This document shows positions 1 through 64,000 of a DNA stretch of 64,000 nucleotides, piece after piece. Source of the stretch: Salinisphaera japonica YTM-1 (GTDB taxonomy: Bacteria; Pseudomonadota; Gammaproteobacteria; Nevskiales; Salinisphaeraceae); the NCBI RefSeq assembly GCF_003788585.1, contig NZ_AYKG01000012.1, positions 1 through 64,000 of the forward strand, given 5' to 3'. A model generated the notes under the pieces. It was given only the letters and a program-made list of their open reading frames with translations, was not told the origin of the DNA and made no database searches. Position numbers and translations under genes: made by a program. The first letter of the stretch is position 1; every line of letters starts with the position of its first letter.

Positions 1-55
1 TATCAGCCTCAGATCGCTCGGTGAGCCGCTTGGTTTCAGTCGGGCGAGATGGTAT

Positions 56-367
56 CTAGCGCCGATTGGCGTGGTTGACTGCCACTTCGTTGCGATGTGA
101 CTTCGGCGCAGCTGCCATATCGCGACGGGTGGTCGTCGGCTGTACGCCGTCCTGGTAGATCGTCGGCTGAGCGCGCGTATTGGCCATCCGCGATTCACCG
201 ACAGCCGGTGCGCGATCGCGTTGTTCTGACGTGTGGTCGATACGGGTTGTATCCGACTGCACGTGCGTTTGGTAATTGCCGGGCTGCACAGCGGCCTGCG
301 CACTCGTGGCGAGGCCAACGCTGATGATGCCGGCGATGAGCGTGGAAAAGATCAGTTGCTTGTTCAT
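56..367 (-). CDS. Small secreted protein of unknown function
   Basis: Protein of about 103 residues with a clear Sec signal peptide: Lys near the start, a hydrophobic core and an AQA-like cleavage site near residue 25. The mature part is hydrophilic, Arg/Thr/Gln-rich and has no Cys. It holds a degenerate internal repeat: YQTHVQSDTTRID is echoed by YQDGVQPTTTRRD about 40 residues later. Two ATG codons are adjacent. The second is chosen because GGAAGG lies about 6 bases before it. I do not recognise the family. Export to the periplasm is inferred from the signal peptide, and the function is unknown. Confidence 0.6.
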   Translation of the reverse strand: MNKQLIFSTLIAGIISVGLATSAQAAVQPGNYQTHVQSDTTRIDHTSEQRDRAPAVGESRMANTRAQPTIYQDGVQPTTTRRDMAAAPKSHRNEVAVNHANRR

Positions 368-403
368 CATTAACCTTCCGGTATTAGACTTTCGTCGTAT
401 GCA

Positions 404-434
404 TATATAGTGACACCCAATCGGATAAGTTCAA
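404..434 (-). promoter_or_regulatory. Possible sigma-70 promoter for the small secreted protein
   Basis: On the minus strand a TTGAAC (429-434) and a TATATA (404-409) lie upstream of the small secreted protein gene. The spacer is about 19 bases, longer than the ideal 17. The rest of 371-610 shows no gene; it is the divergent upstream region shared with msrB. Confidence 0.35.
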
Positions 435-610
435 GCGATTGCCATAAACTAAATATGAATCGGTTCCATAGCGTCGTGCGATGGACCATGTCCCATTAAG
501 AGACAGCCACCGGACACCCAGGGCCTGTTGCCACAACTCGGCTATCACGGCTTGATTTCATGGTTCCGCGCCGGCATCTACGGAATATTGGTTGTTTACA
601 GACAGGCGTT

Positions 611-1057
611 ATGACGCGTTACACCAAAGATCAGGACACGATCTCTCGTCTATCCGCCGAGCAGTATCGAGTCACTCAGGAAAACGGCACCGAGCGGCCC
701 GGCACCGGTTCTTATCTGGATAACAAGCAGGCCGGCATCTATGTGGATATCGTCTCGGGCGAGCCGCTGTTCGCCTCGAGTGACAAGTACGAGTCCGGCT
801 GTGGCTGGCCGAGTTTCACCAAACCGATCGAGCCGGCCCACGTCGCCGAGCTGAGCGATTCATCGCTTGGCATGACGCGCACCGAAGTACGCTCGACCCA
901 CGGCGACAGCCACCTGGGCCATGTCTTTCCTGACGGCCCGGCTGATCGCGGCGGCTTGCGCTACTGCATCAACTCGGCCTCGCTGCGCTTCGTGGCCAAG
1001 GATGATATGCAGGCCGAGGGCTACGGCGACTATATCGATCAAGTGGAGGACGTATGA
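611..1057 (+). CDS. msrB: Peptide-methionine (R)-S-oxide reductase MsrB
   Basis: Reduces methionine-R-sulfoxide in proteins using thioredoxin, in the cytoplasm. The family signature is plain: SGCGWPSF, then [13 protein letters not shown] and [11 protein letters not shown], which carries the catalytic Cys. The two CxxC pairs that bind zinc in E. coli-type MsrB are absent; the first region reads [10 protein letters not shown] instead, as in zinc-free forms such as the MsrB domain of PilB. The start at the internal ATG (MTRYTKDQ) gives a normal length of 148 residues. The ORF is open upstream to 560, but that extension does not look like protein. Its stop overlaps the msrA start (ATGA), so the two are translationally coupled. 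Confidence 0.93.
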
Positions 1058-1563
1058 GCGAACAACGCGCGATTCTGGCCGGCGGCTGCTTCTGGGGCAT
1101 GCAGGATCTGATCCGCAAGCAGGACGGCGTACTGGCCACCCGCGTGGGTTATTCCGGTGGCACGATGAAGCACCCGTGCTATCGCGATCACGGCCATCAT
1201 GCCGAGGCCATCGAGATCGTCTACGACGATGCCCGCATGAGCTATCGGCGTCTGCTGGAATTCTTTTTCCAGATTCATGACCCAACGACGAAGAACCGAC
1301 AAGGCAACGACCGGGGCGAGTCGTATCGCTCGGCGATCTATTATCTAAGCGATGACCAGAAAGCCGTGGCTAAGGAGACGATCGCCGACGTCGAGGCCTC
1401 CGGGCTTTGGCCGGGCAAGGTCGTGACCGAGGTGGCCCCGGCCGGCGAGTTCTGGGAAGCCGAGGATTATCACCAGGATTATCTGGAGCGCATCCCGCAC
1501 GGCTACACCTGTCATTTCCCGCGCAAGGATTGGGTGCTGCCCCGGCGTACCGAAAACGCCTGA
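1054..1563 (+). CDS. msrA: Peptide-methionine (S)-S-oxide reductase MsrA
   Basis: Reduces methionine-S-sulfoxide and so complements MsrB on the other stereoisomer. It has 169 residues. The catalytic Cys lies in [10 protein letters not shown] near residue 11. The residue after GCFWGM is Gln where many MsrA have Glu, a variant I recall in a subgroup. YSGG and the EDYHQDYLE segment are also typical of the family. It overlaps msrB by 4 bases and is followed 22 bases later by a strong hairpin terminator, so msrBA is a compact two-gene oxidative-damage repair operon. Confidence 0.93.
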
Positions 1564-1585
1564 TCGGTAATTGATGGCGAACACG

Positions 1586-1616
1586 AAAAAGCCGGCGTCC
1601 AGGCGCCGGCTTTTTT
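1586..1616. terminator. Bidirectional intrinsic terminator
   Basis: A GCCGGCG / CGCCGGC stem (1591-1597, 1604-1610) with a 6-base loop is flanked by AAAAA on the left and TTTTTT on the right. It can therefore end msrBA on the plus strand and the binding-protein gene on the minus strand. Confidence 0.9.
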
Positions 1617-1637
1617 GATGCTGCTGTCAGACCAGAC

Positions 1638-2597
1638 CTACTCAGCCATCGCTTTCTTTAACGCCGCGAGTGCCTGGGTCTTGCCATCGGCGGTGGTCAC
1701 GCCGTCGAGCCACTGAGCCACCCGGTCCATATGACCGGTAATCCAGCGGCGCGCCACGTCGTCGGCCGATTGCTTGTCGTAGCCATAGTCGTAGATCCAC
1801 TGGCTCTGAATCTTGGACGGCACGATCATCTGCTCCAGAAACCGCGTGGCGTTGGGATTGGCTTTGGCATAGGCCGGGTTGATGGCTGTCCACACCGACG
1901 AGCCGCCGCCCCATATCTCTTTCGGATCCTCGAGATAACGCAAGTCATACTTGATGTTCATCCAGTGCGGTTTCCAGCCCAGAAACACGATCCAGCGCTT
2001 GTCGTCGATCGCCCGGCCGGCCTCGGCCAGCATCGCGGCGGTACTGGAAGCTCGCAAATCCCAATCGCCCAGGTCATAGACATTGTCGTCGATGGCGTTC
2101 TGAACGATCTGATTGCCATCGTTGCCGGCCTCGATACCATAGATCCGGTGATCGAACCTCTCGGCCCGGGCATTCAGATCACCGATGCTGTGAATCCCGG
2201 CGTCCCAGACATAACCCGGCACGACGAGATCGTACTGGGCATCGGGCACGTTCTTGACCAGCAGATCGATCTTGCCGGCATCCACCAGCGGCTGCACCGT
2301 GGATTTCTGGGTCGGCATCCAGATGCCCAGATCGGCATCGATATCCCCGCGGACCACGCCCTGGAGCGCGATCGTCCAGCTGGCGTTGGTCAAATCAGTC
2401 TCGTAACCGATCGCCTCCAACACGGTCTGGGCGACCGTGGTCTTGACCGTTACGCCGGGCCACGGCGCCGAGGCAAAACGCACGGTTTGCGTGCTGTCGG
2501 CCCCCGTCTGCGCCTGGGCCGGGCCGGCCGCAAGGCCCAACGCCAGAACCGCCACGCCAGCTGTAACCATCAAGCTGCGTCGTAATTGATTGAACAT
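1638..2597 (-). CDS. Glycine betaine/choline-type ABC substrate-binding protein (OpuAC/ProX family)
   Basis: Periplasmic solute-binding protein of about 319 residues. It has a signal peptide (RRSLMVTAGVAVLALGLA, cut after AQA). The mature start, VRFASAPWPGVTVKT, and features such as LGIWMPTQ, IYGIEAGNDGNQ, FLGWKPHWMN and the C-terminal AQWLDGV are those of the OpuAC family that binds glycine betaine, choline or proline betaine through Trp/Tyr cages. The start at MFNQL is chosen because GGGGGAG precedes it by about 7 bases. No permease or ATPase gene is adjacent, so it is an orphan binding subunit here. A role in osmoprotection is inferred from the family. Confidence 0.85.
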   Translation of the reverse strand: MFNQLRRSLMVTAGVAVLALGLAAGPAQAQTGADSTQTVRFASAPWPGVTVKTTVAQTVLEAIGYETDLTNASWTIALQGVVRGDIDADLGIWMPTQKSTVQPLVDAGKIDLLVKNVPDAQYDLVVPGYVWDAGIHSIGDLNARAERFDHRIYGIEAGNDGNQIVQNAIDDNVYDLGDWDLRASSTAAMLAEAGRAIDDKRWIVFLGWKPHWMNIKYDLRYLEDPKEIWGGGSSVWTAINPAYAKANPNATRFLEQMIVPSKIQSQWIYDYGYDKQSADDVARRWITGHMDRVAQWLDGVTTADGKTQALAALKKAMAE

Positions 2598-2782
2598 ATC
2601 GTCTCCCCCGTAAATCAATGGTTGGCACCCCGCGCCAACGCGGCGCTGGTATGAAACCTCAACACGCCCTAAATCATACGCAAGGTCGATCGCGTTTGGC
2701 GCGCATCATGCATCGACATGAGCGTTGGCAACACGCTGGCTTACGAGCGCATCTGGCGTCATAGCTTCAACCCGCATGACAC

Positions 2783-3164
2783 ATGAATATCGTAAAAGCC
2801 GGCGCCGTCGGCCGTGTTCTTGTATGCCCTGGGCTTGCCACCCACGCCGCTGGCACTGGTGCTGCACTTCGGCGTGGGCTTTGTCGGCGCGGCCGTGCTC
2901 TATCTGCTGTTCGGGCGCGGCATCAATCCGCTCAACGGCATTGGCCTGGCACTGGTGCAATGGCTGTTGTTGATGGTCGTGGCCGGCCCGAGCATTGGCC
3001 TGGGCTTTTTCGGTTTCGGCGCCCCGGGCCACGCACTATCGGCCGAGGCCCCGTTGCTTCTCGGCCAGACCATCAAATATCTCGTGCTCACATTCGTGCT
3101 GCACGTCATCTACGGCGGCCTCAACGGCACCTTGATTGCCCGCTGGCTTGGCGCGGCCTGCTAA
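2783..3164 (+). pseudogene. DUF6789-like small membrane protein gene, apparently frameshifted near its 5' end
   Basis: The frame 2814-3164 encodes 116 very hydrophobic residues with about three membrane helices. It has the layout LHFGVGF, GIGLALVQWLLLMVV, LHVIYGGLNGTL that I associate with the DUF6789 family. It has only a GTG start and no first helix. In another frame just upstream, ATG at 2783 begins MNIVKAGAVG, which looks like the proper N-terminus. The two frames meet near 2811, consistent with a small deletion removing most of helix 1. It could still be made from the GTG. It overlaps the convergent deacetylase gene by 4 bases. Confidence 0.45.
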
Positions 3165-4051
3165 CCAGGGCACACACCGGCGTAGTGGTCGGCGATCGCC
3201 CCGGCGGTGGTCAACCAGATATCGTCTCGATGCGCGGCGATATGGCTCAGCGCGCGTCGCAGGCTGCGAATGCGAAACGGCTGGCCCATGATGTAGGGAT
3301 GCAGCGCGATGCCCATGACCAGCGATTGGCGCTTCGATTGCGCCAGCATTTCATCGAATTGATCGACGATACGTGCCTCGAATTCACGATGATCGCCGCG
3401 GTGCGGCACGATCGCCGGGATATCGTTGATCTCCTGCGGATAAGGCACTGACAGGATCGAGCCATTGCCACGGGTGGCCATCCACACCGGCTGGTCGTCA
3501 TGGGCCCAATCCATGTGATAGACAAAGCCGGCCTCGGCCAGCAGGTCCGGGGTGCGCGCGCTCTGGGCGATCCACGGCCCCAGCCAACCCACCGGCCGCT
3601 CGCCGAACACATCCAGCAAGTGATCGCGTGATTCAGCGATGAGCGCGGCCTCGCCGGCCTCGTCGAACTCGTTCTGGGATTCGCTATTGGTGCGGCCGTG
3701 GGCGATCAACTCACTCGACAGCCGCGCGCGATAGGCCTGGATCAGTTCCGGGCAGTAATCGGCGATCGTGGAATTGACGATCAGCCCGACCGGAAACCCG
3801 AGTGACTCGAACATCTCCAGCATGCGCCAGGCCCCCACGCGGTTGCCGTAATCGCGCCAGGCATAGTTGAGCACGTCCGGCTCGTGCCGGCCGGGCACCA
3901 GCGCGGGGCCATAACCGTGGCCGAAGTGGAAATGCTCGAAGTTCAGGCCGATGTGTACGGCCAGGCGCTTGCCCTCGGGCCATTCGAAATCGGGCCGCTC
4001 CGTGATCGGGCGATAGGGATAACGATGATGATGATCCAGTTCGAGTGTCAT
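3161..4051 (-). CDS. Polysaccharide deacetylase-family protein (PuuE/allantoinase-like subgroup)
   Basis: Cytoplasmic protein of 296 residues without a signal peptide. The pattern AVHIGLNFEHF, DVLNYAWRDYGNRVG, IAHGRTNS, GWLGPWIAQSARTPDLLAEAGF, HMDWAHDDQP and ALHPYIMGQPFRIR is that of NodB-fold hydrolases related to PuuE. These act on small amides or sugars rather than cell wall polymers. His residues in HGRTNS and ALHP are candidate metal ligands, while the canonical NodB DD motif is replaced by NFEHF. Its substrate cannot be told from sequence. It faces the DNA ligase gene head to head, with about 80 bases between the two starts. Confidence 0.8.
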   Translation of the reverse strand: MTLELDHHHRYPYRPITERPDFEWPEGKRLAVHIGLNFEHFHFGHGYGPALVPGRHEPDVLNYAWRDYGNRVGAWRMLEMFESLGFPVGLIVNSTIADYCPELIQAYRARLSSELIAHGRTNSESQNEFDEAGEAALIAESRDHLLDVFGERPVGWLGPWIAQSARTPDLLAEAGFVYHMDWAHDDQPVWMATRGNGSILSVPYPQEINDIPAIVPHRGDHREFEARIVDQFDEMLAQSKRQSLVMGIALHPYIMGQPFRIRSLRRALSHIAAHRDDIWLTTAGAIADHYAGVCPG

Positions 4052-4130
4052 GACTGGGGTCTACAGGTGTTTACTGTTCAGTCTATTCGATAGGATCGAG
4101 ACAACGAAGCGATCGATTGGGGGATCGACA

Positions 4131-5012
4131 ATGCGCCGTACTTGGCATGGTCTACACGGGCTATTCTGGATAACGCTTGCGCTCGTTGTCTCTGCCCAGG
4201 CCCGGGCTGCCCCGCCACCCGAAGTCGCGCTGGCCGACGTCTACGACGAAAGCCTGGATGTCTCGAAATACTGGGTGTCCGAGAAATACGACGGGGTCCG
4301 GGGCTACTGGGACGGCGACACGATGCGCACCCGCGCCGGCACGGTGATCGATCTGCCGGCCTGGTTCACCGCGGGCTGGCCCGAGCGGGCACTCGACGGT
4401 GAGTTGTGGGCCGGACGCGGGCACTTTTCGATCGCCTCGGCGATCGTACGTACCGCCGAGCCGGATGATGCGGCCTGGCGTGACGTGAGTTATCAGGTTT
4501 TCGATCTGCCCGAGCACACAGGCGACTTTACTGCCCGCCAGATAGCGCTCGCGCGTCTGATCACGCGTATCGACCAGCCGTGGGTACGCCACGTGAAGCA
4601 GACACGGGTGGGCGATAAGCAAGCGCTCATGGCGCGTCTGGATCGTATCGTGGCCCGGGGCGGCGAAGGGCTGATTCTGCGCCGCGCCGATCGGGGCTAT
4701 GTCGCCGGCCGGCATGCGGGGCTGATCAAACTCAAGCCTTTCCAAGACGCTGAAGCCATGGTCGTTGGCATCAACCCGGGCAGCGGCCGGCTGGCCGGGT
4801 TGATGGGCTCTCTCGATGTCAGAACACCCGGCGGGCGTACGTTTGCCATCGGCACGGGCTTCACCGACGACCAGCGCGCCGACCCGCCGGCCATCGGCGA
4901 CTGGATCACCTACGGCTTCAGTGGCCGTACGGCCACGGGCCTGCCCCGGTTCGCACGATTTCTGCACCGACGCCCGGGCGGCCCGCCGCCAGAGGTCAGC
5001 GACGCTGACTAG
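4131..5012 (+). CDS. Exported ATP-dependent DNA ligase (LigE-like minimal ligase)
   Basis: Seals nicks in DNA with ATP. The nucleotidyltransferase motif I is EKYDGVRGYWDG, whose Lys carries AMP. LDGELW (motif III), EGLILR (motif IV) and LIKLKPF (motif V) follow, then a small OB domain of about 80 residues (GSLDVRTPGG, DWITYGFSG). The whole protein is only 293 residues. The start at MRRTWHG gives a signal peptide cleaved after ARA, so the enzyme is predicted to be periplasmic, as in Neisseria and Haemophilus Lig E. GGGGGA lies just before the start. A role in extracellular DNA or competence is inference. Confidence 0.88.
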   Translation: MRRTWHGLHGLFWITLALVVSAQARAAPPPEVALADVYDESLDVSKYWVSEKYDGVRGYWDGDTMRTRAGTVIDLPAWFTAGWPERALDGELWAGRGHFSIASAIVRTAEPDDAAWRDVSYQVFDLPEHTGDFTARQIALARLITRIDQPWVRHVKQTRVGDKQALMARLDRIVARGGEGLILRRADRGYVAGRHAGLIKLKPFQDAEAMVVGINPGSGRLAGLMGSLDVRTPGGRTFAIGTGFTDDQRADPPAIGDWITYGFSGRTATGLPRFARFLHRRPGGPPPEVSDAD

Positions 5013-5311
5013 ATCTGTATCTCGAAGCCCTCGAACTGCGGCGGGCCCAGATACATCTCGCGCGAGCCGCCAGCCCCGGCGTGTGCCTTGCGAAACGCCT
5101 CGGACTGGGTCCAGGCCGTGAACGCATCCTTGGATTCCCAGGTGGTGTGGGAAACGAAAAGCGTGTGCTCATCGGTGGTCGGGCCCTGGAGCATATTGAA
5201 CTGCTTGAAACCGGGCACGCCGTCCAGATGCGAATCCCGATTGCGCCAGACCTCTAGAAACTCGGCCTCGTGGCCAGGGCGGATACGGAACCGATTCATG
5301 GCGATATACAT
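5009..5311 (-). CDS. IsdG/HmoA-like antibiotic biosynthesis monooxygenase (probable heme-degrading)
   Basis: ABM-fold protein of 100 residues. The spacing of Asn6, Trp67 and His77 matches the Asn/Trp/His triad of IsdG-type heme oxygenases almost exactly, which argues for heme breakdown rather than quinone chemistry. Other ABM features are FRIRPGHEAEFLEVW and the GVPGF turn. It is monocistronic. Its 3' end overlaps the convergent ligase gene by 4 bases and it diverges from the AEC transporter gene. No iron-box operator was recognised. Activity is inferred from family motifs. Confidence 0.78.
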   Translation of the reverse strand: MYIAMNRFRIRPGHEAEFLEVWRNRDSHLDGVPGFKQFNMLQGPTTDEHTLFVSHTTWESKDAFTAWTQSEAFRKAHAGAGGSREMYLGPPQFEGFEIQI

Positions 5312-5426
5312 ACAGCGATAGCGGGTTTGAGAATCACGCGGTCAGTGTAACGGAGGCGCATCGGAACCGGTTCCACCGTACAATACGCGCCCCGGTCCTG
5401 TGCGAGGGCTTGCTAGAGGGTTCGAC

Positions 5427-6299
5427 GTGCTGCTTCGTATTCTCGAGATCATCGTGCCGGTGTTCGGCGTTATTGCTGTCGGCTTCGTCTATGGCCGGCT
5501 GCGAGCCCCGGACGTGCGCGAGGCCAACGCGCTCAACATCACGATCTTCACGCCGGCACTGATCTTCTATGCGCTGACCGAGGAGGCAGGCGGGCGCCTG
5601 CCGCTGGGCATGGCCGCGTTCGCAGCCGCCATCGTGGTTTTTGGTGCCGGGGCCGTGGGCCTGGCCTGGGCTCGTCTGACAAAACGACGGGCCGCGGTCT
5701 ATGTGCCACCGCTGATGTTTCCCAACTGCGGCAATCTGGGCCTGCCGCTCGCCCACCTGGCCTTCGGCGCCGAGGGTCTGGCCCTGATGGTCGTGCTCAT
5801 GGTGGTGGAAAACACCTTGCAGTTCACATTGGGGCTATGGATTCTGGGCGAACGCATGTCGCCCAAGCGCCTGGCGACCAACCCGATGATTCTGGCCACC
5901 GTGGCCGGCCTTGTCTGCATGATGGCCGGCTGGCATGCGCCCGACATGATCCAGCCCGCCATCAAGATGCTGGGCGAGGTATCCATTCCATTGATGCTCG
6001 TCGCACTCGGCGTGCGCCTGTCCGCCGGGGCCAAGGGCCAGTGGCAAGCGGGGCTGGTCGGCGGACTGGCCGCACCGATCGCCGGCCTGGTCATCGCCTT
6101 GCCCTTCGTCTGGCTGGTTGAACCCGCGCCCACGCTGACGGCACTCATCATCATCTTCGGCGTCATGCCGCCAGCGGTGCTCAACTACATGCTGGCCGAG
6201 CAATACGATGTCGACCCGCCCCAGGTCGCCGCCATCGTGGCGGTGGGCCACGTCATCGCTCTTGTGACGATTCCGCTGACCTTGGGATTCGTTCTTTAA
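5427..6299 (+). CDS. AEC-family transporter (auxin efflux carrier fold)
   Basis: Integral membrane protein of about 290 residues with roughly ten helices in two repeats. NALNITIFTPALIF in the first half and MPPAVLNYMLAEQYD in the second are the family's crossover motifs. Bacterial members move organic acids such as malate or malonate; the substrate here is unknown. GTG at 5427 is chosen because AGAGGG lies about 8 bases upstream; an upstream GTG at 5400 is the alternative. TACAAT at 5380-5385 could be its -10 box. The last codons and stop (TTCGTTCTTTAAGG) are echoed several times in the repeat cluster that follows. Confidence 0.85.
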   Translation: MLLRILEIIVPVFGVIAVGFVYGRLRAPDVREANALNITIFTPALIFYALTEEAGGRLPLGMAAFAAAIVVFGAGAVGLAWARLTKRRAAVYVPPLMFPNCGNLGLPLAHLAFGAEGLALMVVLMVVENTLQFTLGLWILGERMSPKRLATNPMILATVAGLVCMMAGWHAPDMIQPAIKMLGEVSIPLMLVALGVRLSAGAKGQWQAGLVGGLAAPIAGLVIALPFVWLVEPAPTLTALIIIFGVMPPAVLNYMLAEQYDVDPPQVAAIVAVGHVIALVTIPLTLGFVL

Positions 6300-7045
6300 G
6301 GGCTGTTGGTCCGCAAATGAACGCGAATTACCGCGAATGGCGAATTGGGTTGTTGGCGCTATAGGCTTGAGGCGCCGCTGCCTTTTTTGGCTTCGTTCTT
6401 TAAGGCTATCCGCAGATGGACACAGATTACGCAGATGGCGGATAGCGTCGGGTGGTGTTGATCACTCAAGGCGCCACGATTTTAAGGGCTGCGGTCCTTG
6501 GAGACAGTCCGCTAATGGGCGCGAATAAGCGCGAATGGCGGGCTGGTTCGTTGGCGCTATCCGCTCGGGGCGTTGCTGCTTTTTCTCGGCTTCGTTCTTT
6601 AAGGCTATCCGCAGATAGACGCCGATTGCGCAGATGTGGGCTTGGTGGGCCGTTTGGATTACCGGCTAGATGCATGGCCGAATATTCAGGGCAGGCGCTT
6701 TTCCCTAAATCGTGTTCAAAGAACAAAGAACAAAGAACAAAGACAGCAGGATTGGCGGCGCCCGAATCGGTCAACACCATTTTTAATCGACCGCCAATCT
6801 GCGTAATCGGTGAAATCTGCGGATAACTCCACAAGGAAGACAGCCATCAAAAGGCGTGGCGCCCGGAGCCACAAACGCTGCCGAGTCCTATCCGCCATCA
6901 TCTGCGTCTTCGGCGTCCATCTGCGGATAGCCTTAAAGAACGAAGCCCCGAGAGCAGTGGCGCCCCGGCCACTAACCGCCCCAGAAACAGCCCGCCATTT
7001 GCGCTTATTCGCGTCCATTTGCGGACTGACTTCAAGAAACAAAGC
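6300..7045. repeat. Inverted cluster of seven CGCAGAT/CGCGAAT repeat elements between convergent genes
   Basis: No gene is credible here. Four sense copies lie at about 6311-6346, 6407-6443, 6508-6541 and 6606-6640. Three inverted copies lie at about 6791-6826, 6889-6930 and 6991-7026. Each has three units of the form CGC(A/G)(A/G)AT about 10 bases apart and ends in GGCGG. A 32-base segment at 6389-6420 is a perfect inverted match to 6916-6947, and 29 bases of it recur directly at 6588-6616. A short tandem array of CAAAGAA (about 3.7 units) lies at 6717-6744. Confidence 0.85.
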
Positions 7046-7657
7046 CTATGAATTGCGCGCGTGGATCAGGGTCCAGTAGCCGAAGGCGTTGACGTTCTGG
7101 GTATCGATGACTTCGAGATCAGCCATGGCCAGAAAATCGTCCAGCGGGAAGGAGGGACGAAAGCCCACGAGCTTGGACAGTGGCGAAGCCAGACGTTCGA
7201 GCTTGGCCATGGGGCCTTTCTGGCTGAAGTGGTTGACGATGAACAGCTCGCCGCCCGGCTTGCAGACGCGCTTCATTTCATCGACCACTTTCTTCGGGTC
7301 GGGTGCAACCGATACCACGTACATAGCAACGACTTTATCGAAGCTGTCGTCCGGGTAATCAACGGCTTGAGCGTCCATTTCGGTAAGCGTGATGCGACTG
7401 CGCTGTTCCTCGCTCAAACGCTCGCGCGCGTGCTCAAGCATGTCCGGCGACACGTCGATGCCAACGACTTCCACGCCTTCGGCGTATTGCGTCAGCGACA
7501 GCCCGGTGCCAACACCGACCTCGAGCACTCGATCGCCGGCCTGACAGCCCATCTTTTCGATCGCGACTTGGCGTCCCTGCTCGAACACCGGACCGAAGAA
7601 TCGATCGTAGGTGCCAGACAGGCGGCGATAGGCAGTGACGACTGAACGTTCATCCAT
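7046..7657 (-). CDS. Class I SAM methyltransferase, phosphatidylethanolamine N-methyltransferase (PmtA)-like
   Basis: Soluble protein of 203 residues. Motif I is VLEVGVGTGLSL, followed by VVGIDVSPDMLEHAR, then the post-motifs VVAMYVVSVAPDPKKVVDEM and CKPGGELFIVNHF. The N-terminus (VVTAYRRLSGTYDRFFGPVFEQGR) and overall length resemble Rhodobacter-type PmtA, which methylates phosphatidylethanolamine towards phosphatidylcholine. UbiE-like quinone methylation is the alternative. The ORF extends to 7750, but that extension runs through the aconitase terminator, so ATG at 7657 (MDERSV) is preferred. Its 3' end faces the repeat cluster. Confidence 0.75.
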   Translation of the reverse strand: MDERSVVTAYRRLSGTYDRFFGPVFEQGRQVAIEKMGCQAGDRVLEVGVGTGLSLTQYAEGVEVVGIDVSPDMLEHARERLSEEQRSRITLTEMDAQAVDYPDDSFDKVVAMYVVSVAPDPKKVVDEMKRVCKPGGELFIVNHFSQKGPMAKLERLASPLSKLVGFRPSFPLDDFLAMADLEVIDTQNVNAFGYWTLIHARNS

Positions 7658-7722
7658 GAGACGTACCGGAAGCAGGCTAGAACGGTGCAGCGCGAAAGGA
7701 TACGCCGAACCGTCGTGTCTTA

Positions 7723-7761
7723 CAAAAACGGCCGCACCGTGATGCGACACGGTGCGGCCGT
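7723..7761 (-). terminator. Intrinsic terminator of the aconitase gene
   Basis: A 14-base GC-rich inverted repeat, ACGGCCGCACCGTG with its complement at 7748-7761, has a 6-base loop. On the minus strand it is followed by TTTTTG. It lies about 20 bases past the aconitase stop. Confidence 0.88.
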
Positions 7762-7781
7762 CAGGACACGCCTTGCGATGG

Positions 7782-9713
7782 TTATGCCTTGTCGCGCATC
7801 CAGTTGATCAGGCCACCGGCCAGAAGAATCTCGATCTGGCGCGACGACAGCGCATGCTTGCACGCGATCCTGCCCCCGTCCTCGGTCTCGACCTTGATAT
7901 CCGTGCCGGCTTCCAGCGCCTCATGCAGGCCACTAACACGCAGCTTGGCACCCTGCTTGAGCTGGTCGTGATCGTCCGCGTTGTCGAACGTCAGCGGCAG
8001 GATTCCAAAGTTGACCAGGTTCTGCCAGTGGATACGGGCATAGTCCTTGGCGATGACCACTCGTAGACCGAGATAGCGCGGGGCAATCGCCGCATGCTCT
8101 CGCGAGCTGCCCTGGCCGTAATTGGAACCGCCGATGATTGCGTGATCGCCGGTGTCCTTGGCCCGATCCGGATATTCGGCATCCACGCCGTCGTAGACGA
8201 ACTTGGCGATCTCGGGAATGTTGGATCGAAACGGCAGCACTTCGGCACCGGCACGCATGATCTCGTCGGTCGAGATATCGTCGCCGACCTTGAGCAGCAC
8301 CGGCAGATCAAATTCATCCGGCAAGCCTTCGAAGTCCGGCAGCGAGGCAATGTTCGGCCCTTTGACCAGCTCGACCTTGCGCGCTTTCTCGATATCCAGC
8401 GGCGGCTCGAGCATGTCTTCGTTGACGATGGGATCGTCCGGATTGCTGACCTTGGGATAATCAAAGTCCAGCGTGCGTGGGTCGGTGATTTTTCCCATCA
8501 GCGCGCTGGCCACGGCCGTTTCCGGCGAACAGAGAAAGACCGAATCCTCTTTCGTGCCCGAACGGCCCGGGAAGTTGCGCGGCGTGGTGCGCAGGCTGTT
8601 GCGCCCGTGTGCCGGGGCCTGGCCCATGCCGATACAGCCGTTGCAGCCGGCCTGGTGAATACGCGCGCCCGAGCCGATCAACACACCCAAGCGGTCATCG
8701 CGTGCCAGCGTCTGGAGCATCGCCCGCGAGGACGGGTTCACGTCGAACGAGACATGCTTGGAGGCCGTGCGGCCGCGCATCATCTCGGCCGCCACGGCGA
8801 AATCACGATAGCCGGGGTTGGCCGACGAGCCGATATACGCCTGGTAGAGCTCGTCGCCGGCGACCTCTTCGACCGGCACCACGTTGCCCGGCGAGGTGGG
8901 CTTGGCAATCAGGGGCACGAGCGTGGACAGATCGATCTCGTCGTGCTCGTCGTATTCACAGCCTTCGTCGGCGACCAGTTCTTCGTATTCGTCGCCGCGA
9001 TCCTGAGACTTGAGAAAGCGCTGGATCTCGTCATCAGCGGGAAAGACCGTGGTGGTCGCGCCCAGCTCAGCGCCCATGTTGGCGATGACGTGCCGATCCA
9101 TGGCTTCGAGCTCGGCCAGGCCCGGGCCGTAGTATTCGATGACCTTGCCCACGCCGCCGGACACGCCGTGCCGACGCAGCATTTCCAGCACCACGTCCTT
9201 GGCCGAAACCCAATCAGGCAGCTTGCCCGTGAGCTTGATACCAAAGACCTTGGGCATCTTGGTGTAGAGCGGCTCGCCGGCCATGGCCAGGGCCACTTCC
9301 AGCCCGCCGGCGCCGATGGCCAGCATGCCCATCGAGCCCGCGGCCGGCGTGTGGCTGTCCGAGCCCAGCAGCGTCTTGCCCGGCCGACCGAAGCGCTCCA
9401 TATGCACGGCATGGGAAATACCGTTGCCCGGGCGCGAGTAGTACACGCCGAAGCGCTCGCAGGCCGACTGCAGGAACAGATGATCGTCCGGGTTCTTGTG
9501 GTCTTCCTGAATCAGGTTGTGATCGACGTATTGGGCCGATATTTCGGTCTTCACACGATCGAGCTTCATCGCCTCCAGCTCGAGCATGACCAGTGTGCCC
9601 GTCGCATCCTGGGTCAGTGTCTGATCGATTTTCAGCGCGATCTCTTTGCCCGGGGTCATCTCCCCGTCCACGAGATGCGATTCGATTAGCTTTTGTGCAA
9701 CGTTCTGGGCCAT
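7782..9713 (-). CDS. Aconitate hydratase, short (about 640-residue) type
   Basis: Interconverts citrate and isocitrate in the TCA cycle using a [4Fe-4S] cluster. At 643 residues it belongs to the short aconitases (mitochondrial/Aquifex-like subgroup), not AcnA or AcnB. GSDSHTPAAGSMGMLAIG, the AGCNGCIGMGQAP ligand loop (Cys357 and Cys360), PRNFPGRSGTKED and, in the swivelling domain, GGSNYGQGSSREHAA are clear. The third cluster ligand normally sits in GSCTN; here that reads GSSAN (Ser297), while an extra Cys395 occurs in FLCSPETA. The start has AGGAG about 7 bases upstream. It diverges from the nuo operon and ends in its own terminator. Confidence 0.92.
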   Translation of the reverse strand: MAQNVAQKLIESHLVDGEMTPGKEIALKIDQTLTQDATGTLVMLELEAMKLDRVKTEISAQYVDHNLIQEDHKNPDDHLFLQSACERFGVYYSRPGNGISHAVHMERFGRPGKTLLGSDSHTPAAGSMGMLAIGAGGLEVALAMAGEPLYTKMPKVFGIKLTGKLPDWVSAKDVVLEMLRRHGVSGGVGKVIEYYGPGLAELEAMDRHVIANMGAELGATTTVFPADDEIQRFLKSQDRGDEYEELVADEGCEYDEHDEIDLSTLVPLIAKPTSPGNVVPVEEVAGDELYQAYIGSSANPGYRDFAVAAEMMRGRTASKHVSFDVNPSSRAMLQTLARDDRLGVLIGSGARIHQAGCNGCIGMGQAPAHGRNSLRTTPRNFPGRSGTKEDSVFLCSPETAVASALMGKITDPRTLDFDYPKVSNPDDPIVNEDMLEPPLDIEKARKVELVKGPNIASLPDFEGLPDEFDLPVLLKVGDDISTDEIMRAGAEVLPFRSNIPEIAKFVYDGVDAEYPDRAKDTGDHAIIGGSNYGQGSSREHAAIAPRYLGLRVVIAKDYARIHWQNLVNFGILPLTFDNADDHDQLKQGAKLRVSGLHEALEAGTDIKVETEDGGRIACKHALSSRQIEILLAGGLINWMRDKA

Positions 9714-10002
9714 AGCCGACTCCTCATGAGCGATTGCCTCACTCTAGCCTGTCGGCCGGCCGATTAGAAAGCACCGCAACATGGCTTGCGCGCTGATTGC
9801 GAATCACTCGCATCTGCCACGTCGAAATACCGCACGGTGGCAACAAACATTCGCCAGTCGCCCCTGAATTGGGCTATTTTTGCTTCGCACGATACGAGGA
9901 TTCAGGAGGCGACCGGCCTGGCTATTTCCTTGTAGAATACAGCCACCGCCTTGGCAATCGTCTGCATCCGCAGCCCGTGCGTCGCGTAGGATAGACAGAG
10001 TT

Positions 10003-10455
10003 ATGGAACCCGCTGTGCAACACACCGTCGTGATCTGGCCGCTGATTCTCTTCTTGGTGGCAGCGCTTGGCCTAGTCACCGTCATGCTGGGCCTGTCCTA
10101 TGTACTGGGCGGACGCCACGACAATCGTTTGGGCAACCAGCCCTACGAGTCGGGCATCAAGCCCACCGGCAGCGCACGCACCAAGTTCTCGGCGAAGTTC
10201 TATCTGGTTGCGATCATCTTCGTGTTGTTCGATCTGGAAATCGTGTTCATTTTCTCCTGGGCCATCTCAGCACGCGATCTGGGCTGGGTCGGCTACGAGG
10301 CGTTTCTAACGTTCTTGTTCGATCTGACGCTGGGCTTTGCCTATGCCTGGAAGATCGGCGCCCTGGACTGGTCGCCACGCGCGCCCCGCCAGCTGCGCCT
10401 GGACGCGATCGAATCCAACCAGCAGCGTAATCTGCCCAGCGAGCAGACTTCGTAA
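10003..10455 (+). CDS. nuoA: NADH-quinone oxidoreductase subunit A
   Basis: Small membrane subunit of complex I with three helices. The loop [20 protein letters not shown] and the helix [15 protein letters not shown] are the NuoA signature, including the conserved acidic pair. It has 150 residues from the ATG at 10003 (MEPAVQHT); the frame is open upstream without protein-like character. It is the first gene of a 14-subunit operon that runs to 24724. The 289 bases upstream are non-coding and contain TAGAAT at 9933-9938 as a possible -10 box with no good -35. Confidence 0.95.
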
Positions 10456-10484
10456 TCCTCATTTGCATCAAACGGTAGCAAGCC

Positions 10485-11138
10485 ATGGCTTGGTCTCTTA
10501 CCAGCGCTGACAAGAATCCCACACCCGGCTCGGGCACGCCCGGCGATGATGGCGGTACCATCGAGGATGCGATGGCCCGTAACGTCGTCACGGCAAAGCT
10601 GGACGACATGATCGCCTGGGGGCGCAAGAACTCGCTCTGGCCGTTCAACTTCGGCCTCTCGTGCTGTTACGTGGAAATGGCCACCGCCCTGACCGCCCCG
10701 CACGACATGGCGCGCTTTGGCTCGGAGGTTATCCGTGCCACACCGCGTCAGTCGGACGTGATGATCGTGGCCGGCACCTGTTTTCTGAAAATGGCCCCGG
10801 TAATCCAGCGGCTCTATGAGCAGATGATGGAACCCCGCTGGGTGATTTCGATGGGCTCCTGTGCCAATTCGGGCGGCATGTATGACATCTATTCCGTCGT
10901 GCAGGGCGTGGACAAATTCATCCCGGTGGATGTCTATGTCTCGGGCTGCCCACCGCGGCCCGAGGCGTTCCTGGAAGGTCTTTTGCTGTTACAGGAATCG
11001 ATTTCATCGGAGAAACGCCCGCTGTCCTGGATGATCGGGCCGCAGGGCGTGACCCGGGCGCCGAAGCTGTCGCAGCGTGACACCAAGCGCACCGAGCGCC
11101 TGTCGGCCACGACCCTGCGCTCGCCCGACGAGGTCTGA
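10485..11138 (+). CDS. nuoB: NADH-quinone oxidoreductase subunit B
   Basis: Peripheral-arm subunit that carries cluster N2, the last iron-sulfur cluster before quinone. The ligands are visible as SCCYVEM (adjacent Cys pair), GTCFLKM and GCPPRPE. It has 217 residues, including a flexible N-terminal stretch of about 30 residues rich in Gly/Pro and a charged C-terminal tail. It lies 29 bases after nuoA, with TAGCAAGCC just before the start and no strong ribosome site. Confidence 0.96.
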
Positions 11139-11142
11139 TCAC

Positions 11143-12891
11143 ATGCTCGACACCACGCATATTCAGGAGCAGCTGTTCGAGCGCTTCGGCCGGGATCATT
11201 TCACGATTCAGATCACCGCCGACGGTATTCCCACACTCTGGGTCGGCCGCGACGAGATCATCGAGGTGCTTCGCTATCTACGGGCCGAGTCGACGCCGGC
11301 CTATCGGATGCTCTATGACCTGACGGCCATCGACGAGCGCGCGCGTCACAACCGCCCCGGCCAGCCGGATTCCGACTTCACGGTGGTCTATCACCTATTG
11401 TCGTTGAAGCCGGTCGCCGAGGTGCGCCTGAAAGTCGCCCTGCTCGAGGATGACCTGCATCTGCCGACCGCGACGACCGTCTGGCCCAACGCCAACTGGT
11501 ACGAGCGCGAAGTCTGGGACATGTTCGGCATCGTCTTCGACGGGCACCCGAACCTGCGGCGCATCATCATGCCGCCCACCTGGCAGGGGCATCCGCTGCG
11601 CAAGGATCACTCGGCCCGTGCGACCGAGTTCGAGCCGCTGCATCTGGACCCCAAGCGTCAGGACATCGAGGAAGACGCGCTGCAGTTCAAGCCCGAGGAC
11701 TGGGGCATGGAGCGCGCCTCCGAGGATAACGAGTTCATGTTCCTCAACATGGGCCCGAACCACCCCTCGGTCCACGGTGTGTTTCGTATCGTGCTGCAGC
11801 TCGACGGCGAAGAGATCGTGGGCGCGGTGCCGGATATCGGTTATCACCATCGCGGTGCCGAGAAGATGGCCGAGCGCCAGTCCTGGCATACCTATATTCC
11901 GTATACCGACCGGGTGGATTATCTGGGCGGCGTGATGAACGAGCTGCCTTATGTGATGAACATCGAAAGCGTCATGGGCATCGAGGTGCCCGAGCGCGTG
12001 AAGTGCGTCCGCGTGATGCTCTCGGAGTTCTTCCGTATCACCAGCCACCTGATGTTCTTTGGCACCTACGTCCAGGATATCGGGGCGATGAGCCCGATCT
12101 TCTGGATGTTCTCGGATCGTCAGAAAGCCTACGACGTGATCGAGGCCATCACCGGTTTCCGTATGCATCCGGCATTCTTCCGGATCGGCGGCCTGTCGAT
12201 GGATCTGCCGAAGGGCTGGGACCGGCTGGTCGGCGAGTTCCTGGACTGGTTCCCGGATCGGCTCACCGAGTACAAGAAAGCCATGGCGCGCAACGCCGTG
12301 CTGGTCGAACGCTCCAAGCATATCGGCGCCTATTCCCAAGACGAGGCACTGGACTGGGGCATCACCGGCCCGGGCCTTCGCGCGACCGGCTATGATTTCG
12401 ACCTGCGTCGCGACCGGCCGTATTCCGGCTACGAGAACTACGACTTCGAGGTGCCGCTGGGCAAGAACGGCGACTGCATGGACCGGCTCGATGTCCGTAT
12501 CGAGGAAATGTTCCAGAGCTGTCGGATCATTCGTCAGTGCATGGAAAACATGCCCGAAGGCCCGTACAAGTCGGACCATCACCTGACCACGCCCCCGGTC
12601 AAGGAACGCACGATGCACGACATCGAGACCTTGATCGCGCACTTCCTGACAGTGAGCTGGGGCCCGGTCATTCCGGCGATGGAGTCGTGCACGATGGTTG
12701 AGGCCACCAAGGGCCTGAACAGCTATTACTCCATTTCGGACAAGAACACGATGAGCTATCGCACGCGTATCCGTACGCCGAGCTTTGCCCATCTCCAACA
12801 GATTCCGTTGATCTCCCAGGGCGGCCTCGTGGCCGATCTCGTGGCGATCATCGGCTCGATCGATTTTGTTATGGCGGACGTGGATCGATGA
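11143..12891 (+). CDS. nuoCD: NADH-quinone oxidoreductase, fused subunits C and D
   Basis: A single 582-residue protein combines NuoC (about residues 1-190; [28 protein letters not shown]) and the 49-kDa-like NuoD (about 195-582; [38 protein letters not shown]-type segment and the C-terminal [17 protein letters not shown]). Together with NuoB it forms the quinone-binding site. The fusion is typical of many Gammaproteobacteria. The start is ATG at 11143, 4 bases after the nuoB stop; the upstream in-frame extension overlaps nuoB and is rejected. Its stop overlaps the nuoE start. Confidence 0.96.
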
Positions 12892-13358
12892 TAGAACTCA
12901 GCCAAACCGAGATCGAGCACATCCAGCACGAGATGACGCTCTACGAAGACCCGGGTGCCGCCACGATCGAGGCACTCAAGATCGTGCAGGAGCATCGCGG
13001 CTGGGTGTCCGACGAAGCCATGGAAGCCGCGGCCAAGGTCGTGGGCGTCACCCCCACCCAGATGGAGGCCGTGGCCACCTTCTACAACCTGATCTTCCGC
13101 CAGCCCGTGGGCCGGCACGTGATCATGTTGTGTGACTCGATCTCCTGTTATCTCGTGGGCTATGAACAGGTCCGCGATCATTTGAAGACCACGCTCGGCA
13201 TCGATTTCGGCGGCACGACCGAAGACGGTCGTTTCACCCTGCTGCCGATCTGTTGTCTCGGCGACTGCGACCGCGGCCCGGCCATGCGCGTCGGCGAGGT
13301 CTATCACGATCAGCTGACCCCGGAACGCGTCGACGCCATTCTGGCGGAGTATCCGTAA
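12888..13358 (+). CDS. nuoE: NADH-quinone oxidoreductase subunit E
   Basis: Thioredoxin-fold [2Fe-2S] subunit (cluster N1a) of the NADH dehydrogenase module, 156 residues. The four ligand cysteines are in [11 protein letters not shown] (Cx4C) and [13 protein letters not shown] (Cx3C). It overlaps the nuoCD stop by 4 bases, and its own TAA shares its last A with the nuoF ATG, so translation of C/D-E-F is coupled. Confidence 0.96.
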
Positions 13359-14677
13359 TGGAACAGACCAAAGTACTCACCCAGCGTATCCGTGACGACC
13401 GTGCCCCGGTCTGGATCGATGACTATATCAACGAGGGCGGCTACGAGGCGCTGAATAAAGCGCTGTCCGACTACGGTCCGACCGAAGTCGGCCCGCTGAT
13501 CAAGGAAGCCGGCCTGCGCGGACGTGGCGGCGCCGGTTTTCCGACCGGCGTGAAATGGTCGTTCATGCCGCGCTTTGAAGACCGGCCCGACGAGCGCCCC
13601 AAGCATGTCTATCTCGTGGTCAACGCCGACGAGATGGAGCCCGGCACGTTCAAGGATCGCATGATCATGGAGGGCGATCCGCACCAGCTGATCGAGGGCA
13701 TGATCATCGCGGCCTATGCCATCGGCGCGGACATGGCGTACGTCTTCATCCGCGGCGAGTACGTCGAGTGCCAGAAAAACCTGCAACGGGCCATCGACGA
13801 GGCCCACGCCAAGGGCTATCTGGGCGACGACATCCTGGGCTCGGGCTTCAACCTGAAGATCTACCTCCACATGAGCGCCGGGCGCTATATCTGTGGTGAG
13901 GAATCGGCCCTGCTGTCCGCGCTGGAAGGCCGTCGTGCCGTGCCGCGCCACAAGCCGCCCTTCCCGGCGGCCTCGGGCCTGTTCGGCCAGCCGACGACGG
14001 TCAACAACGTCGAGACCATCTGTAACGTCCCGCATATCGTGAAAAACGGGGTCGAATGGTACAAATCGTTGGGGCACAACAAGGACGGCGGCACCAAGAT
14101 CTTCGGTGCCTCCGGCCATGTCGCCAAGCCCGGTTTGGCCGAGTTCGGCCTGGGCGTAAAACTCGGCGACGTGCTCGAACACTTCGGCGGTATCCGCAAC
14201 GGGCGCAAGCTCAAGGGCCTGTTGCCCGGCGGCGGCTCCACGCCGTTCCTGACGCCCGAGCACCTGGATACGCCGATGGACTACGACGGCGTGGGCGCGG
14301 CCGGTTCGCGCCTCGGCACGGCCACGATGATCGTTTTTGATGATCAGACGCCCATCGTTGGTGTCTTGAAGAACCTCGAGCATTTCTATGCCCAGGAATC
14401 CTGTGGTTGGTGCACGCCCTGTCGCGACGGGCTGCCGTGGGTCGAGAAGATGCTCATCGGCCTGGAAGAAGGCCGTGGCCAGCCGGGCGACATCGAGCTT
14501 CTGGATCTGCACGTCAAACTGCTCGGCCCGGGCAAGACGTTCTGTGCCCATGCGCCGGGCGCGATGGGCCCGCTCGAGGCCGGCCTCAAGTATTACCGCG
14601 ACGAGCTTTCGGCGTTGATTCCTGACGATGCGACCACGCTGTCGCTGACCCAGGCCGCCAACGCCAACCCTCTTTAA
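13358..14677 (+). CDS. nuoF: NADH-quinone oxidoreductase subunit F
   Basis: Flavoprotein subunit that takes electrons from NADH through FMN to cluster N3. It has 439 residues from ATG at 13358 ([10 protein letters not shown]). GRGGAGFPTGVKW binds NADH/FMN, YICGEESALLSALEG and PPFPAASGLFG follow, and ESCGWCTPCRDG with the later TFCAHAPGA supply the four Cys for the 4Fe-4S cluster. In-frame sequence upstream of 13358 lies inside nuoE and is not used. Confidence 0.96.
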   Translation: MEQTKVLTQRIRDDRAPVWIDDYINEGGYEALNKALSDYGPTEVGPLIKEAGLRGRGGAGFPTGVKWSFMPRFEDRPDERPKHVYLVVNADEMEPGTFKDRMIMEGDPHQLIEGMIIAAYAIGADMAYVFIRGEYVECQKNLQRAIDEAHAKGYLGDDILGSGFNLKIYLHMSAGRYICGEESALLSALEGRRAVPRHKPPFPAASGLFGQPTTVNNVETICNVPHIVKNGVEWYKSLGHNKDGGTKIFGASGHVAKPGLAEFGLGVKLGDVLEHFGGIRNGRKLKGLLPGGGSTPFLTPEHLDTPMDYDGVGAAGSRLGTATMIVFDDQTPIVGVLKNLEHFYAQESCGWCTPCRDGLPWVEKMLIGLEEGRGQPGDIELLDLHVKLLGPGKTFCAHAPGAMGPLEAGLKYYRDELSALIPDDATTLSLTQAANANPL

Positions 14678-14695
14678 CCAGCACACGGTTTAGCC

Positions 14696-17383
14696 ATGGC
14701 ACATATCACGATCGACGGCCGCGAATACGACGTCGACGATACGGAAAACCTGCTGGCCGTGGCCCTGTCCAAGGGCTTCGACCTGCCCTATTTCTGCTGG
14801 CACCCCGAGCTGCACAGCGTCGGCGCCTGTCGTCAGTGCGCGGTCAAGTCCTACCGCAACGACGAGGACGAGAAAGGCATGGTCGTCATGGCCTGCATGA
14901 CGCCCTGCTCGGACGGCGGCCGTTTCGAGATCGATGATGAAGAGGCCGCCGAGATGCGCGCTCAGGTCATCGAATGGCTCATGACCAACCACCCGCATGA
15001 CTGCCCGGTCTGCGAGGAAGGCGGCGAGTGTCATCTGCAGGACATGACGCTGATGACCGGCCACACCCAGCGGCGCTATCGCGGCGCCAAGCGCACGCAT
15101 ACCAACCAGGATCTGGGCCCGTTCATCAATCACGAGATGAATCGTTGCATCGCCTGTTATCGCTGTGTGCGCTATTACCGCGACTATGCCGACGGCGACG
15201 ATCTGCGCGCGCTGGGCTCGCATAACAACGTCTATTTCGGGCGTGAGCGCGACGGCGCCTTTGACAACGAGTTCTCGGGCAACCTGGTCGAGGTCTGCCC
15301 GACCGGCGTGTTCACCGACAAGACGCTGGGTGCCCACTACAACCGCAAATGGGACATGCAGAATGCGCCCGGCATCTGTACCCATTGCTCGCTGGGCTGC
15401 AACACGAGCCCGGGCTCGCGCCAGGGCGTGTTGAAGCGTATCCAGAATCGTTTCCACGGCGAGATCAACCACTACTTCCTGTGTGATCGCGGCCGCTTCG
15501 GTGCCGGCTTCGTCAATCGTGACGACCGCCCGCGCCAGCCGTTGGTTCGTAACGCCGACGGCGTCCTCGAGCCGCGCGACATGGATGCCATGCGCGCCAC
15601 CATGGAAGAAGTGCTGGCGGCCACCACCGGCATGATCGGTGTCGGCTCGCCGCGGGCCTCGCTGGAAGACAATTACGCCTTGCGTAATCTCGTCGGCGCG
15701 GATTTCTTCACCACCGGCATGTCGGCCCACGATCAGGCTGCGAGCCTGGCGGGCAAGGCTGCGCTCGAGGCACACGCCGAGCGCATCGCCACGCTGCGCG
15801 AAGTCGAATCCTGTGATGCCGTGCTGGTGCTGGGCGAAGACGTCACCCAGACCGCGCCACGCGTAGCGCTGTCGCTGCGCCAGGCCCGACGCAACCGCCA
15901 CCTGGAGTTGGCCGCCCAGAACAAGATCCCGAAATGGCACGCTCGCGCGGTGCGCGATATTGGCCAGTACAACAACTCGCCGATCTTCTCCGCGACCACC
16001 CAGGCCACGCGCCTGGACGATATCGTCATCGAGCCGCAGCGCCTGCGCCCGGACGGCATCGCCGAGCTCGGCTTTGCCATCGCCCATGCGCTGGATAACA
16101 CCGCACCCGCGGTCAAACAGCTCGACGACGATACACAAGCCCTGGTCGATTCCATCGCAGCCACCCTCAAGGGCGCGAAGAAGCCGTTGATCGTGGCCGG
16201 CACCAGCCTGGGTGACCCGGCGATCGTGCATGCGGCCAACAACGCCATGAAGGCCCTGGCCGCGGCCAACGCCGAAGCACGGCTGTTCGTGACCTTTGCC
16301 GAGGCCAATAGCCTGGGCCTGGCCATGATGGATGCGCCCGATATCGAGCAGGCCTTCACCGCTATCGAGAACGGCACCGCCGACACGCTCGTGGTGATGC
16401 AGAACTGTCTGTATGAGCGCGCGCCCAAGGCCCGCGTGGACGCCGTGGTCAAGAAGGCCAAAAACGTCATCGTTATGGATCACTCGCTCAACCGCACGGT
16501 AGGCGAGGCAGCCACCCACGTGTTGCCGGCCGGCAGCTTTGCCGAGGCCGATGGCACGCTCGTCAACAACGAGGGCCGTGCCCAGCGTTTCTTCCAGGTC
16601 TTCATTCCCGATGCGCCGATGCAGGAAGGATGGCGCTGGGCCGCCGACCTGGCGGATGTCGCCGGGCGTGATCCCGAATGGGCCGGCATGGATGACATCA
16701 TCGATGCCATCGTGGCTGATTACCCGGCCCTGGCCGGCATCAAGGACGCGGCACCCAGCCAGTCGTTTCGCAAGTTCGGCATGCGTTTTCCGCGTAGCCC
16801 GCACCGGTATGCCGCGCGCACCGCACTCTATGCCAACGTGAATGTACGCGAGCGCCGGCCCACGGTGGATGCCGACAGTCCGCTGTCATACTCCATGGAA
16901 GGCTATTACGGCGAGGGCCAGCCGCCCTCCACGCTGGCTTTCGCCTGGAGCCCGGGCTGGGACTCCAACCAGGCCGCCATCACCCGCTTCCAGGACGAGG
17001 TCGGTGGCCATCTGAAAGGCGGCGACCCGGGGACCCGGCTGATCACGCCGGGCACCGACACCGCCTTCGCGCCGGCCGACGTTACCCGCGTCGACGGCTG
17101 GCAGGCGGTGCCGATGTATCATATCTTCGGCAGCGAATCGCAGTCGGCCCGGGCCGAGGCGATCGCCGAGCGCATGCCCGAACCGGTCTTTCGGGTAAAC
17201 GCCGAGGGCGCCAAGACGCTGGGCATCACGCCGGGCAATGACCTGTCACTGACCATCGACGGTGAGACGCATGCGTTTCCCCTGGACGTCGACCCGTCCC
17301 TGCCCGATCAGACCATCGCCGTGCCGGTCGGCATGCACGGCGTGTGTGGTGTGCGCCTGCCCGTGGGAGTCGAGCCGAAATGA
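14696..17383 (+). CDS. nuoG: NADH-quinone oxidoreductase subunit G
   Basis: The largest peripheral subunit, 895 residues. The N-terminal 2Fe-2S ferredoxin domain has [19 protein letters not shown] with a later MACMTPC. Then comes [17 protein letters not shown] with the His/Cys cluster N5, then [14 protein letters not shown] for N6b. A molybdopterin-oxidoreductase-like domain without molybdenum chemistry follows ([13 protein letters not shown] marks the N7 region). The start is 18 bases after the nuoF stop, and its stop overlaps the nuoH start in ATGATG. The long opposite-strand frame over this gene is a GC-rich shadow. Confidence 0.96.
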
Positions 17384-18357
17384 TGGAATTCACGCAAGCC
17401 GAAGCCCTGGGCGTGCTGGCCACGGTGGCCAAGACCCTGATCATCCTGGTCGGGGCGGTATTGATGGCCGCGCTCATGATTCCCATCGAGCGGCGTCTGC
17501 TGGGGCTTTGGCAGGACCGCTACGGCCCCAACCGCGTGGGCCCGTTCGGTTCGCTGCAGGTCGTGGCGGACATGGTCAAGATCTTCTTCAAGGAAGACTG
17601 GATCCCGCCGTTCGCCGATAAGGCCGTGTTTGTGGTGGCCCCGGCCATCATCATGGTCACGTCGTTGCTGGCCTTCGCGGTGATTCCCTTCACCCCGACC
17701 TGGACCGTGGCTAATCTCAACGTCGGCGTGTTGTTCCTGCTGGCCATGAGCTCGTTGGGTGTCTATTCGGTGATCTTTGCCGGCTGGGCCTCGGACAACA
17801 AGTACGCGCTCATCGGTGCCATGCGTACCGCGGCCCAGATGATCTCTTACGAGGTCTTCATGGGCCTGTCGCTGCTGGGTGTCGTGCTGCTGGCCGGCAG
17901 CTTCAATCTGGGCGATATCATTGAATCCCAGCGCGGCATGTGGAACGTCATTCCGCAGTTTCCGGCCTTCGTGATCTTCTTCATCGCCGGCTGCGCCGAA
18001 ATTCACCGGGCGCCGTTTGATCTGCCCGAAGCCGAACAGGAGCTGACCGCCGGTTATCACACCGAATACTCGGGCATGAAGTTCGGCATGTTCTTCGTGG
18101 GCGAGTACCTGGGCATCGTGCTGATCTCATGCCTGGTCACCGTATTGTTCTTCGGTGGCTGGCTCGGGCCGTGGCTGCCTGGCTTCGTGTGGTTCTTCCT
18201 CAAGGCCTTCACGTTCATGTGCTTTTTCGTGCTGTTGCGTGCCTCGACGGTGCGCCCGCGCTACGACCAGCTCATGGCCTTCGGCTGGAAGATCCTCTTG
18301 CCGATCGCGATCGTGAACGTGGCCATCACGGGTGCCATTGTGGTGGCCACCAGCTAA
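17380..18357 (+). CDS. nuoH: NADH-quinone oxidoreductase subunit H
   Basis: Membrane subunit joining the quinone pocket to the proton-pumping arm; about eight helices and 325 residues. [43 protein letters not shown] (given here in part) and [13 protein letters not shown] are family hallmarks. Two ATGs overlap the nuoG stop; the first gives a 4-base overlap. After it comes the only long gap in the operon (63 bases), which holds a hairpin. Confidence 0.95.
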
Positions 18358-18367
18358 ATCGTCTGTC

Positions 18368-18390
18368 GCACGGGCCACGACGGCCCGTGC
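18368..18390 (+). other. Intercistronic hairpin between nuoH and nuoI
   Basis: A perfect 9-base stem, GCACGGGCC with GGCCCGTGC, and a 5-base loop lie in the 63-base gap between nuoH and nuoI. Only TGTCTTC follows, with no T-run, so it is more likely an mRNA processing or stability element than a full terminator. Confidence 0.6.
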
Positions 18391-18420
18391 TGTCTTCATC
18401 GTCTTGCACCTGAGTCGTTT

Positions 18421-18969
18421 ATGAAAAACGCCGCACAGACCGCCTTTTCTGCCACGTCGAGCGTGCTGCGCACGATCGGCATGACGTTCATGCACTCTTT
18501 CCGCAAGCGCGAAACCGTGCTTTATCCGGAAGAAAAACCGTATCTGCCGCCGCGCTATCGCGGGCGTATCGTGCTCACGCGTGATCCGGACGGCGCCGAA
18601 CGCTGCGTGGCCTGCAATCTGTGCTCGGTGTCCTGCCCGGTGGACTGCATCTCCGTGGTCAAGGCCGAGGACGAAACCGGGCGCTGGTATCCCGAGACGT
18701 TCCGGATCAATTTCTCGCGTTGTATCTACTGTGGCTTCTGCGAGGATGCCTGCCCGACCTACGCGATCCAGCTGACCCCGGATTTCGAGATGGGCGAGTT
18801 CGATCGTCAGAACATGGTCTACGAGAAATCAGACCTGACGATCGCCGGTGTCGGTAAACGGCCGGGCTATAACTTCTACCGCGTGGCCGGCATGGCCGTC
18901 GGCGGCAAGGACAAGGGCGAGGCCGAGAACGAGGCCAAGCCGGTCAATATCAAGACATTGTTGCCGTAA
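18421..18969 (+). CDS. nuoI: NADH-quinone oxidoreductase subunit I
   Basis: Carries clusters N6a and N6b between NuoG and NuoB. The two ferredoxin motifs are [15 protein letters not shown] and [15 protein letters not shown]. It has 182 residues with an amphipathic N-terminal stretch and a charged C-terminal tail rich in Lys/Glu. There is no strong ribosome site; the gene follows the intercistronic hairpin by 30 bases. Confidence 0.96.
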
Positions 18970-18979
18970 GGGGGCCGAA

Positions 18980-19540
18980 GTGGAATTCACGTTCTTTGCC
19001 GCAGGCATCGTGGCACTCGCGACCACCGCACGTGTGATCACCTGTGCCAATCCGGTGCATGCGTTGCTGTATCTGATCACCTCGATGCTGGCACTGGCGA
19101 TCGATTTCTATGCCCTCGGTGCAGCGTTTGCTGCCGTGCTTGAGGTCGTGGTCTATGCCGGTGCGATCATGGTGTTGTTCGTGTTCGTGGTGATGATGCT
19201 CAACCTGAACAACGAAACCGTGGCACGTGAGAAAAGCTGGCTGCGCCCGCAGCTGTGGGCCGGGCCGGCCGCGGCGGCCGGACTCTTGCTGCTGGCGCTG
19301 CTCTGGGCGCTGATCTTCGGCGGCATCGAATACGGCGGCATCACCGGCGAGGAACTGGCCGCGCGCGAAGTGGGCATGAATCTGTTCGGCCCCTATGTCC
19401 TCGTGGTCGAGCTGGCGGCCTTCTTACTGCTGGCCGCCCTCGTGGTCGCCGCCCACATCGGGCGTGACGATACCGATCAGGTCAGCGATGCCGCCGCCCG
19501 CGGCGAGCGTGTCACGACCAACGTGAGAGAGTCGCGATGA
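18980..19540 (+). CDS. nuoJ: NADH-quinone oxidoreductase subunit J
   Basis: Membrane subunit with five helices, 186 residues. [22 protein letters not shown] and [18 protein letters not shown] are the typical helices; the latter holds the pi-bulge region linked to proton coupling. The start is GTG at 18980 (VEFTFFAAG), with AAGGGGG about 8 bases upstream. The longer in-frame ORF beginning at 18848 lies inside nuoI and is not used. Its stop overlaps nuoK. Confidence 0.94.
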
Positions 19541-19845
19541 ACGAACTATCCATGGTCTACGGCATGGGACTGGCCGCACTGCTGTTCCTGCTCGGTTTTA
19601 TCGGCGTGGTCATTCGCCGCAACACGTTGTTCGTGTTGATGTGTCTGGAAATCATGATCAATGCGGCCGGTCTTGCGTTCATCGTGGCCGGTGCCCGCTG
19701 GTCGAGCCCGGACGGCAACACCATGTTCATTCTGATCATCGCGGTCGCCGCGGCCGAGGCCGCCATCGGGCTGGGCCTGCTGCTACAGCTGCAGAAGCGT
19801 TTCCGCACCATCGACATAGACGCCGCGAGTGAGATGCACGGATGA
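19537..19845 (+). CDS. nuoK: NADH-quinone oxidoreductase subunit K
   Basis: Three-helix membrane subunit of 102 residues. [14 protein letters not shown] and the second buried Glu in [15 protein letters not shown] are the two conserved glutamates of the proton path. It overlaps nuoJ and nuoL by 4 bases each. Confidence 0.96.
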
Positions 19846-21695
19846 GCCTCCTAGTATTCACACTGATCTTCCCGCTGCTCGGCGCCATCACGCTGAGTCT
19901 GTTCCCGCGCATGAGCTATGGCGCGGCCCGTACCATCGGTACGGCCTCGGTGGGCCTGGCGGCCTTCACCACCGCGCTGGTCGCGATCTTCTGGAGTGCC
20001 GCCGGCGGCTTCCCCTTCATCCAGACGCTCTGGCAATGGATCGATGCCGGTGATTTCCAGGTCAACTTCAGCCTGTATCTGGACGGCCTGTCACTGACCA
20101 TGCTCGGCGTGATCACGGGCGTGGGGTTTCTGATCCATCTGTTCGCGGCCTGGTACATGGTTCACGATCTGGAAGGCAAACCCGGCATGGCCCGGTTCTT
20201 CGCCTACATGAACCTGTTCATCGTGGCCATGCTGCTGCTGGTGCTGGGCGATAACCTGCTCCTGCTCTATCTGGGCTGGGAAGGCGTCGGTCTGTGCAGT
20301 TATCTGCTGATCGGCTACTACTACGAAACCCCGGCCAACGCCTGGGCGGCCTTCAAGGCGTTCATCATCACCCGTATCGGCGACGTGTTCCTGGCTATCG
20401 GCCTGTTCCTGCTGTACGTGGTTTTCGGCACGTTGAACATCCAGGCTATCCTGCATGCCGCACCGAGCGTGCTGGCCCAGGGCGGCACCCTGGCCAACGT
20501 GGCCGCCCTCATGGTGCTCTTGGGCGCCTGTGGCAAGTCGGCCCAGCTGCCATTACAGACCTGGCTGGCCGACGCCATGGCCGGCCCGACGCCGGTCTCT
20601 GCCTTGATCCACGCGGCCACCATGGTCACGGCGGGCGTGTATCTCATCGCCCGGACCTATGGCCTGTTCCTGATGGCCCCGGCCGTGCACGAGCTGGTGG
20701 GTATCATCGGCGTGGTCACGCTGGTCATCGCCGGCTTTGCAGCCCTCGCCCAGACCGATATCAAGCGGGCGATCGCCTACTCGACCATGAGCCAGATCGG
20801 CTATATGTTCCTGGCACTGGGCGTGGGCGCCTGGCAGGCCGCGATCTTCCACCTGATGATCCATGCCTTCTTCAAGTCGCTGCTGTTCTTGACCGCCGGC
20901 TCGGTGATCATCGCCTGCCATCACGAACAGAACATCTTCAAGATGGGCGGCCTGCGCAAGAAGCTGCCCTTTGACTATGCGATGTTCGTCATCGGCGGTG
21001 CCGCGCTTTCGGCTCTGCCGCTGGTTACCGCCGGCTTCTATTCCAAGGATGCGATCATCTGGGAAGCCGTGGCCAACGGGCATGGCTTCCTCTGGGCGTT
21101 TGCATTGTTCGGGGCGTTGATCACCTCGATCTATACCTTCCGTCTGATCTTCGTGGTCTTCCACGGCGAAGCCAAGACCGAGGCCCATGCCGGTCAGGGC
21201 CTGGCGCATCATCTGCCGCTGGCCGTGCTGGCCGTGCTGTCGACCTTCATCGGTGCCATGATCGCGTTGCCGCTGGACGACGTGCTGCCACACGACATGG
21301 CCGAGGCCAGCCACTGGGTCGAGCTGTTCTTCGAAATTCTGGCCGCCCTCGTGGCGCTGGCGGGCGTGGCCATTGCCGCGGTGTTGTTCCTGGGCAGCCG
21401 CAAGACGGTCGACACCGTGGTGGAAAGCCATCAGGGCCAGCGTGCCTGGCAGCTGTTCCACGGCGGCCTGGGCTTCGACACGCTCTATGATCGCGTGTTT
21501 GTGCGCCCCTTCCGCGCCACCGCCCGTGCCCATGAAAAACGCGACTGGATCGAGACCATCGTGAATATCGTGCCGGCGCTGACACGCGGCGCCAACACGG
21601 GGCTGGCCGCCGGCCAGTCGGGTCGCGTACGCGCCTATGCGATGATCATGTTCGCAGGTGCCGCGGTACTTCTCGCTCTGTTGATGTTCGGATAA
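19842..21695 (+). CDS. nuoL: NADH-quinone oxidoreductase subunit L
   Basis: Antiporter-like proton-pumping subunit, 617 residues with about 15 helices and the long lateral C-terminal helix. [17 protein letters not shown] contains the key Glu, [21 protein letters not shown] carries the conserved Lys, and [12 protein letters not shown] follows. Near the C-terminus the region [16 protein letters not shown] is the usual NuoL tail. Confidence 0.97.
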
Positions 21696-21707
21696 GAAGG
21701 ACGACCG

Positions 21708-23243
21708 ATGCTCCTCTGTTGGCTATTATTCATTCCGTTCATCGGCGGCCTGGCCTGCTGGGCAACCAGCCGTGGCCGCGACAATGCCGGCCTGGCCCGC
21801 GTTATCGCGTTTCTGAGCATGGCCGCGGTCTTTGTGCCGGCGGTCGTGGTGTGGTTCACCGGCGATTTCTCGCTCTCGGGCGACCCGTCGATTGCCCCGG
21901 CCTGGCAATACGAGATTGCCGCCGACTGGATCAGTCGCTTCGGCATCGAGTTCCATCTGGCGCTCGACGGGCTGTCGCTGGTCATGGTCATGCTGGCCAG
22001 CGTGCTGGGCATGCTGTCGGTGGTCGCCTCGGCTTCGACCGTGAAATCCTGTGTCGGTGTCTTCCACGCCAATCTGCTGTGGACGCTCGGCGGCGTGATC
22101 GGCATTTTCCTGGCGATCGATCTGTTCCTGTATTTCTTCTTCTGGGAACTGATGCTGATCCCGATGTATTTCCTCATCGCCCTGTGGGGGCATGAAGAAA
22201 ACGATCGGTCGACCAACACGGCGGCCGCGGTCAAGTTCTTCATCTACACCCAGACGTCCGGTCTGGCCATGCTGGCCGCGATTCTGGGCCTGGTGTTCTT
22301 GCACTATGACCAGTCGGGCGTACTGACCTTCGACTACAACCAGCTGCTGACCACCGATACCTCGGGTGCGTTCGGCATGGTGCTCATGCTGGGCTTCTTT
22401 CTGGCCTTTGCCGTCAAACTACCGGCCGTGCCCTTCCACGGCTGGCTGGCCGATACCCAGGCCAACGCGCCCACCTCGGGTGCCGTGGATCTGTCGGGCA
22501 TTCTCGTCAAGACCGCGGCCTATGGCCTGTTGCGTTTCGCCCTGCCGCTGTTTCCCGAAGCCTCGGCCAACTTTGCGCCGGTGGCAATGACACTGGGCCT
22601 GATCTCGATCTATTACGGCGCGGTCATGGCCTTCGCCCAGAACGACATCAAGCGCCTGATCTCGTATTCGAGCATCTCGCACATGGGCTTCGTGCTCGTG
22701 GGCCTGTATGCCGGCACGATGCTGGCCCTGCAGGGCGTGGTTCTGCAGGTACTGGCCTCGGCGGTCTCGACGGCCGCGCTGTTCATCCTGGCCGGCCAGC
22801 TCTATGAGCGCATGGGCACGCGTGACATGCGCGCGCTGGGCGGTCTGTTCGGGCGGCTGGGTGCGTTGCCCGGCTTCTCGCTGGTTTTCGTGGTTGCCTC
22901 GTTGGGCATGCCGGCTACCGGCAATTTCCTGGGTGAATTCCTGATCCTGTTCGGGGCGTTCGCCGCGCATCCCTGGTTCGTTGTCATCGCCGCCGGCGGG
23001 ATGATTCTGGCGGCTGTCTATGCGCTGTACATGATGCACCGCGTGTACTGGGGCAACCCGGACGCCGGCGGCACCATCGCCACCATGCGCGTGCGTGAAT
23101 ACACGATGATGATGGCGCTGGTGCTGATCACGCTCATCCTGGGGCTGTTCCCGAACACGGTGCTGCACGTCACTCAGACGGTCACGCACGATATCTCTTC
23201 CTGGTTCGCCGCCGGCGTCATCGCCGCCGCCCAGACCAGTTAA
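21708..23243 (+). CDS. nuoM: NADH-quinone oxidoreductase subunit M
   Basis: Second antiporter-like subunit, 511 residues. [19 protein letters not shown] holds the essential Glu, [20 protein letters not shown] the Lys/His path, and [18 protein letters not shown] the central helix. It starts 12 bases after nuoL, with AGAAGGACG as ribosome site. Confidence 0.97.
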
Positions 23244-23266
23244 GCCCAGCCAAGCGATAAGCCGAC

Positions 23267-24724
23267 ATGAACGATACCTGGTTCCAAATCCTGGGCGCGC
23301 TGCCGCCGCTTCTCGTTGCTCTTTCGGTCATCGGCCTGTTCGTGACGCTGTGTATCGCGCGTCACGAGCGCTTGGTCTATGCCATGACCGTGGGCGGGCT
23401 AAATCTGGCGCTGGTGGCCACCATCGCGCTGATCCCGCTGGGGCCGGTGGCCGTCACGCCGCTGTATATCGTGGATTTCTATACCCTGTTCTTCTGGGGT
23501 GTGATTCTGGTGGCCACGCTGGCCTGTGCGGCCTTCGCCATGCCTTATCTGTCGGGCTTCAATGACCGGCGTGAAGAATTCTATATTCTGCTGGCCACTT
23601 CGGCCCTGGGGGCCATGTCACTGGTGGCAGCGCGTCACTTCGGCTCGTTGTTCGTCGGCCTGGAAGCGTTGTCGATTCCGCTCTACGGCATGGTGGCCTA
23701 TACGTTTCGTACCCGCGCCTCGCTGGAGGCCGGCTTCAAGTACATGATCCTGTCGGGCGTGGCGTCTGCATTCCTGTTGTTCGGCATGGCGCTGCTGTAC
23801 GGCGCGACCGGATCGTTGGCCTTCACCAATCTGATTCCGGCCGGCGGCTACGACGCCGATGCCGGGCCGTGGATGCTCATGGGCATCGGCATGATGCTGG
23901 TCGCCCTGACCTTCAAGCTCTCGCTCGTGCCGTTCCATGTCTGGACGCCGGACGTCTATGAAGGCGCGCCGGCCCCGGTGGCTACCTTCCTGGCTACGGT
24001 AAGCAAGACCGCGGTGTTCGCCCTGCTGCTGCGGCTGTTCGTCTCGGCCCCCATCACCGACAACGCCTGGCTGCTGACGCTGGTCGGAGTTCTGGCGTTA
24101 GCCTCCATGCTGATCGGCAACCTGCTGGCGCTGCGCCAGGACAACCTGAAGCGCCTGCTGGGCTATTCCTCGATCGCGCATCTGGGCTATCTGCTGACCA
24201 CGCTGGTGGCCGGCGCCTCGCTCTCGATCGAAGCCGTGGCCGTGTATCTGGCCACCTATGTTGGCACCAGCCTGGGCGCTTTCGGCGTTGTGTCGCTGGT
24301 GTCCAGCCCGTTTGCCGGCAAGGACGCCGCCCATATCGATCACTTCCGCGGGCTGTACTACAAGCGCCCGGTGCTGGCGGTGTCGATGGCCATCATGATG
24401 CTCTCGTTGGCCGGTATTCCGCTGACGATGGGCTTCATCGGCAAGTTCTATATCCTGTCGGTCACCATGGCCTCGGGCCTGTGGTGGCTCACCGGTGGTG
24501 TGATCGTGGGCAGCGGCATCGCCCTGTTCTATTACTTGCGTGTCATGGCCATCCTGTTCATGGACCGCCCGGCCCATGCCCGTGAGCCGCAATTATCCGG
24601 CACCGGCGACAACTGGGCCCAGACCGTCGTCTGGCTCTTGGCCGCCGCCACGATCCTGATGGGCATCTACCCGGCCCCGCTGATCGACCTGGCAGCCGTG
24701 GCCGGCATCACGCTCGGCAGCTAG
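23267..24724 (+). CDS. nuoN: NADH-quinone oxidoreductase subunit N
   Basis: Third antiporter-like subunit and last gene of the operon, 485 residues. LFVGLEALSIPLYGMVAY, FKLSLVPFHVWTPDVYEGAP and LLGYSSIAHLGYLL are diagnostic. An intrinsic terminator follows 24 bases after the stop. The final 200 bases of the gene, its terminator and about 400 further bases recur in damaged form near 31.6-32.2 kb. Confidence 0.96.
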   Translation: MNDTWFQILGALPPLLVALSVIGLFVTLCIARHERLVYAMTVGGLNLALVATIALIPLGPVAVTPLYIVDFYTLFFWGVILVATLACAAFAMPYLSGFNDRREEFYILLATSALGAMSLVAARHFGSLFVGLEALSIPLYGMVAYTFRTRASLEAGFKYMILSGVASAFLLFGMALLYGATGSLAFTNLIPAGGYDADAGPWMLMGIGMMLVALTFKLSLVPFHVWTPDVYEGAPAPVATFLATVSKTAVFALLLRLFVSAPITDNAWLLTLVGVLALASMLIGNLLALRQDNLKRLLGYSSIAHLGYLLTTLVAGASLSIEAVAVYLATYVGTSLGAFGVVSLVSSPFAGKDAAHIDHFRGLYYKRPVLAVSMAIMMLSLAGIPLTMGFIGKFYILSVTMASGLWWLTGGVIVGSGIALFYYLRVMAILFMDRPAHAREPQLSGTGDNWAQTVVWLLAAATILMGIYPAPLIDLAAVAGITLGS

Positions 24725-25125
24725 TTCTCTACCGCGTCGCCTTGAAACGCCCGCGATCGCGGGCGTTTTTGTTTGTGCTCCGCCAATGGACGCGAATAAG
24801 CGCGAATGGGGGTTGGGGTCAAGCCTGAAACCTGGGCGTCGTCGCTGTTTTTGATGGACGGCTTGATCTGAGAGATCGAAAGCGCTGCAGGGCGGCGTAC
24901 CTACGCTGACCTTGGGCGATCGATGATTGCGCGCTATCGTTTTTGATGAACGCTAATACTGGTATCGACGAATACAAACTTTCTGTATTCGTAGCTTAAG
25001 GCAGATGAAACGTAGATGGCTCTCATAGAAACGACGCATCGAGCCGTCGTTACTCATGTAGCAACTTCAAACTTGAGGGGCAGATTCTTCAAACAGTGCC
25101 TATCGCGTATTTCATATTGGCGTCT
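24524..25125 (+). repeat. Left copy of a 0.6-kb direct repeat (nuoN tail plus downstream DNA)
   Basis: Matches 31568-32190 in the same orientation with many substitutions and small gaps. Landmarks shared in order are TTCTATTA, GACCGTCGTCTGG-like, GGGCATCTACCCGGC, CTTGAAACGCCCGCG, CCTGGGCGTCGTCGC, CGACGAATACAA, GATGAAACG and CATCGAG. A CGC-type repeat sits at 24780-24811. The rest of 24812-25266 has no credible gene. Confidence 0.85.
24745..24771 (+). terminator. Intrinsic terminator of the nuo operon
   Basis: CGCCCGC / GCGGGCG stem (24748-24754, 24759-24765) with a GATC loop, followed by TTTTTG. It lies 24 bases after the nuoN stop. Confidence 0.9.
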
Positions 25126-25266
25126 ACATCAAAGTGAGTCACTGCCGCAGTTGCGTGGTCAAATGTGTATTGCCGGGTCAAGAATCATAACTTTCGCGAT
25201 ACGCTTCGGCCTTTGCTCAGTGGTCGCAGGTACTCATAGCGCATCATTGCTTTCACTTGCCACGTG

Positions 25267-26181
25267 CTAGCCATAGCGCCATTCAGGATGGACCCAGGTC
25301 GCCGGCAGCACGTCATCTATCGCGCTGTTTGGCGCCAGAACGTATCGCCTGGCGTTAATTCCGCGGATTCGATCATAGATGTAGATCGGCGCGACCTTGT
25401 GCGAATCGTTGGTTAAATGAGCATGTGCGCCGCCATGGGCGGATGGATGCGTGAGCTGAACCTCTACGCCCCCTCGTTGACCGATGGTCATATTTTTCAC
25501 CTGACGTGTTCGCCTGCTCATCGTGACTGGCGTCGACCAAGACTCGGCTCGGCGCTCCCGCGACAGCGGTTGATCGCCGACCGGAGCGCACGAGTCTCCC
25601 GTAACAGTACGAATATGCTCAATCCGACGGGGAGCGGAAACACACTGCCGAAGCCGGAGCGCCCGATTGGAGAAAAGTACGGCCGTGCTTGCTCGACCGG
25701 TCAGATCCGATCTGAGGGCTGCTCGTTTTGGGAATGTGAGATTGCACAGCCCATCACCCGAAAGCTCGATCCAGTCGGTAAGGTCGAGCATGTGACTGTG
25801 AGGGATTTCAACCAGGATCGACTGAGGCTTTTGAGCCCTCGCAACAAAGTTGATCTCGTCAGCAATTCCCGACGCCGGCACCATAGGTAGCGAGACAGTC
25901 TGATCTGGCGGCGAGATGATGTTCTCGAACCATACGTACCCGAGCGGCGAACGTGAAGCGCCCTTCATGTGAGCTTCTACCAGATGCCGAATGTGTTGGG
26001 CAGCGTGATGTGACGATTCTCCCGAGTGTAGTAACAGCCGGACGCGATCGATACGGGCGCTGCTCGACGGCTCAAAAGAGCCGGCCCTAGCAGTGATGCT
26101 CGCCCAAGGGGCTAAGCCAACGATGCCTGCCCCGAACCCAGCGGCGAGCAGGCGCCGTCGATGTAAATCAACAGTGGTCAT
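25267..26181 (-). CDS. Exported protein with SoxYZ-like carrier architecture (tentative)
   Basis: Protein of 304 residues. It begins with a twin-arginine-like leader (HRRRLLAAGFGAG), so export by Tat is likely. The layout resembles fused SoxY-SoxZ carriers of the quinoprotein-dehydrogenase-associated type: a beta-rich first domain (about 45-190), then VTGDSCAPVGD with Cys198 where such carriers have their GGC-type swinging arm, then GGVEVQLTHPSAHGG and IYIYDRIRGINARRY, as in a SoxZ-like domain. Similarity is weak, the 200-230 linker is Arg/Ser-rich, and identity is not certain. Its ATG overlaps the SDR stop by one base, so it is the last gene of the flavin oxidase operon. Confidence 0.5.
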   Translation of the reverse strand: MTTVDLHRRRLLAAGFGAGIVGLAPWASITARAGSFEPSSSARIDRVRLLLHSGESSHHAAQHIRHLVEAHMKGASRSPLGYVWFENIISPPDQTVSLPMVPASGIADEINFVARAQKPQSILVEIPHSHMLDLTDWIELSGDGLCNLTFPKRAALRSDLTGRASTAVLFSNRALRLRQCVSAPRRIEHIRTVTGDSCAPVGDQPLSRERRAESWSTPVTMSRRTRQVKNMTIGQRGGVEVQLTHPSAHGGAHAHLTNDSHKVAPIYIYDRIRGINARRYVLAPNSAIDDVLPATWVHPEWRYG

Positions 26182-26780
26182 CACCGCACGTAGAAGATCT
26201 GCCCGGTCTGGCAGCCTTCAATACTCTTTTGGTACGCCATGCCCACTCGGGCGGCGGGGACTGTCTCGAAACCTGGGAAGAACTTGCCATATTTGGACCA
26301 TGACTCATCCAGGACGCAGGGATTGACCGAGTTCAGCCGTAGCCCTCGCCCCAGCTCGAAGCTCGCACTGCGCACGAATGTTTCAACACCGCCGTTGGCC
26401 ATCGAAGCGGATGCCCCGCAGGCGATTGGATCATCAACCATCACACCCGTTGTCAGCGTGAAGCTGCCGCCATCGGATAAATGGTGCTGACCGATCAACA
26501 CGGTGTTGACCTGGCCCTTGAGCTTGCTGTTGATCGCGGTGTCGTTGTCTGCCGGTGTCAGTTCGCTCAACGGCTTGAACGCGGCACCACCTGCGGCGAC
26601 GACAACCGCGTCGATCCGATCAAGCCGCTCGAACATCGACTCAATCGATTCTGGAGACGTCATATCGACCTGGATGTCTTGACCCTGGCGGCCGGCGCGA
26701 ATCATGTCGTGATCCGATCCCATCCGGTCGATTACGGCCTGCCCGATCGTCCCGGAAGCGCCCATGATTAGAATATTCAT
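26181..26780 (-). CDS. Short-chain dehydrogenase/reductase lacking the usual catalytic Tyr
   Basis: Compact SDR of 199 residues. The nucleotide-binding motif is MGASGTIGQAV, followed by AVVVAAGGAAF, GSFTLTTGVM and a C-terminal PAARVGMAYQKSIEG. Where classical SDRs have YxxxK, this one reads ASMANGGVETFVRSA, as in the small SDR subgroup I know as PRK07578-like. Its reaction is therefore not predictable. The start at MNILIMG has AGGAG about 7 bases upstream. It is the fourth gene of the operon, 23 bases after the amine oxidase stop. Confidence 0.8.
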   Translation of the reverse strand: MNILIMGASGTIGQAVIDRMGSDHDMIRAGRQGQDIQVDMTSPESIESMFERLDRIDAVVVAAGGAAFKPLSELTPADNDTAINSKLKGQVNTVLIGQHHLSDGGSFTLTTGVMVDDPIACGASASMANGGVETFVRSASFELGRGLRLNSVNPCVLDESWSKYGKFFPGFETVPAARVGMAYQKSIEGCQTGQIFYVR

Positions 26781-26803
26781 CTGTTTCTCCTGGTTACATG
26801 AAG

Positions 26804-28546
26804 TTATCGGCCGAGGTAATACGTGGCGTTGAGCCAATCAGGCGGCTCAAGACCCATCACGTCCTGCAGGCACCGTTCGGCGGTACACAAAGCGCCTTCG
26901 ACCCAGCCTTGCCGGTCGGAATATGCTTCGCCGACCACATGAATCGCCATGCCATAGCCAGGATTTCTTACCCGTTCCATGGTCTCTTTCACACCGACTC
27001 GTGGAAGCCAGGCGTGATAACCGCCACCGTAGGGATCGGCGGACCAATCCATAACAGCGACCGCCTCGGGGAAGGGCACGTCAGTCTCGTGGAGCTCTGA
27101 CAGCTCAGCGACCGCTTCGGCGATGAGTGGATACCAGGCGGGATCGCGAAATTCGGATGGCGCGAGAGCCGTGGCTCCGGCGGTCGCTGGCGCTCGGTCG
27201 AGCTTTACCCACCTGTCACTCATTTGCGAAGCGACGCTTTGATCTCGCGGAATGAGCGCACGCCAGAATTCCACCGTCGACATGTCGTTGTAGCTAGCCA
27301 GCAGCAAGGCCTTGCCGGAATGACGATCTCGGCCGAAGTAGAGACACTGGCGAAGTGGCAAATCAGTGACGGATTTTCCGTATTCGAAGCCGCACGCATC
27401 CAACCACCAGGCTCGGTCAAAGAGCATGACCAGCTTGAAGGCCGGCGCTCCCTGTACCGAACGCAGTGCGCCGACGAACTCTCCGATCTGGCGGTCATCG
27501 AACATGAAGCTCGTCTGGTCGAGGAGCTCGATGGAACGGCGCGGTAGGGCGAGGATTATCCGGTCGGCTTCGACAGACCACTGAGCGCCAGCTATCTGAT
27601 TGTTTATAACCAGCTGGTAACGCCGATTCTTGCCGGGCCTGATAGACACGAGCTTGTTCTCGGTCCAGAACATCTGCCTGGAACCATCGTCATAGCCATG
27701 CGTTGCCATTGCGGTGACGAGTTCGTCATATCCTCCGGTGATCGCGCGATATTCGCCTTCCGCCGATTCTTTATCACCGATCAGATAATGCAGCGCCTCC
27801 GCGGCGTTCCAGTTCTGGGTATCCGAATAGTAGCCACAGGCATCAGCCAGATACTGGTAATACTCGTGTGAAAGCTGATCCTTGATGACGTTCTGGAATC
27901 CGAGATCCCGGACAAGCATCCCGTCATAGGCACTGCCGGCGCGAACGTAACGGAGTGTCTGTTTAATTGCATCCCAGTCGGCCCTCGACAATAGAAGCTC
28001 GGCATCATCCTCAACGACATGAATCTTCCATCGAAATCGCCGAGCGACCTCGCTGTCGGCGAGCAAAACCCGTGCGGCGAGCATCTTGAATACGGCCCCC
28101 GGTGCCAGCCGCTGCGCACTCTGACCGATGTCGTAGGCGGATTGGCATGACTGTTCGCTGGACACCGCGGAGATCGCAGCTGAGACGCGCTTGCGGCGTA
28201 GATAGGCGAACCGGGTCTCATCGATTCCGTCGAGAAAGCGGTGCCAGTCGAGGGCGAGCACGTTCTCAATCAGGCTGGAGGTGATTTCGTGAGAGGTGTG
28301 ATACCGCATGCCGCCAAGCTCGGCGATCAGATCAGTGCCTGGTACGGGGCTGGACAGCAGCCGGCCGCCGAGACGGCCCGAGCTTTCGAACAGATCGACA
28401 TCCAAATCCTCCCCGGCGAGGCGCCAAGCGCAGTAACATCCGGCGACACCGCCGCCAATGATCGCGACGTCGGTCGTCACGCCTTCTTGCAAGTCGCTAC
28501 GAGTGCGTGGTGGTGCGTCTGTGATTTTTTTGGTCGAGAACGTCAT
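26804..28546 (-). CDS. Flavin monoamine oxidase-family enzyme, probable L-amino acid oxidase
   Basis: FAD enzyme of 580 residues that should oxidise an amine or L-amino acid with release of ammonia and H2O2. The Rossmann motif VAIIGGGVAGCYCAWRLAG is followed by the GG doublet SSGRLGGRLLS, then ELGGMRYH, as in L-amino acid oxidases. The C-terminal FAD segment is VVGEAYSDRQGWVEGAL. There is no signal peptide. The start at MTFSTKK lies one base after the upstream stop, so it is coupled to the sarcosine oxidase-like gene. The substrate is unknown. Confidence 0.82.
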   Translation of the reverse strand: MTFSTKKITDAPPRTRSDLQEGVTTDVAIIGGGVAGCYCAWRLAGEDLDVDLFESSGRLGGRLLSSPVPGTDLIAELGGMRYHTSHEITSSLIENVLALDWHRFLDGIDETRFAYLRRKRVSAAISAVSSEQSCQSAYDIGQSAQRLAPGAVFKMLAARVLLADSEVARRFRWKIHVVEDDAELLLSRADWDAIKQTLRYVRAGSAYDGMLVRDLGFQNVIKDQLSHEYYQYLADACGYYSDTQNWNAAEALHYLIGDKESAEGEYRAITGGYDELVTAMATHGYDDGSRQMFWTENKLVSIRPGKNRRYQLVINNQIAGAQWSVEADRIILALPRRSIELLDQTSFMFDDRQIGEFVGALRSVQGAPAFKLVMLFDRAWWLDACGFEYGKSVTDLPLRQCLYFGRDRHSGKALLLASYNDMSTVEFWRALIPRDQSVASQMSDRWVKLDRAPATAGATALAPSEFRDPAWYPLIAEAVAELSELHETDVPFPEAVAVMDWSADPYGGGYHAWLPRVGVKETMERVRNPGYGMAIHVVGEAYSDRQGWVEGALCTAERCLQDVMGLEPPDWLNATYYLGR

Positions 28547-28547
28547 G

Positions 28548-29726
28548 CTAAGTCTCCAGACGGAATGGCGTGATATCGGTTGTCGTCTGGCCACGAAGCG
28601 CGAGTTGGGCGGACAGCCGACCAAGTTCAGGCGCGACTTTCGCGCACCAGCCGGCCGCGCAAACTGCGACGTTCGGGCCGCGAGAGATCAAATCCATAAA
28701 CAGGGGTTGCTCGGTCGTGGACAAAGCCAGCATGCATCGACTCTGATATGCAGGCTCGGGGCGAAGGGACGGCATGTGTCTTCGAACCCATTCAGTGGTG
28801 CCGGCGAAATCGTCATCCGACGGTGTTCGTCGTGTCCTGGGGTCGTCGTAAACGGCAAATGGGTAATCCGGACAGACGCGCATATGGCCCGGCGGACCGT
28901 TGTCGACGGGTGGGAAACCGTAATAGAGGTCTGGCGAGCCGTCCGGGGACTGATGGAACGCGAACCAGGTGGGCAGTGACGCGGCTTTGGATGATTGGAT
29001 CGGGTAATAGCAAGAAACCATGTCCCAGATCTTCACTGGCGCGCGATGACCGAATGGGGCGAGCGTTTCATTGATGAAAGGCCCCGTCGTTATGACAAGG
29101 CTTGCCCCCACGTACCGCTGGGTTGCGCTTGTTAGAACAACATGCCCACCAAACTCTCCAATATCGTCAATTCGCTCGTTGGAAACCATGTGAATGCCAT
29201 GCTTGTGACATTCACGAAGGAGCACATCGATCGTCGATTCGAGATCAATTGTCCCGCCGTTCGGCTGCAGAAAGCCGGCATAGTCATCAGGTAGGCCAGA
29301 GAAGCCAAAGCGTTGTTCAAGGTCTTGAGCCGACACATCTTGGCTTGGGATGCCGAGCTGCGACATGGTTTTTTTAGCCGCGCCGATGCCGCCTTCGGTC
29401 GTCGTGAGATCGGCATGGCCGAACCAGAGGCTTCCTGAGTCACTAATAAGCGAAAATCCGGCTCGATCGCTTAAATCCTTCCAGAGCGGCACGGACTGCA
29501 TGACCAACTCGGTCATATAGGGCTGGCTGTACTGATACCGGAATTGACGAGTCCGGCCGGCACTGCTCGATTGATCGTTTCCGAACTCGAACTGGTCGAT
29601 GATCAATATGCGGTGGCCGGGGATCACAGGATGACCGTTCATCGTCTCGGCGGCGCTCAGTGCAGCCGATAAACCAATCGCGCCGCCGCCCAGAACCACC
29701 AAGTCATAGTGTCGATCCATGCTCAC
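28548..29726 (-). CDS. FAD-dependent oxidase of the sarcosine/N-methyltryptophan oxidase family
   Basis: Monomeric oxidase of 392 residues. LVVLGGGAIGLSAALSA binds ADP of FAD; SSAGRTRQFRYQY is the family signature of MSOX/SolA. Cys331 in SRCMLALSTTEQPLFMD lies where these enzymes attach FAD covalently, so a covalent flavin is predicted. It should oxidise a secondary amine or N-methyl amino acid to H2O2 and imine. GTG at 29726 has GGGAG at good spacing; ATG two codons later is the alternative. First gene of the five-gene set, about 360 bases from the AraC regulator gene. Confidence 0.82.
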   Translation of the reverse strand: MSMDRHYDLVVLGGGAIGLSAALSAAETMNGHPVIPGHRILIIDQFEFGNDQSSSAGRTRQFRYQYSQPYMTELVMQSVPLWKDLSDRAGFSLISDSGSLWFGHADLTTTEGGIGAAKKTMSQLGIPSQDVSAQDLEQRFGFSGLPDDYAGFLQPNGGTIDLESTIDVLLRECHKHGIHMVSNERIDDIGEFGGHVVLTSATQRYVGASLVITTGPFINETLAPFGHRAPVKIWDMVSCYYPIQSSKAASLPTWFAFHQSPDGSPDLYYGFPPVDNGPPGHMRVCPDYPFAVYDDPRTRRTPSDDDFAGTTEWVRRHMPSLRPEPAYQSRCMLALSTTEQPLFMDLISRGPNVAVCAAGWCAKVAPELGRLSAQLALRGQTTTDITPFRLET

Positions 29727-29741
29727 CGAACGCTCCCTCTT

Positions 29742-29786
29742 TGAAACTCAGACGACGAGGTGCTGAAGTCATCGTCTGAGAGTCAA
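29742..29786. promoter_or_regulatory. Inverted repeat in the leader of the flavin oxidase operon
   Basis: TTGAAACTCAGACGA at 29742-29756 and TCGTCTGAGAGTCAA at 29772-29786 form a 15-base inverted repeat with two mismatches and a 15-base spacer. It lies 16 bases before the first oxidase start. It may be an operator or a leader hairpin. Nothing else was recognised in 29787-30090. Confidence 0.5.
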
Positions 29787-30090
29787 AGTAGGCCGCGGGG
29801 CTTCCAATAACATTAGGCAAACCGCGCTTGACGTTCAGTTTTTGAGCAATGTTCCAAGCATTCCACGAACTGCATGGTGTAACCGTCTTTCATGGTCGTA
29901 CCACTCGACCAAACCGGGCTCAGCAATTTCGCGTTCTCAATAGATCGAGACGTGCCCAGTCATAGGAATGCGGTCGGTCAAGGCCGCGGATAGACAGGAC
30001 CCGCCGTGGGGTGAGACCGGGTCGCTGTAAAACCATCGTTTGCTATTGGCGGGTCAAGTCTCGACGCGATTGTGAGTTACACGATGCCGT

Positions 30091-30924
30091 TCAAGCCGAT
30101 CGATCGAGTTGTTCGCGCACCTTGGAGCGGTATACGGCAGGCGCGTGCCCAGTATGGCGCTCGAAAATATCGATGAAACTCGATGTGTTTTCGTAGCCGA
30201 AGCTCAGCGCGATCGACTTGACAGAATCGTCTGTTTGCTCAAGTAAGCTCCGAGCATGATCGATGCGCGCTCTGGTCACTGCCGCCTTGGGCGAGAGCCC
30301 ATATTTCTCTCGAAACACGCGACGGAAATTCGCCGGCGAGAACCCATGTCTTCTGGCAGTGGTCGATACCGAGGAAAAAGTTGAGCAATCCAGCAGCTCG
30401 CCGTATGCGGTCGACAGCCGCTCGGCTCTTTTTTCCTGGCTTACGGCCTTGGACTCGGGGCGTCCAAGCATCGTACTCAGCATATCCAGACTGGGTCTTG
30501 CGACTGCGAGCAGACCCTCGCGATTGAACTCGGCTTCGTGTGCGAGATAACGCGTGAAGCGGGCAACGTGAGGTGCCAAGCAGATCAGCGAGGTGTCCTG
30601 AGCATCAGAGCTGAGCAGGCCTTCATAATCCTGGTCCATGTTAATCACCAGAAACGATCCACCGGTTGGCGCGTTGAATGAATGACGCGCGCCTTTGAGA
30701 ATATAAACGGCGTTAGACAAGTCGGCACGACCGCTCACCCCACCCGTTTCGAATTCCATGGGGGCGTTGAGCGGTACCACGAGTTGATGGCACTCATGGA
30801 CATGAACCTGACCATCAAAGATGCACCGTGACAGATAGATGTCACCCGCGTAGTCGTCACGGGTACGTTGAGAGGCTGAATCGATGTCGGGCATCGCGGT
30901 TTGATAGATATATGCTTGATACAC
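30091..30924 (-). CDS. AraC-family transcriptional regulator
   Basis: Regulator of 277 residues. A cupin-like N-terminal sensor (about 25-110, with HVHECHQLVVPL) is followed by two helix-turn-helix motifs (about 175-270): ARRHGFSPANFRRVFREKYG and ALSFGYENTSSFIDIFERHTG. It is transcribed in the same direction as the oxidase genes but upstream of them with a gap of 364 bases. It most likely senses the substrate and activates that operon. Base composition is visibly lower in GC than the flanking nuo genes, as across the whole island. Confidence 0.85.
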   Translation of the reverse strand: MYQAYIYQTAMPDIDSASQRTRDDYAGDIYLSRCIFDGQVHVHECHQLVVPLNAPMEFETGGVSGRADLSNAVYILKGARHSFNAPTGGSFLVINMDQDYEGLLSSDAQDTSLICLAPHVARFTRYLAHEAEFNREGLLAVARPSLDMLSTMLGRPESKAVSQEKRAERLSTAYGELLDCSTFSSVSTTARRHGFSPANFRRVFREKYGLSPKAAVTRARIDHARSLLEQTDDSVKSIALSFGYENTSSFIDIFERHTGHAPAVYRSKVREQLDRSA

Positions 30925-31129
30925 ATAAAATCGACTAGCCGCAGCGGGATTTCAAGTAGCAAGGCATCTCTCCACGCGGTAGCGATCCGGCCGGTTGTGG
31001 TATCTCTTTGAGATGCCACACAAAATCGCTAACGTGAATTTTATATGAAACTTGGCCGCCCAAAGATCTGAATCGCCCGGGACCGTGGGAGGCTCCAATT
31101 CTTGACACACTGGAACCAGGAAACAGAGC

Positions 31130-31560
31130 AAACGATATTCCGTGGAACTCCAAGAGCGCGCAGTCCGGATGATCTTAGAACAACAAAGCGAGTACACCTC
31201 GAAGTGGGCAGCGATCGGCTCGATGGCGGCGGAATTCGGCTGCATACCCGAGCCATTGCGCCATTGAATCCGCCAGACTGAGCGCGAGATCAAAGAGCTG
31301 CGTCGTGCCAGCGAGATCCTGCGCAAGGCATCCGCCTAAATTCTCCAGGCGGAGCTCGACCGCCAAGGCATGTGATGGTCGACTGCATTCATCATCAACG
31401 CGACGTCTACGGTGACGAGTCGATTTGCAAGATTTGCCGATCCTGTCGTCTACGTACTATCGCGTTAAAACCGAACAAATCGAGCTAGCGCGGGGCAGAA
31501 CGTCGCGCAAAACGCGGTGCGATCAACGCCAAACACCGCACAGTGACCCTACTCGGCGAG
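31130..31560 (+). mobile_element. IS3-family insertion sequence remnant
   Basis: Plus-strand translation gives RYSVELQERAVRMILEQ and KWAAIGSMAAEFGC, then after a stop EIKELRRASEILRKASA. These are the start and end of IS3-type OrfA with the middle deleted. Next, pieces of OrfB follow (CIHHQRDVYGDESICK, SSTYYRVKTEQIELARG) with stops and frame changes. No start codon or full transposase remains. It ends where the damaged nuoN copy begins near 31568. The bases 30925-31130 hold no gene. Confidence 0.8.
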
Positions 31561-31567
31561 ACTTTAC

Positions 31568-32190
31568 GCTGTTCTATTATCTGCGTGTCAGGGCCATGCT
31601 GTTCATGGCCCCCCCCGTGCCCGCGAGCCGCAGCTATCGGCACCGGCGACAACTGAGCCCAGACCGTCATCTGGCTTCTGGCCGCGGCGACGATCCTCAT
31701 GGGCATCTACCCGGCGCCGCTGATCGACCTGGCCGCCGTGGCTGGCATCACGCTCGGCAGTTAGTTTTCTGCCTTGGCGCCCTTGAAACGCCCGCGGTCG
31801 CCGGCCTTTTTGTTTCTGGTGCGCGAATAAGCTCGAATGTGGGTTTGGGGTCAGCCTAAAACCTGGGCGTCGTCGCAGTTTTCGACGTACCGCGTGGGCT
31901 GGGTGATCAAAGACGCCCGCCAGGCCGCGGACCTGCGCTAACGACGAAACGATCGACGATCACGCGGTTTCGATTCGGATGTAGGCTAATTCTGGCGCCG
32001 AAGATAATCGCTCGGTCACGGGGTGGCATCGACGAATACAAGCTGTTTATCCGCCGATTGACGCCGATGAAACGCAGATGGTTTTCCTGGGCAGCCAGCA
32101 TCGAGTCGTCGTCATTCGTTTGGACAACGTCGAACCCAAGTAAACAATATTTAAAGCAGCACTCGTTCCGTATTTCCTATATGCGTCAAT
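31568..32190 (+). repeat. Right copy of the 0.6-kb direct repeat (nuoN tail plus downstream DNA)
   Basis: Diverged direct copy of 24524-25125, about 7.04 kb downstream. It keeps the terminator region (CTTGAAACGCCCGCG at 31782-31796, with a weakened stem), the CCTGGGCGTCGTCGC segment and the CGACGAATACAA segment. Together the two copies bound the accessory genes and the IS remnant. Confidence 0.85.
31570..31764 (+). pseudogene. nuoN 3'-end fragment
   Basis: Encodes a damaged copy of the last 65 or so residues of NuoN. FYYLRVRAMLFMAPP corresponds to FYYLRVMAILFMDRP, and the final IYPAPLIDLAAVAGITLGS plus TAG is kept. A frameshift follows the C-run near 31608, and TGG has become TGA near 31653. 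It has no start and cannot be functional. Confidence 0.85.
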
Positions 32191-32250
32191 CGGCGTCCGT
32201 CTGCGGACTATCTTTTCCTATTCGCGCCTATTCGCGTTTATTTGCGGATA
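32048..32250. repeat. CGC-type repeat copies at the 3' end of the dehydrogenase gene
   Basis: One plus-oriented copy (about 32048-32081, CCGCCGATTGACGCCGATG and so on) is followed by two inverted copies (about 32180-32208 and 32220-32250). The last lies about 25 bases beyond the stop of the minus-strand dehydrogenase. A further degenerate copy is at 31818-31843. Confidence 0.75.
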
Positions 32251-32274
32251 AAAAAGAAGAACAAAACGCAAAGC

Positions 32275-33702
32275 CTAAATACGAACCAAAACCCCAGGGT
32301 TCATTCGATTATTCGGGTCCAGCGCTTTCTTGATCGCTCGCAGCATATCGATTTCGACCGCCGGTTTGAGACGCACGATTTCATCGACCTTGAGCCGGCC
32401 GACACCGTGTTCGGCGGCCACCGAGCCCTGCATGGCCGCCACACGATCGTGAACCACGCGGTTCAAATCGGCCTCGCGGGCGCGGAAATCCTCGGCCGTC
32501 ATGTCCAGCGGGCAGCTCAGGTTGAAATGCAGATTGCCATCACCGACATGGCCGAAGGCACAGGGCCGGATACCGGGTACGACCGCGGCGACATCGTCGG
32601 CCGCGGCGGCCAGAAACGCCGGCAGCTTGGAGACGGGCAACGAGATGTCGTGCTTGATCGAGGCGCCTTCGGCGGTCTGCGCCGCAGGGATCGATTCGCG
32701 CAGGCGCCATAACGTGCGCTGATCGTCTTCGGTTTCGGCCACGGCCAGGTCGCGGATATCGTCGCGCTGCTGGGCCGCGGCGAGTGCCGCGTTGAAAATA
32801 CCGGCCAACCAGTCGCCGCGAGCGGCGGTGGCCACCTCGATCAACAGATACCAGTCATGGCGCGGCTCGAACGGCCATTCGCAATCTTCGGTATGGGCGA
32901 CCGCCAGCGCCAGCGCCTGTCGCGACATCAGCTCGCAGCCGGTGACCTGATCGCCGGTTTCATCGCGCAAGGCCCGCTGGATACGCACGGCGGCCGCGGC
33001 GTCACGAACCGCACAGAAGGCCACGCCGCGTTGGCGCGGCGGGTGCGCCAGCGACAGCACACAGGCGGTGATCACGCCGAGCGTGCCCTCCGAACCCACG
33101 AACAGATCGTTCAGGTCATAGCCGCTGTTGTCCTTGCGCAGGCCCGTCAGGTTGTCCCAGATACGGCCATCTGCCGTGACGACTTCCAGACCCAGCACCT
33201 GATCACGCGTATTGCCATAGCGAATCACGTTAAGGCCGCCGGCATTGCTGGCCAAGTTGCCGCCGATACGACACCGCTCGCGCGAGGCCAATGCGATCGG
33301 CAGATAAAAGCCTTCGGCCTCGGCAGCATCCTGAGCCGCAGCCAGCGTACAGCCGGCTTCCACGGTCATTGTCGCGTTATCGGTATCGATCGCGCGGACT
33401 GCGGTCAGGCGCTCCAGATTCATCAGAATCTGGCGCTCGGGATCATGGGCCGCCGAGCCGCCTACGGTGCCGGTGTTGCCGCCCTGCGGCACGATGGCGG
33501 CGCCGTGCGCGATCGCCACCGCAACGACATCGGCCACTTCGGCCGTCGAGCCGGGCCGCACCACGACACGCGCGACCGGGGCGAAAGCGCCCCGCCATTC
33601 GGTCAGATAGGGTACGGCGGCCTCGGCGGTCGCATCGATGACGAAATCTGCGCCGAGCTTGGCTTCTAGATCGGTGATCAACGGGTTGGAATCAGCCGTC
33701 AT
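32275..33702 (-). CDS. FAD-linked D-2-hydroxyacid dehydrogenase (GlcD / D-2-hydroxyglutarate dehydrogenase family)
   Basis: Oxidises a D-2-hydroxyacid, passing electrons to a quinone or flavoprotein. It has 475 residues. The PCMH/VAO FAD domain carries VPQGGNTGTVGGS and GGNLASNAGGLNVIRYGNTRDQ (part). The C-terminal oxidase domain carries FGHVGDGNLHFN and AAEHGVGRLK, whose His and Glu are metal/substrate ligands. Glycolate, lactate and 2-hydroxyglutarate remain possible substrates. It lies 2 bases after the neighbouring epimerase-like gene on the same strand. Confidence 0.88.
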   Translation of the reverse strand: MTADSNPLITDLEAKLGADFVIDATAEAAVPYLTEWRGAFAPVARVVVRPGSTAEVADVVAVAIAHGAAIVPQGGNTGTVGGSAAHDPERQILMNLERLTAVRAIDTDNATMTVEAGCTLAAAQDAAEAEGFYLPIALASRERCRIGGNLASNAGGLNVIRYGNTRDQVLGLEVVTADGRIWDNLTGLRKDNSGYDLNDLFVGSEGTLGVITACVLSLAHPPRQRGVAFCAVRDAAAAVRIQRALRDETGDQVTGCELMSRQALALAVAHTEDCEWPFEPRHDWYLLIEVATAARGDWLAGIFNAALAAAQQRDDIRDLAVAETEDDQRTLWRLRESIPAAQTAEGASIKHDISLPVSKLPAFLAAAADDVAAVVPGIRPCAFGHVGDGNLHFNLSCPLDMTAEDFRAREADLNRVVHDRVAAMQGSVAAEHGVGRLKVDEIVRLKPAVEIDMLRAIKKALDPNNRMNPGVLVRI

Positions 33703-33704
33703 GC

Positions 33705-34595
33705 TCAGCCCACCAGATCGGCCATGGCCGCTTCCAGATCGGTGAACACGAATTCATAACCCAGCGTCTGGAGTTTGCGCGGCACCGCGCGCTGGCCGGT
33801 CAAAAGCAGATGCGACATCTCCCCCACGGCCACCTTCAATGCCGGCCCGGGCACCCAGGCAAACGAGGGCCGATGCAGCACGCGCGCCAGCGTGTCGGTG
33901 AACGTCTGATTGGTGACCGGCTCGGGTGCTGCCAGATTGAACGGCCCGCGGGCTTCGTCGTTATCCAGCAGAAAACGGATCGCCCCGGTTTGATCTTTGA
34001 TATGAATCCACGGCATGTACTGCTCACCCGAGCCAAAATGCCCGCCCAGGCCGAACTTGAACGGCGTGATCATCTGCGCCAGTGCGCCGTCCTTGGCCCC
34101 CAACACGATGCCGGTACGAATCAAGCACACCCGCACGCCGTGCGCTTCGGCCTTCAACGCCTCGGCCTCCCAGTCACGACACAGATCGGCCTGGAACTCG
34201 TCGCCCGGGGCTTTTTCTTCGTCCAGCACCTCGGTGCCGCGCGCGCCGTAATACCCTACGGCCGAGCCGCTGACCAGCACCGCCGGCGTAGTGTCACACG
34301 CGCCGATGAAGGCCACCAGATCGCGCGTGATCGACAAACGCGACTCGCGCATCTCTTTCTTGCCCGCATCCGTCCAACGCCCGTCGGCCAGATTTTCACC
34401 GGCCAGGTTCACGATCGCCTGGGGCTGACTCGCCTTGTCGAGGGATTCGATACACACAACCGGCTTGGGCAGCGTCTTCTCGGCCGCGGCCTTGTCGCGC
34501 GTGAGCACCTCGATCGCCCAGCCCTCATCGAGCAACTGTGGAATCAGGTGGGTACCAACAAAACCGGTGCCGCCGGTGATCAGGATGTTCTTCAT
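33705..34595 (-). CDS. yfcH: TIGR01777-family NAD-dependent epimerase-like protein (YfcH)
   Basis: Extended SDR of 296 residues. ILITGGTGFVGTHLIPQL binds the nucleotide, and NLAGENLADGRW, LVSGSAVGYYG and MPWIHIKDQ are characteristic of the YfcH/SulA-like family. Its true reaction is not known; older annotation as a cell division inhibitor is unreliable. The stop is 2 bases before the dehydrogenase ATG, so the two genes are co-transcribed. Confidence 0.88.
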   Translation of the reverse strand: MKNILITGGTGFVGTHLIPQLLDEGWAIEVLTRDKAAAEKTLPKPVVCIESLDKASQPQAIVNLAGENLADGRWTDAGKKEMRESRLSITRDLVAFIGACDTTPAVLVSGSAVGYYGARGTEVLDEEKAPGDEFQADLCRDWEAEALKAEAHGVRVCLIRTGIVLGAKDGALAQMITPFKFGLGGHFGSGEQYMPWIHIKDQTGAIRFLLDNDEARGPFNLAAPEPVTNQTFTDTLARVLHRPSFAWVPGPALKVAVGEMSHLLLTGQRAVPRKLQTLGYEFVFTDLEAAMADLVG

Positions 34596-34662
34596 GACTG
34601 CGCGCTTTTCGCCGTGTTACATCGTTAGAATACGCGTTCAGCTCGGGCGTTGATGCCTCGGC

Positions 34663-36495
34663 TCAATTAGTGGGCGCACCGGCAGCCTGCCAGGCCGCCC
34701 ATCCCCCAAAATCCGTGATATCGACGACGTCGTGGCGATCGAGCGCGGCACCGGCCTCGCAGATGAAGCCGGTATGCCACTGGCCGTCGGCGAGCTCGAC
34801 CTTGCCAAGGCCAAGCGGCGCGGGGATATCGGCTAGGAAGCTTCCGACATGAGCCATGGGCAGGCGCCAGACCTCGATGGCGATAGCCGCGCCTTCGGCA
34901 TCACGAACCAGCGCCGGGCGCGGCGGCTGATCGGCCGTCATGGCCTTCAGTCGATAGCCCGACGCGGTCCTCCCCGCATGGATACATACGCCCCCACGCG
35001 CAACGAGCTGGTAATTGAGCGCCAGGCCGCTCAGATGGGCCCCGCAAACCACAATATCCAAGCTGCCATGACGTGCTGGCGTAAGCCCCGGCAACGGCTC
35101 ATGGGGCCTACCCGTCGCCCCGAGTGGCAAACCACAGGCATCATCGAGCACACGAGCCGCGCTCAGCAGACGCAAATCCTCGAACGCCGCGCCAAATAAT
35201 GTGACCCCGGCCGGCATGCCCGTATCACTGAAGGTTACCGGAACGGCCAGCGCGCTGTAGTCGAGCAGATTCATGAAATTGGTCCATCTACCCAAGCGCG
35301 TGTTGAGAGTGACAGGTTCGGCGCTCACTTCGGCCTTGGTCGGATGACAGACCGTAGTGGGGGCAACGACAAAATCCACCGTGGCCAGCGCCTGGTCGGC
35401 TAGATGCTTGCATTCAGCCAGACGATACATGGCATCAAAGGCCTCGACGGCACTCGGCTTGGCTCCGCCCTGAATGATCTTACGCGTAACCGGATGAAAG
35501 ACATCGGGCTCGCGTTCAAGCAATGAGCCAACCGCATGATAACGCTCGGCCAGCCAAGGCCCACCGTAGAGCAGCGCCGCTGCATCGAGCATCGGTTGGC
35601 AGTCGATGGTGATGGCCTGGCCGCCGGCCGTCTCGAGCGTCGCCACAGCACGTTCCATCGCGCGGGTGTAAGCGGTTTCGGTCTGCCATTGGGATCGTGG
35701 CGGCACACCGAAAACGAAACCCGGCGCGATCTGGCCATAGCGTTGGCCGGCGGCCTCGAAACCGTGTGACCGGGCCTGTGCACAATCCACATCGTAATCG
35801 GCCGCAACCGAAAAGATGGTGTTCGCGTCGTCGGCGGTGAGCGCGAACAGGCTGATCGTATCCAGGCTTTTACAGGCCGGCACGACCCCAGCGCTGCTCA
35901 ACAGTCCCAGGCTCGGCTTGACGCCGAACAGGTTATTAAACGCGGCCGGTACGCGGCCCGAACCGGCTGTATCGGTACCCAATGCGAAAGATACCTGGCC
36001 CGCCGCCGTAACCACCGCGGAGCCACTGCTCGAGCCGCCGGGAATATAGTCTGCGTCAAAGGCATTGCCGGGCGTGCCGTACTCGGCCATTGCCCGCTCA
36101 CCCACTAGACCGGTGGCAAATTGGTCGAGATTGGTCTTGCCCATCGGTATCGCCCCGGCCGCGATCAAGCGCTCAACGACGTAGGCATGGCGCTCTGGCG
36201 TATAAGCGTAGGCCGAGCAGCCGGCAGTCGTCGGCACCCCCGCCAGATCGATATTGTCCTTGATCGCAAACGGTAGGCCATATAGCGGCAGATCGTCGGG
36301 CGAATGCCTGGCCAGAGCGGCAAGGTAAGGCGCAAGTTCGACGCGCGAAAGCCGATAGATCCAGCTGGCATCGCGCTCCACCTCGTCGCTAGTCGCCAAT
36401 AACGCGTCGATGACTTCTTCAGGGCATGTATCACCGCGGCGATAGGCCGCGTGCAAGGCGCTGCGGGTCAGTGAATCAGTTTTATGATAGGTCAT
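34663..36495 (-). CDS. atzF: Allophanate hydrolase
   Basis: Hydrolyses allophanate to ammonia and CO2, the last step of this operon's pathway. It has 610 residues. The amidase-signature domain shows the Ser-cisSer-Lys triad: Lys in PFAIKDNIDLAG, Ser in PGGSSSGSAVV and the nucleophile in TDTAGSGRVPA. The extra C-terminal domain (from about 480; VVCGAHLSGLALNYQL, WHTGFICE, DITDFGGWAAW) is the AtzF-specific decarboxylation domain. MTYHKTDSL is chosen as the start; an upstream ATG at 36549 would overlap the carboxylase by 11 bases. Last gene of the riboswitch operon. Confidence 0.93.
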   Translation of the reverse strand: MTYHKTDSLTRSALHAAYRRGDTCPEEVIDALLATSDEVERDASWIYRLSRVELAPYLAALARHSPDDLPLYGLPFAIKDNIDLAGVPTTAGCSAYAYTPERHAYVVERLIAAGAIPMGKTNLDQFATGLVGERAMAEYGTPGNAFDADYIPGGSSSGSAVVTAAGQVSFALGTDTAGSGRVPAAFNNLFGVKPSLGLLSSAGVVPACKSLDTISLFALTADDANTIFSVAADYDVDCAQARSHGFEAAGQRYGQIAPGFVFGVPPRSQWQTETAYTRAMERAVATLETAGGQAITIDCQPMLDAAALLYGGPWLAERYHAVGSLLEREPDVFHPVTRKIIQGGAKPSAVEAFDAMYRLAECKHLADQALATVDFVVAPTTVCHPTKAEVSAEPVTLNTRLGRWTNFMNLLDYSALAVPVTFSDTGMPAGVTLFGAAFEDLRLLSAARVLDDACGLPLGATGRPHEPLPGLTPARHGSLDIVVCGAHLSGLALNYQLVARGGVCIHAGRTASGYRLKAMTADQPPRPALVRDAEGAAIAIEVWRLPMAHVGSFLADIPAPLGLGKVELADGQWHTGFICEAGAALDRHDVVDITDFGGWAAWQAAGAPTN

Positions 36496-36538
36496 GTTAA
36501 GCAGCCTGTCGGGAACCCGGGGGGGGATACGGGCGTCG

Positions 36539-39500
36539 TCACTGGCCATCGGCCAATACGATAATTGGCTGGCCAGCCGTTACCGCCCCACCTTCTACGA
36601 TCGGCAACCGAGCGACCCGTCCGGCCCGACGGGCCACGACTTCTATCTCCATTTTCATAGACTCGACGAGAGCCACGCGCTGGCCGGCGGAAACGTCGTC
36701 GCCTTCGCCGATCTCCAGTTTCCATAAGCTGCCGGACACAGGACTGTCGATCGCAATCTCATCGGCGCCAAGCGCCGTGCTTTGGCTGGCCTCGGGGGTA
36801 TGGTCCTCGAATGTGAACTGGCCGTTGGCCCGCCAGCGCGCCATCTCCTCGGCGAATGCCGCATCGCGACGGGCCGTGAACGCGTCGATATCGTCCTGAC
36901 GGGTTTCCAGAAACGCTTCGTGTTCGGCCAGAGAAAACTGCGTTTTTTCCATATCCAGCGCGAAGCGGCCCTGCGGGAAATCGGCGCGGATCTGCATCAG
37001 CTCCTCGTGGCTGACTTCATAGAAACACAGCTGGTCGAAAAACCGCAGTAGCCACGGATTATCGAAATAGCGGGTCTTTCGATACCGATTCCACATCTGC
37101 AACGTCCGGCCCACGAACTGATACCCGCCAGGGCCCTCCATGCCGTAGACACAGAGATAAGCACCACCGATGCCGACCGAGTTTTCGGCCGTCCAGGTAC
37201 GTGCCGGGTTGTATTTCGTTGTGACCAGGCGCTTCGTCGGGTCCAGCGGCGTGGCCACCGGCGCGCCGAGATAGACATCGCCCAGGCCCATCACCAGATA
37301 GCGCGCGTTAAAGACCACGTCGCGGATATCCTCATGGCTGTCCAAGCCGTTAATGCGTTTAATGAAATCCAGGTTACTCGGACACCAAGGCGCATCCGGG
37401 CGCACGCTGCGCTGGTATTTGTCGATCGCTTCTTGGCAGGCCGGGTCATCCCAGGACAGTGGCAGATGCACCACGCGAGACTCGACGACCAGATCCTCGA
37501 CGTTATCGAGTTCCTGTGCGGCCTGGCCCAGATGGGCCAGCAGAGCAGCCTGTGACAATCGCGCCGGATCGTAATGGATCTGCAGTGAGCGAATGCCCGG
37601 CGTGAGTTCGGCAACGCCTGCCAGGGGGTGCTCCTGGAGCCAGAGCATCCATGCATGGGCGCGAAAACGCAGGCCAATGGCCAGCTGCATCGCGCCGAAC
37701 TCGATGAGCAGGAAATCGTCCCCGGCGCGGCGGTAGACGATACGGTCATCCGGGTCGTCGGCTTCGCGCGTCGCGATGACCGGATCATCGCGTTCGGCGC
37801 GCAGCGGCTCTTGCTGCACCGGAGCGAGATCGGCCAAAACCTGCTCCTGCGCCTGTTCCAGCGCCCGGGCACGCGCCAGCGCGATCGGTACGAAACGTAC
37901 ACGATCACCGGCGGCAAGTTGGCCCAGCTTCCAACGCTCGGCCCGGACCGTGGTGGCCGGGCAGACGAACCCCCCCAGTGACGGCCCATCCGGCCCGAGA
38001 ATCACGGGCATATCACCGGTGAAATCGATGGTGCCAAAAGCATAAGCATTGTCGTGGATATTCGACGGATGCAGCCCGGCCTCGCCGCCGTCTTCACGCG
38101 CCCATTCGGGCCGCGGTCCGATTAAGCGCACACCGGTGCGGCTCGAGTTGAAGTGCACCTCCCAATCGGCAGCGAAAATCGTATCGATATCGTCGTCGGT
38201 GAAAAAATCAGGCGCCCCGTGGGGGCCGTAAAGCACACCAATTTCCCAGCGCCGCCCACCATCGTCGTCGCTGTCTTGCCCAAAGCTCGGGACCAGCGAC
38301 GGTGCAAGCGTACGCGCTGACACCGGCGCATGCTTGGCCAAAGCAAGAACATCCCCGCCCCGCAAGGCCCGGCCGGCATGGCCGCCGAACTGGCCCAGGG
38401 TAAAAGTCGATCTAGAGCCTAGATACACCGGGCAGTCGATACCGCCTGCGACCAGTAGATAGGCACGTGCCCCGCCGCCGCTGACACGTCCGCAGTCGAG
38501 TACGCTACCCGCGGCCACATCGAGCACCGTCCAACCTGTAACTGCTTCACCGTCGAGGGTAGCAGCCAGCGTGGCACCGGCCAGCACGATCTGGGTCGCG
38601 CGGTTGAAACACAGCTGCGGCCCGGTGAGAGTGATTTCCAACCCGGCCGCATCGGCCGGATTGTCCAACAGCCGGTTGCCCAGCCGAAACGACCAATCAT
38701 CGAACGGCCCAGACGGCGGTACGCCGACATCCCAAACGCCGGTACGCCCCGGCACATCCTGGATCGTGGTCATCGTGCCGCTATCCAGCACATCGATGGT
38801 CGGCGGCGCCCAGGACAGATCCGCCAGCCAACGGGTATGAAAATCAGCCGTCGCAAATCGCGTGTCGGCCAGTACATAGGACAGCCAGCTACGGTTGGTC
38901 TGGATACCATAGAGCCGGGTCGCGTTCAGCGTATCCACCAGGCCGGTGGTCGCTTCGTCTCGATTGACGTCGTGGACAATAATTTTGGCCAGCATGGGAT
39001 CAAACAGTGGCGATACTTCAAGGCCCGCCTCGATCGAATGATCGATTCGCAGCCCAGGCGCGGTAGGAAAAACGACCTCGGTCAGCAACCCTGCACTGGG
39101 TCGAAAATCCTTGTGGGGATCTTCAGCATAAAGCCGTGCCTGGATAGCGTGCCCGCTCGGCACAAGCACTGCGGCTCGCGCGGCCAGATCGGGCAATTCA
39201 CCGGCCCCGAGTGCCAGCATCCACGCCACGATATCCACGCCCCAGACCATTTCGGTAACGCCATGCTCGACCTGCAGGCGCGTATTAACCTCGAGAAAAT
39301 AGAAACGCTGCCGGTTGGCGTCGTAGATGAACTCTACCGTGCCGGCGCTGCGATACGACACCGATTTACCGAGCGCGACCGCGGTCTGCAACAGCGCGTC
39401 TCGTACCGCTTCCGGTAGAGCCGGGGCCGGACATTCCTCGAGCACTTTCTGGTTACGACGCTGTGTCGAGCAATCACGCTCACCCAGAGCCACCACTTCG

Positions 39501-40153
39501 CCCTGCCCGTCACCAAACAGCTGAACTTCTAAATGCCGGGCTTTTTCGATATAGGCCTCGACGAACACACCGTCGTCGCCGAAATTACGCTGGCCCAGCC
39601 GACGCACGGAATCGAAAGCCCGTTCCAAACCCGCCTGGTCATGACAGACCTGCATACCGATACCGCCGCCGCCGGCGGTAGATTTGAGCATCACCGGATA
39701 ACCGATACGCTCTGCCTCACCCACTGCGGCAGCGGTATCGGCCAACAAACCTGAGCCGGGCACCAGGGGCACGCCAGCGTCCTCGGCGATACGCCTTGCT
39801 TCATGCTTCAAGCCAAAAGCGCGTACCTGTGCCGGGGTAGGACCCAAGAACACCAGACCAGCGGCTTCTGTATCGGCGATGAAGGCCTCGTTCTCGGAGA
39901 GAAAACCGTAGCCCGGATGAATCGCCTCGGCGCCGCATTCACGCGCAATGGCCAATATTTTTTCACTTGCGAGATAGGTATCAGCCGCGCTGCCCTCACC
40001 CAGGGAATAGGCTGCATCAGCCTGCTGCACAAATAGCGCATCGCGGTCGGCTTCGGCATACACCACGACAGCGGCGACCCCCAGTTCACGCAGCGTGCGC
40101 TGGATCCGCGTGGCGATCGCCCCGCGGTTAGCAATAAGAACTTTCTTGAACAT
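36539..40153 (-). CDS. uca: Urea carboxylase-family biotin enzyme, predicted guanidine carboxylase
   Basis: Protein of 1204 residues. A biotin carboxylase domain (1 to about 445; LIANRGAIATRI, AGGGGIGMQV, FLEVNTRLQVEHGVTEM) is followed by KipA- and KipI-like carboxyltransferase domains (about 470-1090; SRTGVRLIGP, ARYLVMGLGDVYLG). A biotinyl domain with VESMKME carries Lys1167. The family carboxylates urea, but bacterial members behind guanidine-I riboswitches prefer guanidine. Asn1022 in QMWN, where I recall Asp in fungal urea enzymes, agrees with that. The start at MFKKVLIANRG is chosen over an upstream ATG at 40195. Confidence 0.93.
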   Translation of the reverse strand: MFKKVLIANRGAIATRIQRTLRELGVAAVVVYAEADRDALFVQQADAAYSLGEGSAADTYLASEKILAIARECGAEAIHPGYGFLSENEAFIADTEAAGLVFLGPTPAQVRAFGLKHEARRIAEDAGVPLVPGSGLLADTAAAVGEAERIGYPVMLKSTAGGGGIGMQVCHDQAGLERAFDSVRRLGQRNFGDDGVFVEAYIEKARHLEVQLFGDGQGEVVALGERDCSTQRRNQKVLEECPAPALPEAVRDALLQTAVALGKSVSYRSAGTVEFIYDANRQRFYFLEVNTRLQVEHGVTEMVWGVDIVAWMLALGAGELPDLAARAAVLVPSGHAIQARLYAEDPHKDFRPSAGLLTEVVFPTAPGLRIDHSIEAGLEVSPLFDPMLAKIIVHDVNRDEATTGLVDTLNATRLYGIQTNRSWLSYVLADTRFATADFHTRWLADLSWAPPTIDVLDSGTMTTIQDVPGRTGVWDVGVPPSGPFDDWSFRLGNRLLDNPADAAGLEITLTGPQLCFNRATQIVLAGATLAATLDGEAVTGWTVLDVAAGSVLDCGRVSGGGARAYLLVAGGIDCPVYLGSRSTFTLGQFGGHAGRALRGGDVLALAKHAPVSARTLAPSLVPSFGQDSDDDGGRRWEIGVLYGPHGAPDFFTDDDIDTIFAADWEVHFNSSRTGVRLIGPRPEWAREDGGEAGLHPSNIHDNAYAFGTIDFTGDMPVILGPDGPSLGGFVCPATTVRAERWKLGQLAAGDRVRFVPIALARARALEQAQEQVLADLAPVQQEPLRAERDDPVIATREADDPDDRIVYRRAGDDFLLIEFGAMQLAIGLRFRAHAWMLWLQEHPLAGVAELTPGIRSLQIHYDPARLSQAALLAHLGQAAQELDNVEDLVVESRVVHLPLSWDDPACQEAIDKYQRSVRPDAPWCPSNLDFIKRINGLDSHEDIRDVVFNARYLVMGLGDVYLGAPVATPLDPTKRLVTTKYNPARTWTAENSVGIGGAYLCVYGMEGPGGYQFVGRTLQMWNRYRKTRYFDNPWLLRFFDQLCFYEVSHEELMQIRADFPQGRFALDMEKTQFSLAEHEAFLETRQDDIDAFTARRDAAFAEEMARWRANGQFTFEDHTPEASQSTALGADEIAIDSPVSGSLWKLEIGEGDDVSAGQRVALVESMKMEIEVVARRAGRVARLPIVEGGAVTAGQPIIVLADGQ

Positions 40154-40250
40154 GGCGACGTGACTACATCGATGCGGGTCGTCCCGCGGAGGCATACGAC
40201 ATCACGGGTCGTCCCGTACGTCTGGACCAAGTTGATTCGAGTCTGGCGGC

Positions 40251-40889
40251 TCAGTCCCAGACCAGAATATCTAGCGGCGTGGGATTGAAACCGCTACAGG
40301 GGTTATTGAGCTGCGGGCAGTTGGAAATCAGCACCACAACATCCATCTCGGCCTGCATCTCCACGTACTTGCCTGGCGCCGACAGACCGTCATCGAAATA
40401 CAGTGCGCCGTCGGCAGTGACCGGCACGTTCATGAAGAAATTGATGTTGTGAGCGATATCACGTTTGTCGATGCCGTATTCAGGATGATTAGCAATCGCC
40501 AGCATCCAGTTGTCACGACAACTGTGCATATGTCGTTTTTCTAGGTCGTAGCGCACGGTGTTCGATTCGCTGGCACAGGCGCCGCCCAAAGTGTCGTGGC
40601 GCCCGACCGTATCGGCGGTGATCGTAAGCATCGGGTTGTTCAGATTCGAGCGCAGGGTCGAGCCGGTCGTCAGATACACCTGCGCTTGCTCACGTACGGT
40701 ATCCATGCAGCTATAGCGCTCGGCCGGATCGGCCAGATTGAAAAACAAGGTATCGGCGGCCTCGTTGCCCTCAACGTCCACCAAGCGGATCGTCTGTCCG
40801 GCACGAACCGGGCCGATGTAATGTTCACCCGCTGGAATACGATGCTGAAACACCGCGTTTTCAATGTGTTTGGTACTGCTGATCGTCAT
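40251..40889 (-). CDS. DUF1989 / urea amidolyase-associated protein 2, predicted carboxyguanidine deiminase subunit
   Basis: DUF1989 protein of 212 residues. EGNEAADTLFFNLADPAERYS (part), GGACASESNTVRYD and SNCPQLNNPCSGFNPTPLDI are typical, with Cys residues likely to bind metal. In guanidine degradation this protein and its paralogue form carboxyguanidine deiminase (CgdAB), which converts carboxyguanidine to allophanate; that assignment follows from operon context. The start at MTISSTKH has GGGAGCAAGAC just upstream. Confidence 0.85.
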   Translation of the reverse strand: MTISSTKHIENAVFQHRIPAGEHYIGPVRAGQTIRLVDVEGNEAADTLFFNLADPAERYSCMDTVREQAQVYLTTGSTLRSNLNNPMLTITADTVGRHDTLGGACASESNTVRYDLEKRHMHSCRDNWMLAIANHPEYGIDKRDIAHNINFFMNVPVTADGALYFDDGLSAPGKYVEMQAEMDVVVLISNCPQLNNPCSGFNPTPLDILVWD

Positions 40890-40914
40890 GTCTTGCTCCC
40901 TTGTCGGGCCGCGC

Positions 40915-41637
40915 TTAGGCAGCACCCAGGTGATACAGGCGATTGTTGGCAAAGCCGCGTGCGTTCTCGGCGCAGTGGCGATAACAGACATCGTCATCAC
41001 CCACGGGTGCGGCCGAGCCCAGTCCGATGGTTACGCCACGTTTGGGATAGTCCGCGGCCGGATCCAGCGGGTGTGGGCAGGTATGCAGCGCCACCAGCGT
41101 GTCCATCTCGAAGCGCAGCGTGAGTGAAGCACCGGCCTGGCAATGCCCAGGCACGTAAGACAGCCGGCCGTCGTCATCGGCCACGACCTTGCTGAACAGG
41201 TTCAGATTGGCCGCCAGATCTCGCGCGCCCAGCTCATACTTGGCCAATTCGATTAGAAAACTATCGTGGCCGGTCTGGGTGCGATCGTTCAGGGCATCCT
41301 GGAAACTGACCGGCTGCCAGCCTTTTTCGATCATGTGGGCCGCGTGCAAATTACCGCCTACGCTGTCGTGCCAACCGAGGTCGTCGGCGACGATCGAGGC
41401 GAATATTCGTCCCATGTCCGAAAACAGACAGTGGCCGGTCGTGAGCTTGAACGTATGCTGAGCCTTGAGCGTGTCCGGCAGGCTCAAGCGTTCGAGCAGG
41501 TTTTCCGGGTTGTAAAAGAGCATGCTGACGTTGGTATCGGCGGCCTCGGCGCTAAGCGTCATCGTGGTGCCGCGGCGCAGGCGAAGCGACCAATGCTGGC
41601 CGCCGGGCAGAAATGTTTGATAATCGAAATCAGCCAT
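40915..41637 (-). CDS. DUF1989 / urea amidolyase-associated protein 1, predicted carboxyguanidine deiminase subunit
   Basis: Paralogue of the preceding DUF1989 protein, 240 residues. GQHWSLRLRRGTTM, ADTNVSMLFYNPENLLERL (part), HDSVGGNLHAAHMIE and TCPHPLDPAADYPKRGV mark the family. It is predicted to form the heteromeric deiminase with its neighbour. The gap between the two genes is 25 bases and it starts 3 bases after the ABC ATPase stop. Confidence 0.85.
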   Translation of the reverse strand: MADFDYQTFLPGGQHWSLRLRRGTTMTLSAEAADTNVSMLFYNPENLLERLSLPDTLKAQHTFKLTTGHCLFSDMGRIFASIVADDLGWHDSVGGNLHAAHMIEKGWQPVSFQDALNDRTQTGHDSFLIELAKYELGARDLAANLNLFSKVVADDDGRLSYVPGHCQAGASLTLRFEMDTLVALHTCPHPLDPAADYPKRGVTIGLGSAAPVGDDDVCYRHCAENARGFANNRLYHLGAA

Positions 41638-41640
41638 GGT

Positions 41641-42438
41641 TCAGACCTCTTCGGTTGCAGGGTGTGTAGCCGAGGCGCCGCGTGCCAGCGTGGCCGCCGC
41701 TGCCGCCTTCATGTCGCGGTTGCGATCCACGTCTAGATCGTAGGTAATCGTCGCACCGTAGGCATTCGGCGCCTGGGGATCGTGTCGAACCTTGTCGAAC
41801 ACCCAGACCCGCGTGCCTAGCGAAAAGGCCTCTTCCAGGTCATGGGTGATCATGAACACAGTCAGCCCCAGCTCTTTCCAGAGCCGGGTGATCAGCTCGT
41901 GCATATCGCCTCGGATGCCGGGATCAAGCGCCCCAAATGGCTCATCCAATAGCAGGATGCGCGGACGCATCATTAGCGCCTGGGCGATAGCAAGGCGCTG
42001 TTGCATGCCGCCAGACAGCTCGTGCGGGTATTTGTCCAACGCATCGTCTAGGCCGACCTCGCCAAGCCGTGCCACAGCTGCCTCGCGTGCCCGTCGGCGA
42101 CGCTTACCAAACAGCTTGCCCAGCACTGGCGCGCGCGCCAGCTCCTCGGCCATCATCACGTTGCCCAGCACGCTCAGGTGCGGAAACACCGAATATTTCT
42201 GGAACACGACGCCGCGGTCCGGGCCAGGTTCGCCCGGAATCGACGCGCCGTTGAGTGCCAGTTCGCCGGCCGAGAGGGCTTCGGTGCCCAGCAACATTTT
42301 TAGGAACGTGGTCTTACCGCATCCCGACGCCCCGACAACGGTGACGAACTCACCGGCCTCGACCGTGAAATTGAGCCGCTCGAGTACGACGTCGGTGCCG
42401 TAGTGTTTCTCGAGATTTTTTGCGTACACCAAGCTCAT
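41641..42438 (-). CDS. ABC transporter ATP-binding protein (NitT/TauT type)
   Basis: ATPase of 265 residues driving the importer. Walker A is VGASGCGKTTFL, the signature is ELSGGMQQRLAIAQAL, Walker B is ILLLDEPFGALDP and the switch His is in MITHDLEEA. The closest types serve nitrate, taurine or cyanate uptake, and context points to guanidine or urea. It overlaps the permease stop by 4 bases. Confidence 0.92.
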   Translation of the reverse strand: MSLVYAKNLEKHYGTDVVLERLNFTVEAGEFVTVVGASGCGKTTFLKMLLGTEALSAGELALNGASIPGEPGPDRGVVFQKYSVFPHLSVLGNVMMAEELARAPVLGKLFGKRRRRAREAAVARLGEVGLDDALDKYPHELSGGMQQRLAIAQALMMRPRILLLDEPFGALDPGIRGDMHELITRLWKELGLTVFMITHDLEEAFSLGTRVWVFDKVRHDPQAPNAYGATITYDLDVDRNRDMKAAAAATLARGASATHPATEEV

Positions 42439-43262
42439 GCCGAGGCCTGCTCATCCACGTGATACCAGCCGAACCACTTGCGCGAGATCAAATAAAGCGC
42501 GCGGTCGATGATGAAAGCCAACAACGTAATCCAGGCTACGTAGGGCAGGATCACGTCCATTGATAGATACCGCCGTACCAAGAAGATGCGATAACCCAGC
42601 CCTGACTGAGCGGCAATCGCCTCAGCCGCGATCAGGAACAGCCAGGCACTGCCCAGTGCCAGCCGCGTGGTCGAGATCAAGCGCGGGGTCAGCTGGGGCA
42701 ACAACACGCGAATCAATACCTGCCACGAGTTTGCACCCAGCGTCTGTGCCTTGATGCGCTGCTCTTCGGGTAACCGCAAGGCCTCGCCCTGCAGATCGCG
42801 AATCAAAAACGGCGTGATGCCGATCACGATCAACGCGATCTTGGCCATCTCACCTGTGCCAAAAACAATGAACAGGATAGGCAAGATCGCCATGGGCGGA
42901 ATCAGTGAAACCACCGTGATGAGCGGCGAAAACGGAGCACGAAACAGCGGGATTCCGCCGCTTACCAGCCCGAATATCAGTGCTGCCGTGGCACTGATGG
43001 CAACGCCGATACCCAGACGTTGCAAGCTCGCGCGCGTGTCGGCCCAAAGCGCGATCTCGCCGCTACGCATATCGGCCTGGGTGGCCATGCGCGTCATTGT
43101 CTGGCTCATCTGCTCGGCGGTCGGAAAGAGCCGCTGGTTAGGATTGAACTCGGTCTTTTGATTGGCTATCGCGATATAGGCCGTAGCCAAGACAATGAAC
43201 GGCAATAACGCCAGCGCAATACGCAGACCACGCCCACCACGTAGATTGATCAACCGCTTCAT
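42435..43262 (-). CDS. ABC transporter permease (NitT/TauT type)
   Basis: Inner membrane subunit of 275 residues with about six helices. The EAA loop is recognisable (EALRLPEEQRIKAQTLGANSWQ, of which EAQTLGA-like contacts touch the ATPase). The start is MKRLINL at 43262, with GGGAG about 7 bases upstream; the longer frame to 43328 overlaps the binding-protein gene. Confidence 0.9.
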   Translation of the reverse strand: MKRLINLRGGRGLRIALALLPFIVLATAYIAIANQKTEFNPNQRLFPTAEQMSQTMTRMATQADMRSGEIALWADTRASLQRLGIGVAISATAALIFGLVSGGIPLFRAPFSPLITVVSLIPPMAILPILFIVFGTGEMAKIALIVIGITPFLIRDLQGEALRLPEEQRIKAQTLGANSWQVLIRVLLPQLTPRLISTTRLALGSAWLFLIAAEAIAAQSGLGYRIFLVRRYLSMDVILPYVAWITLLAFIIDRALYLISRKWFGWYHVDEQASA

Positions 43263-43287
43263 GACGGGCTCCCGGTGCGGGTATCGC

Positions 43288-44340
43288 TCACTTCGCCTGC
43301 TCAACGTGCGTCGTAAAGCGCGGATCAAAACGCAGCTTTATATTGCCGCGATTCCCGTAGACCCCCGCCGGCGTACGGATGCCGATCACGTCAGGCCCCG
43401 GTGCAGACGGCCCGAGCAGGCCTTGTTCGAAACTGAAACGGGCCACCTTCTTCATGGTGTCCAGCAGCTCGGGATCGGTCATCAGGGCCGCCGCATTGGC
43501 CGGGTCGGAGTACAGATGGGTTGCGGCCAGCTGTTTGCGATAGCCGGCCAGGTCGGTCCCGGCCGCTTCGGCCATGATCGACAGTGCCTTCGGATCGTCG
43601 GCTGCCATTTTGGCCATGGTTTCGTACCAGGCACCGGCCAGTGCCTTACCCAGATCCGGGTTGGCCTTGAGAACATCCGTGTTCACGATCGTCAAATCTA
43701 GAATTTCACGAGGAATCTGCTTGGAGCTGAAGATCATATTCGCCTCCGGCATATTCGAGATTACCGAAAGCTGTGGGTTCCACGTGACGGCAGCCGTGAC
43801 ATCCGGATTGGCGAAGGCTCCGACAATATCGGCATCTGCCGTATTGACCGGTGAAACATCACGCTGGCTCAACCCGACGCTTTCCAGTGCCCGCGACAAC
43901 AGATAGTCCGACACGCTGTACTGCACCAGATTGACCTGTCGGCCCCGGATATCTTTTAGCGAGCGAGCGTTCTTGAGCACCACCCCGTCGTTGCCGTTGG
44001 AATAGTCACCGAGAATAATCACGGTGGTATCGACCCCGCTGGCGGCTGGCAGCGTCAGCGCATCCATATTCGTAGCCGTCACGCCGTCGACGTTGCCCGA
44101 TGTGTACTGATTTATCGACTCGACGTAATCGTTGACTTGGACCAGATCGATATCGATGCCGTACTTATCTGCCCATTTGTCGACAACCCCCTGGCTGTCG
44201 GCATAGGCCCATGGCATCCAGCCAACGTATATCGACCAAGCGATACGAAAATCATCGCGTGCATGCTGTGCCATAGACACCGGCGATACGGCCAGAAGAA
44301 CGGTCGCGATAAAGAAGACAGACAGCTTTTTCACGGTCAT
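43288..44340 (-). CDS. ABC transporter periplasmic substrate-binding protein (NitT/TauT type), predicted guanidine binder
   Basis: Protein of 350 residues with a signal peptide (KKLSVFFIATVLLAVSPVSMA). The mature part, with IAWSIYVGWMPWAYA, VNDYVESINQYTSGNVDGV and SVSDYLLSRALESVG, is a NMT1/SsuA-like fold. It is the first gene downstream of the riboswitch, with TTGGAGG about 7 bases before the ATG. Substrate assignment rests on the riboswitch and the degradative genes that follow. Confidence 0.88.
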   Translation of the reverse strand: MTVKKLSVFFIATVLLAVSPVSMAQHARDDFRIAWSIYVGWMPWAYADSQGVVDKWADKYGIDIDLVQVNDYVESINQYTSGNVDGVTATNMDALTLPAASGVDTTVIILGDYSNGNDGVVLKNARSLKDIRGRQVNLVQYSVSDYLLSRALESVGLSQRDVSPVNTADADIVGAFANPDVTAAVTWNPQLSVISNMPEANMIFSSKQIPREILDLTIVNTDVLKANPDLGKALAGAWYETMAKMAADDPKALSIMAEAAGTDLAGYRKQLAATHLYSDPANAAALMTDPELLDTMKKVARFSFEQGLLGPSAPGPDVIGIRTPAGVYGNRGNIKLRFDPRFTTHVEQAK

Positions 44341-44364
44341 TGATGGCCTCCAAGGTCATCTTCG

Positions 44365-44420
44365 AATAAAAGCCGGAGGTATCGAGCACAGCACCCTGTG
44401 TCTGACCTCCCGGGCTTTTA
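44365..44420 (-). terminator. Riboswitch-controlled intrinsic terminator
   Basis: On the minus strand, AAAAGCCCGGGAGGT can pair with ACCTCCGGCTTTT across a loop of about 30 bases and is followed by ATT. The 5' arm is the same GCCCGGGAGGT that forms the conserved 3' part of the aptamer. Ligand binding should therefore block the terminator and turn the operon on. Confidence 0.8.
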
Positions 44421-44503
44421 TCCCGCCGTGTAACCGCCGCTGTCTCGCGTCCGGTCGATCGCTCTCGGTCCAGGCCCGGCGACTGCCAGCGGAACCCTAG
44501 CCA
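44405..44503 (-). ncRNA. Guanidine-I riboswitch (ykkC class) aptamer
   Basis: The minus strand carries the invariant blocks of the ykkC/guanidine-I aptamer in order: CTAGGGTTCCG (44500-44490), CCTGGACCGAGAG about 25 bases later, and ACACGGCGGGATAAAAGCCC then GGGAGGT at the 3' end. It lies 65 bases upstream of the binding-protein start, directly followed by the switchable terminator. It binds guanidinium and controls guanidine carboxylase and exporter genes in known cases. Confidence 0.95.
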
Positions 44504-44790
44504 TCCATTGTTCTTCGTGCGACAAGCCTGCTGCTGTCGACACCTTTCAGCTGAGTATTACCAAGCACAGAGCGTGCCAGAAGCATTAAGCATCTGATTC
44601 GAATGGAACAACCGCCTGAACGCGACTCGAGACCCTCGCCTATGCTCGGTGCAACGCACCGATCCCGAACAAGCGATACGCCGAATGCACCATTACACAG
44701 CAATGCGGGCAATCGCCTGGCGAAACCGCATCACTGCTCTTTCGGCCTCTTGCTCTGTGCCGCGGAATATCGCAACATCTCGGATGTCGA

Positions 44791-44866
44791 GCGGCGGTAG
44801 CTCAGTTGGTAGAGCGCGACCCTCCCACGGTCGAGGTCGCGAGTTCGAATCTCGTCCGCCGCTCCA
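44791..44866 (+). tRNA. tRNA-Gly (anticodon CCC)
   Basis: Cloverleaf reads clearly: acceptor GCGGCGG pairs with CCGCCGC, D arm GCTC...GAGC, anticodon stem CGACC/GGTCG with loop CTCCCAC (anticodon CCC, reading GGG), T arm with TTCGAAT, discriminator T and encoded CCA. The interval 44504-44790 upstream shows no gene. The opposite strand carries the end of a lipoprotein frame that runs into this tRNA. Confidence 0.95.
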
Positions 44867-45413
44867 TTCCCTCTCTCTCACGCGGCTGTAACAGCCCGGC
44901 GTCTTTGAGCGCCTGTGTTGTGGCCACAGCGACCGCTTGCGCGCGGGCGCGCAGATTATCGGCATCCGGCGGGTTTTCGATCGCCAATTTGGCCGCGATC
45001 GCCTGGGTTTCGGTATCGATCACGCTTACGCGATAGGCCGGTGCCCCGTTGGCCAGGACTTGACGCGATGTGGTTGTCGGGTCGATCAGCTCGATCACGA
45101 GGGCGGCCTGGGCGCCGGAGGTGCGCATGGCGCGTTGGCGCGTAGCGCTGTCCTGGGGCGACGTGGGCGTGGCGATCGCCAGCATGGGCACACAGGCATG
45201 CCCGGCCTGTCTCAGGCGCGCGCAGAGTGCTTTTTCGAAGCGGCCTTCGATCACCAGATCCTTGAACGCGCCATACGCCAGAAAGCCGTCGTAGGTCTTG
45301 TCGTGCGCGCCGGCTGCCAGATAACGCGCAGCCGGCGGCGCGCTCGCACAGCCGGCGAAAAACAGCGCTAACACAACCAGGATGGCCAGACTAGCCCAGC
45401 GAAAGACAGACAT
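44802..45413 (-). CDS. Putative lipoprotein whose frame ends inside the tRNA-Gly gene
   Basis: About 203 residues. A lipoprotein signal with lipobox FAGC (Cys near residue 21) predicts membrane anchoring. The body is unknown, with segments such as FEKALCARLRQAGHACVPML and QAALVIELIDPT. The last 20 or so residues (RRTRFELATSTVGGSRSTN) are the antisense translation of tRNA-Gly, a peptide typical of frames crossing a tRNA. The real 3' end may have been lost or the gene may simply read through. The start at MSVFRW is chosen over an upstream GTG/ATG at 45476. Confidence 0.6.
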   Translation of the reverse strand: MSVFRWASLAILVVLALFFAGCASAPPAARYLAAGAHDKTYDGFLAYGAFKDLVIEGRFEKALCARLRQAGHACVPMLAIATPTSPQDSATRQRAMRTSGAQAALVIELIDPTTTSRQVLANGAPAYRVSVIDTETQAIAAKLAIENPPDADNLRARAQAVAVATTQALKDAGLLQPREREGMERRTRFELATSTVGGSRSTN

Positions 45414-45539
45414 ATACAAGACTCTAAAACGGTAATAATGGCCATGGCGATCTACGCCTAATGACGTAGACGTCAATTAACAAAACAGCGTTTCGGTAAC
45501 GCTAGAGTGTGGGCTGAATTCTCGACGGAACATAACGCG

Positions 45540-46526
45540 ATGAAAGCGCTACTCTGCAAACAGTTCGGCCCGCCGGAAACGCTGGTGGTCGAGGATATCG
45601 AACCGGCGGCTCTCGCGGCCGATCAGGTGCGTATCGATGTCCACGCCGCCGCCGTGAATTTCCCGGATTCGTTGATCATCGAGAACAAGTACCAGACCAA
45701 GCCCGAACTGCCGTTCTCGCCGGGCGGCGAGCTGTCGGGCGTGATCGCCGAGGTCGGCAGCGATGTCTCGCATCTGGCAGTGGGCGATGAGGTGATCGCC
45801 TTTACCGCTTACGGCGCGTTCGCCGAGCAGGTGGTGGCCGGCGCGGATCGCGTGATTACGAAACCGCAAGGCGTGGATCACGTCACCGCCTCGGCGTTCG
45901 TGATGACGTATGGCACCAGTTATCACGCGCTGATGGATCGGGCCGCGCTTCAGGCAGGCGAAACCGTGCTGGTGCTGGGTGCGTCGGGCGGCGTGGGCCT
46001 GGCGGCCATCGAGATCGCCAAAGCCGCCGGCGCACACGTGATCGCAGCAGCTTCCACGGCCGACAAGCTGGCGGTCTGTGTCGAGCACGGCGCGGATGAG
46101 ACGATCAACTACGTCGAAACCGATCTACGCGACGAGATCAAGCGTCTGACCGACGGCCGCGGGGTGGACGTGGTCTATGACCCGGTCGGCGGTGACTTGA
46201 CCGAGGCCGGCCTGCGCAGTTGTGCCTGGCGCGGCCGGCATCTCGTCATCGGCTTTGCTGCCGGCGATATTCCCAAGCCACCGCTCAATCTCGCGCTACT
46301 TAAAGGCTGTGCCATCGTCGGCGTGTTCTGGGGCCGTTTCGTGGCCACCGAACCCGAGGCGAATGTCGCCGATCTGAAAGCCCTGTTCGGCCTGCTCGCC
46401 GCGGGCAAGCTACGCCCGCACGTTGCAGCAACCTACCCGCTGGCTCGCGGCGGCGAGGCTATCGCGGCCCTGGCGGGTCGCGAAGTCTCTGGCAAGCTCG
46501 TCATTACCCCGCGTTCTGAGTCGTAG
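45540..46526 (+). CDS. NADPH:quinone oxidoreductase-family protein (zinc-free MDR)
   Basis: Medium-chain reductase of 328 residues. The GroES-like N-terminal domain has AAAVNFPDSLIIENKYQ and PFSPGGELSGVI. The Rossmann domain has VLVLGASGGVGLAAIEIAK and VVYDPVGGD, with no zinc-ligand cysteines. It resembles QorA-type or crotonyl-type reductases; the substrate is unknown. ATG at 45540 is preferred over 45507. Its stop is followed 12 bases later by a CGC-type repeat. Confidence 0.85.
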   Translation: MKALLCKQFGPPETLVVEDIEPAALAADQVRIDVHAAAVNFPDSLIIENKYQTKPELPFSPGGELSGVIAEVGSDVSHLAVGDEVIAFTAYGAFAEQVVAGADRVITKPQGVDHVTASAFVMTYGTSYHALMDRAALQAGETVLVLGASGGVGLAAIEIAKAAGAHVIAAASTADKLAVCVEHGADETINYVETDLRDEIKRLTDGRGVDVVYDPVGGDLTEAGLRSCAWRGRHLVIGFAAGDIPKPPLNLALLKGCAIVGVFWGRFVATEPEANVADLKALFGLLAAGKLRPHVAATYPLARGGEAIAALAGREVSGKLVITPRSES

Positions 46527-46538
46527 CTTTTGAAGACA

Positions 46539-47068
46539 ATCCACCGATGCACGCCGATTGACGCGGATGGCGGATTGCCGCATCGGCCAAGCGACGATCG
46601 GGTCGCCACCGTTTCGGGCGGCCTCGATCGTTTACGATCATCCGCAGATTTCACAGATTACGCAGATTGGTTGGGTGTTTTTTTAAGACAATCCGCAGAT
46701 GAACGCCGATAAACGCAGATGGCGGTCGAGCCACAAAGACGCTACGAATTCCGCAGCGCCTCGCTCCCGGGCTGCCTACGCCGTGACCGGGAAAAGCTGA
46801 TAAATCATTCAAACGAGCACCTACGTAGCGTCTGAAAAACGTGGCGCCCCGATCTTTCTAGGCCACGAAGGCACAACCGCCATCTGCGTTTATCGGCGTC
46901 CATCTGCGGATAAAAATCTTGCAGAACGAAGGCATGACAGTAGATGCGCCCTGATGGCATAGCGACGCAGTCACCCGCCGCAAATCTGTGCAATCTGCGA
47001 AATCTGCGGATAGTCTTCAAAGACCGTCGTTTTCATCGGCGGCTATCGGCAAACATCGGCGGTTAAGC
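46539..47068. repeat. Inverted cluster of six CGC-type repeat elements between convergent genes
   Basis: Three plus-oriented copies (about 46539-46578, 46638-46671, 46686-46724) are followed by three inverted copies (about 46879-46912, 46977-47013, 47034-47068). They sit between the stop of the quinone oxidoreductase (+) and that of the ArsA-type ATPase (-). Each outer copy begins 12-24 bases after the neighbouring stop. No credible gene lies in 46527-47090. Confidence 0.8.
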
Positions 47069-47090
47069 CTTCAAGCAACGAAGCCTCGAT

Positions 47091-48059
47091 TCAAAGCGGC
47101 CCCAGACGCTCGGCCAGGGCATCGAGTGCGGCGCGGCCGTCGATGTCGCGCGCGCTCTGTGCAACTTCGATCAAGTCGTAGTCGATAAAGCGCCGACGGA
47201 TTTCTTCGAGATAATCGCTTTGCTGGGCCACGCGCTCGGCCATGAAGGCGCTCGTCGCATCCGCCGGCCATAGGCGATTGACGAAGACATCGCCGACGGG
47301 GATACCGGCTTCGCCAAGCTGGGCGATCACACGCACGGTTTCTTCGATCGGCAGACGCTCGGCGAGCATTACGGGATGGAATAGCGTTTCCTCGTGCAGA
47401 CGCTTGCGGGCCGCGGCGAAGCGCTCGGCGCGGCGGCGCAGGCGCACCAGGACACGATCCTCGCGCTCAGGCTCGGCCACGCCGGCCATGCTGCGCCACA
47501 TGCCTTGTAGCTTGTTGACCTTGGCGCGCTGGCTGGCCAGGCCCTCGACCCAGGCGCCGAGCATCGAGGGCAGCGTGAGCAGGCGCAGGGTATGCCCGCT
47601 GGGCGCGGTATCGAAGACGATACGATCATATTCGGCGGGGCAGCGTTCCATGAGCTGGGTGAACCGATCGAACAAGGCCGACTCGGCCGTGCCCGGCGCT
47701 TGCACGGCCAGCTTCAAGTGTCGGTCCAGCGCGGGCAGCACGGCTTTCGATACGGCCTCGCGGGCATCTTCACGGATGGATTCGACATAGGCCTCGGCGT
47801 CTTTTTCCGGGTCGATCTCCAGCGCCCAGAGCCGCTCGCCGGCCGGCTTGGCCTCGGGGCCAAGCGGGGTTTCCAACAGATCGGCCACGGAATGGGCGGG
47901 ATCGGTGGAGACCAGCAGCGTGCGATGGCCGGCCACGGCCAGCCGGATCGCATGGGCAGCCGCCAGCGTGGTCTTGCCCACACCGCCCTTGCCGCCAAAC
48001 AGCACGAATCGTGCGGGCCCGTCGTGGTCGTGTTGATGGGCATGGGCGCTCAACAACAC
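47091..48059 (-). CDS. ArsA/Get3-family ATPase
   Basis: Cytoplasmic ATPase of 322 residues. The deviant P-loop FGGKGGVGKTTLAAA is followed by STDPAHSVADLL (switch I) and FDTAPSGHTLRLLTLP (switch II). A His-rich N-terminus (HAHQHDHD) is unusual and could bind metal. There is no arsenite operon nearby; instead it is the last gene after cstA, a small Cys protein and a cory-CC-star protein, with starts overlapping by about 10 bases. A role as a targeting or metallochaperone ATPase for that transporter is inference. Confidence 0.85.
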   Translation of the reverse strand: MLLSAHAHQHDHDGPARFVLFGGKGGVGKTTLAAAHAIRLAVAGHRTLLVSTDPAHSVADLLETPLGPEAKPAGERLWALEIDPEKDAEAYVESIREDAREAVSKAVLPALDRHLKLAVQAPGTAESALFDRFTQLMERCPAEYDRIVFDTAPSGHTLRLLTLPSMLGAWVEGLASQRAKVNKLQGMWRSMAGVAEPEREDRVLVRLRRRAERFAAARKRLHEETLFHPVMLAERLPIEETVRVIAQLGEAGIPVGDVFVNRLWPADATSAFMAERVAQQSDYLEEIRRRFIDYDLIEVAQSARDIDGRAALDALAERLGPL

Positions 48060-48325
48060 ACCCCCGCTTCGGGAAACGTGTCCATGCCCATCCGTTGATG
48101 CCAGCGATGAAACGCCTCGACCAGATCCGGATAGAGCTCCAGGGCGTAGTAGTCCGCCGGGCCGGGAATACCCAGTGCTTCCAGGAACAACAACGCCACC
48201 AGGATCTCTTCTTCGTTACGCGCCTGGCGGGCAATGCCGGCCCGCCACGGGGCCATGAACAGCTCATCATGATAGGCGTTGATGCGCTGCCAGAGGCTGG
48301 GCGCGTCGTCGTCATCCGTTGTCAT
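48050..48325 (-). CDS. Cory-CC-star protein
   Basis: Protein of 91 residues that ends in adjacent cysteines, GVCC followed by the stop, the feature that names the cory-CC-star family. The body is mostly helical (LFMAPWRAGIARQARNEEEI, LFLEALGIPGPADYYALEL in part). Family members are known next to ArsA-type ATPases, and their function is unknown. It overlaps the preceding gene by 4 bases (ATGA) and the ATPase gene by 10. Confidence 0.8.
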   Translation of the reverse strand: MTTDDDDAPSLWQRINAYHDELFMAPWRAGIARQARNEEEILVALLFLEALGIPGPADYYALELYPDLVEAFHRWHQRMGMDTFPEAGVCC

Positions 48326-48771
48326 GAACCGCTCAATCGTTGCTCGATGGCCGCCACCACATCAGCGGTTTGGGGCATACGGCCCGAGAACAACACCTCG
48401 CCGTCCAGAATCACGGCCAGGGCTGCTCCGGCACGCCGCAGGCCGGCAAAGCACTCGCGCGCCGAGCGTCCGGCCGCGCGGGCATCCTGCCACACGGCAG
48501 GATAGAGCCAGACCGTGTTACGCGGATCGACCACCTCAACGGTGAGATCGGGCAGGCGCGCGCGCACTTCGCGATAGACCGCGCCGATGTCCTGCATCAG
48601 AACGCGGCTGTGGCGATAATCCGCCGCGCCGCCCAGATCGGTATGGGCCTCGCCCAGCCGGCCACAGCAGCCCGAGCCCGAATGCTGGGCATCCTGTTCG
48701 CGCACGAGGATCAGCCGATGCGGGCCTCGGCTGCCCTGGGGCAAATGATCACGCCAGGAGCGCGCCGCCAC
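48322..48771 (-). CDS. Small Cys-containing protein, possibly thioredoxin-fold, of the cstA operon
   Basis: Protein of 149 residues. After HRLILVREQDAQ there is SGSGCCGRL near residue 35. Later segments such as LTVEVVDPRNTVWLYPAVW and ALAVILDGEVLFSGRMP suggest an alpha/beta thioredoxin-like fold. I do not recognise a named family. It starts with GTG one base after the cstA stop and is coupled to the cory-CC-star gene, so it probably works with both. Confidence 0.65.
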   Translation of the reverse strand: MAARSWRDHLPQGSRGPHRLILVREQDAQHSGSGCCGRLGEAHTDLGGAADYRHSRVLMQDIGAVYREVRARLPDLTVEVVDPRNTVWLYPAVWQDARAAGRSARECFAGLRRAGAALAVILDGEVLFSGRMPQTADVVAAIEQRLSGS

Positions 48772-48772
48772 G

Positions 48773-50458
48773 TCAGGCCGTGCGTCGCTGGCGGTTGAGT
48801 GCGGTCACCGCCTCGACGATCAGCCAGGCGGTGAGCACGAAGATCCCGGCGTCCATGATCAACAGCATCCAGCTGCCCTGGGCCAGGAAATCCAGCAGAT
48901 TGAGAATCAACGCCCAGCTGGTCATGAATAACAAGAACGTCAGCGGGACGATCGCCGCCAGCGGGTTACGGTTGCGCGCCATGACCCAGACGCTGATCAC
49001 CGAGAGCGCCAGGCCGGCCGTGAGCTGGTTGGTGGTCCCGAACAGCGTCCAGAGCTGGCCGAAGGCAAAGCCCTTGCCGCCCGAGCTGTCGCCGCCGGGC
49101 ACCAGCGCCAGCGCCAACGGAATCAGCACGGCCAGCGTGGTCAGCAGAGAGGTCTTGCCGACCAGCGCCTTGAAGCCGGCCAGCTCGGCGATCTCTTCAA
49201 GGATATAGCGCTGCAGGCGCACGCCGGTATCCATCGTGGTGCCGGCGAAAGTCACGACCACCACCACGGCGAACGAGGCGCCCAGCGCGGCATCGATGCC
49301 GATATTGGACAGAAAATGGCCCACGCCGGTCACAAAATGATCCAGCGCCCCGCCCGAAGCCGCGCCAAAGCTGGCATAGGCGGTGTTCCAGTCGGCCGCA
49401 CTGCCCAGCCCGGCCGTACAGGCCAGGATGGCCGCCAGCGCCAGCGCGCCCTCGCCCATCGCCCCGCCGTAGCCGATATAACGTGCATCGGTCTCGTTGG
49501 CGATCTGCTTTGAGGTCGTGCCCGAAGCCACCAGGCTATGAAAGCCCGAGATCGCCCCGCAGGCGATGGTGATGAACAGATACGGGAACCAGTGTTTGGT
49601 GCCCTCGGCCACGTCGTTGACCGCCGGCGCGGTGATCGTGTCCCAGCCCACGACCACGCCAGTGAAGATGACGGCGAGGGCGACCAGAAGCTGTTGGCCG
49701 TTGATGTAATCCCGCGGTTGTAGCAGCAGCCACACCGGCAGGCGGGAGGCCACCCAGGTATAGGCAAAGATCAGAATGACCCAGGTCGTGCGCACCGACA
49801 GCCCCAGCATGTCAGCCAGGCCGTCAACATGGATAGGAAACATCTGCCCGACGGGAATCGCCGCATAAAGCAGCACCAGCCCGATGATCGAGGGAATCAG
49901 CACCGCGCCGCGCATGCGATAGACCCACTGGCCGATACACATGGCAATCGGTATTACGATCACCGCCGGAATCACGCTGCCCGGATGCGCCTCGAACAGG
50001 ATGGCCATCACCACGCCGAAGACCGCGTTCACCAGCGTCAGCAGGAAGAAGATGATGAGCAGAAACAGCGTGGAGGCCCGCGCCGAGATCACCTTGCCGG
50101 ACAGGGTACCGATATTCTGGCCACGGTTACGCGCCGAGGTCACGATCGCGCCGAAATCATGCACGCCGGCGCCAAAGACCGTGCCCAGAATCACCCAAGC
50201 GATGGCCGGCAGCCAACCCCAGTAGACCGCGATCGCCGGGCCCACGATGGGTGCAGCACCGGCCACGGCCGTGAAGTGATGCCCGAGCAGAATGTGCTTG
50301 TTCGTGGGCACGAAATCCACACCGTCGGCCAGCTCGTTGGCCGGCGTCTTGAAGTTCGGATCCAGCGCATAGACCCGCTCGGCCAGGTATTTCGAATAGA
50401 AGCGATACCCCAGATAGAACGCACCAAGGGTGATCACGATCAGATAAAAAGCCGGCAT
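48773..50458 (-). CDS. cstA: Carbon starvation protein CstA-family transporter
   Basis: Integral membrane protein of 561 residues with about 15 helices. Known members import pyruvate or peptides. ADGVDFVPTNKHILLGHHF, AGAAPIVGPAIAVYWGWLPA and GVHDFGAIVTSARNRGQNIG (each partial) are the conserved N-terminal blocks, and GFHSLVASGTTSKQIA comes later. It is of the shorter CstA type (E. coli CstA is about 700). The start at MPAFYLIV has GGAG about 8 bases upstream. First gene of a four-gene operon, divergent from the TetR gene. Confidence 0.92.
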   Translation of the reverse strand: MPAFYLIVITLGAFYLGYRFYSKYLAERVYALDPNFKTPANELADGVDFVPTNKHILLGHHFTAVAGAAPIVGPAIAVYWGWLPAIAWVILGTVFGAGVHDFGAIVTSARNRGQNIGTLSGKVISARASTLFLLIIFFLLTLVNAVFGVVMAILFEAHPGSVIPAVIVIPIAMCIGQWVYRMRGAVLIPSIIGLVLLYAAIPVGQMFPIHVDGLADMLGLSVRTTWVILIFAYTWVASRLPVWLLLQPRDYINGQQLLVALAVIFTGVVVGWDTITAPAVNDVAEGTKHWFPYLFITIACGAISGFHSLVASGTTSKQIANETDARYIGYGGAMGEGALALAAILACTAGLGSAADWNTAYASFGAASGGALDHFVTGVGHFLSNIGIDAALGASFAVVVVVTFAGTTMDTGVRLQRYILEEIAELAGFKALVGKTSLLTTLAVLIPLALALVPGGDSSGGKGFAFGQLWTLFGTTNQLTAGLALSVISVWVMARNRNPLAAIVPLTFLLFMTSWALILNLLDFLAQGSWMLLIMDAGIFVLTAWLIVEAVTALNRQRRTA

Positions 50459-50593
50459 CCGGGGCTCCAGAACAACTGCGCCAGGCAGAAAACGCTGTAA
50501 GCGCAACAGATTAACCCCTGCTGAGCGATCTAGACAGTGAACTATTGTCGAAACGAGGCCCAGATCATCGGCTCATGCCGGCGCCGATAGATC

Positions 50594-50623
50594 TTGACGT
50601 GTGTAAAATGATCGTTTTACATT
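50594..50623 (+). promoter_or_regulatory. Promoter with overlapping palindromic operator for the TetR-MFS pair
   Basis: TTGACG (50594-50599) and TACATT (50618-50623) form a sigma-70-like promoter. Between and over them lies GTAAAATGATCGTTTTAC (50603-50620), an 18-base palindrome with a single mismatched pair, well placed for autorepression by the TetR-family protein that follows. Confidence 0.7.
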
Positions 50624-50629
50624 GTCGCC

Positions 50630-51157
50630 ATGGATATCGATACCCGCATCAACGACACCGCCGAGAACCTGTTCGACACGAACGGCTTCAACGCCACCGG
50701 CATGAGCCGGCTCATTCAAGCCACGGGGCTGTCGAGCCGGACCGTCTACAAGCACGTCGCCAGCAAGAACGCGCTGGTGGCTCGCGTGTTGGCGGAACGC
50801 CAAGCACGGTTTTTCACTGTCATGCGCTTTGACGATATCAACGCGCTGTTCGCCGGCCTGGCCGATTGGACAGTGCGTGAAGGCGCGCGCGGCTGTCTGT
50901 TCTTTCGCCTACAGGCCGAAACAGGCGGCCAGGTCGAGGCGATCGAGGCCGCGGTTGCGGCTTATCACGCCGAACTGCACGGCCGTATCACCGCACTCGT
51001 GACCGCCGCACTCGGTCGGGCCGATACCCACGCAACCGATCAGATCCTTGCGCTGTTCGAAGGCGCAACCACCGCGGCTACTTATCGCGGCACATCCGTG
51101 ATCGAGGCCGCACGGGCCGGCGCGCATCGCCTGCTCGATTTGGAGACGAACCCATGA
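50630..51157 (+). CDS. TetR/AcrR-family transcriptional regulator
   Basis: Regulator of 175 residues. The N-terminal helix-turn-helix reads ATGMSRLIQATGLSSRTVYKH (residues about 22-42, partly quoted), and the rest is a helical ligand domain. There is no ribosome site before the ATG, which lies about 7 bases after the -10 box, so the mRNA may be leaderless. It overlaps the MFS gene by 4 bases, so it probably represses its own efflux operon. Confidence 0.88.
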   Translation: MDIDTRINDTAENLFDTNGFNATGMSRLIQATGLSSRTVYKHVASKNALVARVLAERQARFFTVMRFDDINALFAGLADWTVREGARGCLFFRLQAETGGQVEAIEAAVAAYHAELHGRITALVTAALGRADTHATDQILALFEGATTAATYRGTSVIEAARAGAHRLLDLETNP

Positions 51158-52332
51158 ACCCAGCACTACGCATCGGCGCGACGGGCTTCGGCCTGATCGC
51201 GGTCTGTTACGGCTTTGCCCGTTTCGCTTTTGGCTTGTTCCTGCCGCAGATGCGTGAGGATCTGGCGCTTTCGGCCAGTCTTGCCGGATTGATCTCCGGT
51301 GGGGCGTTTTTCGCTTATTGCGTGGCGATCATCATCTCGGCGCGTGTTTCCGAGCGGATCGGCGCGCGGGCGGTTGCCGTGGCCGCTGGCCTGGTGGCGA
51401 CGGCCGGCATGATCGGTATCGCGGTCGCGCCCTCGCCTGTCTGGCTGGCTGTATTTGTCGTACTGGCTGGTACCAGCACGGGCCTGGCCTCACCGCCCAT
51501 GGCCGATGCCGTGGCCCAGGGCGTGGCGCCCGAGCGCCGGGACAGCACCAATACCTGGATCAACGCTGGCACCAGTGCAGGCGTGGCACTGTCCGGGCCC
51601 ATCGCCCTGGTGCTCGGCGGCCAGTGGCGACTGGTGTTTGTCCTGTTCGCGGGCGTTGCCCTGGTTCTGGCTGTGGCCGCTTTTTTCGCCTTGCCCAGGA
51701 CCAGCGCTGCGCAACGTGACAAGAACGCGTCTGCCGGCCTGCCAACGCTGTCGCCGAATTTGGCGCGATTGATCGGCGCGGCGTTTCTGATGGGCGCGGC
51801 CAGCACCACGATCTGGTCGTTCGGCGGCGAAATTGCGTCTACACAGCTCGGCTGGACCACGACCGGCATCGGCCTGCTCTGGATCGCGATCGGCGCGGCC
51901 GGCATCACCGGTGCGGCGGCCGGCGCGCTCGTGGCTCGTTTTGGCATCAATACCGTGCATCGCGTGTTTCTTGGCGTGTTGGCGGCGAGCCTGGCGCTTG
52001 TTGGCCTGGCCTTTACCACTCCGCTGCTCACGCTTGTCGGTGGCGCGCTGTTCGGCGCAGCTTATGTGATGCTGACCGGCGTGTATCTGGTCTGGGGCAC
52101 GACCACGTTGGCCCAGCGCCCGGCCACGGGGTTGATGGTGGGTTTTCTGACCATCGCCATCGGCCAGACGCTGGGCGCGCCGGTCTTTGGTTTCGTGATG
52201 GGCCACGTGGGGCTAGCGCCCGCGGTCTGGGCATTTGTCGGCGTGGCCCTGGCGACCGGCGTGTTCGGCTACGACACGCCGCAGGCATCCGGCCGTGCGC
52301 GTCTGGACACAGCCGAATGCCGCCCCGGCTGA
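51154..52332 (+). CDS. MFS transporter
   Basis: Major facilitator with about 12 helices, 392 residues. GFGLIAVCYGFARFAFGLFL opens helix 1 and a basic loop (ISARVSERIGARA) links helices 2 and 3. GYGFARF-type starts occur in the YbfB/CynX-like groups. The substrate is unknown; linkage to TetR suggests efflux of a toxic compound. Its 3' end faces the permease gene with only 7 bases between them. Confidence 0.87.
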   Translation: MNPALRIGATGFGLIAVCYGFARFAFGLFLPQMREDLALSASLAGLISGGAFFAYCVAIIISARVSERIGARAVAVAAGLVATAGMIGIAVAPSPVWLAVFVVLAGTSTGLASPPMADAVAQGVAPERRDSTNTWINAGTSAGVALSGPIALVLGGQWRLVFVLFAGVALVLAVAAFFALPRTSAAQRDKNASAGLPTLSPNLARLIGAAFLMGAASTTIWSFGGEIASTQLGWTTTGIGLLWIAIGAAGITGAAAGALVARFGINTVHRVFLGVLAASLALVGLAFTTPLLTLVGGALFGAAYVMLTGVYLVWGTTTLAQRPATGLMVGFLTIAIGQTLGAPVFGFVMGHVGLAPAVWAFVGVALATGVFGYDTPQASGRARLDTAECRPG

Positions 52333-52339
52333 TACGCAA

Positions 52340-53440
52340 TCAGCCGTGGTGGGCACAGTGGGCGTTGTGCTCGGTCTGGCCCGACAGCCACCAGAGCGCG
52401 GCCCCCACGACCGCGAAGATCAGGTTCAGCCAGAAAGTGTAGTCAATGGCAAAGAAATGCATCTCGCCGATCTTGCTGGCCGCGGCATCGGGCACCCAGC
52501 CAAGAGCGGTGAACAACAGATCCACGATGAAGCCGGTGATGGCCATCGCCACGTAGAGGATCAGCCCCAGGGCCACGGTCAGGCGCGTGCCGTAATAACG
52601 CCGATAGACCAGCAGCATGGGCACGACGATCAGATCACCGTAGATGAAAGCGATCGCCCCGCCGAAGGTGATGCCGCCGTTGAACAGAGCCGCCGCCATG
52701 GGCACGTTGCCCACCGAGCACACAAAGCTGAGCACGGCCACCAACGGGCCGACCAGGGCGTTTTCGATACGTTGGAGCCAGCTCACGCCGTCGCCCCCAG
52801 CCAGGAACAGCGCCTGCCAGAAGGTGTCCGGCACCCAGACGACGATCGCCCCGGCCACGATCACGCCGATGGCGATGTCCTTCCAGATCATCGACCAGTC
52901 CATGACGAAGGCCGAAGCCGCCTGGGCCCAGCCGTCCTTGGAGGTCATCGATGGCACGTCGGCATCGTCGTCCGAGCCGTCTTCGCCGGCCTGTTCGCGC
53001 AGGCGCTTGAAGCCGGCGACCGGGCCCACGGTCTTCATCAGGAAGGTTACGATCGCGATCAGGATGATGCCGCCCACGAACTCGGCCACTACGAACGGCC
53101 AGCCCATCAGCGACCACAGCACGAAGCCCAGCTCGACGACCAGATTGGTCGCCGCGATCATGAACACCACGGCGGCGATGGGATGTGCGCCGCGCAGAAA
53201 CACGCTGCGTGCCATGGCCGCCGCCGCGTACGAGCACGACGAGCTGATCGCGCCGAAAAACCCAGCGCGGCTGATCGAGCCCGCGCTGTCGTCGCCCATG
53301 ACCTGCACCATGCGGCGTTTGGGGATGAAGGTCTGTACCGCGCCGGAAACGGCAAAACCCAGCACCAGCGCCCAGAAGATCTGCCAGGCCATGCCGGCGA
53401 TGGTGTAGAGCGTGTCTCCGATCATGGAAACGATTTGCAT
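52340..53440 (-). CDS. DUF318 / SO_0444-family permease (metal or organoarsenical efflux type)
   Basis: Membrane protein of 366 residues with about eight to ten helices in two repeats. Cys motifs SSSCSYAAAAMARS and VCSVGNVPMAAAL sit in matching positions of the two halves, as in the permease family that includes ArsP and SO_0444. A charged cytoplasmic loop (residues about 155-180, GEDGSDDDADVP) separates them. The His/Cys-rich end HNAHCAHHG could bind metal. The start at MQIVSMIG is preferred to an upstream start that overlaps the next gene. Confidence 0.82.
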   Translation of the reverse strand: MQIVSMIGDTLYTIAGMAWQIFWALVLGFAVSGAVQTFIPKRRMVQVMGDDSAGSISRAGFFGAISSSCSYAAAAMARSVFLRGAHPIAAVVFMIAATNLVVELGFVLWSLMGWPFVVAEFVGGIILIAIVTFLMKTVGPVAGFKRLREQAGEDGSDDDADVPSMTSKDGWAQAASAFVMDWSMIWKDIAIGVIVAGAIVVWVPDTFWQALFLAGGDGVSWLQRIENALVGPLVAVLSFVCSVGNVPMAAALFNGGITFGGAIAFIYGDLIVVPMLLVYRRYYGTRLTVALGLILYVAMAITGFIVDLLFTALGWVPDAAASKIGEMHFFAIDYTFWLNLIFAVVGAALWWLSGQTEHNAHCAHHG

Positions 53441-53462
53441 GATGATCTCGTGTTCAATGCGT

Positions 53463-54566
53463 CTAGCCGCAGACCGCACAACGCGGGTTGGGCTCTAGAT
53501 TCAGCGTGCGCCAGCGCTGGCGTTGTACATCCAGCGTCAGCAATCGAGCCGTCAGTGTATCTTGCATGCCAACCAGCAGCTTGATGGCCTCCAGCGCCTG
53601 TAGCGTGCCCACCAGGCCGGGCACAGCCCCGATCACCCCGGCCTCGGCACAGGTCGGTGCGCTGCCGGCCGGCGGCGCTTCGGCGAACAGACAGCGATAA
53701 CAAGGCTGCCCGCCGGCCGGAAACACGGCCACCTGGCCAGAGAATCGTTCGACTGCGCCGTAGACGAGTGCCACGCGTTGGGCCACGCAGGCATCATTGA
53801 TGGCATAGCGCGCGGTGAAGTTGTCCGAGCCGTCGATGACCAGATCCTGGCCGGCGACCAGCTCGCCTGCGTTGTCCGGTGATACACGGGCCTCGATCGG
53901 CACGATCTCGATGGCCGGGTTCAGACCGGTAAGTGTGGCCATCGCCGAGCGCACCTTGGGCTGGCCGATGGTGGCCTCCCGATGGATGATCTGGCGATGC
54001 AGGTTGGAACGATCGACCGTGTCGTGATCCACGATCGTGATCTTCCCCACCCCGGCCGCCGCCAGATAAAGCGCGGCCGGGCTGCCCAGCCCGCCGGCAC
54101 CGATCAGTAGCACCCGCGCATCGCGCAGCTTCGTCTGGCCGGCTTCGCCGATTTCGGGCAGCGTGAGCTGGCGGGCATAGCGCGCCCGGTCGCCGGCATC
54201 CAGCATGGCCGGTGTGTCAAAGGCGAGGCCAGCGTCTTTCCAGGCATCGAACCCGCCGGCCACCGAACGCACATCCCGATAACCCAGCTGGCCCAACTGA
54301 TCGGCCGCCAGCAGCGAGCGCGAGCCCGAGGCACAGAGCAAAAGCACGGTATCGTCAGCCGCGGCCCCGGCCTGTTCCAGGCGCATTTCCAGAAAGCCGC
54401 GGCCCATCGGACGTGCGCCCACCGGCGTGCCCTGGGCTATCTCATCGGCCTCGCGGATATCTACCAGCCAGGCGCCGGCGCTGGCCAAGCGCTGGGCCTC
54501 GGCCGGTGTTACCGGCGGGATAGCCTCGCGTAGTGCATTCAAGCGGTCAGTGATCGATACGGTCAT
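53463..54566 (-). CDS. moeB: Rhodanese-MoeB/ThiF fusion, sulfur-carrier adenylyltransferase
   Basis: Protein of 367 residues. The N-terminal rhodanese domain (about 15-115) has active-site LLLCASGSRS. The E1-like domain (about 125-367) has LIGAGGLGSPAALYLAAAGV, the ATP-binding RSNLHRQIIH and GSDNFTARYAIND, and zinc cysteines in CYRCLF and CAVCG. It adenylates the C-terminal Gly of ThiS/MoaD-like proteins and may pass on persulfide sulfur. The domain order is the reverse of MOCS3/Uba4, where rhodanese is C-terminal. It overlaps the rmuC stop by 4 bases. Confidence 0.88.
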   Translation of the reverse strand: MTVSITDRLNALREAIPPVTPAEAQRLASAGAWLVDIREADEIAQGTPVGARPMGRGFLEMRLEQAGAAADDTVLLLCASGSRSLLAADQLGQLGYRDVRSVAGGFDAWKDAGLAFDTPAMLDAGDRARYARQLTLPEIGEAGQTKLRDARVLLIGAGGLGSPAALYLAAAGVGKITIVDHDTVDRSNLHRQIIHREATIGQPKVRSAMATLTGLNPAIEIVPIEARVSPDNAGELVAGQDLVIDGSDNFTARYAINDACVAQRVALVYGAVERFSGQVAVFPAGGQPCYRCLFAEAPPAGSAPTCAEAGVIGAVPGLVGTLQALEAIKLLVGMQDTLTARLLTLDVQRQRWRTLNLEPNPRCAVCG

Positions 54567-55924
54567 GTATCACTCTCGTGGGAGTCAGTATCCGCCGCGG
54601 CGTCGGCGCGGCGTTCGTTGGCCAGTGCGCGGTCTTCGCCCAGCTCGCCGCGCTCGGCCCAGTCGGCGGGCATGGGCTTGCCGGTCTTGGCGCCCATCGC
54701 CCGCAGCGTCTGGGCCTGATAGAGCAGGTTGCCCCGCCCTTCTGCGAGCTTGTTGCGGGCATCTGTAAAAGCCTTGTTCACGGTATCCAGGTTACGCGAG
54801 ACCTTGTCCAGATCACCGATGAAGCCCACGAACTTGTCATAGAGCGTACCCGCGCGGGCGGCGATGGCCTCGGCGTTCTTCTCTTGCTTGTCCAGCCGCC
54901 AGAGGTTTTCTACCGCGCGCAACATGGGCATCAGCGTGGTCGGCGAGACCAGCGCGATATTGTGATCCAAGGCTTCACGCTGCAAGTCGAAATCCCCGCG
55001 CAGAGCCTCGACGTAGGCGGCCTCGGAAGGCACGAACATGAAGACATAATCCAGCGTGCGGATGGCCTCGATGCCTTGGTAGTTCTTGGCCGAGAGCTGC
55101 TTCAAGTGTCGGCGCACCGAGGCGATATGATCGGCCAGCGCGGCACGCCGGGCGGGCTCGTCCGCGGCTTCCTGAACCCGCAGATACGCCGTCAGCGATA
55201 CCTTGGAATCGATCACCAGCGAGCGCTGTTCGGGCAGATGGACCACCGCATCCGGCAGCTGGCGCCGGCCTTCCTCGGTGGTGGCCGCGAACTGGGTCTG
55301 GTACTGGGCCGGCTGCTCCAGGCCCGAGCGTTCCAGCACGGTCTCCAGAATCATCTCGCCCCAGTTGCCCTGGGTCTTGGACTCGCCGCGCAGGGCATTG
55401 GCCAGATTGGTGGCATCCTCGGCGATGGCCTTGTTGGATTCTTCCAGGGTCTTGATCTGCTGGGCCAGGGCCGAGCGCTGGCGCGATTCGTTGTCGTAGG
55501 CCTCACGCACCTGTTTTTCAAAGCGCCCGATGTGCTCACGCAGCGGGTCGATCAACGGGGCGAGGCTCGCCTTGTTGGCGGCATCAAACGCCTTGGCTTT
55601 CTCGTCCAGAATCTCTTGCGACAGGCTCTTGAACTGGTGCGTCATCTGCTCGCGGGCATCATGCACCGCGGCGAGTTTCTCCTCGCTATGGCGCTGCTCG
55701 GCGGCCAGACGCTCGGTCAATGTCGCGTTCTCGCTACGGGCCGCGGCCAATGTTTCGTGCGCCTGGGCCAGGGCGGCTCGCTGTGCGTCACGGTCGTCTT
55801 CGAGCACACGCATGCGCGCCGTCGTGCCGGCGTCGCGCGCCCGCAGCACCATGGTGGCCAGCAGCGCGCCCGCCAGCCCGCCAGCGATCAGGCCCGAGAT
55901 CAGAAAAAGCACGGCTTGTGACAT
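54563..55924 (-). CDS. rmuC: DNA recombination protein RmuC
   Basis: Protein of 453 residues. An N-terminal membrane anchor (VLFLISGLIAGGLAGALLA) is followed by a long coiled coil (about 30-190) and the PD-(D/E)XK-like RmuC domain (KTQGNWGEMILETVLERSGL in part, SLVIDSKVSLTAYL, FMFVPSEAAYVEAL). RmuC limits inversions at short inverted repeats. The start at MSQAVLF has GGAG about 9 bases upstream. It diverges from uup. Confidence 0.92.
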   Translation of the reverse strand: MSQAVLFLISGLIAGGLAGALLATMVLRARDAGTTARMRVLEDDRDAQRAALAQAHETLAAARSENATLTERLAAEQRHSEEKLAAVHDAREQMTHQFKSLSQEILDEKAKAFDAANKASLAPLIDPLREHIGRFEKQVREAYDNESRQRSALAQQIKTLEESNKAIAEDATNLANALRGESKTQGNWGEMILETVLERSGLEQPAQYQTQFAATTEEGRRQLPDAVVHLPEQRSLVIDSKVSLTAYLRVQEAADEPARRAALADHIASVRRHLKQLSAKNYQGIEAIRTLDYVFMFVPSEAAYVEALRGDFDLQREALDHNIALVSPTTLMPMLRAVENLWRLDKQEKNAEAIAARAGTLYDKFVGFIGDLDKVSRNLDTVNKAFTDARNKLAEGRGNLLYQAQTLRAMGAKTGKPMPADWAERGELGEDRALANERRADAAADTDSHESDT

Positions 55925-56020
55925 GACGCCAGGCTCCAAGGCGATGGGTTCCAGTGGCGGCGTATTTTAGGCGACAACCCACGTACAATGCGCGCGATAA
56001 CGCTTCCCATCGGCCCCGAT

Positions 56021-57913
56021 ATGCTGCTCAAACTGCGCGATCTGCGACTTTCCTACGGCGTCGAGGTATTACTCGACGACGCCGAGCTGGCAATCGATGC
56101 CGGCGAACGGGTGGCACTCGTCGGGCGTAACGGCACCGGCAAATCCACGCTGATGAAGATCGTCTCCGGCGAGGTGGAGCCAGACAAGGTCAAGCGCGAA
56201 TCCAAGCCCGGCCTGCGTATCGCGCGCCTGGAACAGGAGGTACCGGCCGCGACCCACGGCACGGTCTATCAGGTCACCGCGGCCGGCCTGGGCGAGGCCG
56301 GCGAGGCGGTCGCGCGGTTTCACGAGATGACCGCGCGTCTGTCGGCCGGCGAAGACGTCATGGACGAGTTCTCGGCCGCCCAGGCTGCAGTCGAGGCACA
56401 CGATGGCTGGACGCTGGCCCAGCGCGTCGAGGCCACGCTGTCGCGCCTGAGCCTGAACCCGGATACCGATTTCAACGCCCTGTCCGGCGGCTGGAAGCGG
56501 CGCGTGCTGCTGGCCCGCGCGCTGGTCTGTGACCCGGATCTGTTGCTACTCGATGAGCCCACCAACCATCTGGATATCGCGGCCATCGCGTATCTGGAAG
56601 AAATGCTCATCAACTGGAACGGCGCCCTGCTGTTCATCACCCATGACCGCGCGTTTCTGCGCAATCTGGCCACGCGCATCCTCGATCTGGATCGCGGCAA
56701 GCTCACCTCCTGGCCGGGCGACTACGACAAATACCTGTCCGGCAAGGAAAAAGCCCTGGCCGACGAAGAAAAGAACCAGGCCCTGTTCGACAAGCGCCTG
56801 GCCCAGGAAGAAACCTGGATCCGCCAGGGCATCAAGGCCCGGCGCACCCGTAACGAGGGCCGCGTACGCGCGCTCAAGGCCATGCGCGCCGAGCGGGCCG
56901 AGCGCCGCGAGCGCGTCGGCACAGCCAATATCGTCACTCAGGACGCCGCACGCTCCGGCAAGAACGTGGCCGTGGCCGAGCACCTGGCTTATGCCTGGGG
57001 CGACAAGCCGATCGTCACCGATCTGACCACCACCATCCAGCGCGGTGACAAGGTCGGCATCATCGGGCCCAACGGGGCCGGCAAGACCACGCTCATCCGT
57101 CTGCTGCTGGGCCAGCTCGAGGCCGATTCCGGCACGGTCCAGCTTGGCACCAATCTGGATATCGCCCACTTCGACCAGCACCGGGCCGCACTCGACGACA
57201 ACATCAGCGTGCTGGACAACGTAGCCGGCGGGCGCTCGTCGATCACCATCAACGGCCAGGATCGCCATATCATGAGCTACCTGGGCGATTTCCTGTTCTC
57301 GCCCAAGCGCGCTCGTAGCCCCACGCACGTGCTCTCGGGCGGCGAGCGTAACCGCCTGCTGCTGGCTAAACTGTTCACCCGCCCGGCTAACTTGCTCGTC
57401 ATGGACGAGCCCACGAACGATCTCGACGTGGAAACGCTAGAGCTGCTCGAAGAACGCCTGATCAACTTCGAAGGCACCCTGCTGCTTGTCTCGCATGACC
57501 GTGCTTTTCTCGATAACGTCGTCACCAGCTCACTGGTCATGGAAGGCGATGGCCGCGTGGGCGACTACGTCGGCGGCTACTCCGATTACCTACGCCAGCG
57601 CCCCGCCGCGTCGCCCCCCGGCACGTCGGGCAAGCCCGCGGCAAAGAAGAACACACCGGCCGCCAAACCCGCGCCCGCCAAGCCGGCGGCCACGCTCACC
57701 ACCGCCGAGCGCAAGGAACTACGCGATCTGCCCCGCACGATCGATAAGTTGGAAAAAGAGATCGCCGAACACGAAGCCACGATCGGCGCGCCTGGGTTCT
57801 ACGATCAAGACCCGGCGACGGTGAAAAAAACGACCGCGGCGCATACACAGGCCGAACAGGCGCTTGAAGCTGCGTTCGAGCGCTGGGAAGTGTTGGAAGC
57901 AAAGCAGGGCTGA
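56021..57913 (+). CDS. uup: ABC-F family ATPase Uup
   Basis: Soluble twin-ATPase of 630 residues acting on ribosomes or DNA branch points. Two ABC domains: Walker A VGRNGTGKSTLMK and GPNGAGKTTLIR, signatures NALSGGWKRRVLLARAL and LSGGERNRLLLAK, Walker B LLLDEPTNHLD and LVMDEPTNDLD. The inter-domain linker is basic. An Ala/Pro/Lys-rich tether (about 535-560) and a C-terminal coiled coil are diagnostic of Uup. ATG at 56021 has no ribosome site; TACAAT at 55984-55989 is a likely -10 box, giving a very short leader and ruling out the ATG at 55988. Confidence 0.92.
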   Translation: MLLKLRDLRLSYGVEVLLDDAELAIDAGERVALVGRNGTGKSTLMKIVSGEVEPDKVKRESKPGLRIARLEQEVPAATHGTVYQVTAAGLGEAGEAVARFHEMTARLSAGEDVMDEFSAAQAAVEAHDGWTLAQRVEATLSRLSLNPDTDFNALSGGWKRRVLLARALVCDPDLLLLDEPTNHLDIAAIAYLEEMLINWNGALLFITHDRAFLRNLATRILDLDRGKLTSWPGDYDKYLSGKEKALADEEKNQALFDKRLAQEETWIRQGIKARRTRNEGRVRALKAMRAERAERRERVGTANIVTQDAARSGKNVAVAEHLAYAWGDKPIVTDLTTTIQRGDKVGIIGPNGAGKTTLIRLLLGQLEADSGTVQLGTNLDIAHFDQHRAALDDNISVLDNVAGGRSSITINGQDRHIMSYLGDFLFSPKRARSPTHVLSGGERNRLLLAKLFTRPANLLVMDEPTNDLDVETLELLEERLINFEGTLLLVSHDRAFLDNVVTSSLVMEGDGRVGDYVGGYSDYLRQRPAASPPGTSGKPAAKKNTPAAKPAPAKPAATLTTAERKELRDLPRTIDKLEKEIAEHEATIGAPGFYDQDPATVKKTTAAHTQAEQALEAAFERWEVLEAKQG

Positions 57914-57964
57914 CGTTCTACGTTGCCCTGTTCACCAATGCGTGGCCAGAGTCTTCAGCCCAAG

Positions 57965-57992
57965 AAAAAGCCGGCTCGCAAGCCGGCTTTTT
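57965..57992. terminator. Bidirectional terminator between uup and yceI
   Basis: AAAAAGCCGGCT and AGCCGGCTTTTT form a 12-base inverted repeat with a CGCA loop, with A and T runs on the outer sides. It serves both convergent genes. Confidence 0.9.
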
Positions 57993-58035
57993 CTATTCGG
58001 CCTGTCTAATGACAACAGGCCTTGGCAGCCGCTAA

Positions 58036-58692
58036 CTAGCTGTCATCGTTATCGTCGTCGCTATCACTATCGTTGTCGCTTTCGGCCTCAGCCATGGGCA
58101 TGTTAGCTTCGACTTCCAGGCCGATCGCGATCTGGGTGCCGACGAGCTCGCTGTAGGCATCCATGCCGTAGTCGGTGCGATCGATCTCGGTCTCGGCGGA
58201 AAAGCCACAGGTATAGTTGGTTTTTTCCATCGGGTTGACACGACAGTTGATATCTTCGACGTCCAGCGTGACTTCGTGGGTCTGGCCGTGGAGCGTCAGA
58301 TCGCCGACAACCTTGGCCTCGTCGTCGTCATCGAAGGAGATCGAGGTCGATTTGAACGACATCTCGGGGTATTTCTTGACCTCGAAGAAGCCGTCGTTTT
58401 CACGCAGGTGCTTGTCGCGCAGGTCGTGGCCGGTATTCACGCTGGCCGGGTCGAGCATGACGTTGACCTGGCTCTGATCGCGGTCCTCGGCAATTTGGAT
58501 GGTGCTGTCGTCTTCGATATGAATCCGGCCCTGCAGTGTCGACAGGCCCATGTGCTCGACCGAAAAATAGGCATAGCTGTGCCCGGGGTCGATATCATAG
58601 GTGCCGGTTTTCAGATCAGCGGTCGCCGCCAGCGCGGGGGCAGCGAACAGACCGGTGAGTGCCGCGGTGGCGATCAGTTGCGTGGTTCTCAT
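58036..58692 (-). CDS. YceI-family periplasmic protein with acidic tail
   Basis: Protein of 218 residues. The signal peptide is cut near ALA (residues about 20-24). The lipocalin-like YceI barrel has TGTYDIDPGHSYAYFSVEHMG (partly quoted), LTLHGQTHEVTLDV and two Cys (NCRVN, YTCGF) that could form a disulfide. YceI proteins bind isoprenoid-like lipids. The last 18 or so residues are almost all Asp/Ser/Asn (SDNDSDSDDDNDDS), an unusual acidic extension consistent with a salt-rich habitat. Confidence 0.9.
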   Translation of the reverse strand: MRTTQLIATAALTGLFAAPALAATADLKTGTYDIDPGHSYAYFSVEHMGLSTLQGRIHIEDDSTIQIAEDRDQSQVNVMLDPASVNTGHDLRDKHLRENDGFFEVKKYPEMSFKSTSISFDDDDEAKVVGDLTLHGQTHEVTLDVEDINCRVNPMEKTNYTCGFSAETEIDRTDYGMDAYSELVGTQIAIGLEVEANMPMAEAESDNDSDSDDDNDDS

Positions 58693-58800
58693 TCAAGACT
58701 CCGATGGTCTTTGTAGCGAGTTGATGCATCCGACCGTAGCATGTCTGACGGGCGGCGTTATTGGCTCGCCCGTTTCGTATTTTTGCCGGATGCCCCTCGC

Positions 58801-60003
58801 ATGGTCTTCAACCCGATTCTCACTCTGCTTGCGGCGGTGGCCGTGCTTGTCGTTGGCCAACAGGCCGTCAGACGCATCGGGTTTCTGCGAACCTTCAATA
58901 TACCGGTGCCGGTGGTCGGCGGGCTGATCGCCACAATCATCGTCACGTTGCTCCGCGCACTGGGCATTGAGCTGTCGTTTTACGGCGGGCTACAAGAGCC
59001 GTTCATGCTGTTGTTCTTCGGCACGATCGGCCTGGCCGCGGATATCAAGCTGATCCGTGCCGGCGGGCGGGCACTGGTGGTGTTCTTTGCCCTGGTGGTG
59101 GTTCTGCTCATCCTGCAGGACATCGTGGGCGTGGGCATAGCCAGCGCCTTCGGCCTGGACCCGTTACTGGGGCTGCTCGGCGGCTCGATCACCATGTCCG
59201 GCGGGCACGGCACAGGTGCAGCCTGGGCCGGTGTCTTCGGTGAGCGCTACGGGATCGATAACGCCTTCGAGTTGGCCATGGCCTGTGCCACATTCGGGCT
59301 GGTGTTCGGCTCGTTGATCGGCGGGCCGGCCGCGCATTTTCTGATTCGCCGCATGAAGGCCCGTGGCGAGCCCATCGAAACAAGCGCGCCGGAAACCGAT
59401 GCCGAGGCAGTAGCCGCCGGTAACAGCGGCACCACCCAGAACGTGACCCATGCCAATATTCTGCCGGCACTGGCGATCCTGCTGGTCGGCATCGCCCTGG
59501 GCCACTGGCTGACGGGGGTGTCCGAGGGCACGGTGTTTTATTTGCCGACCTTTGTCTGGGTGCTGTTCACGACGATCGTGATCGGCAACGTGTCACGCAT
59601 GACCGGGCTGTATACGCCGCACGGGCCGAGTGTGGCCGAGATCGGCAATCTGTCGTTGTCGATCTTTCTGGCACTGGCGCTGATGTCGCTCAAGCTCTGG
59701 GAGCTGGCCGGCCTGGCGGGGCCGATTCTGGTGATTCTCGTGGCCCAGCTTGTTCTGGTCTTCGTCTATACCACCCAGATCACGTATCGCCTGATGGGTT
59801 CCAATTACGACGCGGCGGTGCTGGTGGCCGGCAACTGTGGCTTCGGCATGGGGGCCACGCCCACGGCGATCGCCAACATGCAGGCGGTGACCGACCAGCA
59901 TGGGCCCTCGCGCCTGGCGTTCATCATCGTGCCGGTGGTGGGCGGGTTTCTGATCGATATCGCCAATGCCTTCATCATCAAGGGCTTCATTGCTTTCTTC
60001 TGA
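58801..60003 (+). CDS. gltS: Sodium/glutamate symporter (ESS family, GltS)
   Basis: Membrane transporter of 400 residues with two inverted repeats. GGSITMSGGHGTGAAWAGVF and NCGFGMGATPTAIANMQAV are the paired re-entrant loops of GltS. It imports glutamate with sodium. ATG at 58801 (MVFNPILTL) is chosen over an upstream ATG at 58741 because the upstream part is not GltS-like. Confidence 0.92.
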   Translation: MVFNPILTLLAAVAVLVVGQQAVRRIGFLRTFNIPVPVVGGLIATIIVTLLRALGIELSFYGGLQEPFMLLFFGTIGLAADIKLIRAGGRALVVFFALVVVLLILQDIVGVGIASAFGLDPLLGLLGGSITMSGGHGTGAAWAGVFGERYGIDNAFELAMACATFGLVFGSLIGGPAAHFLIRRMKARGEPIETSAPETDAEAVAAGNSGTTQNVTHANILPALAILLVGIALGHWLTGVSEGTVFYLPTFVWVLFTTIVIGNVSRMTGLYTPHGPSVAEIGNLSLSIFLALALMSLKLWELAGLAGPILVILVAQLVLVFVYTTQITYRLMGSNYDAAVLVAGNCGFGMGATPTAIANMQAVTDQHGPSRLAFIIVPVVGGFLIDIANAFIIKGFIAFF

Positions 60004-60043
60004 CGCCCCGTAGTAAGCGGCTGGTTCAACGAGACGCTATTCG

Positions 60044-60880
60044 ATGCCCGAAGGTCCAGAAATACGTCGCATGGTCGACGATATCGCCAAGGCCGTTGCC
60101 AACCGCGATGCACAACGCGTGTTCTTTGCCTTCGAGCGCTTCAAGGGCTTTGAAGCCGCGCTGGCCGGGCGGCGCGTGACCGGCGTATCGGCCCGCGGCA
60201 AGGCGGTACTGATCTATTTCGCCGCCCGCGGCGACGACGGGCCCTGGTGTGTCTATAGCCACAACCAGCTCTACGGCAAATGGCGAATCACGAAAGCCGG
60301 TACCGAGCCCAAGACCAGACGCCAGCTGCGGTTTGCAATCTTCACGAAAGATAAGACTGCACGGCTCTATAGCGCCTCGGATATTCGCCTGGTGCGCCCG
60401 GATGATCTGGCCCGCATTGGTTATATCGACAAGCTCGGGCCCGATCCGCTCAACGAAGATCTGACACGGGCCGATATCAGGGCACGTATCGCCGAAACGA
60501 CGTTCGCCAAGCGCGGCCTGGGCGGGCTGCTGCTCAATCAGGGCTTTATCGCCGGTATCGGCAATTATCTGCGCTCGGAGATCCTGTTCGTGGCCGGCAT
60601 CGCCGCGAAAACACGCCCGGCCGATCTGAGCGACACCCAGCAGGACAGACTGGCCGATGCCGTGGTGACGCTGATTTGGCGGGCCTATGAGCTGAAAGGC
60701 GTAACCAATACGCCCGAGCGCGTCGCAGCCCTTAAAAAACAAGGCATGCGCCACGGCGCGCGTCGGCATATGGTCTTCGCCCGCGCCGGCAAGGCCTGCT
60801 ATGAATGCGCTACGCCCATCGAGAAGATCGATGTCGCCAGCCGGCGGCTGTATTACTGCCCGACCTGCCAGCCGGCGTGA
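60044..60880 (+). CDS. nei: Endonuclease VIII-type DNA glycosylase Nei
   Basis: Removes oxidised pyrimidines and nicks the abasic site. It has 278 residues. MPEGPEIRR gives the Pro nucleophile and catalytic Glu; GGLLLNQGFIAGIGNYLRSE is the helix-two-turn-helix; the zinc finger has CYECATPI and YYCPTCQPA. The PEGPEIRR form, rather than PELPEVE, points to Nei over MutM. Only one base separates its stop from the convergent exoD-like gene. Confidence 0.93.
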   Translation: MPEGPEIRRMVDDIAKAVANRDAQRVFFAFERFKGFEAALAGRRVTGVSARGKAVLIYFAARGDDGPWCVYSHNQLYGKWRITKAGTEPKTRRQLRFAIFTKDKTARLYSASDIRLVRPDDLARIGYIDKLGPDPLNEDLTRADIRARIAETTFAKRGLGGLLLNQGFIAGIGNYLRSEILFVAGIAAKTRPADLSDTQQDRLADAVVTLIWRAYELKGVTNTPERVAALKKQGMRHGARRHMVFARAGKACYECATPIEKIDVASRRLYYCPTCQPA

Positions 60881-60881
60881 G

Positions 60882-61463
60882 TCAGCCGGGCAGCATGGTA
60901 AAGATCAGCCAGGCACCAACGCCAGCCGGTATGAAGCCCAGGATCACCCATAGCCCGTCGCGTCCGGCCAGGCCCAGGCTGATGAAGGCGATCGCACCGG
61001 CCGGGGCGGCGGCTGCAAAAGGCAGGATCTCCAGCGGCGGCATACAGGCTGCCAGCGCCACGAAGAACAACCCGATCAGCCGAATGGCCACCGGGCCCAC
61101 GAGCGTTTCCAGCCGCGGCTTGACCAGCCGGTCCAGGCGCTGGGTCCAGGGCTTGATCTTGTCGGCCACCCTGGAATAGCGCTGGCGTTGAATCGACATG
61201 CGCTTGAGTTTGTCCGGCAGCCAGGGATAGCGTTTGCCAAAGACCATCTGGATCGAGATCAACGCAATCGATATGCCGCATACCGTGGGGATGCCCGGCA
61301 CGGCCCCTGTCGGCAATGCCGCCAGGATCGAAAGAATCAACGTGATCGGGGCATAGCCACGCTCGCCGATCGTCTCCAGCACCTCGGCGATCGAGAGTTC
61401 GTTGCCCTGGCCTGCATTTTCCAGGTCTTCGAGCAGGTCGGTCAGGGTAATACGCTCGGACAC
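60882..61463 (-). CDS. ExoD-family membrane protein
   Basis: Protein of about 193 residues with four or five helices. ITLTDLLEDLENAGQGNELS, ERGYAPITLILSILAALPTG (part) and CMPPLEILPFAAAAPAGAIA are family features. Named from exopolysaccharide mutants of Rhizobium; the molecular role is unknown. GTG at 61463 with AAGG upstream fits the family's N-terminus; the ATG at 61562 would add about 33 residues of unlikely sequence. Confidence 0.8.
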   Translation of the reverse strand: MSERITLTDLLEDLENAGQGNELSIAEVLETIGERGYAPITLILSILAALPTGAVPGIPTVCGISIALISIQMVFGKRYPWLPDKLKRMSIQRQRYSRVADKIKPWTQRLDRLVKPRLETLVGPVAIRLIGLFFVALAACMPPLEILPFAAAAPAGAIAFISLGLAGRDGLWVILGFIPAGVGAWLIFTMLPG

Positions 61464-61582
61464 GCAGGCTGCCTTTTGATGGGGCGCAATCAGGCTCGCA
61501 GCATACCTGAAGCATCCCGGGCGCTTGTGGTCCGAAGGGGCAGAAATTAATGTAGTGCACAATCTTTTAACGAGAAGACGTT

Positions 61583-62566
61583 ATGCAATACAAACGACTC
61601 GGCACCACCGGCATGAAGGTTTCACCGCTATGCCTGGGCACCATGACCTACGGCACGCCCGAATGGCGCGAGTGGGTGCTGGATGAAAACGCCAGCCGGC
61701 CCTTCATCAAGAAAGCGCTGGATGCCGGCATCAATTTCTTCGACACGGCCGACATGTACTCGCTGGGCGAATCCGAGCGGGTGGTGGGCAAGGCGCTGCT
61801 GGATTACGCCGACCGCGAGGACTTTGTGCTGGCCAGCAAGGTCTATAACCCGATGGGCGACGGCCCCAATAATCGCGGGCTTTCACGCAAACACATCATG
61901 CACGCCATCGATGCCTCGCTCACCCGCCTGGGCACCGATCACGTCGATCTATATCAGATCCATCGCTTTGATTACGACACGCCGGTCGAAGAGTTCATGG
62001 AAGCGCTGCACGACGTGGTCAAAGCCGGCAAGGCCCGTTATATCGGTGCTTCATCCATGTATGCCTGGCAGTTCGCCAAGTGCCAGGAAGTCGCCGAGCG
62101 CAACGGCTGGACGAAGTTCGTGACCATGCAGCCGATGGTCAATCTCGTGTATCGCGAGGAAGAACGCGAAATGCTGCCGCTCTGTGCCGATCAGGGCGTG
62201 GGCGTGATCCCCTGGAGCCCGTTGGCCCGCGGCGTGCTGGCCGGCAAGAAACAAGGCGCCGACGGCGAGTCCAAGCGCAGCCAGACTGACAACAACACCG
62301 AGAAATGGCAGCTCGGTGCGGCCGAGTCGGACGAAAAGGTCATCGCCGCCGTACGCGAAGTCGCCGAGGCGCGTGGCGTGTCCATGGCCCAGGTGGCTCT
62401 GGCCTGGGTGGCTGGACATCCGCACGTCACGGCCCCGATCGTAGGCGCCTCGAAAACCCGCCACCTGGACGATGCCATCGCCGCGCTCGATATCGAGCTG
62501 AGCGCCGACGAGCGCGAGAAACTCGAAGCGCCCTATGTGCCGCATCGCATCGCCGGGCACGAGTAG
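61583..62566 (+). CDS. Aldo/keto reductase
   Basis: NADPH-dependent reductase of 327 residues. DTADMYSLGESE gives the catalytic Asp and Tyr, LASKVYNP the Lys, and LYQIHRFDYDTP the His. GRSPLARGVLAG-like WSPLARGVLAGK and the C-terminal GASKTRHLDDAI bind the cofactor. It belongs to the AKR group often called YajO-like; the substrate is unknown. A CGC-type repeat begins 7 bases after the stop. Confidence 0.9.
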   Translation: MQYKRLGTTGMKVSPLCLGTMTYGTPEWREWVLDENASRPFIKKALDAGINFFDTADMYSLGESERVVGKALLDYADREDFVLASKVYNPMGDGPNNRGLSRKHIMHAIDASLTRLGTDHVDLYQIHRFDYDTPVEEFMEALHDVVKAGKARYIGASSMYAWQFAKCQEVAERNGWTKFVTMQPMVNLVYREEEREMLPLCADQGVGVIPWSPLARGVLAGKKQGADGESKRSQTDNNTEKWQLGAAESDEKVIAAVREVAEARGVSMAQVALAWVAGHPHVTAPIVGASKTRHLDDAIAALDIELSADEREKLEAPYVPHRIAGHE

Positions 62567-62572
62567 GGTTCT

Positions 62573-62860
62573 TTTTATCCGCCGATGGACGCAGATAGAC
62601 GCGGATATAGGCTCGGCGCTGGCTGCCGGTCACACGGCTGGATGAGCGGTTCGCGGTTCGCGGTTCGCGTTGCCTGGACGATGGATTAGAGAAAGACCTG
62701 AAATGAAAATGGCGCCACGAAGCTGGCGCCATTTTTTTGCTCATTGATCCGTCTTCAAATCACGCCCGGAACCAGAACGCCCATGGGAGGCGCATTAAGC
62801 CGCAAACCACCTGCGGGCGCCCAATCCATCTGCGTAATCTGCGGCCATCTGCGGATAAAA
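62573..62860. repeat. Pair of inverted CGC-type repeats between convergent genes
   Basis: One plus-oriented copy at about 62573-62606 starts 7 bases after the aldo/keto reductase stop. An inverted copy at about 62822-62860 ends 3 bases before the stop of the lytic transglycosylase. Between them are a terminator and a short GCGGTTCGC triplication (near 62646). Confidence 0.8.
62706..62738 (+). terminator. Intrinsic terminator downstream of the aldo/keto reductase
   Basis: ATGGCGCCA and TGGCGCCAT form a perfect stem with a 6-base loop, followed by a run of T. It is preceded by AAA, so it could also work weakly on the other strand. Confidence 0.88.
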
Positions 62861-62862
62861 AA

Positions 62863-64000
62863 TCAGTTCAAGGCAGAAGACACCCGAGCCGCCAGATCCT
62901 GAGTCACAAAGCCGTCCGCAGCCAGACCGTGATCGCGTTGGAAGGCGCGGACAGCGTTGTTGGTGTTGGGCCCCAGGATGCCGTCGGGCGTGCCGGCGCC
63001 GTAGCCCAGGCGATTGAGATCGCGTTGCAGGGCACGGGTGTCGGCATTGGACAGCGTGGCCTGGTCGCGCGGCCAGCCGGCCTGTACGCCGGGCTCGCCG
63101 GCGATGCGATCGGACAGAAGGGCTACGCCCAGGGCATAACTCACGGCGTTGTTATAGCGCAGGATCCTGCGGAAGTTGTGCCCGGTCATGAACGCCGGGC
63201 CCGAGGCGCCGGCCGGGGCGATGATGCCGGCATCACGCAGCGATGGCAGGCCGCGCTCGTCAATTGCGCTAACGCCCATCGCCTGCCACTGGGCGCTGGT
63301 TTTCTCGGTCTTGCCGTTGGCCACGGCGTAATCAAATCCGGCCGGCAGACGCACCTCGCGGCCCCAGGTTTCGCCCGTGCGCCAACCGTTCCTGGCCAGA
63401 TAATTCGCGGTTGAAGCCATCGTGTCCGGGATGCTGTCCCAGATATCGCGCCGGCCATCGCCGTCGGCGTCCACCGCGTAAGCCACGAAACTGGTGGGAA
63501 TGAACTGGGTATTGCCCATGGCTCCGGCCCAGGAGCCCTTCATGCGCTCACGCGGGATATCACCGTTGGCCAGGATCTTGAGCGCGGCATAGAGCTGCTC
63601 CTTGGCAAACGACTCGCGACGCCCGTCGTAGCCCAGCGTGGCCAGGGCATCGAGCGTTTCATAGTTGCCGTAGTTGGCCCCGTAATTGGACTCCATGCCC
63701 CAGATGGCCGTGATGATCGTGCCCGGCACGCCGTAGCGGTCGCGGGTGGTTGCTGCTATGTCCTGGTGGGCGGCATATTTCTCGCGCCCATGGGTGACGC
63801 GGGTCTGCGAGACCGCCGTATCCAGATAATCCCAGATCGCCCGATTGAACTCCGGCTGGCGGTTGTCCAGCTCGATCACGCGCGGGATGAGTTCAGCATT
63901 ATCAAAAGCGTTGGCCAGCGTGCCGGCAGCCACCCCGCGGGCGGCGGCCTCGCGCCGGAAATCGGCCAGCCAGCGATTGAAACCGGGCACGTCACGCGTG
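62863..64000 (-). CDS. Lytic murein transglycosylase, MltB/SltB type (5' end outside the window)
   Basis: Cleaves peptidoglycan with 1,6-anhydro ring formation. The visible part is about 379 residues. FNRWLADFRREAAARGV opens the catalytic domain, IWGMESNYGANYG holds the catalytic Glu, and GSWAGAMGNTQFIPTSF and YAVDADGDGRRDIW follow. A C-terminal peptidoglycan-binding domain has LQRDLNRLGYGAGTPDG and AVRAFQRDHGL. The frame stays open to the right edge, so the signal peptide and true start lie beyond base 64000. Confidence 0.9.
   Translation of the reverse strand, partial: TRDVPGFNRWLADFRREAAARGVAAGTLANAFDNAELIPRVIELDNRQPEFNRAIWDYLDTAVSQTRVTHGREKYAAHQDIAATTRDRYGVPGTIITAIWGMESNYGANYGNYETLDALATLGYDGRRESFAKEQLYAALKILANGDIPRERMKGSWAGAMGNTQFIPTSFVAYAVDADGDGRRDIWDSIPDTMASTANYLARNGWRTGETWGREVRLPAGFDYAVANGKTEKTSAQWQAMGVSAIDERGLPSLRDAGIIAPAGASGPAFMTGHNFRRILRYNNAVSYALGVALLSDRIAGEPGVQAGWPRDQATLSNADTRALQRDLNRLGYGAGTPDGILGPNTNNAVRAFQRDHGLAADGFVTQDLAARVSSALN

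Follow-up and report, generated by a model that had tools for sequence, protein, structure and literature searches.

A predicted guanidine-assimilation operon under two guanidine riboswitches in Salinisphaera japonica YTM-1

Organization of the locus

The window analyzed here, i.e. the whole stretch of 64,000 nucleotides from Salinisphaera japonica YTM-1, carries on its minus strand a compact series of genes for an ABC transporter, two DUF1989 proteins, a carboxylase and an allophanate hydrolase, together with two RNA aptamers (Table 1). The gene order binding protein, permease, ATPase, two DUF1989 proteins, carboxylase and AtzF had been proposed in a sequence-only reading of this DNA and is borne out by the NCBIfam and Pfam matches. 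Indeed, the five NCBIfam matches (TIGR03427, TIGR03425, TIGR03424, TIGR02712 and TIGR02713) all lie above the curated cut-offs; the pair TIGR03425 and TIGR03424, both falling into PF09347 (DUF1989), corresponds to a putative CgdAB, and TIGR02713 combined with the C-terminal domain PF21986 identifies the allophanate hydrolase. Some reading frames, among them that of the permease, extend beyond the likely starts retained in the table: that of cgdB is open from a GTG at 41000, the likely start being the ATG at 40889, and for the carboxylase the ATG at 40153, located 20 nt 3' of the P2 hairpin of the second aptamer, is preferred over the mechanical start of the reading frame at 40195.

Table 1. 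Features of the operon region, with positions numbered within the window
Feature	Position	Strand	Evidence and remarks
Guanidine-I (ykkC) aptamer, RF00442	44405..44511	-	Rfam 80.6 bits, gathering score 63
Predicted intrinsic terminator	44364..44423	-	5' arm formed by the Guanidine-I 3' end; 3' arm ACCUCCGGC, then UUUUAUU
ABC substrate-binding protein, putative guanidine binder	43288..44340	-	TIGR03427, 488.5 bits, cut-off 333.9
ABC permease	42435..43262	-	PF00528; reading frame open from TTG 43328, likely start ATG 43262
ABC ATPase	41641..42438	-	PF00005
cgdA-like carboxyguanidine deiminase subunit (UAAP1, DUF1989)	40915..41637	-	TIGR03425, 284 bits, cut-off 205.95
cgdB-like carboxyguanidine deiminase subunit (UAAP2, DUF1989)	40251..40889	-	TIGR03424, 316.7 bits, cut-off 284.7
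Guanidine-II (mini-ykkC) aptamer, RF01068, two ACGA-loop hairpins	40174..40220	-	36.0 bits, gathering score 32
Putative guanidine carboxylase gca, annotated as urea carboxylase	36539..40153	-	TIGR02712; Asp aligned with K. lactis Asn1330
Allophanate hydrolase atzF	34663..36549	-	TIGR02713 and PF21986 C-terminal domain

According to the coordinates of the reading frames, neighboring genes overlap, as gca and atzF do, or are separated by gaps within about 25 nt, the exception being the 97-nt gap between cgdB and gca. This spacing suggests that the genes form one transcript. Terminator-like sites were also detected by a simple pattern scan: within the operon the minus strand has 9 of them, and the scanned region has 16 over both strands, for 8.9 expected, so that transcription may also end internally. 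The pattern scan of the window region lists no sigma-70-like promoter upstream of Guanidine-I. The four solved relatives found for the TIGR03427 binding protein are named as taurine-, sulfonate- or nitrate-transport proteins; in the present context the ligand of the importer is probably guanidine. Among named sequences, the carboxylase is most closely related to those of four Salinisphaera loci and of a locus with the label Endozoicomonas, with 76–77% identity in the best segment.

Outside the operon, Rfam places a divergent tRNA gene at 44791–44863 (+), and the corresponding end of the sister locus L089 has a tRNA-Gly(ccc). A recent insertion of the operon beside the tRNA was considered and is unlikely, L089 having relatives of both flanking neighbors as well as the tRNA-Gly. 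On the other side, an ALIL pseudoknot (RF01497, 58.6 bits), a frameshift signal of the IS3 type, lies at 31333–31448 (+); no NCBIfam match was found for the two reading frames adjoining it, and the region is possibly the remnant of an element.

Two predicted guanidine riboswitches

The sequence-only reading had placed a guanidine-I aptamer upstream of the binding-protein gene and proposed a covariance-model search, which is positive above the gathering score and covers the full model (1–107 of 107). The sequence-only reading was correct on the Guanidine-I aptamer and incomplete, the second switch, Guanidine-II in the cgdB-gca gap, having been missed. The score of the latter is modest (E 0.0016) but above the cut-off, and the two hairpins have the expected architecture with loops ACGA and ACGA. 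Each aptamer was found as a single match in the 3.26-Mb genome, with all 114 first-look candidates scored for Guanidine-I and 150 of 379 for Guanidine-II. Both would be expected to bind guanidine in YTM-1. They are separated by about 4 kb and do not form a tandem in the sense of a survey of tandem riboswitches, which is reported to have found no guanidine examples (PMC9481103).

The 3' end of Guanidine-I can pair alternatively with the 3' arm given in Table 1, ahead of UUUUAUU, in a hairpin that excludes the aptamer fold. The hairpin at this end comprises 11 pairs, a number reached in none of 30 shuffles, and the terminator-type structure has −32.5 kcal/mol in the folded region. A possible competing terminator is found by pair count in the window, though the z-score of the duplex is only −1.7 and the hairpin is absent from the terminator list of the simple pattern scan. 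Among 69 Guanidine-I copies, a clear competing terminator (at least 8 pairs, strict TTTT criterion) occurs in 17, compared with 3% of shuffles, and the duplex-energy test gave no copy (0/69) with z below −3; the G+C-rich end of the aptamer may mask an energy signal. Taken together, these predictions suggest a competing terminator in the window and in a minority of relatives only.

Specificity residue of the carboxylase

The carboxylase of the window aligns over nearly its full length with the urea amidolyase of K. lactis (PDB 3va7, 5i8i), a member of the same enzyme family. In this alignment Asp724 (query numbering) faces Asn1330 of the yeast enzyme, and Asp973 faces Asp1584. According to a 2024 paper on the growth of comammox bacteria (PMC11410670), a guanidine carboxylase needs Asp at both positions, the first of which separates it from urea carboxylase. 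The TIGR02712 match together with both Asp residues thus corresponds to a guanidine carboxylase, and the enzyme is likely to prefer guanidine over urea. Over 81 carboxylases (80 loci and the window), the specificity position is Asp in 80 and Asn in one, and the second position is Asp in 81/81.

We further analyzed the family in 17 genomes, of which 12 contain TIGR02712 above the cut-off, for a total of 16 matches; these genomes are related and hence do not represent independent events. Eleven matches are of the window's kind: each of the eleven carries Asp, is accompanied by cgdAB and has a Guanidine-II shortly upstream of gca, 22–26 positions before its matched part. The remaining five are Asn paralogues, with cgdAB in 0/5 of the fetched stretches and Guanidine-II, or indeed any guanidine aptamer, beside 0/5 of them. 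Four of these five share their genome with an Asp copy. In genome G006 the Asn paralogue is broken into two reading frames, and its contig also contains a Guanidine-I, about 37 kb away and adjoining an sbp gene; this Guanidine-I is on another contig than gca. The Asp copy of G009 is truncated at the end of its contig. Guanidine-I scores above the cut-off in 8 of the 11 Asp genomes. In the fetched loci of the other three, G004, G012 and G013, it was not found even at E up to 1, with Guanidine-II kept. Sub-cut-off matches lying away from any full-length carboxylase were obtained for Guanidine-II in G002 (28.7 bits) and for Guanidine-I in G016 (49.4 bits).

Two loci of congeneric genomes, L090 (G004) and L091 (G012), have Guanidine-II, and Guanidine-I was not found in them. 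Ahead of cgdA, L090 carries, among others, genes for a regulator of the GntR type, for two binding proteins resembling SsuA and for a hydrolase whose best resemblance is to the biuret hydrolase BiuH, with 256 bits and thus short of the cut-off of 370; L091 resembles it judging from the reading frames. These operons may be fed by a different nitrogen substrate.

Distribution of the switches among related loci

Using a hairpin-pair criterion, Guanidine-II was detected ahead of gca in 60 of the 81 loci. At least one Guanidine-I anywhere in the locus was recovered with a strict motif in 61 of 81; some of the 20 misses correspond to short contigs, others do not. When six chosen loci were scored against the Rfam gathering threshold, Guanidine-I was confirmed in five, all but L003, and Guanidine-II in four, the exceptions being L054 and L029. 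The published Vreelandella boliviensis locus (L019) served as a positive control, Rfam finding both switches at the corresponding places, in agreement with the publication.

The single Asn carboxylase, L054, comes from a gammaproteobacterial MAG and has the urea-type residue despite a Guanidine-I (89.3 bits) and cgdAB. Its leader is identical to that of L116 of G189, probably the same genome, and its Guanidine-II is below the cut-off (30.7 bits as scored in L116), with the P2 loop 78 nt from the start. This locus possibly represents a switch of specificity within a guanidine operon.

A further arrangement, with two Guanidine-I motifs per locus and no Guanidine-II pair before gca, is seen in nine loci (L029, L034, L042, L050, L053, L058, L059, L069 and L077), all named Marinobacter. 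Relatives of the permease and the ATPase lie just behind the second Guanidine-I in eight of the nine, none being found in L058; Rfam confirmed both motifs in L029, the sole Marinobacter locus tested.

The Shine-Dalgarno region of gca

Unmasking of the Shine-Dalgarno sequence by Guanidine-II has been proposed for gca (PMC12508155) and for a transporter gene of P. aeruginosa (PMC9561414). Over the 60 gca genes preceded by Guanidine-II, the best anti-Shine-Dalgarno pairing has a median of −3.1 kcal/mol and reaches −4.5 in 15/60, comparable with a shuffled sequence control (median −3.3, 32% reaching −4.5). The site is weak rather than absent, a purine element of three or four bases of the Shine-Dalgarno type being found in 43/60 leaders. 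In the same loci sbp has a median of −9.3, with 21 of the 24 measured genes reaching −4.5 (only 24 of 60 loci being measurable), and cgdA one of −7.4, with 48/58. For cgdB (2/9) and atzF (0/2) the start could be located in a small number of loci, and the query for cgdB began at a doubtful GTG; as these two genes also look weak, the weak site may not be special to gca. Strong sites (median −9.6, 19/21 at −4.5 or below) are seen at the 21 gca genes that lack a Guanidine-II pair, but these constitute a poor control, because many of the assigned starts overlap the conserved coding end of cgdB.

A second sample shares part of its members with the first, among them the window, and identical leaders occur; in this sample none of 9 gca genes with P2 at 22–33 nt reach −4.5. 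Genes for SMR-type exporters behind Guanidine-II are at −4.5 or below in 20/23 cases when selected by the size rule of the script and in 18/20 when selected by eye, most of these rows coming from one genus of one order. The by-eye set drops L128, L137 and L139, whose protein starts are unlike those of exporters, and its two misses are L131 and L123, the start of the latter having probably been placed too early. L130, assigned to the category other, is perhaps a truncated exporter, and L109, L114, L119 and L133, for which no hairpin pair was found in the second sample, were left uncounted. Genes for gca with a distant aptamer are mixed: −11.4 at 111 nt (L100), −0.1 at 78 nt (L116) and −8.3 at 76 nt (L120). 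In three other loci (L107, L112 and L118) Guanidine-II precedes genes for proteins of 324–334 residues that are neither carboxylases nor exporters and whose starts look alike by eye.

The distance from the P2 loop to the AUG is 21–36 nt in 56 of the 60 Guanidine-II gca loci. Comparing folding with and without enforcement of P1 and P2 gave mean start accessibilities of 0.445 and 0.448 over 58 loci, with 4 loci going up and 3 down; this is a weak test, the hairpins mostly forming without ligand and the kissing loops lying outside the scope of the folding programs. At the gca of the window a weak Shine-Dalgarno sequence is seen, and programs that do not cover kissing loops predict no change of accessibility. 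The contrast between gca, with its weak site, and the exporter and sbp genes, with mostly strong ones, is new within the open-access literature searched; simple unmasking of a Shine-Dalgarno sequence at gca would fit it poorly. One tentative explanation, to which we give rather low odds because of the weaknesses of sampling and start placement in this comparison, is that the carboxylase-linked Guanidine-II uses an expression platform unlike the exporter-linked one, with P2 at a near-fixed, similar distance and a weak Shine-Dalgarno sequence; the folded hairpins, lying at the rim of the ribosome footprint, or translational coupling with cgdB could then exert control, in place of the release of a strong Shine-Dalgarno sequence.

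Proposed pathway and alternatives

The locus is, with high confidence, a nitrogen-assimilation operon of the guanidine carboxylase type under two guanidine switches. Guanidine would be imported by the ABC transporter and carboxylated by Gca in a biotin- and ATP-dependent reaction, the product would be deiminated to allophanate by CgdAB, and AtzF would hydrolyze allophanate to ammonia and CO2. Guanidine-I at the head would set transcription, bound guanidine holding the 3' end of the aptamer and thereby blocking the adjoining terminator, and Guanidine-II would raise translation of gca and perhaps also of the overlapping atzF. Substrates in YTM-1 as well as direction and level of control are deduced here from sequence comparison. 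The proposal of the sequence-only reading that the carboxylase is a guanidine rather than a urea enzyme gains support from the Asp residue and from the family contrast (11/11 vs. 0/5), and its view of the operon as one for guanidine import and assimilation agrees well with the switches, the gene set, the specificity residue and the family control.

It is improbable that a substituted guanidine such as methylguanidine is the main substrate. In V. boliviensis, according to the publication (PMC12508155), Guanidine-II fails to discriminate methylguanidine and mgdHL lies in the same operon, and relatives of MgdH and MgdL occur near gca in 16 of the 81 loci, including that of the query itself. On the other hand, the same paper reports that Guanidine-I of V. 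boliviensis rejects methylguanidine in the tested range, and neither MgdH nor MgdL was found near the operon of the window. Moreover, MgdL was found neither in the whole YTM-1 genome nor in that of its sister G008 (87% complete), the same query finding it in the other five of seven genomes searched, hence in five of the six congeneric genomes chosen. On the basis of this whole-genome search, which covered MgdL, the prediction for YTM-1 is that this route serves guanidine and not methylguanidine.

Improbable as well is a true urea amidolyase operon, with a carboxylase acting on urea and with riboswitches that are incidental or serve detoxification: the NCBIfam names (urea carboxylase, and putative urea ABC transporter protein for the binding protein) and the Asn carboxylase in the operon of L054 would be in its favor, but we reject it on the specificity residue and on the control provided by the Asn paralogues of five family genomes, near which cgdAB and both riboswitches were not found, and no function in the degradation of urea is known for the two carboxyguanidine deiminase (DUF1989) genes.

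Relation to known systems and significance

The preferred reading, an operon for guanidine, has a close counterpart in the gca/mgdH operon of V. boliviensis LC1, which, as described in its publication, shows the same order with Guanidine-I at the head, three ABC genes, cgdA and cgdB, Guanidine-II before gca, and atzF. The two differ in that mgdH and mgdL separate gca from atzF in V. boliviensis, whereas in the window gca overlaps atzF and mgdHL was not found beside them. For that organism, in-line probing is reported to have given dissociation constants for both switches, the strain to grow on guanidine and the proteins of the operon to be induced; the same paper mentions similarly expanded operons in Salinisphaera and Vreelandella (Sinn et al. 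2025, PMC12508155). A review describes for three enterobacteria importer and deiminase genes with Guanidine-I, and carboxylase and allophanate hydrolase genes under Guanidine-II (PMC12186494); this layout of control is that of the window in bacteria of another order, the likeness being one of description only.

The dual-switch guanidine operon is therefore already published, and the window provides a further, ordinary example of it: one more well-supported "urea carboxylase" operon that is really for guanidine. The Asn paralogues within the same genus constitute a natural control and could help to correct the annotation of such enzymes as urea carboxylases. Finally, the weak Shine-Dalgarno sequence of gca makes the translational mechanism assumed for the carboxylase-linked Guanidine-II directly testable.
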